DNA of 64,000 nt from Turneriella parva DSM 21527 (GTDB taxonomy: Bacteria; Spirochaetota; Leptospiria; Turneriellales; Turneriellaceae). The stretch is from contig NC_018020.1 of the NCBI RefSeq assembly GCF_000266885.1, forward strand, positions 2,480,001 through 2,544,000, in the 5' to 3' direction. Shown here piece after piece: positions 1 to 64,000 of the stretch. Numbering within the stretch: position 1 is the first letter of the stretch; the number at the start of each line of letters is the position of its first letter. The notes beneath the pieces were generated by a model that saw only the letters and a list, made by a program, of their open reading frames with translations, did not search any database and was not told the origin of the DNA. Made by a program: the position numbers and the translations under genes.

Positions 1-1528
1 TGACCTGACCGCGTTTGACCTGCATGCCGACCCGCACCCGTGCGCTGCCTTTCTTCAAATGAGCATAGTGCGACATGACTCCGTTCGCATGCCGAATCTG
101 AATATGGTTCATGGGCCCGAATTGTAGTTGGCTCGCATCGCTGTGGTCAGCCTGATCGTCTTCAACGTTCACAACCTCGCCGTCGAGTACCGCCAGTACC
201 GGCTCGCCAAAGGTATAGAAGTCGCTGTTCTTCTTACCAGGTGCATTTTTGCGCTGTACTGAATTCGCTTCATCGACGTGCATAAAGTCATAGCTATACT
301 TTTCAAATCCGCTGTGCGTGCCGCCCCCGTCGAATTGTGCGACTACCATCACGCGGCCCTTGAGGGGAAACGTCAGGCCCGAACGCCGCGGCCGCGACGG
401 ATTTTGATTTTCGAAAGTTGCCATTGCGCTTCGCAGATAGATGTTGCTCTCGGTCTGTATTTGGGCAGCCTCGGGGCTCTTTTGCCTCTGTAGTTGCAGG
501 TGCAGCTGGTTTAACACTGAACCTGCCATTGCGAGAAAAAACGGTTCAGGACGTTTTGCGGCCAGCGCCTTTAGAAAATCTGCCAGTGACCGGTAGTCTT
601 CAGTTGCGTCGGCAATGTTTCTTAAGGCACCTACGAAATGTTTGGCGCCCGCGGCTGGCTGGTCGGCGAGCAGACGAATGTCGGTCTGCAGGCGCAGCAG
701 GTTTCTCTTGTCGCGCTTGTGCCAGAGGGTTTGGGTGTACGCGTAGTAAGTGTAACCCATGTCATTCAGAACCTGTGTATCCTGTGGTTTTTGCGCGTGC
801 AGGTTTTTGAAGACGGCAAGAGCCTCGTCAAACTTTTTCAGGTTGAGGTTGGCATAGGCTGTGATGCGCAGTCCCCAGTCGTTGCCAGCTTTGAGCAACA
901 GGCCGCGATTAGCCAGTGCGAGTGATTGCCTGTGGTTTTTCGTCGTATTGAGTTCGTAATCAGCCAGATCAAAATATGCAAACGCCAGATTTTCGCGCAC
1001 AAACGATTCTTTAGGGTAGAGTCTTGCAGCGCGTTCCAGAACTTTCACCGCTTCGGCGAGCTTGCCTTGAACTCGCAGCGAATTGCCATAGACAGTAGCG
1101 CTCCACGCCATGGGCAGCAGGCGGTAAGCATCGGCGGCAATTGCATGTGCTTCGGCGGGCACTCGGTCTTTCTGAAAGCCGACACTCGAGTAAATCTCAT
1201 CGAAGAGAGCGCAGAGCGAATAAGAAAGTGCTTCTTTTATCTTCGCAGACATTGGGAAATCGGCCATGGCCTTTCTGCCCGCGCTGACCGCTTCACGGTG
1301 GCGTTTCAGATTGCGCAGAACCCATGATTCGGTAATGCGAAAGCCCTCTTCTTGGGGATACTCGGCAATGGCGTTCTGTATTAGGGGGTAAGCATTCTGC
1401 CAGTCTGAGGCATTCGTGCGCGCTTCGATCTTCTGCCAGTGATCGCTAATCGACAGGGCGCTGAGCGAACTCGTGGCTATTGTGAGGCAAAGGGCTGTCA
1501 GAAACAAAAGTTTCATTCTTCGACGCAT
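1..1528 (-). CDS. secreted TPR-repeat / M23 metallopeptidase, 3' part beyond window
   Basis: The minus-strand reading frame stays open from a start near 1528 to the left window edge, about 509 residues, with no stop; it is truncated by the window. The product begins with a signal peptide (MRRRMKLLFLTALCLTIA). The middle is helical, with Ala/Leu/Tyr spacing of about 34 residues that looks like tetratricopeptide repeats (around residues 40-330). The last part is a LytM/M23 domain: a zinc-binding THSG...YSYDF element and the second HxH motif in SHYAHLKKG. M23 enzymes cut peptide cross-links in murein, so a periplasmic wall-remodelling role is likely. A second in-frame ATG at 1516 is equally possible as start. 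The gene is divergent from dapA; the 120 bases between show no clear promoter. Confidence 0.82.
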   Translation of the reverse strand, partial: MRRRMKLLFLTALCLTIATSSLSALSISDHWQKIEARTNASDWQNAYPLIQNAIAEYPQEEGFRITESWVLRNLKRHREAVSAGRKAMADFPMSAKIKEALSYSLCALFDEIYSSVGFQKDRVPAEAHAIAADAYRLLPMAWSATVYGNSLRVQGKLAEAVKVLERAARLYPKESFVRENLAFAYFDLADYELNTTKNHRQSLALANRGLLLKAGNDWGLRITAYANLNLKKFDEALAVFKNLHAQKPQDTQVLNDMGYTYYAYTQTLWHKRDKRNLLRLQTDIRLLADQPAAGAKHFVGALRNIADATEDYRSLADFLKALAAKRPEPFFLAMAGSVLNQLHLQLQRQKSPEAAQIQTESNIYLRSAMATFENQNPSRPRRSGLTFPLKGRVMVVAQFDGGGTHSGFEKYSYDFMHVDEANSVQRKNAPGKKNSDFYTFGEPVLAVLDGEVVNVEDDQADHSDASQLQFGPMNHIQIRHANGVMSHYAHLKKGSARVRVGMQVKRGQV

Positions 1529-1648
1529 GGTCTTAGGTGGTACAATAGCCTGTTTTTGCAATCCTTTTCATTGGGCAGAGAACTACTTGCCCATGAAAGG
1601 CAATAGTGTTCCATTTGACGGCGTGTCTTCGACCGCGGGCCGTACGCC

Positions 1649-2560
1649 ATGGCAGGCGCACAACTCAACCTGCGCGGCACGTATACCGCGCTTATTACCC
1701 CCTTTACCGCCGACGGCGAAAAGGTCGATTGGGCTGCGCTGAAGAAGCTGGTTGAATTTCAGATTGACGAGGGTGTTGAAGGCCTTGTGCCCTGCGGCAC
1801 CACCGGCGAATCACCGACGCTGAGCCACGAAGAGCACGCCGAGGTCATCGCGAAAGTCATTGAGTGGGCAAAGGCGAAAAAACCGTCGACCGTCATCATT
1901 GCCGGTACGGGTAGCAACTCGACCGCCGAAGCGGTGGCTCTGACACGCCATGCTGCTGCAGCCGGCGCCGATGCAGTGCTCTCTGTGAACCCCTATTACA
2001 ACAAACCCGTTCAGGCGGGTCTTGTGGCGCACTTCGAACGCATCGCCGACGCCTCAACTGTGCCGGTGGTGCTCTACAATATTCCCGGGCGTTCGGCGGT
2101 CGGCATGACGCTCGATACCGTTGTGCAGCTTTCGAAACACAAGAACATCATTGGCATCAAAGAAGCCACCGGTGATCTGGGCTTCATGGCGCAGATTATT
2201 CAGGCAACCGATGCCGGGTTCACTTTGCTTTCGGGCGATGATAATTTGATTCTGCCGGTGCTCTCGGTCGGTGGCAAGGGCGTCATCAGTGTTATTTCCA
2301 ATGTGTACCCGCGCGAGACGGGGGCGATCACGCGCCAGTACGAAGCCGGTAACGCACACGAGGCGCACGAAAAATTCATGCGCCTGCTACCGCTCTGCAA
2401 GGCGATGTTTCTCGAAACGAATCCGATTCCGGTGAAGTTCGCGGCGTCGCGCAAAGGGCTTTGCCAAAATTCGCTGCGCCTGCCGATGACGCAGCTGTCG
2501 CACCATCTGCAGGCAGTCGTCGCGGGCGCGATGGATGTTTTTGAGGGCAGCCATTCGTAG
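1649..2560 (+). CDS. dapA: 4-hydroxy-tetrahydrodipicolinate synthase
   Basis: DapA condenses pyruvate with aspartate semialdehyde, the first committed step of the diaminopimelate/lysine pathway, in the cytoplasm. The 303-residue product has the TIM-barrel family hallmarks: GTTGES near residue 50, the tyrosine of NPYYNKP near 116, YNIPGR with Tyr143, and the Schiff-base lysine Lys171 in GIKEATG. Length is close to the usual 290-300. Start ATG follows a weak Shine-Dalgarno region. The stop codon lies inside a dispersed palindromic repeat, so the C-terminus (EGSHS) may have been trimmed or extended by the repeat. dapB follows after 35 bases, and asd, which makes its substrate, lies at 11222-12223. 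Confidence 0.97.
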   Translation: MAGAQLNLRGTYTALITPFTADGEKVDWAALKKLVEFQIDEGVEGLVPCGTTGESPTLSHEEHAEVIAKVIEWAKAKKPSTVIIAGTGSNSTAEAVALTRHAAAAGADAVLSVNPYYNKPVQAGLVAHFERIADASTVPVVLYNIPGRSAVGMTLDTVVQLSKHKNIIGIKEATGDLGFMAQIIQATDAGFTLLSGDDNLILPVLSVGGKGVISVISNVYPRETGAITRQYEAGNAHEAHEKFMRLLPLCKAMFLETNPIPVKFAASRKGLCQNSLRLPMTQLSHHLQAVVAGAMDVFEGSHS

Positions 2561-2584
2561 GGGCGAATCATGATCCGCCCGTAC
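2557..2584. repeat. dispersed palindromic repeat, class GTAGGGGCGAAT
   Basis: A 28-bp near-palindrome centred on CATG at 2569-2572, with two mismatched pairs. The left arm begins GTAGGGGCGAAT and the right arm ends in GCCCGTAC. It contains the dapA stop codon and fills most of the dapA-dapB gap. The form resembles short repeats of the GTAGGGGCGA...CGCCCCTAC type that I recall from several unrelated bacterial genomes; that comparison is from memory. Confidence 0.7.
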
Positions 2585-2595
2585 AAAAAGAGGAT

Positions 2596-3411
2596 ATGAT
2601 GCAATTCGGAATCGTCGGTGCATTGGGCCGCATGGGGCGCGCGATCGCGACGCGCGCGGCGTCGCATGCAGGGACGCAAAATTTTGCGTCCCTGCAATTA
2701 ACCGCGCCTATCGAATACGCGGCGCACCCCGATCTAGGCAAAACCTATCGTGCGGTGACCGGCATCGGGTTTGATGCAGAAATCGTTCCGTTGGCAAAAG
2801 CAAAAATTCCCTCAGGGGGATTAATCGACTTTTCGCACGCTTCAACGGTCATCGAGTCTTTACGCAAAGCAGCAGAAACGGGCGCACCTGTCGTTGTCGG
2901 TACCACCGGTTTTACTCCCGAGCAGCGCAAAGCGCTCGAAGCGATGGCGACAAAAATTCCGCTGATTATTGCGTCGAATATGGCGATCGGGGTCAACGTG
3001 CTGTTCGCCCTCGTCGAACAGGCAGGTCGGGCGCTTGCGCCCCACGGGTTCGACCCAGAAGTGATGGAGATCCACCACAATCTTAAAAAAGATTCACCGT
3101 CGGGCACCGCTGTGACCATAAAAGAAGGCTTGCTGCGTGCGTATGGCTTCGATGAATCGCATGTGCTCTATGGCCGAGAAGGCATGATCGGTGAACGCAA
3201 GCAAGAAGAGGTGGGGGTGATGGCTCTTCGCGGCGGCGACGTCGTTGGTGACCACACCGTCTATTTTTTGGGCAACGGTGAGCGTATCGAAATCAAGCAC
3301 CAGGCGACGAACCGCGATACATTTGCCGCGGGCGCGCTCGCGGCGCTCAAATTTCTGCAGGGCAAGAAGCCGGGGCTTTATTCGATGAAAGACGTGCTCG
3401 GCCTGAATTGA
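2596..3411 (+). CDS. dapB: 4-hydroxy-tetrahydrodipicolinate reductase
   Basis: DapB reduces the DapA product with NAD(P)H toward diaminopimelate. The 271-residue protein has an N-terminal Rossmann motif (GALGRMGRAI, residues 8-17), the GTTGF loop, and the C-terminal substrate/catalytic segment with HHNLKKDSPSGTA, all conserved in the family. The region around residues 24-34 (GTQNFASLQ) is encoded by a perfect 30-bp palindrome. Family members usually have only a few residues between the first helix and second strand here, so this looks like an in-frame repeat insertion in a tolerant loop. The stop TGA overlaps the TTG start of the next ORF, which suggests translational coupling. Start ATG 2596 is followed by a second ATG. 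Confidence 0.96.
   Translation: MMQFGIVGALGRMGRAIATRAASHAGTQNFASLQLTAPIEYAAHPDLGKTYRAVTGIGFDAEIVPLAKAKIPSGGLIDFSHASTVIESLRKAAETGAPVVVGTTGFTPEQRKALEAMATKIPLIIASNMAIGVNVLFALVEQAGRALAPHGFDPEVMEIHHNLKKDSPSGTAVTIKEGLLRAYGFDESHVLYGREGMIGERKQEEVGVMALRGGDVVGDHTVYFLGNGERIEIKHQATNRDTFAAGALAALKFLQGKKPGLYSMKDVLGLN
2667..2696. repeat. perfect 30-bp palindrome inside dapB
   Basis: A perfect inverted repeat with no spacer: left half TGCAGGGACGCAAAA, right half its exact complement, lying wholly within the dapB reading frame and keeping it open. The core AGGGACGCAAAA/TTTTGCGTCCCT resembles GTAGAGACGC-type repeats, which recur in this window at 35925 and 51335. It could form a stable hairpin in the dapB mRNA or a cruciform. 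Confidence 0.9.
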
Positions 3412-3701
3412 GAAGCGTAATAATTGAAAACGAAGCTCAGCTCAGGCAGCTGGTTGAATCGCTTAAGGCTTTCGGTGCCTGTCGGGTTAATCTCGATCAG
3501 GATTATCAAACCTTTTCTGAAATTATTCGCGGCGCTGTCAAACGAGGAGAAATTGATGCCATTTTCACGATCTTTAACGGCCGCAAAGACGAATTCTGGC
3601 GCGTGACGCAGGCGAATATTGAGAAAGACGGCATCGGTGCCCCCGTCGCCATTCTGGCCCCGCGTTTCCCAGTTACAATGAGCGAAAACGGCCCGGAATA
3701 A
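3408..3701 (+). CDS. small conserved-looking hypothetical protein
   Basis: This 97-residue cytoplasmic protein is not one I recognise. It has no signal peptide, transmembrane segment or cysteine pair; it looks like a compact alpha/beta protein with a helical first half (ENEAQLRQLVESLKAFGACR) and an aromatic patch FNGRKDEFWRV. Its TTG start overlaps the dapB stop as TTGA, the arrangement seen at several coupled junctions here, and murA follows after about 50 bases. Codon use matches the neighbours, so it is likely a real gene co-transcribed with dapAB. Function unknown. Confidence 0.7.
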   Translation: MRSVIIENEAQLRQLVESLKAFGACRVNLDQDYQTFSEIIRGAVKRGEIDAIFTIFNGRKDEFWRVTQANIEKDGIGAPVAILAPRFPVTMSENGPE

Positions 3702-3754
3702 CAGGGTCTATTATCTGATTTACAGCGGTTCGCCGAGAATCTGTTCAACCAGTC

Positions 3755-5080
3755 GTGTCTGAGTTTCACATAATTGGCGGCCATAAAATTGGCGGCACCA
3801 TCACTGCGCAGGGCAATAAAAATGAAGCGCTGCCGGTGCTTTGCGCCGCGCTCATGAACCCTGCGGGCGTTACGATACGCAACGTGCCGCAAATCGAAGA
3901 CATTAAGAACCTGCTCAAGATTGTTGAGGCTGTCGGCGCAGAAATCACGACGCTTGCAGACGGGCATTCGTACAGCATCGTCACCAAAGACATTAAAATG
4001 AGCGAGCTGCCCTCAGAGCTTGTTGCCGGCCTTCGCGGGTCGATCACGCTTCTCGGGCCAATTCTCGCGCGCGCCAAAAAAGTTTTTCTGCCCCGCCCGG
4101 GCGGCGACAAAATCGGCCGGCGCAGGGTCGACACACATCTTTTGGCGCTTTCTGCTCTCGGCGCAAAGGTAGAAGTATTCAACGACGGCTACATGCTTGA
4201 AGCGGCAAAGCTTAAAGGCACCGCCATCTTACTTGACGAAGCTTCGGTCACGGGTACCGAAAACGCGATTATGGCGGCGGCATGCGCCGAAGGTGTGACG
4301 CTGATCGAAAACGCTGCGTCAGAGCCGCACGTGCAGGGGCTTTGCCGTTTTCTCATCGCGCAGGGTGTCACGATCGAAGGCGTTGGCAGCAATATGCTAA
4401 AGATTCATGGCGTCGGCGGCTTTGAAAATCTGAAAGCTGCCGACCACACGATTGGCCCCGACTATCTCGAGATAGGTTCTTTTATCGCGATGTCGGCGAT
4501 GACCGGCGGCGACCTCGTCGTGCAAGACGTCAACCCGATCGATCTGCGCATGATCAAGTTCGTGTTCGAGCGGGTAGGTATTAACTGGCGATACCATGAA
4601 CGCGAAGGGAAGGGTATCGCGCCGTCAGGGCAGATCGTCGATCTTGTGATGAAGTCGCCGTACGCCTTGAAGATACAGACCGATGTGCACGGTGAAATAC
4701 CTAAAATTGACGATGCTCCGTGGCCGATGTTTCCCGCCGACCTGATCTCGATCATTCTCACCGTCGCCACGCAGTGCTCGGGCACTGTGCTCATTCATGA
4801 AAAACTTTTCGAGAGCCGCCTCTACTTTACCGACAAACTCATGGGCATGGGAGCGCAGATTGTGCTCTGCGACCCACACCGCGCCGTAATTATTGGGCCG
4901 TCAAAACTCTATGGCAGCCGCATGACATCGCCCGACATTCGCGCGGGCATGGCACTCGTGATCGCCGCACTCGCCGCCGAAGGCGAATCGGTAATTCAGA
5001 ACATCGTACAGGTCGACCGCGGCTACGAAAATATCGACGCGAGACTTAGATCGCTCGGAGCTAAAATTGAACGGATTTAA
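3755..5080 (+). CDS. murA: UDP-N-acetylglucosamine 1-carboxyvinyltransferase with Asp in place of the active-site Cys
   Basis: MurA transfers enolpyruvate from phosphoenolpyruvate to UDP-GlcNAc, the first committed step of peptidoglycan synthesis. The 441-residue product has the inside-out alpha/beta barrel sequence throughout: the KN pair of GNKNEA (residues 20-25), the RPGGDKIGRR loop and the C-terminal DIRAGMALVIAAL segment. In most bacteria the loop reads PGGC; here residue 118 is Asp (codon GAC), equivalent to the C115D change of Mycobacterium, Chlamydia and Borrelia enzymes, which is known to make MurA insensitive to fosfomycin. GTG is the likely start. A long hairpin separates murA from dnaB. 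Confidence 0.96.
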   Translation: MSEFHIIGGHKIGGTITAQGNKNEALPVLCAALMNPAGVTIRNVPQIEDIKNLLKIVEAVGAEITTLADGHSYSIVTKDIKMSELPSELVAGLRGSITLLGPILARAKKVFLPRPGGDKIGRRRVDTHLLALSALGAKVEVFNDGYMLEAAKLKGTAILLDEASVTGTENAIMAAACAEGVTLIENAASEPHVQGLCRFLIAQGVTIEGVGSNMLKIHGVGGFENLKAADHTIGPDYLEIGSFIAMSAMTGGDLVVQDVNPIDLRMIKFVFERVGINWRYHEREGKGIAPSGQIVDLVMKSPYALKIQTDVHGEIPKIDDAPWPMFPADLISIILTVATQCSGTVLIHEKLFESRLYFTDKLMGMGAQIVLCDPHRAVIIGPSKLYGSRMTSPDIRAGMALVIAALAAEGESVIQNIVQVDRGYENIDARLRSLGAKIERI

Positions 5081-5090
5081 CGGGATAGTG

Positions 5091-5135
5091 TCAAATAACT
5101 GCACAAATCCCAGAGGGATTTGTGCAGTTATTTGA
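5091..5135 (+). promoter_or_regulatory. perfect 21-bp hairpin covering the dnaB ribosome binding site and start codon
   Basis: The left arm 5091-5111 (TCAAATAACTGCACAAATCC then C) is the exact reverse complement of 5115-5135, with loop AGA. The right arm contains the GTG start of dnaB (5122) and its first four codons. The only Shine-Dalgarno-like sequence, AGAGGG at 5112-5117, spans loop and arm. In mRNA read through from murA this would hide the start site; in a transcript starting later it would not form. It may also act as the murA terminator, though there is no U tract. Confidence 0.75.
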
Positions 5136-6468
5136 TGAAGAAGCAGAACAGGTAGTTCTCGGCTCGATTCTGCAGTCGCCATCGATCTTCGAAGAAGTGG
5201 CGCAGCTGATCAAGCCCGAAGACTTCTACTACGAGCCGCACCGTTTGGTTTATGAAGCCATTCAGGCGGAGATCGACCGCGGCGAGCAGCCGAACGCGAT
5301 TCTGATTATCAACGCTCTCAAAAACAAGAACCAGCTCGAGCGTGCGGGTAACCGCGCAGCGATTATGAATATCGCGTCGCTCGGCGTGCTCGTCGGCGTC
5401 AGCACGTTCACAGAGAAAATCCGCGATCTGGCGCTGCGCCGCAGGCTCATCATCAATTTTCGTGAGCTCGAAAAGAAGGCGGGCGATACGGGCTTCAAGC
5501 TCGATTCGGTGCTTTCAGATACCGAAGGGGCTCTGACCCATTTAGCCGACCGTTACAGCCGTGGCAATATCAGCCACATCAAAGAATCTAACAAAGAGTT
5601 TCTCGAATTCTTGAAACATGTGCGCGAATCGCGCGACGGCATCACCGGCACGGCTTCTGGCTTTAAGAAGCTCGACGAACTTACCGGTGGCTTTAAGCCC
5701 GGGCAGATGATCGTCATCGCGGCCCGCCCCGGTATGGGCAAAACCACATTCGCGCTCAATATCGCGCTCAATGTCAGCATGGATAAATCGCGGCCGAAAG
5801 CCGTTGCGTTTTTCTCGCTCGAAATGACGCGGCTCGAGCTTTTGCTGCGCCTCTTGTGCGCACGCGCGTTTCTCGACTCCCAAAAGGTGCAGAAAGGCCG
5901 CATCAGCGACAAAGAGATGGCGCGGCTCGGCCACACCGCCAAAGAGATTTACGAAACCGACTTTTATATCGACGACAGCGCCGACCTCACCACCTGGGAG
6001 TTTAAGCAGCGCGCCCGCCGTCTCGGTCGAACGCTCAAGCAACAGGGCAAAGAGCTTGGCCTCATCGTGGTCGACTACCTGCAGCTGATGACAGACCGCG
6101 ACCGCGCGCAAGACGGCAGGCAAAACGAAGTTGCCGCGATTTCACGGGCGATCAAATTGATCGCTAAAGATCTCGGTGTGCCGATTTTGGCGCTTTCGCA
6201 GATGAACCGCTCGATTGAGCAGCGCGGTAAAGACCCCAGGCCGCAGCTGTCAGACTTGCGCGAATCGGGTGCAATTGAACAAGACGCCGACATGGTCGTC
6301 TTTATTCACCGCGAGCACATGGGCAAAGATGCTCCCGAAGATAAGAAGAACCTCGCAGAGATCATCATCGGCAAAAACCGCGGTGGCCCGCGCGACAATA
6401 TCGAACTCGCCTTCTTGTCAGATAAGAGCCTCTTTACCGACTACGAGCCGGCTATTCCTCCCCAGTAG
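5122..6468 (+). CDS. dnaB: replicative DNA helicase DnaB
   Basis: DnaB is the hexameric helicase that unwinds DNA ahead of the replisome. The 448-residue product has the N-terminal primase-interacting domain (EAEQVVLGSIL at the very start) and the RecA-like helicase domain with Walker A ARPGMGKTT, Walker B LIVVDYLQLM and the SQMNRSIEQR segment. It is slightly short at the N-terminus: most DnaB proteins have 10-20 residues before EAEQ. In-frame sequence upstream is open to a TAG at 5086 but has no usual start codon, so GTG 5122 is the best choice. No intein is present. A hairpin lies over the start and another lies after the stop. Confidence 0.97.
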   Translation: MQLFDEEAEQVVLGSILQSPSIFEEVAQLIKPEDFYYEPHRLVYEAIQAEIDRGEQPNAILIINALKNKNQLERAGNRAAIMNIASLGVLVGVSTFTEKIRDLALRRRLIINFRELEKKAGDTGFKLDSVLSDTEGALTHLADRYSRGNISHIKESNKEFLEFLKHVRESRDGITGTASGFKKLDELTGGFKPGQMIVIAARPGMGKTTFALNIALNVSMDKSRPKAVAFFSLEMTRLELLLRLLCARAFLDSQKVQKGRISDKEMARLGHTAKEIYETDFYIDDSADLTTWEFKQRARRLGRTLKQQGKELGLIVVDYLQLMTDRDRAQDGRQNEVAAISRAIKLIAKDLGVPILALSQMNRSIEQRGKDPRPQLSDLRESGAIEQDADMVVFIHREHMGKDAPEDKKNLAEIIIGKNRGGPRDNIELAFLSDKSLFTDYEPAIPPQ

Positions 6469-6471
6469 GTT

Positions 6472-6516
6472 GGTTTGCAGGCACAAATACGCGCAGCAAA
6501 TTTGTGCCCGCAAACC
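6472..6516. terminator. bidirectional hairpin between convergent dnaB and dinB
   Basis: Arms GGTTTGCAGGCACAAAT (6472-6488) and ATTTGTGCCCGCAAACC (6500-6516) pair over 17 positions with one mismatch around an 11-base loop. It sits between the convergent dnaB and dinB stop codons, with A/T-rich flank on the right. No long U tract on either strand. Confidence 0.65.
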
Positions 6517-7610
6517 TAAAATAACCACAATTGTTCGCCGGGTTTTGCCGCATAGAGTTTTGACATCTGTATGCCGAGCAGGCGTATCTTTTCGTTTTTG
6601 AGTTTCTCTGGGCGGATATGCTGCTGAAACAGTTCCCATGCATGTTCGAAAAGGGCAGGGCCGCTGCGCACGGGTATCGGCAATGTGCGTGAACGCGTGA
6701 TAGTCTGAAAATCGGCGGCCCGGGCTTTGAGCGTCAGCGTACGGCCTGAAATATTCTTGCGCGACATGCGCAGAGCCAGATCGTCGGCGATTTCTCTGAG
6801 CGCCGTTTCTGCTGCTTCGAGCGTGTCGAGGTCTGTCTCGTACGTGCGCTCTTCGCCGAATGATTTGCGAGCTTCACCCAGAACGAGTTCATTGTCATCA
6901 CTGCCGTGCGCAAGGTAGTAGATGCGTTTGCCCCAGCTGCCCAGGGCCGTCGCCAAGACCAGAGGTTCAGCCTTCTGTAAATCGGCAATGGTTCGCAGTC
7001 CCAGCCGGTGTAGGCTCTCTCGTGCCCGCGGGCCGATGCCGGGAATCGTTTCGACTGGCATCGGCGCGAGAAACTCCGCTTCGCGCCCGGGCAGAACGAG
7101 AGTCAGGCCGTCAGGTTTCTTGAATTCAGAAGCCATCTTGGCGATCGTCGTGCCGGTTGCGATACCGAGCGAGCAGGTGAGCGTAGTCTCTTGCAGAACC
7201 TTGTTTTTGATTGCCTGGCCCAGATGTTTCCAACTCTTGAAGCCGCCGGCGTTATCGGTGCAGTCGAGCACCGCTTCGTCGATCGATGCGCGCAGCAGAA
7301 GCTCGCTGAAAGAGCCAAGAATTTCCATGACTTCGTTTGAGACTTCACGATAGCGCTCGATACGGTGCGGCAGAAAGATTGCTTCGGGACAGAGTTTGTA
7401 TGCAGTACTCACAGGCTGCGCCGACTTGACGCCAAACTTGCGCGCCTCGTAGCTTGCGGCGCTGATCACGCCACGCCCCGAACCTCCTTTCGGGTCGGCA
7501 CCAACGACGATCGGCTTGCCCTTGAGCGCGGGCTGGTCACGAATTTCGACGCTGGTAAAAAATGCGTCCATGTCGACGTGAACGATAGTGCGAAACGCTG
7601 CAGCCAGCAC
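6516..7610 (-). CDS. dinB: DNA polymerase IV (Y-family translesion polymerase)
   Basis: This 364-residue protein is a DinB-type polymerase that copies damaged DNA. Visible motifs are VDMDAFFTSVE (metal-ligand Asp13 and the steric-gate Phe18), the YEARKFGV motif, and RASIDEAVLD, which supplies the catalytic Asp-Glu pair; the usual SIDEAYLD has Val in place of Tyr here. The helix-hairpin-helix GIGPRARESLHRLG and a C-terminal little-finger region follow, ending in EQLWLF, which could act as a sliding-clamp binding peptide (inference). The start ATG gives the normal N-terminus. A dyad 33-53 bases upstream may be its operator. Confidence 0.96.
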   Translation of the reverse strand: MLAAAFRTIVHVDMDAFFTSVEIRDQPALKGKPIVVGADPKGGSGRGVISAASYEARKFGVKSAQPVSTAYKLCPEAIFLPHRIERYREVSNEVMEILGSFSELLLRASIDEAVLDCTDNAGGFKSWKHLGQAIKNKVLQETTLTCSLGIATGTTIAKMASEFKKPDGLTLVLPGREAEFLAPMPVETIPGIGPRARESLHRLGLRTIADLQKAEPLVLATALGSWGKRIYYLAHGSDDNELVLGEARKSFGEERTYETDLDTLEAAETALREIADDLALRMSRKNISGRTLTLKARAADFQTITRSRTLPIPVRSGPALFEHAWELFQQHIRPEKLKNEKIRLLGIQMSKLYAAKPGEQLWLF

Positions 7611-7642
7611 GGAGAATCCACGGGATGTATCTTCGTGAGCAC

Positions 7643-7663
7643 GTAAACATCTCGGGTGTTTAC
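7643..7663 (-). promoter_or_regulatory. candidate operator upstream of dinB
   Basis: Perfect dyad GTAAACA-N7-TGTTTAC, 33-53 bases upstream of the dinB start and just outside the foldback element. dinB is SOS-regulated in many bacteria, so this could be a LexA-type box, but it does not match the Leptospira TTTGN5CAAA form that I recall. It could also be a small hairpin. Confidence 0.35.
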
Positions 7664-7679
7664 ATGCTTAAAGGTTAGA

Positions 7680-7888
7680 GTGACTCGGCGGGAACTCGCT
7701 GGTGCGATTTTTTCCGCAATTTTCGGCGCTAATCGGCGCAAATTCCCCCGCGAATCGGTGACGATTCGCTCTGCAAGTGGCGAAGACGCCAGAATTCACG
7801 CCGATTTTTCGCCTCGCGGCGAAATCGCCCCGAAAATTGCGAAAAAAATCGCCCAATGTTATAGCTTCGCGAGTTCCCGCCGAGTGAC
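7680..7888. mobile_element. 209-bp foldback MITE-like element
   Basis: Terminal inverted repeats of 20 bp (GTGACTCGGCGGGAACTCGC at 7680-7699 and its complement at 7869-7888) match at 19 of 20 positions. Inside them, subterminal blocks are also inverted: GCGATTTTTTCCGCAATTTT on the left mirrors the right side around 7828-7851, and AATCGGCGCAAATTC mirrors 7793-7807 with two changes. The two halves differ by short insertions near the right end. There is no coding capacity, so it would depend on a transposase elsewhere. The right end touches the stop codon of the adjoining M23 gene. No clear target-site duplication is visible; TTAG and CTAA flank the ends. Confidence 0.7.
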
Positions 7889-8760
7889 TAAAGCCGCGCG
7901 AGATGAAAATTTGGCCGCTCTGGCTGGCCGCGCCTGCGCACTTCAAAGTGCAGATGCGGGCCGGTTGAGCGCCCAGTCATGCCTGAGAGGGCAATCCTCG
8001 CGCCTTGTTTTACCTTATCACCGTTCTTGACCTGTATCTTGCTCAGGTGGCCATAGAGCGTGCGGTACCCGTTGCGGTGCTCGAGAATCACCGTCTTGCC
8101 ATAACCTTTTTTGGTGCCGGCAAAAACCACTGTACCTTCTGCCGAAGCGACGACGCGCGTGCCGATGCTGCAGGCGATGTCGATGCCCTTGTGAAATTTG
8201 TGTTTTTCGGTGAATGGGTCTTTGCGCACCCCGAAGCCCGAGGTAATGCGACCCTCGACGGGGTGAATGAACGTCTTCAGGTTAAAATATTCTTTTTCGG
8301 TTTCGTCGAAATGCAGGCCTGTCACGAAATAAAAATTTTCGTGGCCCGGTATTGGCAGAATTTCGCTTGCATCGCGGTTGAATTTCTTCGCGACCTTTGC
8401 CCGATCACCATAGACTGCGATGCCGCGTACGTTGGGTAGCAGCCACTCTGCGCCGGCGTTTAAGTCCCATAGTGAGGCAAGGCGGTTGACACTCGAGATC
8501 GTGTCGTGGTCGAGCACTGTGCGCGCCATAACCTTAAAAAAAGTGTCTTTGCCGGTGAGTCGGTATCTTCGCCATTTGATTTCGGGGCGCGAGCCGTCGG
8601 CGACTGCCCGCAGGTTGTCGGTGACTTCGGCCCGCATCTTCTTGATTTCGGGGTCGGTGTGCGCGAGGTTGCGAATGTAGATTGTACCCTGCGTACTGGT
8701 AAGACCGCTGAATGCAGCTGCGAAAATCCATAGCAGGGAAATTGAGTAGAAAACACGCAT
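7888..8760 (-). CDS. secreted M23 (LytM-type) murein peptidase
   Basis: A 290-residue secreted endopeptidase of the LytM fold. It has a signal peptide (MRVFYSISLLWIFAAAFSG), a linker domain around residues 60-130 reminiscent of LysM-like motifs (TVLDHDTISSVNRLA), and a complete C-terminal M23 domain: HKGIDIA with the first His and Asp ligands, YGHLS, and HLHFEV with the last His. The intact ligands argue for an active enzyme on peptidoglycan cross-links. The reading frame ends RPNFHLARL immediately at the end of the foldback element, so the last residues may have been altered by that insertion. It is divergent from prmC. Confidence 0.9.
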   Translation of the reverse strand: MRVFYSISLLWIFAAAFSGLTSTQGTIYIRNLAHTDPEIKKMRAEVTDNLRAVADGSRPEIKWRRYRLTGKDTFFKVMARTVLDHDTISSVNRLASLWDLNAGAEWLLPNVRGIAVYGDRAKVAKKFNRDASEILPIPGHENFYFVTGLHFDETEKEYFNLKTFIHPVEGRITSGFGVRKDPFTEKHKFHKGIDIACSIGTRVVASAEGTVVFAGTKKGYGKTVILEHRNGYRTLYGHLSKIQVKNGDKVKQGARIALSGMTGRSTGPHLHFEVRRRGQPERPNFHLARL

Positions 8761-8873
8761 AGGATAACGGTATCTGTTAGTTAAATTTATGACTGGGCGG
8801 TAACTTACGCCAAGCCACTCCCCATTTAATCAATCGGCGTTTACCCGGCATCCTTTGAGTCAATTATGTCGCA

Positions 8874-9728
8874 TTGTCTTCGAATACCCTCATCGAAATT
8901 CTGCGCAAGGGTGAGGCCTTTCTCGCACAAAAACTCGTTGCCTCGCCCCGCCTCGAAGCGCAACTGATCTTCGCGCATTTCTTGAAACTGCGGCGCATCG
9001 ACCTTTTTCTGCAGCCCGACCGCCCGCTCACCCCCCCCGAGCTCGAAACGCTGCGTGAGGCATTGAAGAAAAAAGCAGCCGGATTTCCCACCGCTCACAT
9101 TCTGGGCGAGAAAGAGTTTTATGGGCGCCCTTTTTCTGTGTCGGCCGACGTGCTGATACCGCGCCCTGAAACCGAAGAACTGGTTGAACACGTGCTCGCA
9201 GAGATTAAAGAAGCCAACCACATTGTCGACCTGGGCACCGGCAGCGGTTGCATTGGGCTAACTCTTGCACTCGAGCTCAAGGCGCCGCACCTGACTCTCA
9301 TCGATATTTCAGAACCTGCGCTCAAAGTGGCGAAACACAACGCCGACGCATTACTCGCGGGCGCCGATACGAAATACGAAATTCTGAATGCCGATTTCAC
9401 CAGCGGCGCCGTTCGCCTGCACCCGCACGCCGACGTGATTGTGAGTAATCCCCCTTATGTTTTGCCCGAAGAATTTGCCGCGCTCGACGCCGGTGTGCGC
9501 GACTGCGAGCCGCGCGTCGCGCTCGTGGCCGATGACTTTGAAGAGGTGCACCGTCGCCTTATCGACTGCGCATTCGGCAATCTCGCGCCCGCAGGCCTTC
9601 TCGCAATCGAGACCCACCCGCGATATTCGCAGCAGGTTGCCGACTGGGCGCTCGGTCACGGTTTTGTCAGGGTAGAAGTGCGTAATGACTTGGCCGCACG
9701 TCCACATTTTGTTTTCGCGTGGAGATAG
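8874..9728 (+). CDS. prmC: peptide chain release factor N5-glutamine methyltransferase
   Basis: PrmC (HemK) methylates the Gln of the GGQ motif in release factors RF1/RF2 using S-adenosylmethionine. The 284-residue product has the helical N-terminal domain, the SAM-binding motif VDLGTGSGCIGL, and the NPPY signature (VSNPPYV) that binds the glutamine, with the typical EETEELVEH-like segment before it. No in-frame ATG precedes the conserved region; TTG at 8874 is the best start. An ATG at 8866 is in another frame. The gene is followed by a dispersed repeat and then a hydrolase gene. Confidence 0.93.
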   Translation: MSSNTLIEILRKGEAFLAQKLVASPRLEAQLIFAHFLKLRRIDLFLQPDRPLTPPELETLREALKKKAAGFPTAHILGEKEFYGRPFSVSADVLIPRPETEELVEHVLAEIKEANHIVDLGTGSGCIGLTLALELKAPHLTLIDISEPALKVAKHNADALLAGADTKYEILNADFTSGAVRLHPHADVIVSNPPYVLPEEFAALDAGVRDCEPRVALVADDFEEVHRRLIDCAFGNLAPAGLLAIETHPRYSQQVADWALGHGFVRVEVRNDLAARPHFVFAWR

Positions 9729-9734
9729 TTACCC

Positions 9735-9813
9735 GCATGCTTCGACAGGCTCTGCAAGCAGAGACTGCGTCGCAGCATGACAATTCGTCACCCTGAGCGT
9801 GTCGAAGGGCGAC
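9735..9813. repeat. dispersed repeat pair, TTCGACAGGCTC / CCCTGAGCGTGTCGAAGGG class, left of hydrolase gene
   Basis: Two adjacent imperfect palindromes: GCATGCTTCGACAGGCTC through GCATGAC (9735-9781), then GTCACCCTGAGCG to GGGCGAC (9787-9813). The same two units occur after the hydrolase gene in reverse order and orientation. I recall the core (CCCTGAGC.TGTCGAAGGG) as a repeat found in many bacterial genomes. The second unit ends just before the hydrolase ribosome binding site AAGGA. Confidence 0.8.
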
Positions 9814-9826
9814 GAAAAAGGAAAAA

Positions 9827-10726
9827 ATGAAATCGAGATATATCGTACTGACTCTTACTTTTCTCACGCTGCTCACCTTCGCCTTCATCTTCGACAACGT
9901 CTTCTCCATTTGGGAACAGGCATCGTATGCGCGCTTCAAGCCCGTGACGACTGGCCTGCCTTCGGCGCAGATTGCACGCGATGTGCAGGTGGGTGAGGTC
10001 ACTGCCGATTTCTTTTTCGCACCGCCGGGTCAGGCGAAACGACCGCTACTCATCGTGATGCACGGCGGCTTTCTGCAAGGCGGCAATAAGAAAAATTATG
10101 CATACATCGGTGGCCTCGGCGTGCGCCTTGGCTATTCAGTCGCGATTGTGCAGCTGAAGCATTATCCTGGAATTTTTACACGACCGTTCTTCTCGAACGA
10201 AACGCGCCGCTCGCGCTCGTTGCCAGAGCAGGCAAAAAACTTTGCTGTGTTCGTGCGCGGCGTGGGTGCTCTAGGTGAGCGTTTTGGTTTCGATAGCGCA
10301 AAAATTCACGTTCTGGCACACGGTTCGGGTGCGCTGCTCTTGGGTGATGCGAATGTCGAAAGCTTCAAGAGCATTGTGCTCGTTTCTCCGATCTGGTCGC
10401 TGAAAGAAAATGTCGCGAGCATCGCGCCGATGCAGCTGCGCGCACTTGAAGGTTATATCACCGACGCCGATGCGCTCAGGCTTTCACCGTCTGAATGGGT
10501 GAAAACCACGAAGAATCCGCTGTTGCTGATCTGCAGTGAGCGGGACTTGCCATATATTAAAGATGCCTGCGCCAAAGCAACTGTCGCCAGAGCTAATGCC
10601 AAACCAATCGAAAGAGTTATTGTCCAGAGGCCGTCGCATTTTGAGCTGATGTTTCATTTGGGCAGCAAAATTGAAGAGGCGACGGAACCGCTTAAGAAAT
10701 TTCTTTTCGATAATGCCCGTTCATGA
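9827..10726 (+). CDS. membrane-anchored alpha/beta-hydrolase fold protein
   Basis: A 299-residue protein with an N-terminal hydrophobic segment (residues 5-23, likely signal anchor or uncleaved signal) and a carboxylesterase-type alpha/beta-hydrolase domain: the oxyanion-hole HGGF motif near residue 75 and a nucleophile-elbow candidate LAHGSGALLL near 160, where the residue two before Ser is His rather than the usual Gly. A C-terminal His in RPSHFELMFH could complete the triad. Substrate unknown; secreted lipid or ester hydrolysis is a guess. A good ribosome binding site (AAGGA, 7 bases upstream) supports the ATG. The gene stands alone, framed by mirror-image repeats, and may be a mobile cassette. 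Confidence 0.85.
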   Translation: MKSRYIVLTLTFLTLLTFAFIFDNVFSIWEQASYARFKPVTTGLPSAQIARDVQVGEVTADFFFAPPGQAKRPLLIVMHGGFLQGGNKKNYAYIGGLGVRLGYSVAIVQLKHYPGIFTRPFFSNETRRSRSLPEQAKNFAVFVRGVGALGERFGFDSAKIHVLAHGSGALLLGDANVESFKSIVLVSPIWSLKENVASIAPMQLRALEGYITDADALRLSPSEWVKTTKNPLLLICSERDLPYIKDACAKATVARANAKPIERVIVQRPSHFELMFHLGSKIEEATEPLKKFLFDNARS

Positions 10727-10732
10727 GGCGCT

Positions 10733-10794
10733 GTCACCTTTCGACGTGCTCAGGGTGACAAGACTTTGTCATGCTGAGCCAGTCGAAGCATGAC
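10733..10794. repeat. mirror copy of the 9735 repeat pair, right of hydrolase gene
   Basis: GTCACCTTTCGACGTGCTCA...GTGAC (10733-10759) is the inverse of the 9787 unit, and GTCATGCTGAGCC...GCATGAC (10768-10794) is the inverse counterpart of the 9735 unit. Together with the left pair they form a roughly 900-bp-spaced inverted repeat around one gene. Confidence 0.8.
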
Positions 10795-10802
10795 CTGGGT
10801 AG

Positions 10803-11216
10803 TTACAGCCTAAACGCCTCAGGCAGAATTTTGTCGATCAGCATCTTTTTCATGCCCTTCTTGCCGTCAAAGTAGACGATGCCACCTTTGCCAAATTCAA
10901 ACAGCACCTGCCGGCACGCCCCGCACGGTGGAATCTCTGGTACCTTATTGTTCACAATATAGATTGCGCGTATCATTTCGCCACGCTTCTCAGTAACCTT
11001 CTGCATCGCCGCCGAAACCGCCGAGCGTTCGGCGCAGATCGTCAGGCCATACGATGCATTCTCAACATTGCAGCCAAGATAGACATTGCCATCGCTCGCC
11101 AACAGAGCTGCGCCGACGTGAATGCCCGAGTAGGGTGCGTATGCCTGGTTTGAGGCTTTGATTGCCTGTTCGCGCAGCTCAGTTATGGCTTGTTTCGTTA
11201 ATGGATTGGTTTTCAT
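10803..11216 (-). CDS. cdd: cytidine deaminase
   Basis: Deaminates cytidine and deoxycytidine to the uridines in pyrimidine salvage. The 137-residue length fits the small tetrameric class. The zinc site is complete: Cys61-Ala-Glu63 in TICAERSA, where Glu is the proton shuttle, and PPCGACRQ with Cys98 and Cys101. Substrate-binding GCNVENASYG is also present. The ATG lies 5 bases after the asd stop, so the two are probably co-transcribed although functionally unrelated. Confidence 0.96.
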   Translation of the reverse strand: MKTNPLTKQAITELREQAIKASNQAYAPYSGIHVGAALLASDGNVYLGCNVENASYGLTICAERSAVSAAMQKVTEKRGEMIRAIYIVNNKVPEIPPCGACRQVLFEFGKGGIVYFDGKKGMKKMLIDKILPEAFRL

Positions 11217-11221
11217 GAGTT

Positions 11222-12223
11222 CTAGAGCAACGCCGCAATCTGCACTGCGTTCAGCGCAGCGCCCTTCAGCAGCTGGTCACCCGCGATAAAGACATTCAGC
11301 GCCTTTTCGGGCATGCTCACGTCTTTGCGAATGCGGCCGACGAGGCAATCCCATTCGCCAGAGGCTTCGAGCGGCATCGGAAAATGATTCTTTGTGCGGT
11401 CGTCGACGACGCGCACGCCGGGAAACTTTTCGTAGAGTGCACGCGCTTCGTCTTCGCTCGGCGCCTGGCCCGCGAATTCAATGTTGATCGATTCTGCGTG
11501 TGCGCGCAAGATCGGCACGCGTATGCAGGTGGGGCTGATCGCAATTGCGTCGGTGGAGAGAATCTTTTTTGTTTCTTTCACCATCTTCATTTCTTCTTCG
11601 TTGTAACCTGCCGCATCGATCGCGGTGTTGTGCGAGAAGAGATTAAAGCCGTAAGGGTAAGGCATTTTTTGCGGAGTGAATTCTTTGCCATCGAGAACCG
11701 CGCGTGTCGAGTCTTTGAGCTCTTCCATCGCAGCCCAACCCGCACCTGAAGCAGCCTGATACGTTGAAACCACAAGGCGCCGCACCGGAAACTTCTGGTG
11801 AAGCGGAAAAACACCCATCAGCATAATGATCGTCGAGCAGTTTGGGTTGGCGACAACACCCTGGTGTTTTTTCGCATCATGAGGATTTATTTCAGGCACC
11901 ACGAGCGGCGTACCTTCGCGCATTCTGAACGCAGAGCTGTTATCAATCATCACGCAACCGGCATCGACAACGGCTTTTTCAAATTCTTTGCTCACCGAGC
12001 TGCCGGCTGAAAAGAGCGCAATATCTGCGCCTTTGAACGAAGACGCGGTCATTTCTTCGATCGTGATGTCTTCGCCGCGAAATTTCAGTTTTTTGCCCGC
12101 GCTGCGTTTCGTCGCCAGAAGCCGCAGTGAGTTCACGGGAAAATTCATTTTTTCGAGAACGCTCATGAACTCAATACCGACGGCTCCCGACGCCCCGGCG
12201 ATAACCACATTCTTGCCTGCCAT
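11222..12223 (-). CDS. asd: aspartate-semialdehyde dehydrogenase
   Basis: Makes aspartate semialdehyde from aspartyl phosphate with NADPH, feeding lysine/diaminopimelate and threonine/methionine synthesis; dapA and dapB, which use its product, are in this window. The 333-residue protein has the NADP-binding GASGAVG motif at residues 10-16, the catalytic Cys129 in NPNCSTI, and the catalytic His in VPILRAHAES. The frame is open further upstream, but ATG 12223 gives the normal family N-terminus (MAGKNVVIAG). The start is divergent from bpt with a 27-base gap. Confidence 0.97.
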   Translation of the reverse strand: MAGKNVVIAGASGAVGIEFMSVLEKMNFPVNSLRLLATKRSAGKKLKFRGEDITIEEMTASSFKGADIALFSAGSSVSKEFEKAVVDAGCVMIDNSSAFRMREGTPLVVPEINPHDAKKHQGVVANPNCSTIIMLMGVFPLHQKFPVRRLVVSTYQAASGAGWAAMEELKDSTRAVLDGKEFTPQKMPYPYGFNLFSHNTAIDAAGYNEEEMKMVKETKKILSTDAIAISPTCIRVPILRAHAESINIEFAGQAPSEDEARALYEKFPGVRVVDDRTKNHFPMPLEASGEWDCLVGRIRKDVSMPEKALNVFIAGDQLLKGAALNAVQIAALL

Positions 12224-12250
12224 ACGTTCATCAATTTTTAGCGCGACAGG

Positions 12251-12985
12251 TTGAAAATCGAAACGGTATCTGCCCAGGTGCATTCGTTCATGACCGAAGG
12301 TCCCTGCGGCTATTACCCCGAACGGGCTACGCGCAACCGTATGCTGAGCGACGAAAACCATGAGTTTTCGCAGGCGCAGATCACCCGAATTCTGAATAAA
12401 GGCTACCGGCGCTATGGGCCCGATTATTACCGCACGTTTTGCCGGGGCTGCAGAGAATGCACTCCCTACCGCGTGCTCGTCGAGCGCTTCAAACCCGGCC
12501 GCCGTTTTCGTCGGGTGCTCGCCCGCAACGCGGCATGCGAAATTACGTGGGCCGAGCCGAAAGCCTCGCAGGAAAAATTTGAGCTTTATGTGCGGTACCA
12601 GCTTTCGCGCCATAAGAACTTCGGTGATGCGACGATTCTTTCGATTCGGCAAGAACTCGCGGTGGCGATGATACGGCAGATGTATATGAATCCGCAATCG
12701 TCGCTTGAACTCACTGTGCGCGAGAGCGGGCAGGTGCTGGCATTCGCAACGTTTGACGTTACCGACGATTCGCTTTCGGCCGTCTATTCGGTCTTTGAAC
12801 CCGACGTGCCCGAAAGATCGCTCGGTACACTGAATATTTTGTTAGCACTACAGCAGGTGAAAAAGCTGGGTCTAAAATACCTCAACCTCGGTCTGTATCT
12901 CGAAAACCACCCCAAGATGAGCTACAAAGCCAATTTTGGCCCTGCCGAAGTCTATCAGGGCTTTCGCTGGAAATCCAAACAATAA
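12251..12985 (+). CDS. bpt: aspartate/glutamate leucyl (arginyl)-transferase
   Basis: This family transfers Leu (bacterial Bpt) or Arg (eukaryotic ATE1) from tRNA to N-terminal acidic residues, marking proteins for N-end-rule degradation. The 244-residue product has the ATE N-terminal Cys cluster (CGYYPE early, then CRGCRECTPYRVLV near residues 71-84) and the C-terminal acyltransferase fold with the YLNLGLYLENHPKMSYK segment. Length fits the bacterial form. TTG at 12251 is the likely start, since no ATG lies before the conserved Cys-Gly. The adaptor ClpS and ClpAP are not in the window. Confidence 0.88.
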   Translation: MKIETVSAQVHSFMTEGPCGYYPERATRNRMLSDENHEFSQAQITRILNKGYRRYGPDYYRTFCRGCRECTPYRVLVERFKPGRRFRRVLARNAACEITWAEPKASQEKFELYVRYQLSRHKNFGDATILSIRQELAVAMIRQMYMNPQSSLELTVRESGQVLAFATFDVTDDSLSAVYSVFEPDVPERSLGTLNILLALQQVKKLGLKYLNLGLYLENHPKMSYKANFGPAEVYQGFRWKSKQ

Positions 12986-13004
12986 TCGCATTCGCGATAA
13001 TGGT

Positions 13005-13580
13005 TTAGTTTTCCAGATAATCTTTGTCAAAAGAGGTGCGTTCTTTCAGGCGCTGCAGCAGGTTTGCTGCCATGCGCTTCATCGTGCGCTGCGGAACGCC
13101 CAGAATTTTCTCAAGGTCGCTGTATTTGACCTGCTCAATTTTCTGCAGAATAAATAAATTGCGTTCGTTGTCGTTCAACGATTCGAGAAAGCCATCGATG
13201 TGTTTCTCGAGTTCTTTCTGGTAGATCTTACCGACCTGTTCGTCTTTTTCCCAGGTGTCGCTTTCTTGCGTATTTTGCAGGTCACGCGTGAGGCGCCGGT
13301 GAGTGTCGCGCACATAAGTGAGAATAACGTTGCGCGCAGTTTTGACGAGCCACGATTCAATTCGATCAGTCGAGATGTCGAGCTCGGGCAATTTGTCGTA
13401 AAAGGTGATAAAAACCTCTTGCAGCAGGTCGAGCGCTTCGTCACGGTCGCGCACCGAGCGGGTGATGTAGTTGAGCACCCGGTTCTTGCTCTTGTTGTAG
13501 ATGCGCTGAAAATCTGCGTCGAGGGTGCTGCTGCGGTCTGCAGGGGCAGGACGAATCTCGTTGGGGTCAGCGGGAATCAT
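13005..13580 (-). CDS. ECF-type RNA polymerase sigma factor
   Basis: A 191-residue sigma-70 family factor with region 2 at about residues 25-95 (RDEALDLLQEVFITFY, then the -10 binding WLVKTARNVILTYVRD) and region 4 at about 125-185 (LNDNERNLFILQKIEQVKYSDLEKILGVPQRTMKRM as helix-turn-helix). There is no region 1.1 or 3, and no C-terminal extension. It is the last gene of a three-gene operon behind a receiver protein and a membrane CheA-like kinase, only 9 bases after the kinase stop, and no anti-sigma gene is adjacent. The context suggests phosphorelay control of its activity or expression; this is inference. Confidence 0.92.
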   Translation of the reverse strand: MIPADPNEIRPAPADRSSTLDADFQRIYNKSKNRVLNYITRSVRDRDEALDLLQEVFITFYDKLPELDISTDRIESWLVKTARNVILTYVRDTHRRLTRDLQNTQESDTWEKDEQVGKIYQKELEKHIDGFLESLNDNERNLFILQKIEQVKYSDLEKILGVPQRTMKRMAANLLQRLKERTSFDKDYLEN

Positions 13581-13589
13581 CTTGCGCCA

Positions 13590-16277
13590 TTATTTTTTCG
13601 GCAAAACAAAGGTAAACTCAGTAAACTGTTCTTTTGCCCAGCGAATACGAAGTTTGCCGCCGATTTGCCGAATTTTGCGGGCGATGATATCCATGCCGGC
13701 GCCGCGCCCTGCTATCGAACCTTCGCTTTCTGCAGTGCTAAAGCCCGTTTCAAAGATAAAAGTTATGATCTCGTGGTCTGGCATGCGCGCCAGGTCGTCG
13801 TGCGAGGCGAGCTGCCGCGCCGCCGCAACCTGCCGAATTCTTTCGATGTCAAAGCTGCTGCCATCATCACGAATCTTAATGAACAGCGTGTTCTCTTTTT
13901 CGCTGACATCAATCTCAATACGTGCAGTGCGGGGTTTTGCCAGAGCCTCGCGGCGCGCAGGTGACTCGATGCTGTGCGCAAGAGCATTGCGCACACACTG
14001 CACAAGGCCATCTCGGAGTGCCGAAGTATACCGGGATGGTATGAGCTCGGCAGAGAATCGGGTAAAATGTATCTCAGCTTCTTTGCCGAGTTTCTGGCAG
14101 ATTTCAGCCACCATGCGCGGCAGCGCCTCGCGTAAAATATCGATGCTGTTCAAATGCATCGTGCCGGCGTTTTTCTGAAAGTTCAGAATTTTCAGAATCA
14201 TTTCTTCGAATTCTTCGAGCGCACGCTGCAATTCTGTATGCGCCAGATTGACCCCCAAAAGATCAAGGTTTTGCAGCGTATCTTGTTTCAAAAGGGATTG
14301 CAGTTTGTCTTCAAAGGCATGCGCCTGCCCGGCGATAAAATTGACTTTGAAAAGCTGCGCGCTGCCTTTGATGGTATGCGCCGCGCGGTACGCGCGTTCA
14401 AGCCGCTCCCGCACTCCGAGGGCGGTGTCGGGGCTAAGTGCGGTGACAATATCTTCGAGTTCAGATTCGATGCTGCCATAAAATGCCTGCAGGGCCTCAG
14501 GGCTAACGCTGAAAAGAGTTCGCACGATTTCGAGTTGATTCTGGGCGCGCGATTCGCGCTCTTCGATCTCAATCCGCTTTTTCTCTTCCGCCGTAATGTC
14601 GCGGCACGAGGCAAAAGCTGCCATGATGCGGTCGCCCTTGCGCTGGCGCGTAAAATTGAATCGCAAAATCTTCTGCTGCTGCGACCTTAAGCCGCGAACC
14701 GTCACGAGGCTGAGCGGATTCAGCTGCTCCACAGTTTCGTCGTCCATGCTGGGGTTAAACAGAACGTTCAGAAACAGGCGCGCGTCTTCTGACAGAGCTT
14801 CGCCCGTAACCTGCAAAATGACCTCGGCGAACGATTTCTGCACCAGATCTTCATGGTCGACTTCGAGCAACTCAAGAATCTTGGGCGATATCTTGTTGCC
14901 AATGATCTGGTCGCGGCCGATCAGAAAGACACCTTCTGACAGCGCGCCGAGCACAGCATCGCCTTCGGCGCTCAGTTCGGCGATCATCGCCGTGCGCTCG
15001 AGAATTTTGATTTCCATCGAGCTGATGAGCGCGGTATTTTCTTGCGCGAGAATCTCAAGCTTTTCGTAAGCGTGTTCTTGGCGAAGGCTCAATAGCACCG
15101 ACTGCGACATGATGAAACCGATGAGGCCCAGGGGAGCAAGCTCTGGCAGATTAAGAACATTTGCTACCGTCAATATGTCCGCTGTCGCGCCGGCAAAAAG
15201 CAGCACCAGGCCGGCTGCCAGTGTCTTAGCGCCGCGCTCCCTCGCTGCAATCGCGCGAATGATAACGATGCAGCTGTAAATGATCAGCGCCAGAGAAAAC
15301 AGCTGCACGCAACTCAAGGTTTCAGAATACCACCGCGGGGGCAATACCAGCACCGCGAGGCAGAGGGGCAGCATTACGATCAAAATAATGCGAAAGACGA
15401 TCGGGTGAAATTGCCGGGTAAAAACCAACCTCAAAAACCAGGCGCTGAGCGGCACAGCCCCGTAAAATGTGAGGTATGCCAGGCGCGAATTCAGGGTCGA
15501 TGGCAGATCGGCAAACATCGTGAGCAGAAAGCGGTTACCCTCGGCCAGCGGCCTTAATGCAAACAGCAGGCATAAGAGACCGAACGCAAGATTCGATAAT
15601 TCAGAGCGGCGGCGCGCAAACAAGAACATGTGGTGCAGGCCGATGAGCAATATAGCTCCGCATAAAAATGTAGCAGCCATGAAGCTCTGGCTGACGCCAT
15701 TCTGCAGAACCTCGGGCCGACCGAGCTTTACCGTCTGCCAGATACCGCCGTGGCGGTCTTCAAAATTCGACACGTGCATCACCAGGTGTACGGCATTCTT
15801 GCCGTCAGCAGGCGGCAGATTCACGACCTGCGGCTGCGTGCGCGCGACCGATTCATTGGCATGCTTCGCGACCCGACCCATTTGCGCGATTTTGATGCCG
15901 TTGGCGAACAGTGCATACGCAGTGCCGATGTTCGGCAGTCGAAGTGCCAGCGTGCCCTGCGCCTGACCGGTCTGCAGCGTGAGCTCGTAACTTCCCCAGC
16001 CTGTCGCCGGCAGCGCCTGACCCCGGTAGTCGGCACCTTTCCAGGTGCCCCGCACCTTCAGCAGAATTGGCGTCGTTTGTGGTTTAGCTCCATCGACAGG
16101 TATAAACTCATGCCAATAGAATTTCCAATCTCCGTCCAGTGAGACTTCTTGCTGATCGCTGATGCTGTGCCGGGTCAGGTCGGCGACGCCATCGGCGACA
16201 ATTGTTTTGGCTAGCGCGTGGCTTGCCGACGACCACAGTGCCAGCAGCACCGCAGCAAAAATAAAGAATCTTTTCAC
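13590..16277 (-). CDS. 7TMR-DISM sensor with Hpt and CheA-type ATPase domains
   Basis: An 895-residue membrane sensor kinase. Signal peptide at 1-23; extracytoplasmic jelly-roll DISMED2-like domain about 25-190 (LDGDWKFYWHEF start); seven hydrophobic segments about 195-400; a coiled coil about 405-440; a PAS-like domain about 440-560 (GVFLIGRDQIIGNK); then an Hpt domain with phosphorylatable His634 in AAHTIKGSAQLF. The C-terminus is a HATPase of the CheA kind: N box CVRNALAHSIE, DDGSSFD, and GRGAGMD. It lacks the CheA P2, dimerisation and CheW-like modules and has no HisKA domain. GTG start overlaps the receiver stop as GTGA. The likely partners are the receiver upstream and, directly or not, the sigma factor downstream. 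Confidence 0.92.
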   Translation of the reverse strand: MKRFFIFAAVLLALWSSASHALAKTIVADGVADLTRHSISDQQEVSLDGDWKFYWHEFIPVDGAKPQTTPILLKVRGTWKGADYRGQALPATGWGSYELTLQTGQAQGTLALRLPNIGTAYALFANGIKIAQMGRVAKHANESVARTQPQVVNLPPADGKNAVHLVMHVSNFEDRHGGIWQTVKLGRPEVLQNGVSQSFMAATFLCGAILLIGLHHMFLFARRRSELSNLAFGLLCLLFALRPLAEGNRFLLTMFADLPSTLNSRLAYLTFYGAVPLSAWFLRLVFTRQFHPIVFRIILIVMLPLCLAVLVLPPRWYSETLSCVQLFSLALIIYSCIVIIRAIAARERGAKTLAAGLVLLFAGATADILTVANVLNLPELAPLGLIGFIMSQSVLLSLRQEHAYEKLEILAQENTALISSMEIKILERTAMIAELSAEGDAVLGALSEGVFLIGRDQIIGNKISPKILELLEVDHEDLVQKSFAEVILQVTGEALSEDARLFLNVLFNPSMDDETVEQLNPLSLVTVRGLRSQQQKILRFNFTRQRKGDRIMAAFASCRDITAEEKKRIEIEERESRAQNQLEIVRTLFSVSPEALQAFYGSIESELEDIVTALSPDTALGVRERLERAYRAAHTIKGSAQLFKVNFIAGQAHAFEDKLQSLLKQDTLQNLDLLGVNLAHTELQRALEEFEEMILKILNFQKNAGTMHLNSIDILREALPRMVAEICQKLGKEAEIHFTRFSAELIPSRYTSALRDGLVQCVRNALAHSIESPARREALAKPRTARIEIDVSEKENTLFIKIRDDGSSFDIERIRQVAAARQLASHDDLARMPDHEIITFIFETGFSTAESEGSIAGRGAGMDIIARKIRQIGGKLRIRWAKEQFTEFTFVLPKK

Positions 16278-16648
16278 GGCTGGCGCTGGCTCAAAAGTTT
16301 CGTGATGGCAGTTTTCACTGCCTCGGCCGAAACCGGCTTGTTGATGAAGAGCGCCGCGCCGGCGTCGAGTGCTTTCAGAACGACGCTCTTGTCGTTGATT
16401 GCCGAGACGATCATCACCTGGGCTTCTGGTCTGATCTTCTTCATCTCTTTCAGCGCGGCGAGGCCGTCGATGCGCGGCATGGTGATGTCGAGCGTGACAA
16501 TGTCTGGGTGAATGTCGCGAAAAAGTTTAATGGCTTCTTCGCCATCGCGCGCCGTGCCCGCAATTTCAAGGTCAAAGCCTGCGAGAAATTTCTGCATGAC
16601 ATCGCGCATAATCTGCGAGTCGTCGACGATGAGCACTTTAAGCGCCAT
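16274..16648 (-). CDS. single-domain CheY-like response regulator
   Basis: This 124-residue protein is a stand-alone receiver: acidic pair Asp9-Asp10, phospho-acceptor Asp54 in VTLDITMP, the Ser/Thr position in VSAIND and Lys104 in INKP. There is no output domain. Its stop overlaps the start of the membrane Hpt/CheA-type kinase, so it is almost certainly the kinase's phospho-acceptor. It may act on a flagellar, sigma-factor or other target; the ECF sigma gene at the end of the operon is the obvious candidate for linkage. Confidence 0.95.
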   Translation of the reverse strand: MALKVLIVDDSQIMRDVMQKFLAGFDLEIAGTARDGEEAIKLFRDIHPDIVTLDITMPRIDGLAALKEMKKIRPEAQVMIVSAINDKSVVLKALDAGAALFINKPVSAEAVKTAITKLLSQRQP

Positions 16649-16744
16649 TGCAGCTACAATCTGACAGGGCGACAGGCTGAAAATAAAAATGACAACGCCG
16701 TCAATTCATTGACCCAACCTCGGCCGTGTAGCTATTGGTGCACC

Positions 16745-17593
16745 ATGGCAACCCGTGAAGTGAAAGCAGGTGATTTACGGTTCGCCTACGAAAGTTATGG
16801 CGACGGCGCCGAAATATTTGTGCTGATACATGGCTGGTGTTCGGTACGCAATTTCTGGGGGCCGGTGCTCGCCGATTTTGCGGCGCTGGGCACCTGCCAC
16901 AATCTCGATCTTGTCGGCCACCACCCTGCGACATTGCCAGCGCATGTGCACGATTTTGACCTCGTAAAGGTCGCTTCAATGCAGGCAGCCGCGATCAAAC
17001 AGATCGTCGGCAAAAAGAAGGTGACTGTCGTCGGCCATTCAACCGGTGGGCTCGTTGCGCTGGCGCTGGGCATCTTGCATCCCGGGCTTGTGAAGCGCGT
17101 TGTCGCTATCGGGCCGGTGGTTCACGGCCCGGTCAGGGGACCGCTCGGTTTCGCGAAAGATCTCTACAAACTCAACTTGCACGCTGCGCTGCACTTGCCT
17201 TTTGCCTTCATACGTTCGCTGCCCGATGCATTCAAGAATATCTTCGAGACGGGCGTACACGACAGCAAGGCTTTCTTTCGCCGGCGCGATGCGGATAAAT
17301 ATGTCAGGGCGTACCGTGAGCAGATGCTGAACATTTCTCCCGAAGTGATGGGCGCATGGCTCACAATTATCGACAAGGCAGATCTGAGGCCTGCGCTTAC
17401 CGGTTCATTATTGCCGACACTTTTTATCACAGGTGCCCATGACAGAGTCGTCGACCCCGGGCAGGCCCGTGAAATTGCGCGCAAGATGCCGAATGCTGCG
17501 TACCACGAATACGCAGCTTCGGGTCACATTCCGATTCTTGAAGAAGAGGTGGAGTGTTTTGCGAACCTAAAACTCTGGCTGCAGTGCCATTAA
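16745..17593 (+). CDS. alpha/beta-hydrolase
   Basis: A 282-residue cytoplasmic alpha/beta-hydrolase. The oxyanion region is LIHGWCSVRNFW (about residues 22-33), the nucleophile elbow is VVGHSTGG with Ser near 102, the acid lies in ITGAHDRVVDP near 238, and the catalytic His is in ASGHIPILEE near 264, so the triad is complete. Substrate not predictable. The frame is open upstream, but ATG 16745 gives a normal family start (MATREVKAGDLRFAYESYG). It is divergent from the receiver gene. Its last codons form one arm of a hairpin shared with the convergent lipoprotein gene. Confidence 0.88.
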   Translation: MATREVKAGDLRFAYESYGDGAEIFVLIHGWCSVRNFWGPVLADFAALGTCHNLDLVGHHPATLPAHVHDFDLVKVASMQAAAIKQIVGKKKVTVVGHSTGGLVALALGILHPGLVKRVVAIGPVVHGPVRGPLGFAKDLYKLNLHAALHLPFAFIRSLPDAFKNIFETGVHDSKAFFRRRDADKYVRAYREQMLNISPEVMGAWLTIIDKADLRPALTGSLLPTLFITGAHDRVVDPGQAREIARKMPNAAYHEYAASGHIPILEEEVECFANLKLWLQCH

Positions 17594-17623
17594 GCAGCGG
17601 GGGCTTCGCACCCGCTGCTTAAT
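17589..17623. terminator. bidirectional hairpin holding both stop codons
   Basis: ATTAAGCAGCGGG (17589-17601) pairs perfectly with CCCGCTGCTTAAT (17611-17623), with the 9-base spacer GGCTTCGCA. The TAA stops of the convergent hydrolase and lipoprotein genes lie in opposite arms. A short T/A flank follows on each side. Confidence 0.75.
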
Positions 17624-18566
17624 TTGCAAAACCCGTGACGCCCAGCTGTTGGCGCAGTACCTCATGCTCCGCATCATGCGTACGCCAATAATCCAGCAAC
17701 ATTGTTTTGGTTAACTTTGCGACGGTCTTCAGCCTGCGCGGTGTGACAAAACCATCTGCATACTCTTCTGCGTAGCCGACGATCGTGTGCGGAAAGGCAC
17801 GTTCAAAAACGAAATCCACACTTCTTTCATGGCTTTGCCCCCGGGCATAGACGAGGCGATAGCTTCTGAGCTGTTTGCCTGAGAAATCTTTTCCCTGGTA
17901 ATCGCCGAGCGTTGCGCTCGCTGGTTCAGCTGCCAGGCGCCTGTGCCTCAGCCGGGCCGCTGCCAAAGCCGGCAATACCTTGTTTTCGCCGACGGGCAAC
18001 AAATCGGGCGCGAGGCGAATGCGCTGCCAGATTTCATCTTCGCCAAAGGCATCGCCGACGACAAAAGTTTCATCACCCTCGCTTTCGAAATAAGAGCGCG
18101 ATTCGACCCGGTAGCCCGTCTTCGCCTGATTCAACTGCGCAAAGGTCTGGCCGCACCAGTCGACTGAAGTCGAAGTGATCTTCATCGCCGGCCGGGTTAC
18201 TGCATCGTCGAGCGGCTTGAAGCTCGTGGTGGTGATCGCATAGTCATAGATGCCGGTGGTGAAGCGACGCATCGTTTGCGCCTTCATGACTGCCCGCACT
18301 GCCTGGCCCGACGCACTGTCAGACTTTACCTGTTTGTCGGCGTTAAACGGCTCCGTGACGGTAATGACGATCATCTCGCCACGGTTAAGGTTGCCATATC
18401 TCGCCTGCGTGAGCGTATAGCGGCTGAGCTCTGCCTTACCCTGCTGCCAATATTGGTCGAAGCCCGGGTGAAGGTCTGGCGGCTGCAGATTTCGGGCGCT
18501 TTCACAAGAGAGCAGGGTGCTGCTCCAGAGTAAAACGAGGTGCCGGTGTTTCATCATAGTGCCCAT
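17619..18566 (-). CDS. putative lipoprotein of unknown function
   Basis: The product of about 315 residues starts with a lipoprotein signal peptide whose lipobox LLSC puts the acylated Cys near residue 21, so it should be membrane-anchored. The mature part has a beta-rich pattern with segments ELSRYTLTQARYGNLNRGE and MKITSTSVDWCGQTF that I have seen in hypothetical lipoproteins of spirochaetes and Bacteroidetes, without an assigned function. Three close ATGs (18566, 18557, 18554) are all possible starts. It is convergent with the upstream hydrolase and divergent from the glutaredoxin gene. Confidence 0.72.
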   Translation of the reverse strand: MGTMMKHRHLVLLWSSTLLSCESARNLQPPDLHPGFDQYWQQGKAELSRYTLTQARYGNLNRGEMIVITVTEPFNADKQVKSDSASGQAVRAVMKAQTMRRFTTGIYDYAITTTSFKPLDDAVTRPAMKITSTSVDWCGQTFAQLNQAKTGYRVESRSYFESEGDETFVVGDAFGEDEIWQRIRLAPDLLPVGENKVLPALAAARLRHRRLAAEPASATLGDYQGKDFSGKQLRSYRLVYARGQSHERSVDFVFERAFPHTIVGYAEEYADGFVTPRRLKTVAKLTKTMLLDYWRTHDAEHEVLRQQLGVTGFAN

Positions 18567-18678
18567 GTTATTTGTAGCGCCACGCTGAAAATTATTACGG
18601 CAAAAACAAATTAGACGTGTCAAAAAAAGTGGCAAGACTCAGCATTCGCGCATACCTTGAGGCTATAGAAATCCTGAT

Positions 18679-18918
18679 ATGAACGTACAGATTTACACCA
18701 AAGGTTATTGCCCATATTGCGATCGCGCGAAAGAGTTTTTCGCGGCGCGTGGCATTGCGTACGACGAGATCAACATCGAGCGCGACCCCGCCGAATACGA
18801 CGCGCTCAAGGCCCGAACGCAGCACATGACAGTGCCGCAGATATTCATCGACGGCAACTTTATTGGCGGCTATACCGACATGATTGCCAAAGTCAAAACG
18901 GGTGAACTTTCGTTTTAG
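18679..18918 (+). CDS. grxC: glutaredoxin
   Basis: A 79-residue dithiol glutaredoxin with redox motif Cys11-Pro-Tyr-Cys14, the cis-proline TVPQIFI and the GGYTDM glutathione-binding loop. It reduces disulfides with glutathione or supplies ribonucleotide reductase. The length matches bacterial Grx3. A GST-like protein and a GFA-family protein elsewhere in the window also point to glutathione chemistry. Start ATG is unambiguous. The serine hydrolase gene follows after 58 bases. Confidence 0.95.
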   Translation: MNVQIYTKGYCPYCDRAKEFFAARGIAYDEINIERDPAEYDALKARTQHMTVPQIFIDGNFIGGYTDMIAKVKTGELSF

Positions 18919-18976
18919 TCTCTGGCGCTCTATCAAAAAAACGCGACGGCTGACTTAATGCCAAAAACCTGCCCGC

Positions 18977-20173
18977 GTGGCAGAACTCAAAGGGCATTGG
19001 TCGTTACCATTTGCGCCGCTCGCCGACGCGTTCGCGGCAAATTTCGATGCCGGGCAAGAAATCGGGGGCGCGATCTGCGTCTATCACCGCGGCAAGAAGG
19101 TCGTCGACATCTGGGCTGGCCTCAAAGACAAGAACATCGAAGACCCTTGGCGCGAAGATTCTATTGTGCCGGTATTTTCGGTGACAAAGGCGCTCGCCGC
19201 GCTGTGTTTTCTGATTCTCGCGAACCGCAAGAAGTTTGACTACGAAAAACCCGTCGCGCACTACTGGCCCGACTTCGCGCTCGCGGGCAAGGGTGAAATT
19301 ACCTGCCGCCAGTTGCTCGAGCACCGCGCCGGGCTGTATGCGGTCGATAAGCCGCTGCACTTATCTGATTTCGGCGACAACTATTCGAAAGTCTATAATG
19401 CTCTCATTATGCAGCGGCCGCTCTTTATACCCGGCAGCAACCAGGGTTATGGCGCTCAGGTTTGGGGTGCATACGCCGCCGAACTTTTTCGGCAGGTTGC
19501 ACATGAGTCTATCGGGCAGTTTTTCGCGCGCGAAGTCGCCAAGAAACTCGGCATCGATTGCCACATCGGGCTGAAAGAAGAATACGACACGCGCGTGGCG
19601 ACCCTATATCCCGTTTCAGTCGTCGATCGCCTGGTCGCGCTCGTGCCCGACATGATTATGGGTGAGACGACTGAAGGGCGTATTGGTCGCGCCTTTATTT
19701 CAGGAAACAATTCCATTGAACAGGCCTACATGAACCCTTCGGCAGGCCCGAAGAGTGTTGAAATTTTCAACGAACCCTGGGTGCGCCGCCTCGAGCTGCC
19801 GTGGGTGAATGGCGTCGCCAATGCCCGTTCGCTCGCAACCTTGATGAACGTCTTTGCGCTCGGTGGCAAACTCGGCAAGGTTCAATTTGCGGGCGCCGAG
19901 CTTATGCGCCAACTGACGAAAGAGAATCCGTTGCGGTACGATCTTGTGCTGCAGAAGCCCTTGGGCTGGAACCTCGGCTTTCTTAAAGAAGAGCGCTGGC
20001 TTTACTCGCCGAATGTCGAGGCATTCGGCCACTCGGGTATGGGGGGCTCACTCGCGCTCGCCGACCCCAAAGCAAAATTGTCATTCGGCTATGTCTGCAA
20101 CAAGATGGACTACAAGATCAGGCCAGACAAGACCTTGCGGCTTTGTCGGGCGTTATACGAGTGTGTCAATTAA
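18977..20173 (+). CDS. beta-lactamase-fold serine hydrolase (EstB / class C family)
   Basis: A 398-residue protein of the penicillin-binding-protein-like serine hydrolases. The SxxK motif is Ser68-Val-Thr-Lys71, the Tyr-containing second motif is probably in YSKVYN, and the HSGMGG near residue 355 stands in for the KTG box. Family members include EstB esterase and LACTB-type proteins; most are esterases or peptidases, not antibiotic-resistance enzymes. No signal peptide is visible, so it is probably cytoplasmic. GTG start at 18977 gives the usual N-terminus. A role cannot be assigned from context. Confidence 0.88.
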   Translation: MAELKGHWSLPFAPLADAFAANFDAGQEIGGAICVYHRGKKVVDIWAGLKDKNIEDPWREDSIVPVFSVTKALAALCFLILANRKKFDYEKPVAHYWPDFALAGKGEITCRQLLEHRAGLYAVDKPLHLSDFGDNYSKVYNALIMQRPLFIPGSNQGYGAQVWGAYAAELFRQVAHESIGQFFAREVAKKLGIDCHIGLKEEYDTRVATLYPVSVVDRLVALVPDMIMGETTEGRIGRAFISGNNSIEQAYMNPSAGPKSVEIFNEPWVRRLELPWVNGVANARSLATLMNVFALGGKLGKVQFAGAELMRQLTKENPLRYDLVLQKPLGWNLGFLKEERWLYSPNVEAFGHSGMGGSLALADPKAKLSFGYVCNKMDYKIRPDKTLRLCRALYECVN

Positions 20174-20478
20174 CGGCGCCTCACTGCAGAACGAATCAGC
20201 TGAGCCGCCACGTTGACCGTTGTGACTGCGATACGCTCGCCGCACGTCATCTGGCGATCGGGTGTGCGCTCGCGGCGCGCGCCCGGAAACATATAGAACT
20301 CAAATCGACCATCGATGAGCAGTGGGCTGCCGTCGACATGCGTCTTGACTGCGAACGGGTTTTGATACGGCTCAATGGAGGATTTTCTTTGTGCTGCAAG
20401 CGGCCGCTGCATTAGCAGAGCACCGCACATGATCAGTGCAATCGTCGGTGTTGCTGTCTTTCTAAGGGGCCTGATCAT
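20170..20478 (-). CDS. small secreted protein, unknown
   Basis: A 102-residue protein with an N-terminal signal sequence (RKTATPTIALIMCGALLMQRPLAAQ) and a basic C-terminus. The start is 8 bases after the stop of the membrane GyrI-like gene, so the two are likely co-transcribed. The gene overlaps the convergent serine-hydrolase stop by 4 bases. I recognise no domain; the many Arg residues at the end may reflect weak selection. Existence is supported mainly by the signal peptide and spacing. Confidence 0.55.
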   Translation of the reverse strand: MIRPLRKTATPTIALIMCGALLMQRPLAAQRKSSIEPYQNPFAVKTHVDGSPLLIDGRFEFYMFPGARRERTPDRQMTCGERIAVTTVNVAAQLIRSAVRRR

Positions 20479-20486
20479 GAACTGTA

Positions 20487-21080
20487 CTACTTGAATGCAT
20501 CAAACAGTGGTGCAAAGTCCTCTCGCTTGAGGTCGAGCGGCATAGCGTAGCCCATTTCGGGCGCTGGGGCAGACATGTAGCCATAGGTCTCAATCGCGAG
20601 CGGGGGCACGATCTTCTCTTTTGCCAGCTCTTGTTTGAAAGCAGGGTAGACTCGCATCGGGCCAATGAAATAAGACGCTGGGTTTTTGTAAGGGAATGTC
20701 GCCGCGATCGTAGTCGACTTCGGAATCACGAGATACCGTAACATGCTGCGTAGCCTCATCTTAAGGGCATCGTCTAGATTACTAATATCGCAGCCAATTA
20801 CCGAACGGAGCTTGTCTTCAGGTGTTTCAGGTGTGTCTAGATAGATTGCCAGAGCCTTACAATCTTTGAGTCCTGCCGCCTGCCATTCTTTCTGAAAGGC
20901 GCTCCAGCTGGTGCTGAGATTTTTGTAAGCACCTTTGTGCGTCGCGAAGACAATCTCGGCCGGGCCGAACGAAGAGCGCGTCACCGTGACGCTGCGAAAT
21001 CCGCCGAGCCAGATGTACATGCCGAAGAGCACACTAACCAGTACAATAATGATAGCTGCAATAATCTTAATCGCTTTCAT
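20487..21080 (-). CDS. membrane-anchored GyrI-like (small-molecule binding) protein
   Basis: The 197-residue product has one N-terminal transmembrane helix (residues 6-26) followed by a GyrI/SOUL-like domain: FATHKGAYKNLSTSWSAF, then LAIYLDTPE and the ending YAMPLD. These match the pattern of the effector-binding domain of the BmrR/GyrI superfamily. In that superfamily such domains bind hydrophobic ligands or act as hydrolases of cyclopropyl compounds. Here the domain is on the periplasmic side if the anchor is a normal N-terminal signal. Function unknown. ATG 21080 is the likely start. Confidence 0.75.
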   Translation of the reverse strand: MKAIKIIAAIIIVLVSVLFGMYIWLGGFRSVTVTRSSFGPAEIVFATHKGAYKNLSTSWSAFQKEWQAAGLKDCKALAIYLDTPETPEDKLRSVIGCDISNLDDALKMRLRSMLRYLVIPKSTTIAATFPYKNPASYFIGPMRVYPAFKQELAKEKIVPPLAIETYGYMSAPAPEMGYAMPLDLKREDFAPLFDAFK

Positions 21081-21153
21081 TGGGGTTCCTGAGCGCGGGT
21101 GCACGAGCAGTTACAGGTCGTCTACCTATTTGTTGAGCCAGCAAGGGTATTGG

Positions 21154-21426
21154 CTATGCAATCTTGAGAATGATCTGAATCGTGCGATCAGCGACGATAC
21201 CTTCTCTGCGGCGCACCTCTGCCTTCAATGGCAAAACGTACGAGCCAGATTTTGTGTCGCTGAATACCGAAGTTTTCCAGGTCGTATCGCCGATAGTCAC
21301 TGTAACGCCGATCGAGCCGAAACTTTTGGCAAGATTCCCGTGAAACACCTTGATTTCTGCAGCCAGCTTTTTAGGCAACGTCACGAAGTGCCAGGGAGTG
21401 GGGCCGTCATAGATCCATACTTTCAC
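21154..21426 (-). CDS. DUF1905 domain protein
   Basis: A 90-residue protein that fits DUF1905 over its whole length: WIYDGPTPWHFVTLPK, then SIGVTVTIGDTTWKTSVF and LPLKAEVRRREGI. The GTG start overlaps the aldehyde-dehydrogenase stop as GTGA, so it is translated from the same mRNA. DUF1905 proteins form a small beta barrel of unknown role, often next to YdeI/OmdA-type domains. The frame is open upstream inside the dehydrogenase gene, but that extension does not fit the family. Confidence 0.85.
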   Translation of the reverse strand: MKVWIYDGPTPWHFVTLPKKLAAEIKVFHGNLAKSFGSIGVTVTIGDTTWKTSVFSDTKSGSYVLPLKAEVRRREGIVADRTIQIILKIA

Positions 21427-22841
21427 TTGATAACGAGCAACCGCACTTCGGTCATGTCTTCGATTGCCGAGCGAATGCCTTCGCGCCCCAGACCCGAATC
21501 TTTCACACCCCCGTAGGGCATGTTGTCGACGCGAAAACTCGGCACGTCGCCAATGACGACGCCACCGACCTCTAATGTATCCCACGCGCGCATCGCTTTA
21601 TGGATGTCCCGGGTGAAGATACCCGCTTGCAGACCGTAGCGGCCACGGTTCACGCGCTGCAGCGCCTCGTCAAAATCAGAAAAAGTTTCGAGCACGGCTG
21701 CCGGGCCAAAGGCCTCTTCGGCGCACAGTTTGTCGGCAGGCGCGACGCCTTCGGCGAGTGTCGGTTCGAGCATCGTGCCCACAAGCTGCCCGCCCGTCAG
21801 AATGCGCGCGCCGTTTGCCGCGGCTTCGTCTATCCAGCTTTTGAGGCGCCGGGCTTCGGTTTCTGAAATCATGGGCCCAATGAAAGTGGTCTCATCATGA
21901 GGATTTCCCGCCTTAAGCGAGGCGGTCGCTGCAACCAGCTGGCTCCGCAGTTTTTCATAGAGACTCTCATGCACAAGAATTCGCTGCACACTGATGCAGC
22001 TCTGGCCCGACTGATAAAACGCGCCAAAGACAATGCGCGGCACCACCGCGTCAATGTCGGCGTCGCTGTCGATAATCACCGCTGCATTACCGCCGAGTTC
22101 TAGCGTTACCTTCTTCTTGCCGGCACGCGCCTTCATCGCCCAGCCGACTTCGGCAGAGCCCGTGAAGCTCAAGAGCTTCAGGCGTTCGTCTGTGACGAAA
22201 AGTTCGGCCGCGTCTCGCGGGCAGGGCAGAATGGAAAACGCTCCCGGGGGCAGGGCTGTTTCAGCGAGAATTTCACCCAGCACGAGCGCGCCGAGTGGCG
22301 TCAGTGACGCCGGTTTCAGAACGAAGGGACATCCTGCTGCTATGGCGGGGGCAATTTTGTGAGCGGCGAGATTTAATGGGAAATTAAACGGGCTGATAAA
22401 CGAGCAGGCGCCAATCGGCACGCGTTTCGTGAAGCCGCGATAACCTTTCGTACGGGGGGTGATGTCGAGCGGCATTACCTCGCCGCCGATGCGCGTTGCT
22501 TCTTCCATCGCGATGCGAAAGGTGTCCATGAGGCGGGTGACTTCACCGCGCGCGTCTTTGATAGGTTTGCCCGCTTCGATGCAGAGAAGGTCAGCGAGCT
22601 CTGCCTGCCGCTCATTGACGCGTGTCAGTACGTGCTCGAGCACCGCACGGCGTTCGTAAGGCGCCATTTCGGCCATCGGTTTTTCGGCGACGAGGGCAGC
22701 GGCAATCGCCCGATCGATTATCTGCGCATCGGCGAGTGCGACTTCGGCGTAGATCGCGTTCGTGTATTTGTCGGCAATCTTAAGCTTTGCCTGGCTCTGT
22801 GTAACAGCACGATTGGCAAGGTAATAGGGAAAGACTTTCAT
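21423..22841 (-). CDS. NAD(P)-dependent aldehyde dehydrogenase
   Basis: A 472-residue member of the aldehyde dehydrogenase superfamily. It has PIGACSFISPFNFPLNL (cofactor and oxyanion region), the FTGSAEVG Rossmann turn, the catalytic Glu in LELGGNA and catalytic Cys in GQSCISVQR. The sequence is closest in style to the lactaldehyde / non-phosphorylating glyceraldehyde-3-phosphate dehydrogenase group; the real substrate is unknown. ATG 22841 gives a normal length, and 16 upstream residues in frame look spurious. Coupled to DUF1905 by a 4-base overlap. Confidence 0.93.
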   Translation of the reverse strand: MKVFPYYLANRAVTQSQAKLKIADKYTNAIYAEVALADAQIIDRAIAAALVAEKPMAEMAPYERRAVLEHVLTRVNERQAELADLLCIEAGKPIKDARGEVTRLMDTFRIAMEEATRIGGEVMPLDITPRTKGYRGFTKRVPIGACSFISPFNFPLNLAAHKIAPAIAAGCPFVLKPASLTPLGALVLGEILAETALPPGAFSILPCPRDAAELFVTDERLKLLSFTGSAEVGWAMKARAGKKKVTLELGGNAAVIIDSDADIDAVVPRIVFGAFYQSGQSCISVQRILVHESLYEKLRSQLVAATASLKAGNPHDETTFIGPMISETEARRLKSWIDEAAANGARILTGGQLVGTMLEPTLAEGVAPADKLCAEEAFGPAAVLETFSDFDEALQRVNRGRYGLQAGIFTRDIHKAMRAWDTLEVGGVVIGDVPSFRVDNMPYGGVKDSGLGREGIRSAIEDMTEVRLLVIK

Positions 22842-22923
22842 GACGCGGCCATTTTTGATGAAGCGGCCGGCAAGGCGAGCACATCGCATGGCTTGCCATT
22901 TTTTCTTTCAGGTCTGCCACGAG

Positions 22924-23649
22924 ATGCCAATCTGGTTCATGTACCCACGGTTATCGCTGGTGGTTCTCGCCGTTTTGGTTTCTTCGGGTTGCCTCACCAC
23001 GAAAAACTCGAAGGCAATTCAACACTACCGCTCGGCTGTAAACGAATTTGACCGGCGCCTCACTGATGGCAAAAACTACCGGGTGCTTAAAGGTGAACTC
23101 ACGGTGCAGCCTGGCAAATCGACGCTGCAATTTGGTGATGTTTTGCTTGGCGCAAACCGCTGGCTCAATGTTGAGTCAACATTCGAAGGCATTCGTTTTT
23201 ACGAAACTTCTGAGCGCATGCCCACGGGGCATACCGTATACCTGATTCAACAGAATGCCTGCTGCCTCGAAGACGCCGCCTTTCGCCAAATATTGTTCTT
23301 GAAGCCGGGCGATAACGTCTCAGCTGCAGAAATTCTTCAGAAACATTTTCAGTATAACGTAGTTGCCAGCGAAGGCCCATCAGCCGTGCTCGTGATGGAT
23401 TTTACCAATATCTACAGTTTTGGCGGCATGCTCGCTTACTGGCGTGAGGGGCGTCAGGTCACTTCTTTTGCTCAGGCACCCGCAACCGATTACGAAATTG
23501 TAATGCGCGATATCGCGTGGCGCGAGCGCAGCCGTCTGAATCTTGCGGCCATGTACGCCTGGTATGGCATAACCGTGCCGATTGATATTGTTACTTCACC
23601 GTTGCAGTTACTGGGCCTCTTGGCGTATGGCAACGGCATGGCTAAATAG
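22924..23649 (+). CDS. putative lipoprotein of unknown function
   Basis: The 241-residue product starts with a lipoprotein signal (PRLSLVVLAVLVSSGC), with the acylated Cys at residue 23 if translation starts at ATG 22924. ATG 22939 is an alternative that gives a compact signal. The mature part has no motif I recognise; it ends in a hydrophobic stretch (IDIVTSPLQLLGLLAYG) that could be membrane-associated. It is divergent from the aldehyde dehydrogenase and convergent with the thioesterase. Confidence 0.72.
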   Translation: MPIWFMYPRLSLVVLAVLVSSGCLTTKNSKAIQHYRSAVNEFDRRLTDGKNYRVLKGELTVQPGKSTLQFGDVLLGANRWLNVESTFEGIRFYETSERMPTGHTVYLIQQNACCLEDAAFRQILFLKPGDNVSAAEILQKHFQYNVVASEGPSAVLVMDFTNIYSFGGMLAYWREGRQVTSFAQAPATDYEIVMRDIAWRERSRLNLAAMYAWYGITVPIDIVTSPLQLLGLLAYGNGMAK

Positions 23650-23670
23650 CTGCCCGCGTTTCGAAAAATA

Positions 23671-24111
23671 TCAGATTTCGACCAACACCTTTTCGAGCGA
23701 GGTGCGAATTGCTTCGGGAATTCTCACAGGTTTCCCGGTGGTTCGGTCGACGAACACGTGCGTGAAGAAGCCATCGGCCACAGCTGCGTTCTGGCCTTCA
23801 CGAAATATAGCGACGCCGTATTCGACAGACGAGCCGCTGATTTTGTTCGCCCGAAATCCCCCTTCTAATCTGTCGGGGTAGGCTACCGGTTCGTGGTAGT
23901 TGCAACCTGAACTCACTACGAAACCGACGATGTTGTCGCTGTGAATTTTCAGCCCTGCAATTTCGATCAGGTACAGATTCGCGACAGTGTCGAAATAAGA
24001 GTAATAAACGACATTGTTCACGTGACCATAGATGTCGTTGTCTGACCAGCGCGTAGTGATCGGGGTAAAGAAGCGATAGCTGTCGCGCATTGGCCGCGTG
24101 GGTTTAGCCAT
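23671..24111 (-). CDS. hotdog-fold acyl-CoA thioesterase (4HBT family)
   Basis: A 146-residue hotdog protein of the 4-hydroxybenzoyl-CoA thioesterase/YbgC type. The catalytic Asp is in WSDNDIYGHVNNVVYYSYFD near residue 23, followed by the hotdog helix and strands such as FRANKISGSSVEYGVAIFRE. It hydrolyses acyl-CoA thioesters, the exact chain unknown. ATG 24111 fits the family start; a longer in-frame beginning at 24144 is less likely. Confidence 0.9.
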   Translation of the reverse strand: MAKPTRPMRDSYRFFTPITTRWSDNDIYGHVNNVVYYSYFDTVANLYLIEIAGLKIHSDNIVGFVVSSGCNYHEPVAYPDRLEGGFRANKISGSSVEYGVAIFREGQNAAVADGFFTHVFVDRTTGKPVRIPEAIRTSLEKVLVEI

Positions 24112-24171
24112 AGGGTTGCCTTTGCGCCCGCAAGCACACGTCAAGTTGATGGCAGATGCGCAGCATTTTTC

Positions 24172-26532
24172 TTACCTCACACGAGTTGCGGTATCACGAA
24201 ACGGCTGGCCACAGGCTGGCTTTTGCCGGCACGAGATAAAGAGGCGGTTGAAATTACCCTTCGCCGCTGCGATTTCGAAACCTGACGCCAGAATGCGATG
24301 AGGTTCGGTAATGCCGGCGACCTGAGTCTTGAAAGTTCTGCCCGAGTGCATAAACAGAATTTCTGAACCGACGCCGGCTGCACGAATCTCGAGAGTGAAG
24401 TCGACCTGTTTGCCATTGGCACCATAAAAATTGCCCGCGTAACTGCCGTTTAAGGCGCCTGTTGGCAGCAGAGCATGCGCGCTGCGTGTTTTGAAAAGCG
24501 ATTTGTCGGTTGCGAGCGAAAAGCCAATGGGCTTAGAAAGTTCTGATTCAACGCCGTTCGTGCCACGGGCCCGCACTGCATAAAAAAAGAGTTTTCCCGA
24601 AACATCCAATTCGTGGCTGAAGCGCGGGGTTTTAGTCGCTGCGATGAAGTTCCAATTGCTTTCTCCCGGCGCCTTACGAAACACGAGATAATCTGCCGCG
24701 TCGGCGACCTTCGCGAACTGCAACAAGACTCCGGTCTTAGTTGCGGTCGCTTTCAGGTTTGCCGGAGCGAGTGGGGGCTTACCGGTGCGGTTGACGTTGG
24801 TGTTGGCGTGACCCCTCGCCGGTAGTGCCGCCGGCCCTGCCTGAATGCCCGAGATCGCGCGCACGCTATATGCCTGCACAGTGCCGCTTTTAGCTTCAGG
24901 AGACGAGTCGCTGAATGCATTGGTTTTCACATAACCGGCTTCTTGCCAGAGGCCGCTTGAGGCGTTAAAGCGCACAACCCAATAGCGGTCGGCGCCCGGT
25001 ACGGCAGTCCAGGTGAGTTGAATTTTGTCGGCGAATACACCGGCAGATGCCTGCAGCCCTTCGACGCGCCCGGGCATGCCTGATTTGCCTTCGACGGTGA
25101 TCGATGCCGATGGCGGCGCTTCGTCGCTTCTGCCAATCGCGATGACGGCGTACGTATTTGGCCCGGCCGCAGGGCGAATGTCTGTATGCGTCGTACCGCG
25201 CGGTGTAGCAATCGTGGTAAAGGCACCGCTGGCGAAATTTTCCTTGGTAACTTTGTATGACGTTGCGAGTTCAACTCCCTGCCAGCTGAGGCGAATCTGG
25301 CCGTTGGGCAAAAGTTCGCCTTTGAGTCCCTGAACCGCCCCCAGTATTTTCTGCTCGGCGGCGTAGCCGCTTGCGACAAGGCTCTCATCAGCGCTGGTTT
25401 TTTCTGTTTCATTCAGAGCGACGATACGGTAATAATAGTTTCTGCCTGAGTCGATCGAATAATCTTTAAAATGCGTCTCGGCGGTTTCAGATATTTGCCC
25501 GAACGAACCGTCGGCGCTATCGCTGCGCAGAACCTGGTAACCGAGTGCACCGGTTGAAGCCGCCCATGTTACCGTGATGCTGTCAGATTCTGTGCCCTGG
25601 CTTGCGCGCAGATTCTTTGGCGGCGATAACTTTTCGCCTATGGGGGCATCGCCCTGTGGTTGCCAGTCCCTGAGAGCATACGCAGCATAAAAGAACTGCT
25701 GCGCAAATTCATAAGACACCCAGCCGTAACCGTTCGTGCCCCAATTGTTGCCGTCTGAATCCATGATCTTAAAAGCGCCGCGGTGCCCCTTCGGCGAACG
25801 CTTGTTGTCGTCGTAGCCGATCAGCACCATCGCGTGCCCATTTTTGTTCGCGACGGTGTAACCATCGTACACGCTCTCGTTGCGGCAGCATTTCCAGCGG
25901 TCGGGGCCTGAGTTGACGCCGATCACCATTGGCTGTCCGTTAGCGAGTTCTGCCTTGAGCGCCTCGGTGTCATGCGCGGGTACGGTCTCATAGCCCTTCG
26001 CGCGGTATTGCGCTGCAGTCTTGAGCTGCGCCGAGGTCGGTTGCTTTTTGAAATCCGCCACGTTATAAGGCCATTCGGCCCAGGTCACCGCACCCCTTTC
26101 GACAAGCAGGTCGAGCGCATGCGGTATGTGCGCGCCCCGGTCTTTACCCTTATTCACCTGATTATAAGTCCAGGCAGGAGAGAACACGTTTTCACCGCGG
26201 CCGCCGGCTTCTTGTACATGCGGCCCAAAGTCATGGTTGCGCTTGCGTTTTTCGTGATAGCTCTTGAGCGCATACGTTGTCGCCCAGCCGACGCAGCTGC
26301 CCTGCTTACCCTGTTTGCCCGGCGGCGGAAAAAATTGTGCCAGATCAACCCGCGATGGTAAACCCCGGTGGCGAATGAATGCGCTATCAGAAACAGGAAT
26401 ACGATCGTAAACTTCGGGAGGTTCTGGCAAATAACCTTCGTTGCGTGTTTCGACGGCTGGTTCTGTCGATGCCGGGCCGCCTGCTGTAAACATGACGAGA
26501 ACAAGCGCCGCAGATATAAAGAAGGGCTTCAT
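24172..26532 (-). CDS. secreted papain-family (C1) cysteine protease with fibronectin III domains
   Basis: A 786-residue secreted protein. The signal peptide is MKPFFISAALVLVMFTAGG. The C1A peptidase domain (about 50-290) has the catalytic Cys80 in GKQGSCVGWATTYAL, His233 in NGHAMVLIGYDD and Asn263 in GNNWGTNGYGW. It is followed by four fibronectin-III-like modules (about 302-690, each with W/Y-rich starts such as ITVTWAASTGALGYQVLR) and a small C-terminal beta module. The layout is typical of exported proteases that act on or bind other surfaces. A dispersed repeat lies just upstream. The frame extends to 26607 through that repeat, but MKPFF is the natural start. Confidence 0.9.
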   Translation of the reverse strand: MKPFFISAALVLVMFTAGGPASTEPAVETRNEGYLPEPPEVYDRIPVSDSAFIRHRGLPSRVDLAQFFPPPGKQGKQGSCVGWATTYALKSYHEKRKRNHDFGPHVQEAGGRGENVFSPAWTYNQVNKGKDRGAHIPHALDLLVERGAVTWAEWPYNVADFKKQPTSAQLKTAAQYRAKGYETVPAHDTEALKAELANGQPMVIGVNSGPDRWKCCRNESVYDGYTVANKNGHAMVLIGYDDNKRSPKGHRGAFKIMDSDGNNWGTNGYGWVSYEFAQQFFYAAYALRDWQPQGDAPIGEKLSPPKNLRASQGTESDSITVTWAASTGALGYQVLRSDSADGSFGQISETAETHFKDYSIDSGRNYYYRIVALNETEKTSADESLVASGYAAEQKILGAVQGLKGELLPNGQIRLSWQGVELATSYKVTKENFASGAFTTIATPRGTTHTDIRPAAGPNTYAVIAIGRSDEAPPSASITVEGKSGMPGRVEGLQASAGVFADKIQLTWTAVPGADRYWVVRFNASSGLWQEAGYVKTNAFSDSSPEAKSGTVQAYSVRAISGIQAGPAALPARGHANTNVNRTGKPPLAPANLKATATKTGVLLQFAKVADAADYLVFRKAPGESNWNFIAATKTPRFSHELDVSGKLFFYAVRARGTNGVESELSKPIGFSLATDKSLFKTRSAHALLPTGALNGSYAGNFYGANGKQVDFTLEIRAAGVGSEILFMHSGRTFKTQVAGITEPHRILASGFEIAAAKGNFNRLFISCRQKPACGQPFRDTATRVR

Positions 26533-26587
26533 TCCCCATAAAGGCTTTGTTTTCTCAAGCCGCAAGTAAAATTTCTGAACTAACGTC

Positions 26588-26649
26588 ATGCCCGCGAAAG
26601 CGGGCATCGATATACATGAAACTAAGGGAGATTCCCGCTTGCGCGGGAA
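26588..26649. repeat. dispersed repeat: two hairpins, GCCCGCgaaaGCGGGC and TTCCCGCttgcGCGGGAA
   Basis: Two adjacent hairpins: ATGCCCGC-GAAA-GCGGGCAT (26588-26607) and TTCCCGC-TTGC-GCGGGAA (26632-26649). They lie between the divergent C1 protease and DUF3108 genes. The arrangement matches repeats that I recall from Neisseria and many other genomes, whose translation gives peptides like PRKRAS and PACAG in adjoining frames, as it does here. Confidence 0.8.
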
Positions 26650-26744
26650 AGGCCCAAAGTAAAACCAATTGCCGTAAAAACGAATCAGCGCAGACCCTGC
26701 ACCAATATCTCTTGACCCGCTTAGGCGACGAGAAACATACGACC

Positions 26745-27566
26745 ATGAAAATTATCACGCGCAGCGTCTTGGTCTGCGTTCTGCTTCTGACGGCCGGCAT
26801 TTCGGCGCAGAAATTGCCCGGTTTCTATAACGAAACGATGAACTTTCGCATCGAATGGAAAGGCATTCGCGCCGGCGATGTGACGATGCGCACGCGATCT
26901 GAAGGCGACAAATTTATTACGATCAACGCGCGCGTGAACTCGCTGCCGGTGATGCACGGCATCTATTATATTCAGGGCTCTTTTGCCGCAAAATGGAACC
27001 ACGTCGCGCGCACCCCGGTGATTGCCTACGAAGAGGCATACCAGGGCGACACCTACCAGCGCCGCAAGTTTCGCTTTGCAGGCCGCTCGGTGCGCGTTGA
27101 AAAAAATGAGAAGCGCTTTCATGAGCTCAGTTATCCGCACAGCAACCCGCCCAAATCAGAATCGAATGACGCGGCAGACGTCAGCATCTCAGGGGGATAT
27201 CAAGATCTGCTTGGGGCCTTTTATTATGTGCGCAGTACAGGGCGCGTGCCCAAGGTGGGCGAGGTTTTGCGCGTGCCGGTTCTGCCCGCAGGTTCAAGGC
27301 GTACTCTAATTCTGAAAGTATTGGCGCGCGAAACGCGCAATGACATTCCCTTTTTTGGTACGCGTGAAATTATTCATGTGCGTTCGGCGCTCGCCGACGA
27401 GGCGAAAGGTAAAGGCCCGGCGATGGGCAATGTCTTCTTTAATACGCAGTCGCAGATCGACATGTGGATAACCGCCGACGCTGATTTTGTCCCGGTAAAG
27501 ATCTGGACGACGATGCCATACCTCGGCGTCGCCAATATTCTGTTAGAGCAATACTCTCAGCCTTAA
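26745..27566 (+). CDS. secreted DUF3108 protein
   Basis: A 273-residue periplasmic/outer-membrane-associated protein with signal peptide MKIITRSVLVCVLLLTAG. The mature part has the DUF3108 pattern: ETMNFRIEWKGIRAGDVTM at the start, GGYQDLLGAFYYVRSTG in the middle, then a carboxy-terminal IDMWITADADFVPVKIW. DUF3108 proteins are beta-rich and of unknown function. ATG 26745 is preceded by the 26588 repeat region. Convergent with the glycosyltransferase gene, four bases apart. Confidence 0.9.
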   Translation: MKIITRSVLVCVLLLTAGISAQKLPGFYNETMNFRIEWKGIRAGDVTMRTRSEGDKFITINARVNSLPVMHGIYYIQGSFAAKWNHVARTPVIAYEEAYQGDTYQRRKFRFAGRSVRVEKNEKRFHELSYPHSNPPKSESNDAADVSISGGYQDLLGAFYYVRSTGRVPKVGEVLRVPVLPAGSRRTLILKVLARETRNDIPFFGTREIIHVRSALADEAKGKGPAMGNVFFNTQSQIDMWITADADFVPVKIWTTMPYLGVANILLEQYSQP

Positions 27567-27570
27567 TCGA

Positions 27571-28686
27571 TCAGGCTTCGATCGCTCTCAGCATGCCCGC
27601 AATCTGCTGCCGGTGTGAGAAGCGCGCCATCGCTTTTTTGCGCCCGGCATTGCCATATTGTCGGCGCAGATGCGCGTTCTTCACCAGAGTTCGCAGCGCC
27701 GCCCGCAGCTGGTCGTCGCTGTGCGGTTCGAACAAGATGCCGGTTTGGCCGTCGTCGACGAGCTCGGGCGTTCCCCCGCTGCGCGTTGCGATCACCGGTA
27801 AACCTGCGGCCATAGCTTCAATCGTTACCATGCCATAGGTTTCTTTTTCTGAGGTCAGTACGAACATGTCGAGGGCCGCGAACGCACCGGCAGGGTCTTG
27901 CATGAATGGGCGAAAATGGACTGCATCGGTTATCTGCAGTTCATCGCACAGTGCCTCGAGCTCGCGCTGGTAATCAGAACGGTTGTCGAGAGTATTCGCG
28001 CCGACGATCAAGAGCTTCAGCGGCAGCCCCTCGTGAATCAGCTGCGCAGCGGCGCGCAGCAGCATCGCCTGATTTTTCTGCGGGTCTAGCCTGCCGATGA
28101 CACCGGCGATAATCGCATCTTGTGGCAGATTCAGCTCGTGCCGCGCCGTCTGTGCGTTCATTCTGCGCGGCGTGAAATTTTCAAGCTCGATGCCGAGTGG
28201 TACTACGCGCAGTTTGTCGGGCCGCAAACGAGTCAGCTGCAGAACCTGCCTGCCGAGGCCTGGAAGCGGCGATATCCAGACGTCGAGCTTTTTGTAGAGC
28301 CACGTGTGGTAGAGATCGCGCTTTGCGTGCCCGATCTGCATGTGTTGCACGTACGCGAGCTTCAGTCGCGAATGCATTAGAATTTTTGTTAACACGGCCC
28401 TGAACAGGTCGGCGTTCGTATTGACGATGAGAGCGCCGACACCCTGCGCCTCGGCCACGTCGCGCATGCTTTTCACAGAAGCATAGTCAAAGTAGCGCGA
28501 GCCTGGCCTGATCGCGTGAAAATCCACACCGTGTTTTTTCGCTTCTTCGGCGAGCGGCGTTTCGGCTTTGCCGATAAGCAGAACGTCTTTGCCGGCCGCG
28601 CGTAACCAGCGCGCTAAGCGCAAAACATTAAGTTCGAGGCCGCCCCAGGCTGAAGATGAGCACAGAATCGCGATCGGGTACTGCAT
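27571..28686 (-). CDS. glycosyltransferase, GT4/GT-B fold
   Basis: A 371-residue GT-B enzyme. The N-terminal domain starts with AILCSSSAWGGLELNVLRLARWL, the Gly-rich acceptor loop. The C-terminal donor domain has GVIGRLDPQKN, DMFVLTSEKETYGMVTIEAMAAGLPVIAT (ex7e-like glutamates that bind the nucleotide sugar) and ELVDDGQTGILF. It probably transfers a hexose to a cell-surface polysaccharide or lipid; sugar and acceptor are not deducible. ATG 28686 is the likely start, 60 bases inside a longer open frame. Confidence 0.93.
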   Translation of the reverse strand: MQYPIAILCSSSAWGGLELNVLRLARWLRAAGKDVLLIGKAETPLAEEAKKHGVDFHAIRPGSRYFDYASVKSMRDVAEAQGVGALIVNTNADLFRAVLTKILMHSRLKLAYVQHMQIGHAKRDLYHTWLYKKLDVWISPLPGLGRQVLQLTRLRPDKLRVVPLGIELENFTPRRMNAQTARHELNLPQDAIIAGVIGRLDPQKNQAMLLRAAAQLIHEGLPLKLLIVGANTLDNRSDYQRELEALCDELQITDAVHFRPFMQDPAGAFAALDMFVLTSEKETYGMVTIEAMAAGLPVIATRSGGTPELVDDGQTGILFEPHSDDQLRAALRTLVKNAHLRRQYGNAGRKKAMARFSHRQQIAGMLRAIEA

Positions 28687-28802
28687 ATCGGTGAGACCTC
28701 GTCTGATGAGATTTAGTTCCCATAATATAGGATTTATCTGTTTCATGGGCAATTTATTCTATTTATGGCCTGACGGGCCATGGGCGGGCAAGAGTGCACC
28801 CT

Positions 28803-29411
28803 ATGCGCGACGAAGGGGTCACGAAATACCGTGTCGATTTCAGACCAGCTGCTGAGCCGGACGCCGAAGAAGTTGAAAATCTCATCGCGTGTCGCGACCG
28901 CCTGTTCGCGCGCGGACTCATTGGGGTTTACCCCGATGGCATCGGCTTTGGTAATGTGAGCGCCCGAATCCCCAAAACCGGACACTTCTTTATCACGGGC
29001 ACGCAAACAGGCCATCTGCCGAAGCTGCGTGCAGAGCATATCGCCCGAGTTACAGGTTACAGCATCGCTGAGAACAGAGTCGAATGCAGAGGGCCGGTTC
29101 AGGCATCTTCAGAATCGCTGACGCATGCGGCCGTTTACGAACTCGAGCCGACGATTGGTGCGGTCATACATATACACCAGCGCGAATTGTGGCGGCGCGC
29201 GCTTCAGCATTTACCGACGACAAATGCGTCGATACCCTATGGCACACCCGCAATGGCGCGCGAAATGCAGCGACTCTATAAAGAGACGAATCTAAAAGAA
29301 GTGCGCGCTCTTGTGATGGCGGGGCATGAAGAGGGATGCATCACTTTCGGGGCAAATTTGGCTCAGGCTGAGTTGGCGCTCGAGGGTGCGATAAAGCTAT
29401 TTGGGCGCTGA
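28803..29411 (+). CDS. class II aldolase/adducin-family protein
   Basis: A 202-residue protein of the aldolase II (FucA/AraD/MtnB) fold. The zinc ligands are visible in AVIHIHQREL near residue 125 and a third His in MAGHEEGCIT near 181; GFGNVSARIP is the phosphate-binding loop. Family members are fuculose-phosphate aldolases, epimerases or methylthioribulose-phosphate dehydratases. The function here is unassigned. ATG 28803 is preceded by GTG 28794 in frame. It stands ahead of a GT4/GH130 pair and may belong to the same sugar pathway (inference). Confidence 0.85.
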   Translation: MRDEGVTKYRVDFRPAAEPDAEEVENLIACRDRLFARGLIGVYPDGIGFGNVSARIPKTGHFFITGTQTGHLPKLRAEHIARVTGYSIAENRVECRGPVQASSESLTHAAVYELEPTIGAVIHIHQRELWRRALQHLPTTNASIPYGTPAMAREMQRLYKETNLKEVRALVMAGHEEGCITFGANLAQAELALEGAIKLFGR

Positions 29412-29487
29412 AGATTCTTCCGCTTCATGTCTGTTTAATACCTGAAATACAATAATCTTTGACCCCCTGAATCGCTGCAGCATAAAT

Positions 29488-31782
29488 TTGCATGCACTGG
29501 ATTACACCATAGAAAACTCTTCAGCGGCCCGAATTGCCTTTCTCGGCGATTATGTTCCGCGCCAGTGCGGCATCGCGACTTTCACACATGATTTAAGCGA
29601 GGCGATCGCCGACGAGTCAGCACAATCTGAAGTTTTCATTTGTGCGGTCAATGATCGGGCCGGCGGCTATCATTATTCTGATCGCGTGCGTATCGAGATT
29701 GAAGAAAAAGATCTCAGATCTTACCGCAGCGCTGCCGATTTTCTCAATTTCAGCGCGGTCGATATTCTCTGCGTTCAACACGAGTTTGGCATCTACGGCG
29801 GCACAGCCGGCAGCCATCTGCTGGGCCTGCTCGATGAAGTACGCATGCCTGTGATCACAACGCTGCATACGATACTGCGCGAACCCGATGCAGGCCAGCG
29901 TCGGGTCATGCGTGAAATTTTAGACCGCAGCGACCGCGTCGTTGCCATGGCGCACAAAGGCTCTGAAATTCTGACAGAAATTTACGGAGTTGCCGCAAAT
30001 AAAATTTCTCAGATTCCACACGGTATTCCCGATTTACCGTTCGATGCTTCGAGCCATTACAAAGCCCAGTTTGGTTTCGCCGGCAAAAAGGTTCTTTTTA
30101 CTTTTGGTCTTTTGTCACCGGCAAAGGGCATCGAATATGCGATTCGGGCATTGCCACAGATCATTGCTGCACATCCGCAGGTGGTTTACGTGGTGCTTGG
30201 GGCGACGCATCCGAATTTGCTCGCGAGTGAAGGCGAGACATACCGGTTGAGTCTCGAGCGGCTAGCGGCAGATCTTGGCGTCAGTAAGCAGGTCATTTTT
30301 TACAATCAATATGTTTCGAGCAATGATTTGCGTGAGTTTATCGGGGCGACCGATATTTACATAACACCCTATATCAGCGAAACGCAAATCACCTCGGGCA
30401 CGCTCGCGTATCTTTTCGGAGCGGGCAAAGCGGTTGTTTCAACTCCTTATTGGCATGCACAAGAATTGCTCGCCGATAATTCCGGGCAGCTCGTGCCGTT
30501 CAGAGATGCGTCAGCTATTGCGATTGCCGTCTGCCGATATCTCGAAGATGAAGCGGGTCTGGCTCTGACGCAGGCCCGCGCATATGCATCGGGCCGGCGT
30601 ATGGTCTGGTCAGAAGTGGCCAGGGCTTATTTGAAGCTATTCCGAGATGTGCGCAGCGAGCATCGGGTGGCGCCGCGGCATGCGTTCGCCGAATGGACCC
30701 TCGACAGCCGAGCAGAATTTGTGCCGCCGCTAAGAACAGATCACGTGGCCCGTATGACCGATTCGACTGGTATTTTACAGCATGCAATCGTTGCTTTACC
30801 AAATTTTGCCGAGGGTTATTGCACCGACGATAACGCCAGAGCATTTATTTTGACCTGCATGCTGGTTGAGCTGGGTGACGATGCGATGCGAATTTCACAG
30901 GAAAAGCTGGCAACAAACTATCTGGCTTATCTGTGGTATGCGCTCGATGGCGACAGATTTCGCAATTTTATGAGCTATGAGCGCATATGGCGCGATAGTG
31001 CCGGCAGCGAAGACTCGCATGCGCGCGCGGTCTGGGCTGCGGGTACCGGGGTTGCGCGTTCACAGAATATCTCTCACCGGACACTCTGCGTGATGATGTT
31101 CAGGCGGGCCATCTACATTACCGAAGCATTTACTTCACCGCGCGCATGGGCTTTCGCCCTGCTCGGGATCAACGAATATCTGCACCGATTTTCAGGCGAC
31201 AGCGCTATTCAGGCTATCAGGGCGCGCCTGACGCAGAAATTGCTGCAACGGTACCGAGACACAGCCACAGAAGGTTGGCAGTGGTTTGAAAATGTCGTCA
31301 GCTACGACAATGCGCGCATTTCGCAGGCTTTGATTATCAGTGGGCAACAGAATTCTGATTCAGAAGCGCTCTCCGTGGGCCTTGAATCACTCGACTGGCT
31401 CGAGTCGGTGCAAAAATCACCCAACGGATGTTTCAGGCCTGTAGGCAGCAACGGATTCTACGTAAAAGGCGAGACGAAGGCCATTTATGATCAACAACCG
31501 CTCGAAGCGGGAGCCATGATTGCGGCATGTCTGTCGGCATACCGCGCAACCCATGATATACACCGTATACAGACGGCCCGCCGCACATTCGAATGGTTTA
31601 TGGGTCGAAACGATCTTGGGGTCAGCCTCTACGATGCAACGACCGGCGGTTGCCGTGATGGTCTGCATGCAGACCGTTTGAATGAAAACCAGGGGGCAGA
31701 GTCGACCCTTGCGTTTCATCTGGCCCGGGCCGATCTCGACTTAATAGAACATGAATTTTCGACGCGAGTGAGCCTTCTTTGA
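29488..31782 (+). CDS. GT4 glycosyltransferase fused to alpha/alpha-toroid domain
   Basis: A 764-residue two-domain protein. Residues 1-390 are a GT-B glycosyltransferase: GDYVPRQCGIATFTHDL at the start, VQHEFGIYGG, FGLLSPAKGIE, and DIYITPYISETQITSGTLAYLFGAGKAVVSTPY. Residues about 400-764 are helical, with repeated W/Y/H-rich pairs (AYLWYALDGDRFRNFMSYER, SLDWLESVQ, YDQQPLEAGAMIAACLSA), resembling alpha/alpha toroids of glycoside hydrolases but without an obvious catalytic acid pair. Its stop overlaps the GH130 start as TTGA, so the two are coupled. Together they suggest synthesis and phosphorolysis of a mannose-containing polymer; this is inference. TTG start at 29488. Confidence 0.9.
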   Translation: MHALDYTIENSSAARIAFLGDYVPRQCGIATFTHDLSEAIADESAQSEVFICAVNDRAGGYHYSDRVRIEIEEKDLRSYRSAADFLNFSAVDILCVQHEFGIYGGTAGSHLLGLLDEVRMPVITTLHTILREPDAGQRRVMREILDRSDRVVAMAHKGSEILTEIYGVAANKISQIPHGIPDLPFDASSHYKAQFGFAGKKVLFTFGLLSPAKGIEYAIRALPQIIAAHPQVVYVVLGATHPNLLASEGETYRLSLERLAADLGVSKQVIFYNQYVSSNDLREFIGATDIYITPYISETQITSGTLAYLFGAGKAVVSTPYWHAQELLADNSGQLVPFRDASAIAIAVCRYLEDEAGLALTQARAYASGRRMVWSEVARAYLKLFRDVRSEHRVAPRHAFAEWTLDSRAEFVPPLRTDHVARMTDSTGILQHAIVALPNFAEGYCTDDNARAFILTCMLVELGDDAMRISQEKLATNYLAYLWYALDGDRFRNFMSYERIWRDSAGSEDSHARAVWAAGTGVARSQNISHRTLCVMMFRRAIYITEAFTSPRAWAFALLGINEYLHRFSGDSAIQAIRARLTQKLLQRYRDTATEGWQWFENVVSYDNARISQALIISGQQNSDSEALSVGLESLDWLESVQKSPNGCFRPVGSNGFYVKGETKAIYDQQPLEAGAMIAACLSAYRATHDIHRIQTARRTFEWFMGRNDLGVSLYDATTGGCRDGLHADRLNENQGAESTLAFHLARADLDLIEHEFSTRVSLL

Positions 31783-33041
31783 AAACAATGGTCTTTGAAA
31801 GACGACTGAGCATGTCGCCAACTGCAGCGAGAGTAATTCTGCGCCCTTTTTTACCCTCGAGCGACAGTCAGGTGTCTTCTATTGTTCAGAGGGCAATGGC
31901 GCTTTCTGATGCCGAGGTCGCGACAGAACTGCACGACATCCGCAATGATTTTGCATTTCGCCATGCAGATTTCGAATCTTTGCTTGAAAAGCACTTTGAA
32001 CTTGTTACCAGCCGTGTTAAGGTGGGTGTCGTGTCGCGCGCGAGACAGCTTCTCATCGGTGCGCTGTTCTCGGGCGAATATGCTCCAGAATCAGCAGCTC
32101 TTTTTAATCCATCGATTGTGCCGCATCCGGATCAATCGAACCTTGTTGACGGTGCTCTGCGCCTTGTCATGTCTTTGCGGGCTACCGGCGAAGGCCATAT
32201 TTCTTCCGTTGAGTTTCGTACCGTTACGATTTTCGCTGACGGCGAAGCAACAGCTATACCTGCATCACCTTTCGCGAGTCTGCCAATTATCAAGAATAGC
32301 ACAGAAGACGCGGCAGAGATCAGTTTTGGCGCTGAGGTGCAACTCGACGAACGCATTATTTTCCCGATGCTCAGCGTAGAGAGTAATGGCATTGAAGACG
32401 CCCGCTTTGTAAAATTTTCTGAGCCGGGTCTAGTTCCGCAATATTTTGCGACTTACACGGCCTATAACGGTCAGGCGATTACCCCGCGACTGATTCAGAC
32501 AGATGACTTCGTCACGTTTCGCTCACTCGCACTTTTTGGCGCAGCGGTAAAGAATAAAGGTATGGCGCTTTTCCCGCGTAAGATCGGCGGCCGCTATGCA
32601 ATGATATCCCGGCAAGATGATGAGAATCTGTTTCTCATGTATGCCGACAATATTCGTTACTGGGAGAACACGCATTTTCTTTATGGCCCGCGGCATGCAT
32701 GGGAGCTAGTAAAAACTGGCAATTGCGGTTCGCCGATAGAAACTGCAAAAGGCTGGCTCGTGATCACGCACGGCGTCGGGCCGATGCGTACTTATTGCCT
32801 CGGTGCGATGTTACTCGATCTGGATAATCCGCTGAAAATTATCGGCATTCTCAAAGAACCTCTTATCTTTCCCGAAGGTCGTGATCGAGAGGGTTATGTG
32901 CCCAACGTCGTTTACAGCTGTGGCTCACTCGTGCACGCGGGTCGGCTTGTGCTGGCATACGGTCTCAGCGATAGCATGTCAGTGATTGCCACAACGAATC
33001 TCAGTGATTTGCTCGATCTACTGCTTGCGAATGGCCCATAA
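31779..33041 (+). CDS. GH130 family glycoside phosphorylase
   Basis: A 420-residue five-bladed beta-propeller protein of family GH130, which phosphorolyses or hydrolyses beta-mannosides. Characteristic segments are TGNCGSPIETAKGWLVITHG, LGAMLLDLDNPLKIIG and VPNVVYSCGSLVHAGRLVLAYGLSD. The usual Arg/His phosphate-binding set cannot be judged without alignment, so phosphorylase versus hydrolase is open. In eukaryotic parasites a related family (GT108) makes and degrades beta-1,2-mannan storage polymers, so a storage role is conceivable. TTG 31779 overlaps the previous stop; ATG 31788 is an alternative. Confidence 0.9.
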   Translation: MKTMVFERRLSMSPTAARVILRPFLPSSDSQVSSIVQRAMALSDAEVATELHDIRNDFAFRHADFESLLEKHFELVTSRVKVGVVSRARQLLIGALFSGEYAPESAALFNPSIVPHPDQSNLVDGALRLVMSLRATGEGHISSVEFRTVTIFADGEATAIPASPFASLPIIKNSTEDAAEISFGAEVQLDERIIFPMLSVESNGIEDARFVKFSEPGLVPQYFATYTAYNGQAITPRLIQTDDFVTFRSLALFGAAVKNKGMALFPRKIGGRYAMISRQDDENLFLMYADNIRYWENTHFLYGPRHAWELVKTGNCGSPIETAKGWLVITHGVGPMRTYCLGAMLLDLDNPLKIIGILKEPLIFPEGRDREGYVPNVVYSCGSLVHAGRLVLAYGLSDSMSVIATTNLSDLLDLLLANGP

Positions 33042-33097
33042 TCTTTTGAGCTTCTGAATCCCCTTTACACCAAAGCCGATTTCTGCAGACCTGTGCC

Positions 33098-33517
33098 ATG
33101 TCACAAGAATACGAAGGTACCTGCCTCTGCGGTGCGGTAAAATACAATGTCAAGGGGCCGTTCATTCGGTTCTTTTTCTGCCATTGCTCACGCTGCCGCC
33201 GCGCGAGCGGCACCGAACATGCGGCGAATATCTTCACCCGCGCGGCGAACGTGGTTTTCACTCAGGGCGAAGAAAAAATCAAGCGCTTTGACCTGCCCGA
33301 GGCAGAACAATTTTCCCGGGCGTTCTGCACTATCTGCGGCTCGCCCGTGCCCTATGTCAGCCGCGATGGCAAAGTGAGTGTCGTGCCTGCGGGCTCGCTC
33401 ACGCACTTCAACGAGCGCAAGGTCGACGCCAACGTGCATTGGGATAGCCGGGCCGACTGGTATGAAGAGGCGTTGACTGCCCCACGCAAGACAGAAGAAG
33501 ATCTGAAACGAAAGTAA
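33098..33517 (+). CDS. GFA-family (Mss4-like) zinc protein
   Basis: A 139-residue protein of the GFA family, named after glutathione-dependent formaldehyde-activating enzyme. The zinc ligands are visible as CLCG near residue 9, CHCSRCRRASG near 28 and CTICGSPVP near 77. Most GFA proteins are of unknown function; formaldehyde activation has been questioned for many. ATG 33098 is clear. Convergent with the outer-membrane-like gene. Confidence 0.88.
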   Translation: MSQEYEGTCLCGAVKYNVKGPFIRFFFCHCSRCRRASGTEHAANIFTRAANVVFTQGEEKIKRFDLPEAEQFSRAFCTICGSPVPYVSRDGKVSVVPAGSLTHFNERKVDANVHWDSRADWYEEALTAPRKTEEDLKRK

Positions 33518-33520
33518 CAG

Positions 33521-34087
33521 CTAAAAGGAAAAACGGTAGGCCGCGCCGAGGCCTACCCAGAGTGAGGCGTTAAAGGCGCTCGTCTCTTTTTGCAGATAGC
33601 CGCCAAATTGGGTCTGTGTAATCAGTTTCAGCGCAAACGCGTCGAATTCAAACCGCAGGCCCGCCGAAAAAGTAAAGTAGGGTGAATAAAAATTTGTGGC
33701 GAACTTGTAGTCGAGGCTGTCGTCTTCATCCAGAACGGCCAGCGCGATAATAAGGGCCGTGTAAAAATCGACGCCGATAGCCGCCTCAGCTGCGATATGG
33801 TCGGTGAATGGAAACAAGAATCCGAGGTGAAAATCGGGCCGGTATTCCGATGCACCCCGCAAATAAAGCGACATCTGGTTAGTGCCGACGTAAACATTGT
33901 TATCGAAAAAATAGTTGAGCACGACCCCCGAGAAGTTGGCATTTTCATCGGGAGCGGCCACCTGGTAGCGCTCGACGCCGATCTCGAATGATTCGCGCCC
34001 ATAACTCTTTTCAGCAAAGAGGGGCATTTGGCTGAATGACAAAAGAGTCATCAGAGCTAAGGTTGCCACGCGGCGAGAACGAAACAT
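33521..34087 (-). CDS. putative outer-membrane beta-barrel protein
   Basis: A 188-residue protein with an N-terminal signal (RRVATLALMTLLSFSQMPLFA) and alternating hydrophobic/aromatic strands ending in Tyr-Arg-Phe-Ser-Phe, the C-terminal aromatic signature of barrel proteins. About eight strands fit the length. It is the third gene behind the iron-dependent alcohol dehydrogenase and the small Cys-rich secreted protein. ATG 34087 or an in-frame start at 34105 is possible; the latter would overlap the upstream stop. Confidence 0.75.
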   Translation of the reverse strand: MFRSRRVATLALMTLLSFSQMPLFAEKSYGRESFEIGVERYQVAAPDENANFSGVVLNYFFDNNVYVGTNQMSLYLRGASEYRPDFHLGFLFPFTDHIAAEAAIGVDFYTALIIALAVLDEDDSLDYKFATNFYSPYFTFSAGLRFEFDAFALKLITQTQFGGYLQKETSAFNASLWVGLGAAYRFSF

Positions 34088-34098
34088 CGTCGAGGCCT

Positions 34099-34527
34099 TC
34101 AGCACTTTAGCCCTGTTCCCAAACGCAGCCGAACCGTCGTGCCATAAAGACCTGGCTTATAAGGGTAATTTTCGAGGTAACGTGAGAAATCCGCCCTGAG
34201 CATCTTGCCCATCGGCCTGCCGCAGGCTTTGGCGACCACGAGATTGCGAATCGTCGGTTCGCCGGTGAGAGAAATGCTGAGTTCAAAGTCAGCGTAGATT
34301 GTGGTGCAAGTGCCGCAGTTCAGGCGAAGATTTTGCCGCTTCAGAATTCTCGGGTATTCGCTGCGCAGAAACTTTTCGCGCACTTCCCGCCACAGCTGCC
34401 TTTCGGGCATCCCCTTTGCATAATCGGGCTGGTACGGTGCCTCAATGATGCCCGCGGGGTCGGCCGCGAGCGGTGCGCGGCAGGCGAGAATCAACAACAG
34501 CAGTGGCAGGTGGCGAGGTATGCCCAA
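34099..34527 (-). CDS. small secreted protein, TonB C-terminal-like
   Basis: A 142-residue secreted protein with signal PRHLPLLLLILACRAPLA; the Cys in ILACRA could be a lipobox. The mature part (FELSISLTGEPTIRNLVVAKACGRPMGKMLRADFSRYLENY) resembles the TonB C-terminal / energy-transducing fold used in periplasmic adaptor proteins; I rate this as weak. A CGTC pair may form a disulfide. TTG start directly abuts the alcohol dehydrogenase stop, so co-transcription is near certain. Confidence 0.7.
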   Translation of the reverse strand: MGIPRHLPLLLLILACRAPLAADPAGIIEAPYQPDYAKGMPERQLWREVREKFLRSEYPRILKRQNLRLNCGTCTTIYADFELSISLTGEPTIRNLVVAKACGRPMGKMLRADFSRYLENYPYKPGLYGTTVRLRLGTGLKC

Positions 34528-35667
34528 TTATCCCCACGCGTTCTCGTACAGCCGCAGCGCGTCTGTTTCAGTGATTTCTCTTGGGTTATTGACGAGCAGG
34601 CGCTGCTGCAGCATTGCCTCTTTGGCCAGCATCGGCAGATCGGCGCGGGGTACGTTTAGCTGCCGCAGTGACTGCTCGATACCCGTAGCCGCGCAGAGTT
34701 CTGCGATTGCGGTGATGAAAGTCTCTGCTGATGCCGGCAGCGCCTTGGCAGAATGCAATGAGGCGCAGAGCTCTGCGTAAGGCGCTGGCGCCGTCTCGGC
34801 ATTAAACCGCAGCACATGCGCCAGCATCAGCGAATTCGAAAGTCCATGCGAGATATGGTAATGCCCGCCCAGTGGGTATGCCAGAGCATGCACAGCCGCT
34901 ACCGGCGCGTTGGCAAACGCCTGGCCCGCGAGCATCGCGCCGTAAAGCATCGCTGAACGCGCTTCGAGGTTCGTGCCATCTTGAACGGCAGTGATCAGAT
35001 GCGCAGACAAGAGCCGCAGCGCCTCGCGCGCAAGCAGGTCTGAATATTGATTCTTCTTGTGCCGGCTTGTGTATGCCTCGATTGCATGCACCATCGCGTC
35101 GATGCCGGTTGCTGCAGTCACCGGCGGCGGCAGACCGAGCGTCAGTTCTCCGTCGAGCAGCGCAACGTCGGGCAATAGTTGTGGCGACACGATACCTGTC
35201 TTGGTCGTTTCGCCGGTGGTGATAATTGCAATCTGTGTTACCTCAGAACCGGTGCCTGCAGTCGTTGGCACTTGAATGAGCGGCAGGCGGGCACCCCGCA
35301 CATTGCCGATGCCATAAATTTCGCCGATTTGCTGCTGCGACGGCACGAGCGTCGCAATCACCTTCGCGACATCCATCGAGCTGCCGCCGCCGAAACCGAT
35401 GACACCGTCGATTCTGAGCGCCCGCGCCTTCGTCACCGCTTCGAGCACCATGCCTTCTGGCGGGTCGGCGACGACGTTGTATTCGACGACAAAATCGACA
35501 TCGGCCATTTTCAGTGCATCGGTTGCACGCGTATGTAATGAGGATTCAAAAATGCCACGATCCGTCACGAGTAGAGCGCGTTTGACGCCGAGTTCACGCG
35601 CCAGCGCGCCAAGGCGGTTCACCGACCCCGGTTCTGCAACAATGCGTCGTGTGGTTTGAAAATCCAC
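34528..35667 (-). CDS. iron-containing alcohol dehydrogenase
   Basis: A 379-residue group III alcohol dehydrogenase. The NAD-binding GFGGGSSMDVAK motif is at about residues 93-104, the PTTAGTGSEVT motif at about 139, and the metal-binding Asp/His set is in DAMVHAIEAY, AVHALAYPLGGHYHISHG. It interconverts alcohols and aldehydes or ketones. GTG start at 35667 lies 10 bases after the stop of a small membrane protein gene. It heads a likely operon with the secreted protein and the outer-membrane-like gene. Confidence 0.94.
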   Translation of the reverse strand: MDFQTTRRIVAEPGSVNRLGALARELGVKRALLVTDRGIFESSLHTRATDALKMADVDFVVEYNVVADPPEGMVLEAVTKARALRIDGVIGFGGGSSMDVAKVIATLVPSQQQIGEIYGIGNVRGARLPLIQVPTTAGTGSEVTQIAIITTGETTKTGIVSPQLLPDVALLDGELTLGLPPPVTAATGIDAMVHAIEAYTSRHKKNQYSDLLAREALRLLSAHLITAVQDGTNLEARSAMLYGAMLAGQAFANAPVAAVHALAYPLGGHYHISHGLSNSLMLAHVLRFNAETAPAPYAELCASLHSAKALPASAETFITAIAELCAATGIEQSLRQLNVPRADLPMLAKEAMLQQRLLVNNPREITETDALRLYENAWG

Positions 35668-35677
35668 CGTGACTTTT

Positions 35678-35863
35678 CTATTCTGATTTCTTGCGCGTAA
35701 ATGCGCCGATCAGCGTCGTCACGGCAGCGATGCCAAACGAAAACAAAAACGGACGAATTTCGTTTTCACTCGCGCGGCCGTTGGTGAATTCAGGAAGCAT
35801 ATAGGTTGCCGCAGTTGCGGCAGTGAATAAGCCACCAAGGATAAAGAGCAGTTTCTGATTCAT
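35678..35863 (-). CDS. small membrane protein
   Basis: A 61-residue protein with two hydrophobic segments (about residues 4-22 and 38-56) and a basic tail RKKSE. No recognised family. It lies 10 bases upstream of the alcohol dehydrogenase start, so it is probably translated from the same message. Length and spacing make it a plausible real gene. Confidence 0.6.
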   Translation of the reverse strand: MNQKLLFILGGLFTAATAATYMLPEFTNGRASENEIRPFLFSFGIAAVTTLIGAFTRKKSE

Positions 35864-35924
35864 GGCTATGCGTTCGGCGTTACACGTGCGATGTCAAGCG
35901 CGTTCACCCAAATCAGATGCAACT

Positions 35925-35953
35925 GTAGAGACGCCTGTGAAGGGCGTCTCTAC
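35925..35953. repeat. GTAGAGACGC-class hairpin repeat
   Basis: Perfect 11-bp arms GTAGAGACGCC and GGCGTCTCTAC around a 7-base loop, between divergent genes. It shares its arm with the repeat at 51335 (TAGAGACGC) and is close to the core of the dapB palindrome, so these look like one repeat class. Confidence 0.75.
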
Positions 35954-35970
35954 GGAAGAATTTCAAATGA

Positions 35971-35999
35971 TTGACTGTGGCACATGTGCTAAAAATATT
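35971..35999 (+). promoter_or_regulatory. candidate sigma-70 promoter of the WG-repeat gene
   Basis: TTGACT and AATATT are separated by 17 bases. The spacer contains a perfect 10-bp palindrome GCACATGTGC (35980-35989) that could be an operator. The predicted start of transcription falls at or next to the ATG at 36005, which would give a leaderless mRNA. Confidence 0.35.
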
Positions 36000-36004
36000 T
36001 GCCT

Positions 36005-36460
36005 ATGAAAAGATTAATTGTTCTCTTTGCTGTTTTGATAGCCGCCAGCGTGACGGCAATTCTTGCCGATGACATCACGGCATACCACATCGCCCAAGGC
36101 CAAGAAGTCACCTTCAATAAATCGGGAATAGCGCATATTCTCACCAATGACGGCTGGGTTGCGATTAACCGTAAAAAGAGAGTGCTCTACAAGCCTTTCA
36201 TCTATGACAACGGCCCCGACTATGTGCAAGAAGGGCTATTGCGTTTCGTCGAAAATGGCAAGATGGGCTTTGTGAACGAAGCCGGTAAGAAAGTCATCAA
36301 GGCGCAGTTTGATTTCGTGTTTCCGTTCGAGAAAGGCAGGGCGCGCTTTTGTAACGGTTGCCAAACTATTCAAGACGGCGAACACAGCAGGCTCGACGAA
36401 AAAACCGGAACCTGGGGCGAAGTCGACAAAAAAGGTAAGGTATTTCGACAGAAACGGTGA
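36005..36460 (+). CDS. secreted WG-repeat protein
   Basis: A 151-residue secreted protein with signal MKRLIVLFAVLIAASVTA. Two to three WG-type repeats are visible: NDGWVAINRKKRVLYKPFIYD, NGKMGFVNEAGKKVIKAQFDFV and KTGTWGEVDKKGKVF. WG repeats form beta structures in bacterial surface or periplasmic proteins; most have no known ligand. ATG 36005 fits; TTG 35999 is in frame as well. Convergent with the desaturase gene through a hairpin that contains its last codons. Confidence 0.8.
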   Translation: MKRLIVLFAVLIAASVTAILADDITAYHIAQGQEVTFNKSGIAHILTNDGWVAINRKKRVLYKPFIYDNGPDYVQEGLLRFVENGKMGFVNEAGKKVIKAQFDFVFPFEKGRARFCNGCQTIQDGEHSRLDEKTGTWGEVDKKGKVFRQKR

Positions 36461-36485
36461 CGCCTATGGCGTCACCGTTTCTGTC
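36447..36485. terminator. perfect 18-bp hairpin shared by two convergent stop regions
   Basis: GACAGAAACGGTGACGCC (36447-36464) and its exact complement (36468-36485) with loop TAT. The WG-repeat stop and the desaturase stop lie in opposite arms, so each protein's last residues (RQKR and TVTP) are encoded by hairpin DNA. No U tract. Confidence 0.8.
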
Positions 36486-37345
36486 ATCTTCAGATTCTTT
36501 GTGGTGAGTCCCTTGCCGTCGGGTCGCCAACCCGGTCTTGCAAAAAGAAATCCTACTACATCTTTAAGGCTGCGCGACGTATGCAAGTCTTTCAGAACTT
36601 TAATCCATTCGTGAAACGCGATCTTGAATGGGTTGTTTGACTTTACCTGCGTGATCAATCCATAGCGGCAAGGGTCTTTTTCGTCTTCGGCGACGAATGT
36701 GCCGAACATACGGTCGAAGATGATCACAACGCCGCCATAGTTGCAGTCGAGGTATTGCGCGTTGGTTGAATGGTGCACGCGGTGGTGTGACGGGGTGTTG
36801 AAGAAATATTCGAACCAACCGAGCTTGGGTATCAGTTCAGTGTGCAGCCAGAACTGGTAGAGCAGGTTGATGCCGAGCATCATGAAGACGATCTTGGCAT
36901 CGTAGCCGAGCACGATGAGCGGTGCGAAAAAGAAGTAGCTGCCGGTAATGTGGCCTGTCCAGCCAAGGCGATAGGCCGCTGAAAAATTCAGGTGTTCGGG
37001 CGAATGGTGCACTGCATGCGTGGCCCAAAACCAGCGCACCTCATGGCTCGCGCGGTGAAACCAATAATAGCAAAATTCGAGCCCCCAAAAGAGCCCGACC
37101 CAATGGTACCATTTATCCATGGTGAATCGCCACGGGCGAATTGTCTCAAACCAAAGAAAGAGACCGCCTGTTACCATAGTTGCGAGCACGACACTGGTGC
37201 GGTAGCCGACCGCAACGCCGATCGAAGCGGCGCTCTCTTTCCACGCGAAGTCACGTTTTGTGAGCCGCCGGTAAATCAGCGCCTCGACGAGCGCCAGAAT
37301 GAGCAGCACGGGAAAGGCATAGACGAGAAATTTCTGTTTTTCCAT
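36464..37345 (-). CDS. sterol desaturase / fatty acid hydroxylase family protein
   Basis: A 293-residue integral membrane protein of the di-iron fatty acid hydroxylase superfamily. Four to five hydrophobic segments are visible, and all His clusters are present: HRASH near residue 97, HAVHHS near 110 and HHRVHH near 188, with a further His in TELI context. It probably hydroxylates or desaturates a lipid, possibly a membrane alkyl chain; specificity is unknown. ATG 37345 gives the natural start with an N-terminal membrane helix. Confidence 0.92.
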   Translation of the reverse strand: MEKQKFLVYAFPVLLILALVEALIYRRLTKRDFAWKESAASIGVAVGYRTSVVLATMVTGGLFLWFETIRPWRFTMDKWYHWVGLFWGLEFCYYWFHRASHEVRWFWATHAVHHSPEHLNFSAAYRLGWTGHITGSYFFFAPLIVLGYDAKIVFMMLGINLLYQFWLHTELIPKLGWFEYFFNTPSHHRVHHSTNAQYLDCNYGGVVIIFDRMFGTFVAEDEKDPCRYGLITQVKSNNPFKIAFHEWIKVLKDLHTSRSLKDVVGFLFARPGWRPDGKGLTTKNLKMTETVTP

Positions 37346-37437
37346 CGTTCAGCCTAACACATTTTTTTCTGCTTCGCTACACGATTATCACCAAAGCCTT
37401 GACGATTTCAAAATTGTGAATACATTTTGCCCCATAT

Positions 37438-37980
37438 TCACTCTTTTTGCAGCATTTCAGCCAGCGCAAGCATGGTGTTCCAGTTGCGTGCTGTCCCCGT
37501 GACATTGAGCTGCCTTTCAATAACGTTCAGATTCAACTTGCTTTTGCCAGAGCCATTAGGGTAGATGAGGTAGAGCTCGCATCCCTTCAGGGCAAATTCT
37601 TCGCCACTGCGGCAATATGCCCTGAGCGCGGTTTCCGGCGCCGAAGTTGCAGTTTCGCTTAGCAGGGTAACAAACATGAATTTTGCAGGAACTTCTGCGC
37701 GCTTCAGAAAGGGGTTGGATTTCAGAATCTTCTGCCACTCCGCTGCGTTACGAATTATCACGCTCACATCAAAACCAAAGGCCTTTTTGATGCCGGCCTC
37801 GAGCGCTGCTGAAAGTTTACCCGCATTCCGCTCGGGCGACGAAAAAACAACATTGCCGCTCTGGATATAAGTTTCAACGTCTTGTAGCTTCATTTTCTCA
37901 AACACCGCCTTCAGGTCGGTCATTTTGATTTTCTTCTGGCCACTGACGTTAATGCCACGAAGTAATGAGATGTAGCGCAT
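37438..37980 (-). CDS. DUF1697 family protein
   Basis: A 180-residue cytoplasmic protein that fits DUF1697 throughout: MRYISLLRGINVSGQKKIKM at the start, YIQSGNVVFSS near residue 40, and the ending NWNTMLALAEML. Its function is unknown. The frame is open upstream to 38052, but ATG 37980 gives the family start. A small open frame precedes it. Confidence 0.92.
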   Translation of the reverse strand: MRYISLLRGINVSGQKKIKMTDLKAVFEKMKLQDVETYIQSGNVVFSSPERNAGKLSAALEAGIKKAFGFDVSVIIRNAAEWQKILKSNPFLKRAEVPAKFMFVTLLSETATSAPETALRAYCRSGEEFALKGCELYLIYPNGSGKSKLNLNVIERQLNVTGTARNWNTMLALAEMLQKE

Positions 37981-37996
37981 TTGCCCTCTTTGTCGC

Positions 37997-38140
37997 TTAG
38001 AAAACCGCCTGAGCGAGCGCACCGGCGCCCAAAACACCGATACAGATATCAATGCTCAGAACTTCAATGTCGAAGCGAATGGACTGCCTTTGGATATTTT
38101 CGCCATTGGGTTTCATTTCGCTCTGGTTCTGATTGCTCAA
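37997..38140 (-). CDS. possible small ORF
   Basis: A 47-codon frame (TTG start, or 39 codons from ATG 38116) between the epimerase stop and the DUF1697 start. The predicted peptide has a polar N-terminal half and a short hydrophobic end (DICIGVLGAGALAQAVF) that might enter a membrane. Only position and spacing support it; it may be untranslated leader. Confidence 0.25.
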   Translation of the reverse strand: MSNQNQSEMKPNGENIQRQSIRFDIEVLSIDICIGVLGAGALAQAVF

Positions 38141-38150
38141 TCGGTTCGAC

Positions 38151-39110
38151 TTATCTGTATTTCTGCTGAATCAACCGCTGCAGGTAAGGTAAAAATTCTT
38201 TAAACACCATACCGAATTCGCGCCGCGCTTTGTCATTGCGGTAAAATGAATAACGACTCGAGGCCCGCACCATTTCACCGGTAAAGGGGGGCTCTTTGCC
38301 GAAGACACTGAAGCCTTTTTCGGCAATACCCGCTACGACCGAAGTCACGCCTTCGACTAGTGGTATCGCCGGCGCAGGTACATTCAGCTCCGAGGCGATG
38401 AATTCAAACAGCGCGCGGTACGTCAGGTTTTCTGCTCCCAGAATATAACACTCCCCAGGTCTGCCTTTTCGGTACGCCATGATATGCCCCTCGACGACGT
38501 CTTCGAGTGCAACGCAGTTCGTGCCGCCCGTGGGGTATGCCGGCATTTGTTTGGCGCGAATAAGCTCAATGTATCGGTTCGCATTCATGCCCGCGGCACC
38601 CGCGCCCCCGAAAACCGTGCCGGGATTCACAATCGTCGCAGGCAATGCCGAAGTCCGTACCATATCGATGACCAGATTCTGCGCTTCATGTTTTGTCTCC
38701 ATGTAGCTCACGTCGAGCGGCCCCCAATTGTAGGGGGTTGTCTCGTCGCCGACTTCGGTTTCAGACCGCGCATAGCCGAAAGTGTTTATCGTGCTCGTAT
38801 AAACAATTTTCGGCACGGCGAGGCGCAGCGCCGTGCGCATAACATTGCGTGTGCCCTCAACGTTAACGAGCCTCTGCCATTCGCGCTTGCCTTTCCAAAA
38901 ACCGACGATCGCAGCGACATGAAAGACCGCATCGACACCGCGCATCGCGCGTTCGACATCTTGTTCAACCAAAATGTCGCCTTCAACGTATTCGCAGAAA
39001 AGGTCACCCTTACGCACATCGAGAATGCGTACGCGATGCCCGTCATTCTGCAGCCGCTCGGCCAGCGCGCGGCCGAGATAGCCGGTACCCCCCGTAACGA
39101 GGCACTGCAT
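38151..39110 (-). CDS. NAD(P)-dependent epimerase / 3-beta-HSD-like reductase
   Basis: A 319-residue extended short-chain dehydrogenase. Cofactor motif TGGTGYLG is at residues 6-13, DAVFHVAAIVG near 60, and the catalytic Tyr/Lys pair lies in SYMETKHEAQ near 140. The later segment (GGTNCVALEDVVEGHIMAYRKG) resembles dihydroflavonol reductase and 3-beta-hydroxysteroid dehydrogenase relatives. Substrate unknown. ATG 39110 is the likely start; TTG 39113 is immediately upstream. A G-rich run follows the start region at 39147-39153. Confidence 0.92.
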   Translation of the reverse strand: MQCLVTGGTGYLGRALAERLQNDGHRVRILDVRKGDLFCEYVEGDILVEQDVERAMRGVDAVFHVAAIVGFWKGKREWQRLVNVEGTRNVMRTALRLAVPKIVYTSTINTFGYARSETEVGDETTPYNWGPLDVSYMETKHEAQNLVIDMVRTSALPATIVNPGTVFGGAGAAGMNANRYIELIRAKQMPAYPTGGTNCVALEDVVEGHIMAYRKGRPGECYILGAENLTYRALFEFIASELNVPAPAIPLVEGVTSVVAGIAEKGFSVFGKEPPFTGEMVRASSRYSFYRNDKARREFGMVFKEFLPYLQRLIQQKYR

Positions 39111-39182
39111 CAACGAGGTACCTCGCGGCCGTTCATGGGCGCCATGGGGGGGGGCGGTGCGCAGAATGTAAAGCGGCTTTCA

Positions 39183-40229
39183 TCAGTTGTCGTGCGCGCG
39201 CCGGCGGTATTCGCCGGGTGAAATGCCGGTGGCTTCTTTAAACGCCCGGTTGAAGGGGGCAGGCGAAGGGTAGCCCAGATCGAGCGCCAGGTGAATCAGC
39301 GGGTAGGCAGAGTTCTCGGGCGCTTCGAGAAACTTCTTCGCGGCCCGCATGCGGTAGAAGTTCAGATATTCATTGAAATTGCGGTAACCGAGACCGTTGT
39401 TGATCGCCCGGCGCAGTTTGTATTCCTGCACGCCGAGTTTGGTCGCCAGCGCCGTGACAGTCAGACCCTCGGTGCGAAAGAGCTCATCGGTTTCCATTGC
39501 AGCGAGCGCTTTCGCCACGATAGTCTGGTCTGCATCGCTCATAGCAGAGGCGGATTTTTCACGTGCTGTGAACATGTCGCGCCACAGCACATCACCCCAC
39601 GTCACGGTAACCAGCGCGCCGCCAAATATGACACCCAGAGAAATCATGTCAGAGATCGATCCGAAATTGAGTGGCCTGAGAACAGCGGCCGAAAGCAGAG
39701 CGTGCACGATAATCACTGCCGTGCCCACAAGCACGTAGGCCCGAAGGCGGCGCCGCGGCTCAACCAGGTCGTTGCGGTTTGTGCGCAGAACAACTGCGAG
39801 CGCATGGAAGACGAACGCCAGAGTGTAGAAGAAATTTGGCAAAAGCCTCGGCAGCTCTTCAGCGCTGTAACCTGCGAATACGTTGGTGAGCGGACGATCG
39901 TAAGCAATGCAACCGGCGACGATAAATTTGCCGGCGATCGCCAGAATGTGCCACCAGCGCAAGCGAAAGCGATCTTCAAACAGAACGTTTGCCGTGAGCC
40001 AGAAAAACACCGGCTGTGCCACAATGAGTGCAAGTAGGGTGATGCGCAGTGCACGCGGCATCGGCGAGCTGTTCAACAGCCAGCTCACCAGATAAGCCTG
40101 GCTGCAAAGCACAAGCCCAAAAGCATAGCCCCCGCGCGCAGTCGGCAAAGATGGCGCGAGCCTGAGCAGCATCACTGTCAGCAGCGTGATGCTGGCGATG
40201 AGCAGCGTGGGCTGGTAGCTCTCAGGCAA
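39183..40229 (-). CDS. membrane-embedded AraC-family regulator
   Basis: A 348-residue protein with six to seven hydrophobic segments in residues 5-230 and an AraC-type double helix-turn-helix at about 245-345 (LTVTALATKLGVQEYKLRRAIN, then HLALDLGYPSPAPFNRAFKEATGISPGEYRR). DNA binding thus takes place while the protein is anchored, a layout known in Bacteroidetes, spirochaetes and some actinobacteria. The TTG start overlaps the last codons of the flavoprotein gene by 8 bases, so the two are translationally linked. The membrane part may sense a lipophilic or redox signal tied to the flavoprotein; this is inference. Confidence 0.92.
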   Translation of the reverse strand: MPESYQPTLLIASITLLTVMLLRLAPSLPTARGGYAFGLVLCSQAYLVSWLLNSSPMPRALRITLLALIVAQPVFFWLTANVLFEDRFRLRWWHILAIAGKFIVAGCIAYDRPLTNVFAGYSAEELPRLLPNFFYTLAFVFHALAVVLRTNRNDLVEPRRRLRAYVLVGTAVIIVHALLSAAVLRPLNFGSISDMISLGVIFGGALVTVTWGDVLWRDMFTAREKSASAMSDADQTIVAKALAAMETDELFRTEGLTVTALATKLGVQEYKLRRAINNGLGYRNFNEYLNFYRMRAAKKFLEAPENSAYPLIHLALDLGYPSPAPFNRAFKEATGISPGEYRRRAHDN

Positions 40230-42129
40230 AATAATCGCGCCAGTACCTGGTCAGAAACAGATTCTGCGGGTCGTGCTTGCGGCGCAGCTTGACGAAGTCA
40301 TCCCAGCGCGGGTATTGCTGGCGCATATATTCACGGCCCGTATCGGAATCTGCGGGAGGCAGAAATTTGCCCCAGTGGGGCCGAAAGCCAAACGGCTTCA
40401 AAAGTTTCCAGAACTGCGGATAAAAAGTTTTCGCAGGGTTACCGGCATTGCGGGCAAACCAGAAAACGTCGATACGCACGACGTTTTGGTTGTACGCGGG
40501 GCTGAGCCAGAATCTGCTGCGCTTGGCTGCATAAATTTCGCAGGCGTATGTGCCAGTGGCTGAGAGACCGTTTTTTTCATAGTGTTGCAGCAGAGCGTTC
40601 ATCACTGCTTCGGTCTTCTCTATGGGTATCCAGAGTTCGGTGAATTCGGTTGGCATCAGATTGTCGCGCATCTGGTTATCCATCGGCAGCGAATTGTAAT
40701 AGTGATCCCAGAACTTTTGCGGCCCTGGGGGCTTGGCGTCGGCGTCATTCACGACGAACAGATTGAGAACCTTGGTGAGAATCCAGCTGAGGTGCTTGTT
40801 GAGAAAACGGCCGAGTGCGCCGAGTTTCGACAGGTTGCCAATCAGCGTGTAGAAGAGGCTTGCTCCGATTTCGGCCAGCAGGGTGTTTTCACCCAGTTCG
40901 AGGTAGGGCTTGGGCTTGAATGGGTTTTTGCCCGGGCCGTTCGGTGGGTTTGTTTCTTTATTATAATCGCTCCTGGTCATACGTCTAGCCTGCCAGACGA
41001 CTGCTTTGCGTACACCTTTCTGAGGCCACCACATCATGCGCATATACTCGGTGTCGGTCATAAACTTTTGCAGTGAGGGTCGCGCTTTGTCACCCTTGCC
41101 GAACAGATCGATCGCAGCGCCCGTATCATACGTGGTCGCTTCTTGGCCGACAATATCGTATTTCGGTACGCATTGGAATGTGACGGTTGAAATGACTCCC
41201 AGTAATCCCATGGAAACACCCACGGCGTTAAATAGGTCTATGTTGCGGTCACGACTTGCAGTCTGAATTTCACCGTTGCCGTCGATAAAGCGAAAGGCGT
41301 AGATGGCGTCGTCGATTGAGTACTTTACAGATCCGCCTGATGAGCCGGTCATCAGAAAACCAGCAACGGTCTGGTGAGTAATGCCGCCGAGATCAGGCAG
41401 CGCCCAACCCATCGCATCCAGTTTATAGAGCAGGCTGCGTTCCCAGATTGCTTTTTGTGCCGGGTCGAACGGGTCGGCCCCGAGGTGGCAACCCGCCTGA
41501 ACTTCAACGCGGCGCGTTTTGGGGTCGACAGCAACGATTTCGTCGTAATCACTCATGTAGAGGTTCATTTCGTTGCCGGCCTTCAACCAGGTTTTGAATT
41601 TGTCGGTAAAAATTGCCTTGTCGACGGAATGCGCAGAGCCGCGTACCCGTACCTGCATTTTTTTCGTGCGCGCCTGATTCACGGCCGCGAGTATATCGTC
41701 TTCGCTTGCGATGATCGTGAATACTTTGAGTTCGTCGAGTCGCAGAAGCGCGAATAAGAAGAGAAGCCAGACCGTAGCGAACACCGCTGCACCGCCATAC
41801 CCCCAACCGTTAAATACTCCCGTATATGCGGCATAGGCGAGCACACAAGCCGAGATGCCGTCAACAACCAGGCTTCCATAGAGAAAACTCTTGCGCACGG
41901 CGTTGTCAGTCGTGTTGGCCGAACCGAGAAAAAAGATGCCATTCATGACTAGCATACCGCCATAGAGGCGCATTAGTACCAGAGCATCATCGCCGGCCGG
42001 TGAGCCCAGAAACTGTAATATGTTTCTGCCGAAGAAGAAAAAAAGCGGACCCAGAACGATGGTCAAAATACCGTCAAGAATCAGAACTGTGCGTACCTGC
42101 ATCGGCGAATGTTGGCTAAGCGCTGCCAT
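40222..42129 (-). CDS. FAD-linked sugar-lactone oxidase-like protein with N-terminal membrane domain
   Basis: A 635-residue fusion. Residues about 15-130 form four hydrophobic helices (LILDGILTIVLGPLFFF, GMLVMNGIFFLG, SLVVDGISACVLAYAAY, AVFATVWLLFLFALL). Residues about 150-330 are a PCMH-type FAD domain, with VRGSAHSVDKA as the pyrophosphate loop (the His could carry the flavin) and GGITHQTVAGFLMTGSSGG. The C-terminal part ends with FRPHWGKFLPP and KLRRKHDPQNLFL, as in D-arabinono-/L-gulono-lactone oxidases. Such enzymes make ascorbate-like acids and H2O2 or pass electrons to quinone; the membrane part would favour a quinone partner here. ATG 42129 is chosen; MQVRT 24 bases on is an alternative. 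Confidence 0.85.
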   Translation of the reverse strand: MAALSQHSPMQVRTVLILDGILTIVLGPLFFFFGRNILQFLGSPAGDDALVLMRLYGGMLVMNGIFFLGSANTTDNAVRKSFLYGSLVVDGISACVLAYAAYTGVFNGWGYGGAAVFATVWLLFLFALLRLDELKVFTIIASEDDILAAVNQARTKKMQVRVRGSAHSVDKAIFTDKFKTWLKAGNEMNLYMSDYDEIVAVDPKTRRVEVQAGCHLGADPFDPAQKAIWERSLLYKLDAMGWALPDLGGITHQTVAGFLMTGSSGGSVKYSIDDAIYAFRFIDGNGEIQTASRDRNIDLFNAVGVSMGLLGVISTVTFQCVPKYDIVGQEATTYDTGAAIDLFGKGDKARPSLQKFMTDTEYMRMMWWPQKGVRKAVVWQARRMTRSDYNKETNPPNGPGKNPFKPKPYLELGENTLLAEIGASLFYTLIGNLSKLGALGRFLNKHLSWILTKVLNLFVVNDADAKPPGPQKFWDHYYNSLPMDNQMRDNLMPTEFTELWIPIEKTEAVMNALLQHYEKNGLSATGTYACEIYAAKRSRFWLSPAYNQNVVRIDVFWFARNAGNPAKTFYPQFWKLLKPFGFRPHWGKFLPPADSDTGREYMRQQYPRWDDFVKLRRKHDPQNLFLTRYWRDYFA

Positions 42130-42208
42130 TGTCGACCAGATTTCGCAGCGTTGCAAAACAACCTTTAGAATAACTTGACGCAGGGCTCATGAATTTGCTT
42201 TTACGTGA

Positions 42209-45200
42209 ATGCCGCGTGCCATGCGACTTGTACCGAGCCTTCTTCTCGCCGTTTTGCCGCTCTCTGCGGTCGCCGAAAACGGACGCCTGCATCTCGGGGG
42301 CGACAGACAGGTTGAACATGCCATCGGCAAATGGAGGTTTCAGCCTGCAGATAAGCCCGAATATAGCCGGGCCGATTTAGCCGACTCTGAATGGCCACAA
42401 ATTCCCGTTCAGAACGAATGGCGAATGCATGGTTTTGATTATGCCGGCAATGCATGGTATCGCCTGCATTTTACCATTGGTCAGCCTTTGCAGGGTTCAG
42501 ATCTGGCGTTGATTCTTGCCCCAATCGCATCGGCGAGCGAGGTCTATTGTAATGGCAAACTGATCGGTTCGAAGGGTACCGTAGACGCATCTGGAAACAT
42601 ATTGCGGCCCTCTGAGCAACTCTCGCTCTACTTTATACCGTCCGATTTGCTGCGCCCGAAGGGCGATAATACCCTGGCAATTCGCGTTGTGGGTTATAAC
42701 GGTGTGGGCGGCATGTTCGGCAACGACTGGGTCTATCTCGGTCGCGCCGACCGTGTACACGAGCGGTTTATGCTACTCGTAATTATTCCCGGTTTCATGG
42801 CCGCGGCTTTTCTGATTATGGCGCTTTACCATTTTATACTTCTCTACGCCCGCAAATCAAAAGAATATGCCTATTTCGCGATGCTCTGCGTCGCGATTGC
42901 CGGCAGCCTGCTTGGCATGAACGGCATTGGGTATTGGCTCGCCGACAGCTTTCATGTAAACCAGATGCTGATACACCTGATCGTCGGCTTTTTTCCAATT
43001 GCGATGGCGGGGTATATTCGCGAATATTTCGATATTCAGAAAAGCAGGGTGCTGCAGGCGCTCAGCATCGCAGGTTATCTTCTGCTATCTGCAGTCTCGC
43101 TTCACCTCGTAATCAAGCCGCTTGTTGCAATTTACATCAAGTATATTCTCCCGGTTGGCATGCTCTTCATCATGCTCAGTTTACTGGCTTTCATCGGATA
43201 CACCATTCGCGGTATCAGAGCCAAAATGCCTGGGGCCAGGTTGCTCGCTGCCGGCTTTGCCGTTTTGAGTTTCGGGCTCGCCAACGACATGCTGCAATAC
43301 CTGAGCCTGCCGGTTTCGGTCAAATTTGCCGATATTGGCTTTCTCACTGTGGTTGTCTGCATGGCGTCAGCGATGGCGATAAAAATTCAGCGGGTCTACG
43401 TAGAGAAGGAGCATGCGCAGGCGATTCTCGTTGAGACGATGCGCAATGCAGATAAGCTCAAAGACGACTTTCTCGCGAATACGTCCCACGAACTGCGAAC
43501 GCCGCTTTTCGGCATCATAGGCCTCAGCGAGTCGCTTTTGAACGAGCCTGCGCTTTCTGAGCGCGCGCAAGAGAACATTGGCCTGATTCTGGCGAGCAGC
43601 AATCGTCTGGCGCGCCTCGTCGATGATATTCTCGATATGTCGAAGCTCAAGAACCGTGATATTATTCTGGCGAAAAGGCCTGTTAGCCTTTTTCAGGCAG
43701 TCGACATCGTCTTCAAAATCATTCAGCCGATGGTGGGCCAAAAAGAGATAGTACTGCAGAATCTGGTGCCCCGTAACCTAACGCCGGTTTGGGCCGATGA
43801 AAACAGGTTGCAGCAAATTCTGCATAATCTGATCGGCAATGCAATTAAGTTCACGCAGCGGGGGTATGTGCGCGTCGATGCCAGAGCGCAGGGTAACAAT
43901 GCCTTCATTTCAGTCATCGACAGCGGCATCGGTATTGAGACGACTAAACTCGAAACGATCTTTAATGCCTTCGAACAGGCAGAGGCTTCGATCGAACGGC
44001 AATACGGCGGCACCGGTCTCGGTCTTACGATCACCAAGCGCCTGGTCGAATTGCACGGTGGATTAATGAGCGTCACGTCAGAACCGGGGCATGGGGCCAT
44101 GTTCTCCTTTTCGCTGCCGCTCGCAGACTCGAGCCTAATCGCAGATACTGCCAATGAACCGTTACCCGGTGCGCTCAGGGAGCACAGCGAGCTTTCAGTC
44201 AAAGAGGCTACTGGGCTGCTGAAGCGTGACTATCTGCCCACCGATGGTCTCCAGGTACTCATTGCAGACGACGAACCGGTGAATATACGCCTGTTGACGC
44301 AGGTGCTCGAAGAGATCGGAATTCAGCCTCGCACAGCAAGTGACGGTGAATCAGCACTTGAGCTCATGCAAAGCCAGGAAAAATGGGACCTCATTCTGCT
44401 CGATGTCATGATGCCTGGTATGAACGGTTTTCGTGTCTGCGAAAGAATTCGTGAGCGCTGGTCGGCAACCGAATTACCGGTGATATTTCTCACTGCACGC
44501 GGTAGCAGCACAGACCTCGTGAAAGGTTTTTCGCTCGGCGCGAACGACTATCTGCCAAAGCCAGTCGCGCGCGAAGAAATAATTGCACGCATTCAAACGC
44601 AGCTCTCGCTGGTGAAGGCGAGGCTCGAGCTGATGCAGCTGAATGATATTCGCAAAGAACTCGAACTCGCGCAGCGTATTCAGAGGGCCTCGCTGCCTGA
44701 AAGTCTGCCGCAAAGTCCCTACTGGAAGGTGGCGGTTGATTTTGAACCGATGGCACTCATTGGCGGTGATTTCTATTCATTCTTGCACATCGACGCGCGC
44801 CATCTGGGGGTGTTTGTTGCGGATGTTTCAGGCCATGGAATACCCGCCGCGTTGATCGCTTCGATGCTAAGTATCTCGATCAACCTGCAGCGCCCGGTGG
44901 CCGATCACCCCGATCAGGTACTCGAAAGTATCAATGGTATTGTGCACAGGCAGCTTGAGGGTAATTTTGTTACAAGCTGCTACGCTTACCTTGATCTCGA
45001 ACAGGGCATCGTTTCCACCGCAAGCGCCGGGCACCCGCCGCTGATTCTTTTGCACCGCCAGTCGGGCGTCATCGAACGGTTAAAACCCTCGGGAAAAGTG
45101 CATGGCATTTATCCAGAAGTAACCTACCAGATTGCTAGAACGAACATCGGGCGGGGCGACCGCGTGGTGCTCTATTCAGACGGCGTGACCGAGGCAGGTA

Positions 45201-45373
45201 GCTCAGGCCCCGAACTCTACGGACAAGAGCGCTTTGAAGCATTTATTCAGAATCACGTCGAACTGGCGGCGACTGACCTGTGTAAGGCATTGCGTGACAA
45301 TATTACGGCATTTACTGGCACGCCCGTGAACTATGAGGATGACTTCACCCTGATCGTGGTCGACGTCGTTTAG
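42209..45373 (+). CDS. hybrid 7TMR-DISM histidine kinase / receiver / SpoIIE-type phosphatase
   Basis: A 1054-residue signalling protein: signal peptide about 1-22, DISMED2-like jelly roll about 25-190, seven membrane segments about 195-395, HisKA with His427 in NTSHELRTP, HATPase_c about 535-655 (NLIGNAIKFT, DSGIGI, GGTGLGL), a receiver at about 678-795 with Asp732 in LLDVMMPG and Lys in LPKP, and a PPM/SpoIIE phosphatase at about 830-1054 (VGGDFYSF-like IGGDFYSF, VADVSGHGIPAAL, SAGHPPLIL, DDFTLIVV). It probably couples an outside ligand to dephosphorylation of an anti-anti-sigma-like target. It is divergent from the flavoprotein; the next gene begins 2 bases after its stop. Confidence 0.95.
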   Translation: MPRAMRLVPSLLLAVLPLSAVAENGRLHLGGDRQVEHAIGKWRFQPADKPEYSRADLADSEWPQIPVQNEWRMHGFDYAGNAWYRLHFTIGQPLQGSDLALILAPIASASEVYCNGKLIGSKGTVDASGNILRPSEQLSLYFIPSDLLRPKGDNTLAIRVVGYNGVGGMFGNDWVYLGRADRVHERFMLLVIIPGFMAAAFLIMALYHFILLYARKSKEYAYFAMLCVAIAGSLLGMNGIGYWLADSFHVNQMLIHLIVGFFPIAMAGYIREYFDIQKSRVLQALSIAGYLLLSAVSLHLVIKPLVAIYIKYILPVGMLFIMLSLLAFIGYTIRGIRAKMPGARLLAAGFAVLSFGLANDMLQYLSLPVSVKFADIGFLTVVVCMASAMAIKIQRVYVEKEHAQAILVETMRNADKLKDDFLANTSHELRTPLFGIIGLSESLLNEPALSERAQENIGLILASSNRLARLVDDILDMSKLKNRDIILAKRPVSLFQAVDIVFKIIQPMVGQKEIVLQNLVPRNLTPVWADENRLQQILHNLIGNAIKFTQRGYVRVDARAQGNNAFISVIDSGIGIETTKLETIFNAFEQAEASIERQYGGTGLGLTITKRLVELHGGLMSVTSEPGHGAMFSFSLPLADSSLIADTANEPLPGALREHSELSVKEATGLLKRDYLPTDGLQVLIADDEPVNIRLLTQVLEEIGIQPRTASDGESALELMQSQEKWDLILLDVMMPGMNGFRVCERIRERWSATELPVIFLTARGSSTDLVKGFSLGANDYLPKPVAREEIIARIQTQLSLVKARLELMQLNDIRKELELAQRIQRASLPESLPQSPYWKVAVDFEPMALIGGDFYSFLHIDARHLGVFVADVSGHGIPAALIASMLSISINLQRPVADHPDQVLESINGIVHRQLEGNFVTSCYAYLDLEQGIVSTASAGHPPLILLHRQSGVIERLKPSGKVHGIYPEVTYQIARTNIGRGDRVVLYSDGVTEAGSSGPELYGQERFEAFIQNHVELAATDLCKALRDNITAFTGTPVNYEDDFTLIVVDVV

Positions 45374-45374
45374 A

Positions 45375-46454
45375 ATGCATATGACTGTAAAGGCGCGGGT
45401 TCTGCTGCTTGCAGTCATGAGTCTGATCGTGTCTTCTTTACCCCACCACGCCGCTGAATGGGAAGATAAGCCGAAATACCATTACCTACCCGACGCCAAA
45501 CCCACTCTGCTGCCGGGTTACAAGGGCAAGGCGCTGTTGCAACTGCGCAAAAGCCTTCTGCCTGAACGCAGCATCATTGAGATCGAACCCGCGCTCGAAA
45601 ATCGCATCACGGCTGGGCGTGGCACGCTGCTCAAGATTGCTGTAAATGCGTTTGCCGATGAGCGTGGTCGCCCGGTTGCCGCCCGTGTGCGGTTGACGAT
45701 CACCGAAGTGATCGATCCACTCGATTTTGTCGGTGCGGGTGTTGACCTGACGTACACGAACGATCAGGGCAATCTCGAATTCTTCAAATCAGCCGGCATG
45801 TTCAAAGTCGACGCCGAAACGGTCGCGGGCCAGCGAGTGCAGATGGCTGCAGGTAAAAAAATCGAGGTGCAGTTTCCGAATATTGAACGCGGCGACGATT
45901 TCTGGGTCTACCGACACAACAAAGACAAGCAATGGAAGTTGCACGGCCACAACCAGTCGTTTCAGGGCGAGGGACCATTTCGCGTCGGCACGCGGGTTTA
46001 CCAGATCGACGCACTCAACACCTGGTTTAATTTCGACAAACCCGTGCCCGAGGCGACCTGCGCAAAAGGCAGCGTGAAACGCAAAGACGGTAATCAGGTT
46101 GCGGCCTTTGCTATCTATTCTGTCGGCGTCAGCTACAAAGGGGCTTTTGCCCGTCATGTGAATAAAAGCTCCTCCTTTAAAGTTAATGTGCATAAATCGG
46201 CGCAGGCGCGCTTTCTCGTTCTCGACAACACCGGTGCAGTGGGTATTACACCGGTAATACGCACGAGCGACAAAACCGGTTTTGATCAGGCCGAAGAAGG
46301 AGCGAAAAATTTCTGTCAGAACATCGGTGAAATTGAGATCGCCCCTGTACCAGCTGATATTTTGTCAGATAAGACCAAACTCTCCAATTACCTCGGTCTG
46401 CCTGTCTCAGAATTTTCCGTCGATTATCAAACCCCCGCGTCGGATAAGCGCTGA
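45375..46454 (+). CDS. secreted protein of unknown function
   Basis: A 359-residue exported protein with signal MTVKARVLLLAVMSLIVSSLPHH and a beta-rich body. The first half has a recurring style seen in spirochaete and Bacteroidetes hypothetical proteins: VRLTITEVIDPLDFVGAGVD, GNLEFFKSAGMFKVDAE and GDDFWVYRHNKDKQWKLHG. No catalytic motif is evident. It starts just after the stop of the hybrid kinase and may report on or localise that system (inference). ATG 45375 or 45381. Confidence 0.8.
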   Translation: MHMTVKARVLLLAVMSLIVSSLPHHAAEWEDKPKYHYLPDAKPTLLPGYKGKALLQLRKSLLPERSIIEIEPALENRITAGRGTLLKIAVNAFADERGRPVAARVRLTITEVIDPLDFVGAGVDLTYTNDQGNLEFFKSAGMFKVDAETVAGQRVQMAAGKKIEVQFPNIERGDDFWVYRHNKDKQWKLHGHNQSFQGEGPFRVGTRVYQIDALNTWFNFDKPVPEATCAKGSVKRKDGNQVAAFAIYSVGVSYKGAFARHVNKSSSFKVNVHKSAQARFLVLDNTGAVGITPVIRTSDKTGFDQAEEGAKNFCQNIGEIEIAPVPADILSDKTKLSNYLGLPVSEFSVDYQTPASDKR

Positions 46455-46495
46455 TTTTTCAGTCGCCGCTGCACATGTGGGGCCGTCGCTGGTCT

Positions 46496-48160
46496 ATGGA
46501 ATCGCACACCACCGAAATATCTCAATACGACGTGATCTTTATTGGCTCAGGCATTGGCTCGCTTGCCGCAGCCAGCCTTTTGGCGCAGTGGGAGAAAAAA
46601 CGCTGCCTGATTATTGAGAAACACTGGCAGGCAGGTGGATACACCCATGCTTTCAAAAGAAAAAAGAAATACGTGTGGGATGTCGGTCTGCACTACGTCG
46701 GGCAGGTTGCCGAGGGCGAGCAGATACGCCGCGTGTTCGATGTCATTACGCAGGGCAAGCTTCAATGGAATCGCATGCCCGATGCCTTCGACAAGTTTGT
46801 TTATCCGGGAAAAACGTTTGATCACCGCACCGGGATAGAAAACTACCGTGCCGATCTCGAGGCGATGTTCCCCGCAGAGAAAGACAATATCGCGGGCTAC
46901 TTCCAGGACGTCGATGATGTGCTCATCTGGTTCCAGCGCAATGAGATGGGCAAGAATCTGCCGATGCTGCTCAAGTGGCTGGTGCCGCTGATCAAGAAAG
47001 AAAATCCGTACGCGCTGATGACCACGCGCGACTACCTGGCGCAGCGCTTCGACGACGAGAAGCTGCGCGCAATCGTTGCGAGCCAGTGGGGCGACTACGG
47101 CCTGCCGCCGTCGCAGAGTGCGTTCTGTATACACGCGATTTTGGTGAACCATTTCTTTAACGGCGCGGCATACCCCGTCGGTTCGGCCGAAGCGATTGCC
47201 GAAAATATCATTCCGATTATTGAAGCAGCCGGCGGTAAGGTGATCACGAGCCACGCAGTTGAAGAAATCATTGTTGAGAACGGTAAGGCCACCGGTGTGC
47301 GCGTGAAGAACCTGCGCCCGGCTGCCGCACAGACGGCGTCCGTGCCGGCGGCATCCCCTGCGGCCGTCGTGACCGCTGGCTCTGAAGGAGTTACCGATGC
47401 CACGTCAGAGATCAGCGCGCCGATCATTATCTCCTGCGCGGGTGCATACAACACTTACGTGAAATTGCTCAAGACAGAAGAGACGGCAGACTTCAAGCAG
47501 CGGATTGTCGACTTTAACAAGAGAAATCCCCCTGTTTCACACATCAGCGTGTACCTCGCGCTCAAAGAATCACCCGCAAAGCTGGGGCTCAAAGGCGAGA
47601 ACCACTGGATCTATGACTCGTGGGATCATGAAGAGACGTTCAGGCGGGGTACGTCGTGGGTAAAGGCAGGGCGTCCACCGATGGCTTACCTGTCGACGCC
47701 GTCTCTCAAGGACCCCAAGGCTGAGGGGCACACGGCTGAAATCATCAGCTTCGCGCCTTATGGAGAGTATGCAGAGTGGAAAGAACAGCCATGGCATAAG
47801 CGTGACGAGGCATACAAGGCGCTCAAAGAGAACGCTGCGCAGCTTTTGATTGCCTATGTCAGCGAACGGGTGCCCGGTTTTGCAGACCTGGTCGATTTTT
47901 ACGAGATCTCAACGCCGATTACGACCGAGTACATGACGAGCCACGACCAGGGTGCGATTTACGGGCTCGCCTGTGTGCCCGAGCGCTTTGACATCGACAA
48001 GTCGCCGTGGTGCCAGGTGCACACGCCGGTGAAGAACCTGTACCTAACAGGTGCAGATTCGACGTCGCTGGGCATTGCCGGTGCAATGATGGGTGGGGTT
48101 GCGACCTGTGCGCACATCATGAAACCGTGGCATCTGCCGAAGCTGTTGAAACTCGTTTAG
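46496..48160 (+). CDS. NAD(P)/FAD-dependent desaturase/reductase (retinol saturase / CrtI-like)
   Basis: A 554-residue flavoprotein of the phytoene-desaturase/retinol-saturase superfamily. The dinucleotide-binding site is YDVIFIGSGIGSLAAASLLA at residues 12-31, with the second GG-doublet in HWQAGGYTHAF and the C-terminal FAD motif NLYLTGADSTSLGIAGAMMGG. It probably acts on a polyene or isoprenoid lipid; no carotenoid genes are adjacent. An Ala/Pro/Thr-rich insert of about 25 residues (near residues 275-300, AAAQTASVPAASPAAVV) sits in the substrate domain and is unlike the rest of the protein. ATG 46496 is chosen; 46475 is also in frame. Confidence 0.88.
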   Translation: MESHTTEISQYDVIFIGSGIGSLAAASLLAQWEKKRCLIIEKHWQAGGYTHAFKRKKKYVWDVGLHYVGQVAEGEQIRRVFDVITQGKLQWNRMPDAFDKFVYPGKTFDHRTGIENYRADLEAMFPAEKDNIAGYFQDVDDVLIWFQRNEMGKNLPMLLKWLVPLIKKENPYALMTTRDYLAQRFDDEKLRAIVASQWGDYGLPPSQSAFCIHAILVNHFFNGAAYPVGSAEAIAENIIPIIEAAGGKVITSHAVEEIIVENGKATGVRVKNLRPAAAQTASVPAASPAAVVTAGSEGVTDATSEISAPIIISCAGAYNTYVKLLKTEETADFKQRIVDFNKRNPPVSHISVYLALKESPAKLGLKGENHWIYDSWDHEETFRRGTSWVKAGRPPMAYLSTPSLKDPKAEGHTAEIISFAPYGEYAEWKEQPWHKRDEAYKALKENAAQLLIAYVSERVPGFADLVDFYEISTPITTEYMTSHDQGAIYGLACVPERFDIDKSPWCQVHTPVKNLYLTGADSTSLGIAGAMMGGVATCAHIMKPWHLPKLLKLV

Positions 48161-48182
48161 GGCAAAGTCCTAAACGAGTTTC
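48148..48182 (+). terminator. 14-bp perfect hairpin over the flavoprotein stop codon
   Basis: GAAACTCGTTTAGG (48148-48161) pairs with CCTAAACGAGTTTC (48169-48182) around loop GCAAAGT. The TAG stop is inside the left arm. Probably a terminator or mRNA 3'-end stabiliser ahead of lpd. Confidence 0.7.
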
Positions 48183-48214
48183 CGTTCTGTCACCCGGTGC
48201 CGTGACGGTCGTTC

Positions 48215-49645
48215 ATGAAAGAATTTGACCTCGCCATTATCGGCGGCGGGCCGGCGGGCTACGTCGCTGCGGTACGCGCCTCGCAGCTCAAGATGAGCGT
48301 TGCGATCATCGAAAAACGCGCGACCCTCGGCGGTACCTGCCTCAACGTCGGTTGCATTCCCTCGAAGGCGCTGCTCGATTCGTCTGAGCACTACGAAAGC
48401 GCGCACAAGCGCTTCGCCGAGCATGGCATACAGGCGGCGGAGATCAAAATGGACGTCGCGCAGATGATGAAGCGCAAGGACAAGATCGTCGCCGAGGTCT
48501 GCGCCGGCGTCGACTTCTTAATGAAGAAGAACAAGGTGGAGCGCTTTCTTGGGTTTGGTTCACTCGTCTCCGCCAGCGAAGTAAAAATATCGAACCCTTC
48601 GACAGGCTCAGGGCAAGCTCCCGCAGACAAGTCAGAGCAGACCATCAAGGCGAAGAAGATCATAATCGCGACCGGCTCAGTACCGATTGAGCTCCCCACT
48701 GTACCAGTCGATGGCAAGGCAATCATTACCTCTGACCACGCGATTGCGCTCACCAAAGTGCCCAAGCACATGGTCGTGATCGGTGCCGGCGTTATCGGGT
48801 TGGAGCTCGGCAGCGTATGGCGCAGGCTCGGCAGCAAGGTGACTGTCGTCGAAGCTCTGCCGCGGCTGTTCGGCACAGCTGACCGGCAGGGCTCGAATCT
48901 TGCGCAGCGCATTCTCGAGCAGCAGGGCATCGAGTTCTTGTTTGAGCATAAAGTCGAAAAAGCGGAAGCGAAAGGAAAGGGTGCCGTGGTAACAGTGAAA
49001 GCTCCCACTGGCGAAAGCAAGGCAATCGAAGCCGACGTCGTGCTGTGCGCGATCGGCCGCAAGCCGTACCTCGAAGGTTTAGGCCTCGACAAGGTCGGCG
49101 TCAAGCTCACTGAGCGCGGCCGCATTGATGTGGATTTCCATAACTGGCAGACCTCGGTGCCGGGTGTCTATGCCATAGGCGACTGCATCAACGGCCCGAT
49201 GCTCGCGCACAAGGCGATGGAAGAGGGCGTTGCAGTCGTTGAAGTCATGGCCGGCCAGGCAGGCCACGTCAACTACGACGTGATTCCCGGCGTGGTCTAC
49301 ACGCACCCCGAGGTCGCATGGGTCGGCCTCGGCGAAGAGGAACTCAAAGAGAAGGGCATTGAATACAACGTGGGCCGGTCATTCTTCAAACCGAACGGCC
49401 GCGCGAAGGCGATGATGGAAGGCGACGGCCAGCTGAAGATTCTGGCAGACAAGAAGACCGACCGCATTCTAGGCGCGTTCTGCGTCGGTGCACAGGCCGC
49501 TCAGCTCATTGCAGAACTCACGCTCGCGATGGAATTCGGCGCGTCATCAGAAGACGTCGCCCGCACCTGCCACGCACACCCAACGCTGTCTGAGATTGTG
49601 AAAGATGCGGCGGAGAGTGCTGGGGGCTGGGCGATACACCAATAA
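48215..49645 (+). CDS. lpdA: dihydrolipoyl dehydrogenase
   Basis: E3 component that reoxidises lipoamide in 2-oxoacid dehydrogenase and glycine-cleavage complexes. The 476-residue protein has FAD-binding [12 protein letters not shown], redox disulfide Cys42-Cys47 in [15 protein letters not shown]-binding [17 protein letters not shown] motif [16 protein letters not shown] and the catalytic His-Glu pair in HAHPTLSE. It is complete except for a run around residues 127-142, [16 protein letters not shown], encoded by a dispersed repeat and lying in the FAD-domain beta-meander where relatives have a short loop. It stands alone; the other complex subunits are not in the window. Confidence 0.97.
48595..48614. 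repeat. in-frame copy of the TTCGACAGGCTCAGGG repeat inside lpdA
   Basis: CCCTTCGACAGGCTCAGGGC lies in the lpdA frame and is translated as PSTGSGQ. It is the same core as the repeats at 9735 and 10733, in the CCTTCGACAGGCTCAGGG orientation. Peptides such as NPSTGSGQA mark this repeat in proteins of other genomes, as I recall. Confidence 0.85.
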
Positions 49646-49660
49646 TTTGCCGTGATTGTC

Positions 49661-49731
49661 CCCACCCCGGCCTTCGGCCACCCCTCCCCGCAAGCGGGGA
49701 GGGGCCGCGGGAGAGGACCCACCCCGAAATC
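49661..49731. repeat. dispersed repeat with 11-bp hairpin after lpdA
   Basis: CCCACCCCGGCCTTCGGCC is followed by an 11-bp perfect hairpin CCCCTCCCCGC-AA-GCGGGGAGGGG (49681-49704) and then a GGGAGAGGACCCACCCC tail. This is the CCCTCTCCCGCAAGCGGGAGAGGG class known to me from many genomes. It may terminate lpdA. Confidence 0.75.
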
Positions 49732-49768
49732 TCATTGCCACACCAGCTCCGCCGGGGTGGCCTGCCCC

Positions 49769-50665
49769 ATGAAAACCTTAACGCTTACCGTACTCTTCGC
49801 ATTCGTTACTTCGCTCCACGCCTCCCCGCTCTCTGACGCGCTCAAGGCCGTCGCCGAAAAATGTACTGTTGATCTGCGCTATGCTTCAATTAGCGCTTGC
49901 CCCAATGGTGAAGACAAGGCAGTCGAAAAAATACTCGAAAAAGATGGTACCGCAAAATCACTGCTCGATGTCGCCAACGCCTTCAACTCTAAAGATGCAA
50001 AGCTCTCGGCCACAGCGACGAGTTATCTCTATAAAATGAAAGACCGTTTGGGCGACATGATTAAGAACCCGAAGCTGGTGAACGGCAAAGCAGTCGATAC
50101 GCTGATCAAGGGGCTGGCTCAAAACAAAACGTACGTGTCGTCATATGCCTCGCAGATCACGACGGTGCTCGCGACACTCACGAAAAAAGACGCGGCGCTC
50201 TTCAAGGTGCTCGACAGCCACCCTGAAAATGTGACGCGCAACGATGGCTACAAGTGGTCGATGTACCAGGGCCGCCTGCGCGTGTTCGACCGCATCAAGA
50301 AGGCATCGGCTGACACCAAGAAAGAATACCTTGCTCACGCGGCGTTTAGCGCGCCCGAGTACATGTACAACTACACAGATAAAGAAAAGAAAGTCATCTG
50401 CGAGTGGCAGAAGAAGAATCTCGAGCACGAAAATGCGCGTTATGGTGGGTTAGCGGCGCGAACGCTGGTTCTGCGCTGTATGGGTGCTTATATAGACGAT
50501 GTGCTGACCAAAGCCGAAGCGCTGCATGCAGAAGGCAAACTGGAAGGTAGTCCCTTCAAAGAGTCGCTCACCAACTTCACGTTTAGCTGCAAAGAATACA
50601 TGGGCAGCGCACCCACGGGTTCGCCCGAGCAGTGTGCACGCCGCGCCGCGTTGGTGGGCCAGTAA
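49769..50665 (+). CDS. secreted helical protein of unknown function
   Basis: A 298-residue exported protein with signal MKTLTLTVLFAFVTSLHAS. The mature part is almost entirely helical with scattered Cys (about six, possibly disulfide-linked): DLRYASISACPNGED, VICEWQKKNLEHENARYGGLAARTLVLRCMGAY and a Cys near the C-terminus. A weak repeat of helix pairs suggests an HEAT-like fold, but I recognise no family. Start ATG 49769 lies after the 49661 repeat. A strong hairpin follows. Confidence 0.78.
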   Translation: MKTLTLTVLFAFVTSLHASPLSDALKAVAEKCTVDLRYASISACPNGEDKAVEKILEKDGTAKSLLDVANAFNSKDAKLSATATSYLYKMKDRLGDMIKNPKLVNGKAVDTLIKGLAQNKTYVSSYASQITTVLATLTKKDAALFKVLDSHPENVTRNDGYKWSMYQGRLRVFDRIKKASADTKKEYLAHAAFSAPEYMYNYTDKEKKVICEWQKKNLEHENARYGGLAARTLVLRCMGAYIDDVLTKAEALHAEGKLEGSPFKESLTNFTFSCKEYMGSAPTGSPEQCARRAALVGQ

Positions 50666-50677
50666 TGGCGAGACACC

Positions 50678-50718
50678 GCAGAACAATAGCATGTGCGAAG
50701 CACATGCTATTGTTCTGC
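50678..50718 (+). terminator. perfect 19-bp hairpin after secreted protein gene
   Basis: GCAGAACAATAGCATGTGC (50678-50696) is the exact reverse complement of 50700-50718, with loop GAA. It lies 12 bases after the stop and 26 bases before the GST start. No U run, so Rho-independent action is not assured. Confidence 0.75.
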
Positions 50719-50744
50719 AATAACTCTCATCCGGCGGTAGCCGG

Positions 50745-51344
50745 GTGAAAATCTACGGCATGTCTTCTTCGGGCAACTGCCACAAAGTGCGGTTGCTTAT
50801 TGATTATCTGAAAATCCCCCACGAGTGGATTGAAACCGACCCACGGTATGGCGCGACCAAAACTGCCGAGTTCAGGCAAATGAACCCGAACGCCCACGTA
50901 CCGGTTGTGCAGCTCGAAGACCGTACCTATCTGCCCGAATCGAATGCCATACTTTACTATCTTGCGCAGGGCAGTTCGTTCTGGCCCGCAGATAAACTTT
51001 CGCAGGCGCGCGTGCTGCAATGGATGTTCTTTGAGCAGTACGACCACGAGCCGCGCATCGCCGTCAACCGCAGTATCCAGAGTATCACCAACACGCTGGC
51101 AGAGCGCCGTGCAGAGCACGAAGCGAATTTACCCAAGGGCTATCGCGCGCTCGGTGTCATGGAAGATCATCTTAGGACAAATGAATGGTTCGGTGCAGAG
51201 CAGGTCTCGATTGCCGACATTGCGCTCTATGCCTACACGCACGTCGCCGACGAGGGTGGTTTTTCTTTGGCGGATTTTCCCCGCATACGCGCCTGGCTCG
51301 GCAGAATGGAAGCTATTCCCGGACACACCAGAATGCGTTTATAG
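50745..51344 (+). CDS. glutathione S-transferase family protein
   Basis: A 199-residue GST with N-terminal thioredoxin-like domain (MKIYGMSSSGNCHKVRLLID, with Ser as likely glutathione-activating residue; HVPVVQLEDRTYLPESNAIL holds the cis-Pro and the gamma-Glu-binding ES pair) and a C-terminal helical domain with the SIADIALYAYTHVADEGGF segment. It is close in style to bacterial GstA/YfcF-like members. Substrate unknown. GTG 50745 is the likely start. The stop codon is in the left arm of a hairpin shared with the next, convergent gene. Confidence 0.93.
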   Translation: MKIYGMSSSGNCHKVRLLIDYLKIPHEWIETDPRYGATKTAEFRQMNPNAHVPVVQLEDRTYLPESNAILYYLAQGSSFWPADKLSQARVLQWMFFEQYDHEPRIAVNRSIQSITNTLAERRAEHEANLPKGYRALGVMEDHLRTNEWFGAEQVSIADIALYAYTHVADEGGFSLADFPRIRAWLGRMEAIPGHTRMRL

Positions 51345-51374
51345 AGACGCAACAAATCGCATCTCTACAAACGC
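51335..51374. terminator. GTAGAGACGC-class hairpin holding both convergent stop codons
   Basis: GCGTTTATAGAGACGC (51335-51350) pairs with GCATCTCTACAAACGC (51359-51374) with two mismatches around AACAAATC. The GST ends RL-stop and the opposite gene ends RL-stop, each in one arm. The arm core TAGAGACGC is also found at 35925. Confidence 0.75.
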
Positions 51375-52120
51375 AACTGCTCGAGGTCTCGCAAAATGAT
51401 CTGAATCTCTTCCCGGGCCTCGACGGGAAAAATCGAAATACTTTCTGGGTAATCTGCATTGACGAAATACCAATCGAGCGCTGCGGTGACACACTGGTTT
51501 TTGAGCGGGTACAGGTAGAGAGTGCCAATGCGGTAAACCGGCGCTGGCTCGAGCTTCTGCGTCAGAATCTGCCGGGTCTTGAGAAATTCGGCCGCAGCCT
51601 CGCCTTTAGGTCCCTTGACCTTGGCGCATTCTTCAAGGGAATAGTCGGCGCATTCCCGTTTGATGTTCAGACGCGTACCAGCTTCATCTATACCCGCGCG
51701 AATATTCTGATAAAGTCTGAGCCTTTGTCTCACGATCGCCGCATCATCGTGCCGTTCGACACGAAAGTTGATGCGGCATTCGCGACTTGTACCTTCTTTT
51801 TTCGAGCGAGCCAGCAGCACGGGTTTAGACTGCGTCAGATAATCCTCGCGCGCAACCGCCAGCAAGTAGACCGGTGCCAGCCTGCGCAGAGTCAGGGCCT
51901 TTTCGTCGGCAGAGAATTTCCAGCCGGGGGGCAATTGGCGGTTGAAGAACGCTTCGATGCTCTTTTGATTGGCGCTCAGGTGTCTTTGGCGGTACCGTTC
52001 GCCGACAGCTGATGTCTGCTGCTCGCTTTCTGGTTGACTTGGCAGCGGGGCGGCAAAGCCTAAGACTATGCAGACTGCAGCAGCGAAGCCGATACTCTCG
52101 CACCTATATATCCTCATCAT
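51365..52120 (-). CDS. secreted protein of unknown function
   Basis: A 251-residue exported protein with signal MMRIYRCESIGFAAAVCIVLGFAAP. The mature part is mixed alpha/beta, with four Cys and a SISIFPVEAREEIQIILRDLEQ end. I recognise no family. Its start lies inside the opposite-strand gene: the first 18 codons overlap the signal peptide of the 52068 gene. The frame is open upstream to 52330, but that extension is antisense to the neighbour and looks spurious. Confidence 0.65.
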   Translation of the reverse strand: MMRIYRCESIGFAAAVCIVLGFAAPLPSQPESEQQTSAVGERYRQRHLSANQKSIEAFFNRQLPPGWKFSADEKALTLRRLAPVYLLAVAREDYLTQSKPVLLARSKKEGTSRECRINFRVERHDDAAIVRQRLRLYQNIRAGIDEAGTRLNIKRECADYSLEECAKVKGPKGEAAAEFLKTRQILTQKLEPAPVYRIGTLYLYPLKNQCVTAALDWYFVNADYPESISIFPVEAREEIQIILRDLEQLRL

Positions 52121-52886
52121 GATGATAGCCTTGCCCTCGCTCGCCGCGCAGAGTACGGTCAAGCCCAAAACAACAGCTGCCCCAGCCCCGGCCGCCAAGA
52201 AAACTGCCACCGGTTCAGAGGCCAAGAGCGATAAACCTGCAGAAGGTGATAAGAGCGGGGCGAAAGAGGTTACGTACCTCGATCTGGTGCACGCACGCGA
52301 AAAGGCCTTGAAACTCAAAGACGATAACATGCGCGATATTCAGCTGCTGAACACGCTGCAGGCGTCGCTGCCCGAAGCTGTTGATAAGGGTGCATCAGAC
52401 GGTATAGCGACAGAATATAAAGACGCGTTGAAGCTCATCTATCGCATGGAATACGTCGGCGCCGAAAAGACGCTGCGTACAAATCGCGAGAATATTGCCG
52501 CTGCAATGGGCAAAGCGAGCGAAGCGTTTCGCAAGAAAACGACAGAAATGCTGAACGAGAGCGCCGACCGTATGGCCGATCTCGATATGGCAGCCGATAA
52601 CAGCGGCAGCGCCGAGTCGATTCGCATGGCGGGTGTCGTACAGCGCAACCAGCATCGCCTTTCAGTCGGATATCAGCAGCTAACGATGGCGGCGAACGCA
52701 GAAAAACACCGTCGCTATGCCGAAGCGCTGTCGCATTACCGCCTGGCGCGCCTGCACGCAATCTACCTGAAAATTGAGCTCGCTAAAGACGAGAACGAAA
52801 AGAATGAACTGCGTAAACAATTTCGTAGCGAACTCGACGACCGTGGGGCAGCTAAAGAAGAGAAAAAAGAGCCGGCCCCCAAGTAG
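52068..52886 (+). CDS. secreted coiled-coil protein of unknown function
   Basis: A 272-residue exported protein with signal (MQTAAAKPILSHLYILIMMIALPSLAAQ), a low-complexity Ala/Pro/Lys linker at about 30-65 and a long helical domain from 66 to the end, with heptad character (AKDENEKNELRKQFRSELDDRGAAKEEKKEP). No family recognised. It may be translated with the REC-EAL gene, which starts 6 bases after its stop. The signal region is antisense to the start of the 51365 gene; a later in-frame ATG at 52119 would leave too short a signal. Confidence 0.72.
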   Translation: MQTAAAKPILSHLYILIMMIALPSLAAQSTVKPKTTAAPAPAAKKTATGSEAKSDKPAEGDKSGAKEVTYLDLVHAREKALKLKDDNMRDIQLLNTLQASLPEAVDKGASDGIATEYKDALKLIYRMEYVGAEKTLRTNRENIAAAMGKASEAFRKKTTEMLNESADRMADLDMAADNSGSAESIRMAGVVQRNQHRLSVGYQQLTMAANAEKHRRYAEALSHYRLARLHAIYLKIELAKDENEKNELRKQFRSELDDRGAAKEEKKEPAPK

Positions 52887-52892
52887 CAGTGC

Positions 52893-54563
52893 ATGGCGAA
52901 GCGCGTCGTACTCGTTGATGATGATCCCGTATTGCTCGCGCTGTCAGAGAGCATATTAAGCACCGAATACGAGGTGCAGTCTTTTACCAGCCCCGAAAGT
53001 GCTCTTTTTGCAGTGGCTGCCGAAGTGCCTGACCTGATTGTCTCTGACGTCGTGATGCCGCTGATGTCGGGCTATGAGTTCTGTGAAAAAGTGCGCAAGA
53101 TACCTGAGTGCGCAGATGTGCCGGTGCTATTGATATCCGCATATGGCGACCCGGTGCGCGCGGTCGAATCAGGGGCTGATGACTATTTATTGAAACCTTA
53201 TCGCACCGAAGATCTGCTCGGTGCTGCGCGCGAGCTGATCGTCATTCGTTCACACGAAGCGCGCATGAATCTGAACCTGATCGGCCAGCAGCTCTTGATT
53301 GCCGGGCAAGAAAAGGCGATCGATGCGCATGCGCCAGACACGGTAACGGGGCTGCCGTCGCTCTACGCAACGATACCACAAATTCGTGCGGCGCTTGGCC
53401 CCGATTCGCACGTGCTGATCGTCTATCTCGACATCAGCCCGCTGCACGACCGCGACGAAATTTATGGCTGGAAGGCATTTGACCAGCTCTTGAAGGCCGT
53501 CGCAGAAATTTTACAGAAAATAGAGGGCTTCTTCATCTCGAACGATTATTTCATCACGATGAACCGTCCGCTGTCGAATTCGATTGTGATTGTGCAGATA
53601 GACCGTGAAGGCAAATACCGCAGCAACCCCGAAACGATGGAGATCATGATCAAGAGTCTGCAGACGAAACTCTTGAAAGAACTCGAGTATATTTTCAGCA
53701 ATCGTACTCTGAAAGAGTTTGTATTGAACATCGGCTACGGTCAAATGTTCCACAAAACATCGTTGCCTTTCATTCGCTTGTTCTACCGGGCGCTGCGCGA
53801 TGCAGAATGGACTGCGCACCGAAAAACAGAAGCGCAACATCTTGAGCTCAAGCGCGATTTCAGCACCTTTCTGCGGCACGGGCAGGTGAAGACCCTTTTT
53901 CAGCCCGTGTTCGGCGAACAGAACGGGCAATCTGTCATATTGGGCTATGAGGCGCTGAGCCGAGGCCCTGAGGGGCAGTCGCTCGAAAACCCCGAGATTC
54001 TCTACAATGTCGCGAAAGAGCTGGGGCAGACGGCTGCGCTCGACTTTAAATGTTTTCAGGCAGCGATCAGCAATGCCGCAAGCATGGCGCCCGGTCTGCT
54101 GCTCTTCGTCAATGTCGAGCCGCTTTCGATTCTGACGCCCGAATTCAAGTTCTTCTTGTTATCGCAGGATAAACCTTTTCCCGCCGACCGACTGGTGTTC
54201 GAAATTACCGAGCGTGAAATTATCGACAACTATGCGGAGTTCAACCGAAACCTGAATTTCTTTCGCCAGTTGGGCATTCGCATCGCCATTGACGATGCCG
54301 GCAGCGGTTATTCGAGCCTCAACCAGATTGCACGCATTAAACCCGACTACGTGAAGCTCGATGCACTTATGGTGCGCGACATCGACAGCGACAGATTCAA
54401 GCAAGATATCGTCGACGCGTTCGCAGCGTTTGCGCATAAGAACGGCATTATTATTCTTGCTGAGGGTGTCGAGACGCAGGCCGAGCTGGAGCACGTGAAG
54501 CGCGTCGGTGTCGATTATTGGCAGGGATACCATCTTGCCCGGCCGGCCCCTGAGTTTCTGTAG
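52893..54563 (+). CDS. receiver - degenerate GGDEF - EAL c-di-GMP phosphodiesterase
   Basis: A 556-residue cytoplasmic regulator. Receiver about 1-120 (LVDDDPVLLAL; phospho-Asp in VSDVVMP; Lys in LKPY). A GGDEF domain at about 150-300 has its signature changed to SNDYF, so it is unlikely to make c-di-GMP. The EAL domain (about 320-556) keeps the catalytic set: YEALSRGP, FVNVEP, ITEREI, IDDAGSGYSSL, VKLD and AEGVETQAE, so it should degrade c-di-GMP. The phosphodonor kinase is unknown; two kinases in the window are candidates. ATG 52893 follows the previous stop closely. Confidence 0.93.
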   Translation: MAKRVVLVDDDPVLLALSESILSTEYEVQSFTSPESALFAVAAEVPDLIVSDVVMPLMSGYEFCEKVRKIPECADVPVLLISAYGDPVRAVESGADDYLLKPYRTEDLLGAARELIVIRSHEARMNLNLIGQQLLIAGQEKAIDAHAPDTVTGLPSLYATIPQIRAALGPDSHVLIVYLDISPLHDRDEIYGWKAFDQLLKAVAEILQKIEGFFISNDYFITMNRPLSNSIVIVQIDREGKYRSNPETMEIMIKSLQTKLLKELEYIFSNRTLKEFVLNIGYGQMFHKTSLPFIRLFYRALRDAEWTAHRKTEAQHLELKRDFSTFLRHGQVKTLFQPVFGEQNGQSVILGYEALSRGPEGQSLENPEILYNVAKELGQTAALDFKCFQAAISNAASMAPGLLLFVNVEPLSILTPEFKFFLLSQDKPFPADRLVFEITEREIIDNYAEFNRNLNFFRQLGIRIAIDDAGSGYSSLNQIARIKPDYVKLDALMVRDIDSDRFKQDIVDAFAAFAHKNGIIILAEGVETQAELEHVKRVGVDYWQGYHLARPAPEFL

Positions 54564-54653
54564 TTGTGCTCAGTTGCGCGGTTTCTGAGCCGCATAGTTC
54601 GGCGATTTTACTGTGAAAAAAGTTGGCCTGCAAGGCACAAATTACTTGTCGCA

Positions 54654-54974
54654 ATGTTTCCAAATCATGAAGCTCCCGTTGCTAACAAGGTGGCGGCAGT
54701 GACTTTGCAGACTGCACTACTCTTTGCCACGGGTTTTTTGGTCTCGGTCTTTGCAGCCCTCGCGGCGGCGGTCTGGTTCAAAAAGCTCGAAGGTGCTGGG
54801 TGGGTCTACCTCGGTACGACATCGATTCGCCTCTTGGCGCTGCTGGTGGGTTGTACTGCGGTTTACGTCGTGGCGAGTCCGGGGGCCGGCAGCTACATAA
54901 CGGCATACTCACTTGGGCTTCTGGCCGGGTGGGCTGCGCATTTCGGCTTCGCCTTGGTTGCACTACGAAAATGA
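54654..54974 (+). CDS. atpI: ATP synthase-associated membrane protein (AtpI-like)
   Basis: A 106-residue protein with four hydrophobic segments (LQTALLFATGFLVSVFAALAAAVW, STSIRLLALLVGCTAVYVVA and others) in the position of AtpI at the head of the F1Fo operon. AtpI helps assemble the c-ring. Sequence identity is weak, as is usual for AtpI, so the assignment rests largely on position. The ATG 54654 is preferred over an upstream in-frame start at 54564; its stop overlaps the atpB start as ATGA. Confidence 0.75.
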   Translation: MFPNHEAPVANKVAAVTLQTALLFATGFLVSVFAALAAAVWFKKLEGAGWVYLGTTSIRLLALLVGCTAVYVVASPGAGSYITAYSLGLLAGWAAHFGFALVALRK

Positions 54975-55993
54975 ACCTGCTCAAAGCACTTCTATTCACA
55001 AGTTTCTTCTGCACTTTTGCCGTGTCGGCAAATCCCGTGCCAACCGCGGCGCCCGGTGTATCCGCAACGCCGTCACTGCAAAACGCGCCGGCGAATACCG
55101 ACGCGCACACGCCTGACGCAGTTCACGGTGAGGCGTTCAGTTTTGCTGAGACGATTGCGCACCACCTCTCTGACGCTCCGCTCTGGAAGCTGGAGCTGGC
55201 AGGCTACGATATCTCCATTACAAAGCGCGTGGTAATGCTGTTCATTGCGGCATTTCTGCTCGTGCTGATACTTGTGCCTGCGGCGCGCCGCATCGCGAAG
55301 AACCCTTACTCGAAGCCGACGCGCTTCACCGGTTTTATTGAGGTGCTTGTTAACTTTATTCGCAATGACGTAGCGCATGCAAGTCTCGGGCACCACGCAC
55401 ACCCTTACGAGCCCTACCTGCTGACACTCTTCTTCTTTATCTTAATTTCAAATCTGCTCGGTCTGATACCCTCGCTTGGTGAGCTGTATATGTTTGCGGG
55501 CCAGGCAACGGGGCTTGTGCATGCGCATGCAGGGCATGTTGATTCTTTCGCATTGCCGATGGCAGAAAAGCTCTGGCCCGGCATCACGGCAACCGGTGAC
55601 ATTGCGGTAACGGCTACGCTCGCGATCTTCACCTTTCTCGTCATTCTGATATCAGGTTTTGCCTACCAGGGCGTCTTGTTTATTCGCAACATCGTTCCCG
55701 GTGGTATACCGATATTGCTTTGGCCGATCATGTGGCCGATCGAGTTCATCGGCCTTTTCACAAAGCCTTTTGCGCTCGCCATTCGTCTTTTGGCAAACAT
55801 GACAGCCGGCCACATGATCATTCTCGTGCTGCTCGGTTTCATATTCCAGTTTCAATCTTACTTCATCGCCCCGGTGAGTATCGCCGGCGCTATGGCGATA
55901 TATCTGCTCGAGCTCTTTGTGGCTTTCTTGCAGGCGTATATCTTTACGTTTCTGACAGCGCTATTTATTTCACAAGTACAACACAGGCATTAA
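54971..55993 (+). CDS. atpB: F1Fo ATP synthase subunit a
   Basis: The 340-residue stator subunit that forms the proton half-channels. The functional core is clear: IRLLANMTAGHMIIL with the essential Arg, and GAMAIYLLELFVAFLQAYIFTFLTALFI. It carries an N-terminal extension of about 70 residues with a signal-like hydrophobic start and Ala/Pro/Thr-rich linker, and unusual His-rich segments GHHAHPYEPY and VHAHAGHV. The E. coli protein is 271 residues. The overlap with atpI (ATGA) supports the start. Length and extension resemble other spirochaete and Bacteroidetes AtpB proteins. Confidence 0.95.
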   Translation: MNLLKALLFTSFFCTFAVSANPVPTAAPGVSATPSLQNAPANTDAHTPDAVHGEAFSFAETIAHHLSDAPLWKLELAGYDISITKRVVMLFIAAFLLVLILVPAARRIAKNPYSKPTRFTGFIEVLVNFIRNDVAHASLGHHAHPYEPYLLTLFFFILISNLLGLIPSLGELYMFAGQATGLVHAHAGHVDSFALPMAEKLWPGITATGDIAVTATLAIFTFLVILISGFAYQGVLFIRNIVPGGIPILLWPIMWPIEFIGLFTKPFALAIRLLANMTAGHMIILVLLGFIFQFQSYFIAPVSIAGAMAIYLLELFVAFLQAYIFTFLTALFISQVQHRH

Positions 55994-56013
55994 AAGATTA
56001 AAGGAGTTAAAAA

Positions 56014-56244
56014 ATGGGACCAATTATCGCAATCGGAGCAGGCCTCGCAGCAGGACTCGCAGTCGTCGGAGCAGCTCTCGGCATCGGCCGTATCGGTGGT
56101 GCAGCAACTGAAGGCATCAGCCGTCAGCCTGAAGCAGCGAACAAGATTCAGACTGCCATGATCATTGCGGCGGCTCTTATCGAAGGTGCGGCTCTGTTCG
56201 CTCTCGTTATTGCCTTCCTCATGCTCGACAAGATCAAAGTCTGA
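56014..56244 (+). CDS. atpE: F1Fo ATP synthase subunit c
   Basis: A 76-residue two-helix hairpin that forms the rotor ring. The Gly-rich first helix is GAGLAAGLAVVGAALGIG, the loop is RQPEA (Arg37-Gln38-Pro39), and the ion carrier is Glu57 in AAALIEGAALF. The residue after Glu is Gly, so the Na+-binding Glu-Ser/Thr pair is absent, which points to proton coupling. AAGGAG-like ribosome binding site (AAAGGAG, 56000-56006) fits the ATG. Confidence 0.97.
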   Translation: MGPIIAIGAGLAAGLAVVGAALGIGRIGGAATEGISRQPEAANKIQTAMIIAAALIEGAALFALVIAFLMLDKIKV

Positions 56245-56269
56245 TTTTTAAGAATCGGCGGCTCAAGGC

Positions 56270-56788
56270 ATGGTACTCTTAACAGGTACAAGCATCGATC
56301 TTCTGAAGGTTTCACCCGGTCTGGTATTCTGGACCGCGGTGACTTTCATTCTCGTGCTTGTTGTTCTCTGGCTCTTCGCATGGAAGCCTATTCTCCACGG
56401 GCTTGATGCACGTAACGAGAAAATCCAAGACGATCTCGACAACTCGCGCAAATTGCGGGAGCAAGCCGAATCGCTCATGGCTGATTACAAGAAACACCTT
56501 GATGCTGCAAAAGATCAGGCGTTGCAGATTATCGACGAAGGTAAGCGCGACGCCGAATCAGTCAAAAACCGTATCATCGCAGACGCTAAAAAAGAAGCTG
56601 ATGCAATTCATGACAGGGCAATTGCAGAGATCTCTCAGGCGAAAGTCAGAGCGGTTAAAGAACTTGAGAAAGAGGTCGTAGACATCAGTGTTGCGATTAT
56701 CTCTAAGATTCTGAACCGCGATGTGTCCAAAGATGATCATCGCAATATCATTCTCAAAGAACTTGATCAGCTGAAGTCATCAAAATGA
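56270..56788 (+). CDS. atpF: F1Fo ATP synthase subunit b
   Basis: A 172-residue stator stalk protein: one N-terminal membrane helix (VFWTAVTFILVLVVLWLFAW, about 18-37) and a long charged coiled coil to the end (RNEKIQDDLDNSRKLREQAESLMADYKKHL). Normal length. Its stop overlaps the atpH start as ATGA. Confidence 0.96.
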   Translation: MVLLTGTSIDLLKVSPGLVFWTAVTFILVLVVLWLFAWKPILHGLDARNEKIQDDLDNSRKLREQAESLMADYKKHLDAAKDQALQIIDEGKRDAESVKNRIIADAKKEADAIHDRAIAEISQAKVRAVKELEKEVVDISVAIISKILNRDVSKDDHRNIILKELDQLKSSK

Positions 56789-57396
56789 TTTTCAATAAGG
56801 TTGCACACAATTACGCGCTGGCACTTTCACAGGTGTCAGGCCTAAATCTGGAACAGGCAGAAGAAGATCTTCATGCCATTCGCGACGCGTTGCGCGCCGA
56901 CGAGAAGTTTTCGATATTTGTGCAATCCCCCGGCTTAGGCACGGCAGTGAAGCGAAAAGCATTCGTTGCGGCCCTTGAAGGCAAAGTGCAAAAAGCCGTG
57001 CTGAGTCTCTGCCTCATTCTCATCGAGCGGCGCAGAATGAGAATCTTGCCTGAGATATTCGTGTCTTTCAGGCACATTGTCGACGAGATTCTGGGCCGCA
57101 CCTATGTCGACGTGCTCATTGCAAAAAATCTGAATACCGAAGCGGCACCGCTCGACGATGCAATGAAGCAGGCGATACTCGACAAAATCGAGAAGAACCG
57201 TGCCGCCTTCGGACTTCACGCAACAAAAAAGCTCAACTATACCATGAGCGTTAAGGTTAATCCAGAGCTGCTTGCGGGTATCAGCGTGCGTGTCGCGGAT
57301 TACATATTCGACGGCACAGTCGCGCGCAACCTGATTCACTGGCACGATGTTGCAGCAGTACACCCGTTCGACGTTTCAAAGGCATTTTCGGAATAA
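56785..57396 (+). CDS. atpH: F1Fo ATP synthase subunit delta
   Basis: A 203-residue OSCP/delta protein that joins the stator to the F1 head. It has the N-terminal six-helix bundle (YALALSQVSGLNLEQAEED) and the C-terminal signature LAGISVRVADYIFDGTVARNL. Slightly longer than the usual 175-180 residues, mainly at the end. Confidence 0.95.
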   Translation: MIFNKVAHNYALALSQVSGLNLEQAEEDLHAIRDALRADEKFSIFVQSPGLGTAVKRKAFVAALEGKVQKAVLSLCLILIERRRMRILPEIFVSFRHIVDEILGRTYVDVLIAKNLNTEAAPLDDAMKQAILDKIEKNRAAFGLHATKKLNYTMSVKVNPELLAGISVRVADYIFDGTVARNLIHWHDVAAVHPFDVSKAFSE

Positions 57397-57415
57397 TTAA
57401 GGCGACGAGGAAACA

Positions 57416-58942
57416 ATGAAAATTAATACAGCAGAAATCGTTTCGGTTCTCAAGAGCGAAATTCAGAACTACGGGCAGACTCTGACGATCGACGAGGTCG
57501 GTCAGGTTCTCGAGGTCGGCGACGGCATCGCCCGTGTCTATGGTCTTTCAAACTGCCTTGCGGGTGAGATGCTCGAGTTTGAGAACGGAGTCATGGGCCT
57601 TGCCTTCAACCTCGAAGAAAGTTCTGTGGGTGTTGTAATTCTCGGTGACTACCTGAAGATCAAAGAAGGTTTCACGATTAAGCGCACTGGCCGCATTCTC
57701 GAAGTGCCGACGGGCGATGCGCTGATCGGCCGCGTGGTGAGCCCACTCGGCGAGCCGCTCGACGGCAAAGGGCCGATCGTCACGAAGAGCACGCGCCCTG
57801 TCGAAATTATCGCTCCCGGTATTGCGCGCCGCAAGCCGGTTACAGAACCAATGCAGACCGGTATTAAATCGATCGATGCAATGATTCCGATCGGCCGCGG
57901 CCAGCGCGAACTGATCATCGGTGACCGCTCAACCGGCAAGACCGCAATTGCGATCGATACCATTATCAACCAAAAGGGTACAGGCGTTATCTGTGTCTAT
58001 GTCGCAATTGGTCAGAAATCCTCAACTGTTGCGGGAGTGATCGATAAGCTCAAAGAAAACGGAGCGATGGATTACACGATCGTCGTTGCCGCGAACGCGT
58101 CAGACCCTGCAGCGATGCAATACCTTGCGCCTTATTCAGGCACAGCGATGGCAGAAGAGTTCATGTACAACCAGGGCAAAGCGACGCTTTGTGTGTACGA
58201 TGACCTTTCGAAGCAGGCAAATGCATACCGCCAGATGTCGCTCTTGCTGCGCCGCCCGCCGGGCCGAGAAGCGTATCCTGGTGACGTATTCTATCTGCAT
58301 TCGCGTCTGCTCGAGCGTGCGGCGAAACTGAACGACAAATATGGCGGCGGCTCGCTGACTGCTCTGCCAGTTATCGAAACGCAAGAAGGCGAGGTTTCGG
58401 CTTATATTCCCACAAACGTGATTTCGATCACCGACGGTCAGATTTACCTGCAGCCGAACCTCTTTGCGGCAGGCGTGCGCCCCGCAGTTGATGTCGGCAT
58501 CTCGGTGTCGCGCGTCGGTGGTTCAGCGCAGACCAAGGCGATGAAGAAAGTTGCCGGTACCCTGCGACTCGACCTGGCGCAGTTTCGCGAACTCGAAGCG
58601 TTTGCACAGCTCGGCACCGAACTTGACCCGGCGACACAGCGCCAGATCGACCGTGGTTCGCGCCTCGTCGAACTGCTGAAACAACCCCAGTACAAGCCAA
58701 TGCCGGGTGAAAAGCAGGTCATTTCAATCTACGCTGCGACGAAAGGTTTCATGGATAAAGTTCCGGTGGCGCAGATTCGTGAATTCGAAACGAAGCTGCT
58801 CGACTTTATCGAGAAGACGCATAACGAATTCTATGTCACCATTCGTGATACCAAAGGGCTGCCTGACGAAGCCAAACTGAACTCAGTGCTGAAAGATTTT
58901 GCCGAGTCATTTCTTTCAAACAAATCAGGAGACCCTCGCTAA
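57416..58942 (+). CDS. atpA: F1Fo ATP synthase subunit alpha
   Basis: The 508-residue non-catalytic nucleotide-binding subunit. Walker A is [11 protein letters not shown] near residue 170, the arginine finger lies in [17 protein letters not shown] near 365, and the family signature [14 protein letters not shown] is complete. Length as in E. coli (513). The ATG follows GACGAGG, a fair ribosome binding site. Confidence 0.98.
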
Positions 58943-58968
58943 TCGAATTGGTCTGACGCAAAAAAACT

Positions 58969-59835
58969 ATGGCGACCTCGAAAGAAATACGCAGCAGAAT
59001 CGGCTCGGTGCAAAACACCAAGAAGATTACGCGCACCATGGAACTGGTGTCGACGGCCAAGGCAAAAAAGGCTGTCGATAAGGTAGTTGCCTCACGCCCT
59101 TACGCCGACAAAATTCGCGAGCTGATCGGTTCTTTGGCCGCGCAGGGTGAGGTAGCAGACCACCCGCTGCTGCGCAAGCATTCGCATATACGCCGGGCGC
59201 TCGTGGTGATTGTTACCGCGAACCGCGGGCTTTGCGGTGGTTACAATGCCAACGTGCTGCGCACAGGTATCGCCCTCATCGAAGAATACAAGAAGCAGAA
59301 CGTCGAGGTGGTTGTGCACCTGATCGGCAAGAAAGCAATTTCATTCTTCAACTATCAGAAGATTCCGTATGCGGCATCGTTCACGCATATTGACGACAAG
59401 ATGGGTTTTGGCGACGCTCAGAAATTCGCCGAAGACTATATGGAGAAGTTTGCACTCGAAGCCGTCGACAAAATTGACGTTATTTATACAAAATACTTCA
59501 GCGCGGCGAACCAGAAACCGGTTACCGAAACGATTCTGCCGGTAGAAATTAACGAGAGTGAGAAAGGTCACAAGTCACAGCCGTTTCTTTTTGAGCCAGA
59601 CCCGCAGGCAATTCTGCAGTCATTGCTGCCGAAAGCGATTTGCCAGAACTTTTATCAGGCATTGCTCGACGCCAACGCCTCAGAGCAGATCGCGCGCCGA
59701 ATCGCAATGAAGAATGCGACCGACGCGGCATCAGACATGATTAAAGCACTTACACTTCAGTACAACCGAGTGCGCCAGGCCAAGATTACGCAAGAAATTG
59801 CAGAGATCGTGGGCGGCGCCGCTGCAATTCAATAA
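58969..59835 (+). CDS. atpG: F1Fo ATP synthase subunit gamma
   Basis: The 288-residue central shaft subunit. N-terminal coiled-coil helix EIRSRIGSVQNTKKITRTMELVSTAKAKKA, the GLCGGYNANV Rossmann-like turn and the C-terminal MKNATDAASDMIKALTLQYNRVRQAKITQEIAEIVGGAAA helix are all typical. No insertion typical of photosynthetic enzymes. Confidence 0.97.
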   Translation: MATSKEIRSRIGSVQNTKKITRTMELVSTAKAKKAVDKVVASRPYADKIRELIGSLAAQGEVADHPLLRKHSHIRRALVVIVTANRGLCGGYNANVLRTGIALIEEYKKQNVEVVVHLIGKKAISFFNYQKIPYAASFTHIDDKMGFGDAQKFAEDYMEKFALEAVDKIDVIYTKYFSAANQKPVTETILPVEINESEKGHKSQPFLFEPDPQAILQSLLPKAICQNFYQALLDANASEQIARRIAMKNATDAASDMIKALTLQYNRVRQAKITQEIAEIVGGAAAIQ

Positions 59836-59845
59836 GGAGATATGA

Positions 59846-61237
<1,392 letters not shown>

Positions 61238-61268
61238 AGAAACGACGACTGAATAGAGAAAACAAAGT

Positions 61269-61691
61269 ATGGAAACTGCAACAGCCGAGTTAACTGTCAG
61301 CATCTACTCCCCTGAGAAGAAGCTGCTCGAAGAGCCGGCTGTTTCAGTCGGGTTGCCGGGCAAGAAAGGGTCATTCACTGTCTTGCGGGGGCACGCGAAT
61401 CTCGTTGCAGAGCTCGAGGCAGGCGTTGTGCATGTGCAGACCGGTTCGCGCGATGAGATCTACGTCGTCGACTCAGGTTTTGCCGAAGTGAAGGGCAATC
61501 AGGTAATCGTTCTGGTCGAGGGCGCGACCGACCCGAAAGAGCTGAAGCTCGAAACCGAACAGGCGGCACTCGAAGAAGCCTTAAACCGTCAGGTAGAAAA
61601 CCCTGTACAATATGCGCGCAAGCAGCATGATATCGCGCTTCGCCGCGTGCGGGCTCGCGTCGCTGCCTCGGCTGTTTCTAATTCTAATTGA
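61269..61691 (+). CDS. atpC: F1Fo ATP synthase subunit epsilon
   Basis: The 140-residue rotor subunit: N-terminal beta sandwich (LTVSIYSPEKKLLEEPAVSV, GSFTVLRGHANLVAELEAGVV) and C-terminal two-helix part (LETEQAALEEALNRQVENP). The LPGKKGSFTVLRGH loop is the usual LPG...G.L.GH motif with small changes. It ends the operon; the region to the FabR-like gene has a weak GCGGG/CCTGC stem and TTTTT at 61724, possibly a terminator. Confidence 0.96.
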   Translation: METATAELTVSIYSPEKKLLEEPAVSVGLPGKKGSFTVLRGHANLVAELEAGVVHVQTGSRDEIYVVDSGFAEVKGNQVIVLVEGATDPKELKLETEQAALEEALNRQVENPVQYARKQHDIALRRVRARVAASAVSNSN

Positions 61692-61705
61692 AGTAAAAGC
61701 GGGTA

Positions 61706-62350
61706 TTAAGCCTGCGGCGCCTTTTTATTGTCTAATCTCTCTTTGTATGATATACCGCCCCTCAGCAGAATCCAGACGCGCTTGCGCGCGCGGGCAATAA
61801 TCTTAACTTCTTCTTTATCTTCACCGGGCGGCAGATCGAGCACCTCGTCGAGCATCAGCATCATCTGGTCCATGATCATGCGTGCAACTTCGATGCCGAT
61901 GCTGATCGGCACACCTTGCCATTCGGGCAGGCCAATAAGGTCGTGGCCGAGAATCATCGACATGTCATGAATTTCTTCGCGAATACGTGCACGTACGCGC
62001 GCACGTCCGCCGAGTCTTTCTTTGGTGAGAAATAAAAAGTAGCGCCTGTGCCGGCGGGCGAATCGTAAGAATGTGCCGACTGACTCATAGACGAGCTGGC
62101 GCGCTGTCAGGCGGCGTGCGCGAACCCCGGCGACGAGATTTTCCATCGGGCGAAAACAATATTCAACGAGTTCGACGGCCAGATCTTCCATTTCGTTGAA
62201 ATGCCGGTAGAATGTCGCAGGCACTACGCCCGCTTCGCGCGTGACCTCGCGCAGGCTGATGCTTGAAAAGCTGCGGTCGTCGCTCATGAGTTTAATCGCC
62301 GCTACCATGAGTGCGCGGTGGGTTTTCAGGCGTTGCTGCGATTTTTTCAT
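61706..62350 (-). CDS. TetR-family regulator, FabR-like
   Basis: A 214-residue TetR-family repressor. The helix-turn-helix is ISLREVTREAGVVPATFYRHFNE at residues 31-53, with the following EDLAVELVEYCFRPMENL that marks FabR/DesT-like regulators of unsaturated fatty acid synthesis. The C-terminal ligand domain has the acyl-CoA-sensing style (RHRRYFLFLTKER). ATG 62350 overlaps the dedA stop as ATGA. A role in coordinating lipid composition with DedA is plausible but inferred. Target genes are not visible. Confidence 0.9.
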   Translation of the reverse strand: MKKSQQRLKTHRALMVAAIKLMSDDRSFSSISLREVTREAGVVPATFYRHFNEMEDLAVELVEYCFRPMENLVAGVRARRLTARQLVYESVGTFLRFARRHRRYFLFLTKERLGGRARVRARIREEIHDMSMILGHDLIGLPEWQGVPISIGIEVARMIMDQMMLMLDEVLDLPPGEDKEEVKIIARARKRVWILLRGGISYKERLDNKKAPQA

Positions 62351-62994
62351 GCTGCCGCCTTCGTCTTGCGCCTCTGGCGCAGGTATTCGATCACCATCGG
62401 CATCACGGAGAGCAGAACGATGCCGATGACCACGAGGCTGAAATGTTTGCGAATGACTTCGAGATTACCGAATGCGTAACCAGCGAGGGTCATCGAGCTG
62501 ATCCAGAAGATGCCGCCGACTACGTTAAAAATGGCAAAATCGCGGTATCGCATTTCGGCAATACCCGCGACAAACGGGGCCAAAGTTCTCACAATGGGAA
62601 CAAAGCGCGCGAGCACAATGGTTTTATTGCCATACTTCTCGTAAAATTCATGGGTTTTCTGCAGGTATTCACGTTTGACGACGCGCGAAAACCGTCGCGT
62701 GACCACGTGCCCGAGGTAACGGCCGACTGCGTAGTTCAGGGTATCTCCGGCTATTGCCGCAACTGACAGGCTCACGAGAATAATGGGGAGTGAAAGGGTG
62801 CCCCGCGCCGCAAGCGCGCCCACGGCAAACAGCAGGGAATCGCCCGGCAAGAAGGGGGTGACGACGAGGCCGGTTTCGGCAAAGATGACGGTGAACAGAA
62901 TAGCATACATCCATATACCATACTGCAGCGACCAGGCGTCGAGATACCGCTCAAGGTGCAAAACCACGTCAATCGCGGCAACGATAAACTCCAT
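62347..62994 (-). CDS. DedA-family membrane protein
   Basis: A 215-residue integral membrane protein of the DedA/SNARE-associated (VTT) family. It has the conserved acidic/Arg set: ETGLVVTPFLPGDSLLFAVGALAA, GDTLNYAVGRYLG, FYEKYGNKTIVLARFVPIVRTLAPFVAGIAEM. Family members act as undecaprenyl-phosphate or phospholipid flippases and maintain the proton motive force. ATG 62994 fits; in-frame upstream sequence is weak. The stop overlaps the FabR-like start. Confidence 0.94.
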   Translation of the reverse strand: MEFIVAAIDVVLHLERYLDAWSLQYGIWMYAILFTVIFAETGLVVTPFLPGDSLLFAVGALAARGTLSLPIILVSLSVAAIAGDTLNYAVGRYLGHVVTRRFSRVVKREYLQKTHEFYEKYGNKTIVLARFVPIVRTLAPFVAGIAEMRYRDFAIFNVVGGIFWISSMTLAGYAFGNLEVIRKHFSLVVIGIVLLSVMPMVIEYLRQRRKTKAAA

Positions 62995-63007
62995 GTTTAC
63001 TAACTTT

Positions 63008-63022
63008 ACCACCGCACGTGGT
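63008..63022. promoter_or_regulatory. candidate operator between dedA and lpoB-like gene
   Basis: A short dyad ACCAC-CGCAC-GTGGT lies 13 bases upstream of the dedA start, in the 103-base gap to the divergent lipoprotein gene. Because the TetR-type regulator is encoded in the dedA operon, it could be an autoregulatory site. Only the dyad and location support this. Confidence 0.25.
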
Positions 63023-63097
63023 CTGACAATAAATATCTGCAAAAACGCCTATTGCAGAAAGTGTTGCCGCAACCTTTGGCAGAGCAATTCTGGGCCT

Positions 63098-63682
63098 ATG
63101 AAGACCCCATACCGCTTTGCGCTGATTCTGGGCCTTGCGGCCGCCAGCGCCTGTGCATCCACGACAAAGAGGCTCGATGCGAATGAAGACCTGACCGCAG
63201 ATTCGGGTGAACTCACCAGGGGGGAGCTCGAAAAGGCCGCGCAGGCCATGGCGCAGAAGGTGCAGGCTCACTTTCAGGCAAACCGGCCCGCCGAGGGCAT
63301 TTTTGTCGCCTTTCTGCCGACGAAAAACGACACTTCTGAGCAGCTGCCCGTCAATGTATTCGACAACCGGGTCGTGGCCGATCTGCTCGCCGGCAAGATC
63401 TACACGGTGAGGGTTGAAGACCGCACGAAGGCCCTTTCTGAAATCGCGTTCAGCCAGACCGGAGCTACGGCGAACGGCATTTCGGCCGGCAAAATGCGCA
63501 GCCCTAACTTCTTCATTCAGGCAGAAATTCACGAGAATATTTTCAAGACCGGCGGCACGCGCATTGTGGAGCAGATTCTGAACTTTGAGATGCGCTCGGT
63601 CGAAACGCAGCTCGTGGTGTTCAGCGACCAGATTATCTACCGCAAGAAGCCGCGTAACCAAAAGGGCGGCGTGGGATGGTAA
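63098..63682 (+). CDS. LpoB-like lipoprotein (penicillin-binding protein activator family)
   Basis: A 194-residue lipoprotein: signal MKTPYRFALILGLAAASAC with lipobox ASAC (Cys19). The mature part has the LpoB fold pattern: VAFLPTKNDTSEQLP, LAGKIYTVRVEDRTKAL and ILNFEMRSVETQLVVFSDQI. LpoB activates PBP1b in E. coli; more distant members are described as COG3417. The overlapping downstream gene of COG3014 type supports the assignment to that conserved lipoprotein set. ATG 63098. Confidence 0.85.
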   Translation: MKTPYRFALILGLAAASACASTTKRLDANEDLTADSGELTRGELEKAAQAMAQKVQAHFQANRPAEGIFVAFLPTKNDTSEQLPVNVFDNRVVADLLAGKIYTVRVEDRTKALSEIAFSQTGATANGISAGKMRSPNFFIQAEIHENIFKTGGTRIVEQILNFEMRSVETQLVVFSDQIIYRKKPRNQKGGVGW

Positions 63683-64000
63683 CACGAAATATGTGCGCGA
63701 GGGCGATAGCCTTCGCGCATGTATTTCTGGTTTTCCACTGCTCGGGTTCATACGCGAAGAAGATTCGCGGCGCTGAAGAGGCCTTCTATTCAGGTGATAT
63801 CGATACCGCAGTACAGCGTATAACCCCGCTCGCGCAGGATTCAAACGCGAAAGACCGTTTGCTCTACTATATGGAAGCAGGGGTCGTCTACCATGCCAAG
63901 GGGGATTTCAAGACCAGCAATGAAATTTTCGGGCGCGCCGATGAAATGGCCGAAGAAATCAAGACCAGCATCAGCAGTTCGGTCGCGGGCTTTTTGCTGA
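63676..64000 (+). CDS. COG3014-like lipoprotein, 3' end beyond window
   Basis: The frame starts with ATG 63676, overlapping the previous stop by 7 bases, and is open to the right edge (about 108 residues seen). The signal sequence ends in VFHC (Cys22), a lipobox, followed by a TPR-like helical part: IRGAEEAFYSGDIDTAVQRITPLA, RLLYYMEAGVVYHAKGDFKTSNEIF. This is the style of COG3014 proteins, commonly next to LpoB-like lipoproteins. The product is truncated by the window. Confidence 0.75.
   Translation, partial: MVTRNMCARAIAFAHVFLVFHCSGSYAKKIRGAEEAFYSGDIDTAVQRITPLAQDSNAKDRLLYYMEAGVVYHAKGDFKTSNEIFGRADEMAEEIKTSISSSVAGFLL

Follow-up and report, generated by a model that had tools for sequence, protein, structure and literature searches.

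The receiver, CheA-like receptor kinase and ECF sigma factor of a Turneriella parva gene cluster

CheA is defined as a protein that combines an HATPase_c domain with a CheW domain (PMC10782961). ECF sigma factors can be controlled by kinases at different levels: in the CseBC–SigE system (ECF39), a two-component system controls the ECF factor at the level of transcription (PMC8999054), and in ECF43 (EcfP/PknT and EcfK/PknS) the sigma factor is activated by phosphorylation (PMC13147305). The locus described here brings a CheA-like kinase and an ECF sigma factor together. It lies in a window of 64,000 nucleotides, the whole stretch of DNA that was analysed (G000:C1:2480001-2544000), within the 4,409,302-base genome of Turneriella parva, which comprises two contigs; positions below are those of the window. 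A receiver (16274-16648), a membrane kinase (13590-16277) and a sigma factor (13005-13580) are all encoded on the minus strand. The stop codon of the receiver gene (16274-16276) overlaps the kinase gene, which starts with GTG at 16277, by 4 bases, and 9 bases separate the kinase stop codon from the ATG of the sigma gene, with no gene between the two; the next gene after sigma is ate, on the opposite strand. Coordinates, overlap and gap agree with a first-pass annotation made from the sequence alone, which had proposed an undescribed system in which a chemotaxis-derived phosphorelay governs the sigma factor. Neither the operon nor the sensor/Hpt/P4 kinase family to which its kinase belongs was found in the literature searched.

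Anatomy of the receiver and the kinase

The receiver is a CheY-like protein of 124 amino acids that carries Asp9, Asp10, the phospho-acceptor Asp54 and Lys104. Its Response_reg domain (Pfam, 2.9e-27) makes up the whole protein and Pfam finds no output domain, in line with its initial description as a single domain.

The kinase, 895 residues long, is built of five parts, all encoded on the minus strand, that were delineated with Pfam, profile comparisons and an AlphaFold2 model (mean pLDDT 85.9). Residues 27-186 (15720-16199) are predicted by the model to form an extracytoplasmic, jelly-roll-like beta domain, and two kinase homologues show weak matches to Glyco_hydro_2_N in this context. The 7TMR-DISM seven-helix membrane domain follows at residues 188-371 (15165-15716), as indicated by the modelled helices and by a match to 7TMR-DISM_7TM (PF07695, 1.2e-20 at residues 202-397), and a long signalling helix (residues 381-434) leads from it in the model to a PAS-like domain at residues 439-560 (14598-14963). 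PAS has no Pfam match in the T. parva protein itself; the assignment comes from the alpha/beta domain modelled there and from a PAS_4 match at the corresponding place in a homologue. Residues 593-705 (14163-14501) form a four-helix Hpt domain (Pfam, 8.1e-10 at residues 594-689) that matches the CheA P1 structures by profile and contains His634 in the sequence AHTIKGS, a histidine invariant in 15 aligned family members. The protein ends with a CheA P4-type ATPase at residues 711-895 (13593-14147), which bears the N box RNALAH, the DDG motif and GRGAGMD, matches HATPase_c (Pfam, 1e-11 at residues 755-894) and superimposes on the CheA P4 structures 1i58 and 1i59 with TM-scores to the target of 0.81-0.89.

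By profile and fold, the Hpt domain is CheA P1-like and the ATPase is CheA P4. No Pfam match to HisKA, H-kinase_dim, P2 or CheW is present in the kinase. The P3 dimerisation hairpin is likewise without a Pfam match; the last Hpt helix (residues 670-705) runs into P4 at residue 711, and of P3 no more than the last part can be aligned to the kinase by profile. The domain order read earlier from the sequence, with its Hpt histidine and without HisKA, P2, P3 or CheW, is thus borne out by Pfam, the profiles and the model, and the structure prediction that had been suggested as a check does return the four-helix Hpt domain and the ATPase.

A kinase family in the class Leptospirae

A profile of the PAS/Hpt/P4 part of the kinase, with which 48 genomes of the class Leptospirae were scanned, defines a family with 43 loci in 20 of the genomes. 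Six of these loci form an orthologous, sigma-linked group and the other 37 lie elsewhere (L073-L081, L129, L179-L205). The N-terminal sensors vary across the family and include 7TMR-DISM, CZB, GAF, PAS and Cache/HAMP domains and an ammonium transporter, and the catalytic part is preserved, with little or no variation in the alignment at His634, the N box, DDG and GRGxGM; a protein motif, EFxFxLP, is common to all members. One member, in G009 (L080:10212-12917), is an Amt-PAS-Hpt-P4 fusion whose N-terminal part matches Ammonium_transp (Pfam, 1.6e-116) and which is encoded beside CheX and a receiver.

Stand-alone receivers are found within 5 kb of the kinase at 34 of the 43 loci, and outside the sigma-linked group the phosphatase CheX accompanies 24 of the 37 kinases and a class III cyclase 17 of them; since contig ends clip the flanks at several loci, these neighbour counts are lower bounds. 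Neither CheX nor a cyclase occurs at the sigma-linked loci (0/6), and none of the other 37 loci has an ECF gene within 5 kb. The T. parva pair shares the hallmarks of the family, namely a variable sensor, a PAS-like domain, Hpt, a C-terminal CheA P4 and a linked single-domain receiver. The family thus unites receptor, Hpt domain and CheA ATPase in one protein, with CheY, CheX and often a cyclase as partners, and would offer a simple setting for CheA chemistry without receptor arrays.

The biochemical steps of the relay, all of which we infer, would run as follows. The 7TMR-DISM receptor part and the PAS-like domain would control the P4 ATPase, which would phosphorylate His634 of the attached Hpt domain; the phosphate would then pass to Asp54 of the receiver, which, free to diffuse, would carry the signal to a target elsewhere.

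The sigma factor and its upstream region

The sigma factor has 191 residues and consists of sigma2 (approximately residues 21-95; Pfam Sigma70_r2, 2e-13) and sigma4 (approximately residues 131-180; r4_2, 7.9e-5, just below the Pfam cut-off) only, the domain content of ECF (group 4) factors, and it carries the core-binding motif E48xxD51xxQ54E55. Its matches to NCBIfam subfamilies all fall below the cut-off, and its AlphaFold model is modest (pTM 0.41) and was used for the fold only. The sigma family is sharply bounded: among the 393 genomes searched across the phylum, 12, all from the order, match at an E-value of 3e-81 or better and the next match is at 8e-23, and a second collection of genomes, scanned with the sigma family, yielded the same relatives and unrelated ECF factors. 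No anti-sigma candidate adjoins the sigma gene in the 12 genomes that have this factor, as read from their open reading frames, and the first-pass statement that none is linked therefore stands. For comparison, another T. parva ECF gene is directly followed by a ChrR-cupin gene. Several ECF genes of T. parva (L106, L110, L113 and L118) are followed, in the usual place of an anti-sigma gene, by open reading frames of 76-301 amino acids without a Pfam match, which may possibly represent undescribed anti-sigma families. Elsewhere in the genome, at G000:C1:3690576 and 3729085 (L115 and L111), two similar modules each combine a recombinase-like reading frame, an unnamed reading frame and a 246-aa sigma-like protein; they are possibly mobile elements with a sigma factor of their own.

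The receiver–kinase–sigma order is kept in six of the seven members of the genus Turneriella and was found nowhere else among the relatives compared, most of which are metagenome-assembled genomes. As five species besides T. parva share it, with kinase identity down to 45%, the arrangement is not due to chance; nor is it confined to this one genome, a finding that the first-pass annotation had said would refute its reading had it been so. The kinase–sigma spacing is also short: it ranges from -1 to 9 nt across the six kinase-bearing genomes although the kinase has diverged widely, a sign that there may be selection for co-transcription.

The distribution of the sigma factor is wider than that of its neighbours. 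A kinase orthologue is present in only six genomes, and sigma orthologues that are 85-97% identical over the matched stretch occur in all seven genus members and in G041, which belongs to the nearest other genus. Within the genus, the conservation of sigma comes close to that of RpoB (84-97% whole-length identity versus 90-94% for rpoB); in G047, identity to the window is 84% for sigma, 90% for rpoB, 61% for the receiver and 45% for the kinase. In G045, a genus member 99% complete, and in G041, the locus has neither receiver nor kinase, and a sigma factor of 85-88% identity keeps its syntenic place between conserved flanking genes, asd and ate. These are the only two kinase-less genomes with a close sigma, and G041 is 54% complete. 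The G045 protein closest to the kinase, at 30% identity, is another member of the family (L075). Among all 191 positions, residue 111 alone (Glu versus Gln/Lys) separates the sigma factors with the relay from those without it. In four other relatives, a sigma factor of 35-40% identity directly follows miaB (G031, G039 and G040; G036 by its upstream sequence). Trees of the genus, from rpoB alone or from a six-gene concatenation, have support too weak to tell a kinase gained once and lost in G045 from one lost twice, and were rejected as a means of dating these events. Since relatives keep the sigma factor almost unchanged without the kinase, kinase and sigma are probably neighbours on the DNA and not one new circuit.

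These observations bear directly on post-translational control, in which the phosphorylated receiver would bind the sigma factor or free it from an unlinked anti-sigma factor. The tight gene order in six species, a receiver without output domain, the lack of a linked anti-sigma gene and the absence of CheX, the usual receiver partner (0/6 versus 24/37), would all agree with such a link. It is nevertheless quite improbable, given a sigma factor that hardly changes where receiver and kinase are lacking and differs by one discriminating residue, the lack of an ECF gene near any other kinase of the family, and a core-binding motif that is intact, hence no obvious need of activation. The more specific proposal that the one-protein receptor phosphorelay of Turneriella took over a resident ECF factor, its receiver replacing an anti-sigma factor as direct regulator at the place taken by CheX and a cyclase in relatives, we regard as slightly less probable still.

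The junction between kinase and sigma genes points to another arrangement. An alignment of the 60 nt that precede the sigma start shows about 38 nt common to kinase-bearing and kinase-less genomes. This block, TACTGwGTTTACC...CCrAAAAAATAATGG, is the 3' end of the kinase gene where a kinase is encoded. For 8 of 12 genome pairs none of 1000 shuffles aligned as well, which holds for the G041 block against five of six genomes and for the G045 block against G044, G043 and G047; among other 60-nt windows along the kinase gene in the genomes tested, 0 of 127 scored as well. The block is absent from G042. In five genomes, 19 of 251 conserved kinase codons are synonymously invariant, a gene-wide rate of 8%, and 7 of the 19 fall within the last 11 codons. 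Five of them are consecutive, F885-T889 (TTTACTGAGTTTACC, 13611-13625, minus strand), and nowhere else in the gene do three or more such codons follow one another. A putative promoter of the sigma gene, TTTACC-N16-AATAAT (13589-13616, minus strand), spans the 3' end and stop codon of the kinase gene and matches the consensus at 9 of 12 positions, a pattern that by consensus alone is no more frequent than chance (3 found versus 3.4 expected). The shared block and the frozen codons together make it probable that sigma is transcribed from a promoter of its own, which the kinase 3' end overlaps and whose leader is very short. A search with TACTGwGTTTACC revealed no regulon, the block being unique in the genome (4 matches with at most one mismatch, 6 in the control).

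The frozen 3' end might instead be an operator or another cis-element, or be kept for translational coupling to sigma. A direct repeat, TTTAC-N4-TTTAC, within TTTACTGAGTTTACC and the weak -10 match of AATAAT would fit this, as would the protein motif EFxFxLP, which all members of the kinase family share. Constraint on the protein leaves synonymous sites free to vary, however, the block occurs in kinase-less genomes too, and its distance of about 20-23 nt from the start resembles that of the promoter-like elements before asd in relatives; we consider these readings rather unlikely.

The elements before asd belong to a type that also precedes the receiver. A promoter-like element of the type TTTTCAnCCTGTC, ATTTTCAGCCTGTC, lies 22 nt before the receiver start (16671-16684, minus strand), and within the window TTTTCAnCCTGTC elements are found 20-23 nt before start codons at 12245-12258, 16671-16684 and 18579-18592, all on the minus strand. 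At the same position upstream of asd, TTTTC, TTTAC, TTGAC or a close form occurs in nearly all of 18 genomes of the order (L216-L233). Autoregulation by the ECF factor through TTTTCAnCCTGTC was considered, as 12 exact TTTTCANCCTGT sites against 0 in the reversed control looked sigma-specific, and was rejected, as the counterpart before asd is present also in genomes of the order without this sigma factor. The element therefore reads as an ordinary -35-like element, and the TTTTCAnCCTGTC type suggests ordinary promoters with very short leaders.

Co-expression as the only link, with one transcript tying the dose of sigma to the expression of the receptor genes and the regulon of sigma working alongside the relay output, would accord with this element before the receiver and with genes that, in each of the six genomes, overlap or lie no more than 9 nt apart. 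It sits less well with a probable promoter of the sigma gene itself and with G045, which retains sigma without the receiver–kinase pair, and appears doubtful.

The reading we hold to be likely, with some reserve, is that receiver and kinase act together as a single signalling unit and that sigma is a separately inherited factor, independent of the relay, with its own promoter in the kinase 3' end. The activity of that promoter and the missing regulatory link are, like phosphotransfer, what we infer from the anatomy, the distribution and the shared block. The sigma factor would be supplied from this promoter and possibly by read-through, with no requirement for the relay, and would be limited by its own amount or by an unlinked factor. 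What the first-pass annotation described as a phosphorelay module beside an ECF gene without a linked anti-sigma gene is real in six species, and its further claim that the relay governs sigma is not supported, on several counts: the near-identical sigma in the same syntenic place without receiver or kinase, with one discriminating residue, the miaB neighbour in other families, the 37 kinase loci without an ECF gene and the apparent promoter. The supposed undescribed system comes out as a local variant of known parts. The locus also illustrates that a tight, conserved gene order can mislead, as sigma persists where its neighbours are lacking and its probable promoter lies in the coding end of one of them.

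Comparison with described systems

Like ECF43, the T. parva locus places an ECF gene beside a membrane kinase without an anti-sigma gene. The kinase, however, is of the Hpt/P4 and not of the Hanks Ser/Thr type, and as the sigma factor keeps the acidic ExxDxxQE core-binding motif, activation by phosphorylation of the ECF43 kind is not indicated. With CseBC–SigE it has in common that genes for a sensor kinase and a receiver adjoin an ECF gene to which no anti-sigma gene is linked; it differs in that the receiver has no DNA-binding domain, the kinase is not of the HisKA type and sigma is retained without the system. As in PhyR–NepR–EcfG (ECF15), kinase and response regulator are encoded beside the ECF factor, but the receiver has no sigma-like domain, the kinase is not of the HRXXN type and no nepR-like gene lies beside sigma at the T. 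parva locus. The defining features of both PhyR/NepR/EcfG and CseBC are missing, and the locus was rightly set apart from them at the outset.

A further counterpart is found in CheA–CheY. The Hpt and P4 domains of the kinase match those of CheA in sequence and fold, the receiver is a CheY-like single domain, and relatives carry CheX. In T. parva, receptor and kinase are one protein, in contrast, and P2, P3 and P5/CheW are lacking; without CheW, the kinase is not a CheA by the published definition (PMC10782961). Most likely, the relay works like a stripped CheA–CheY pair with a built-in receptor.
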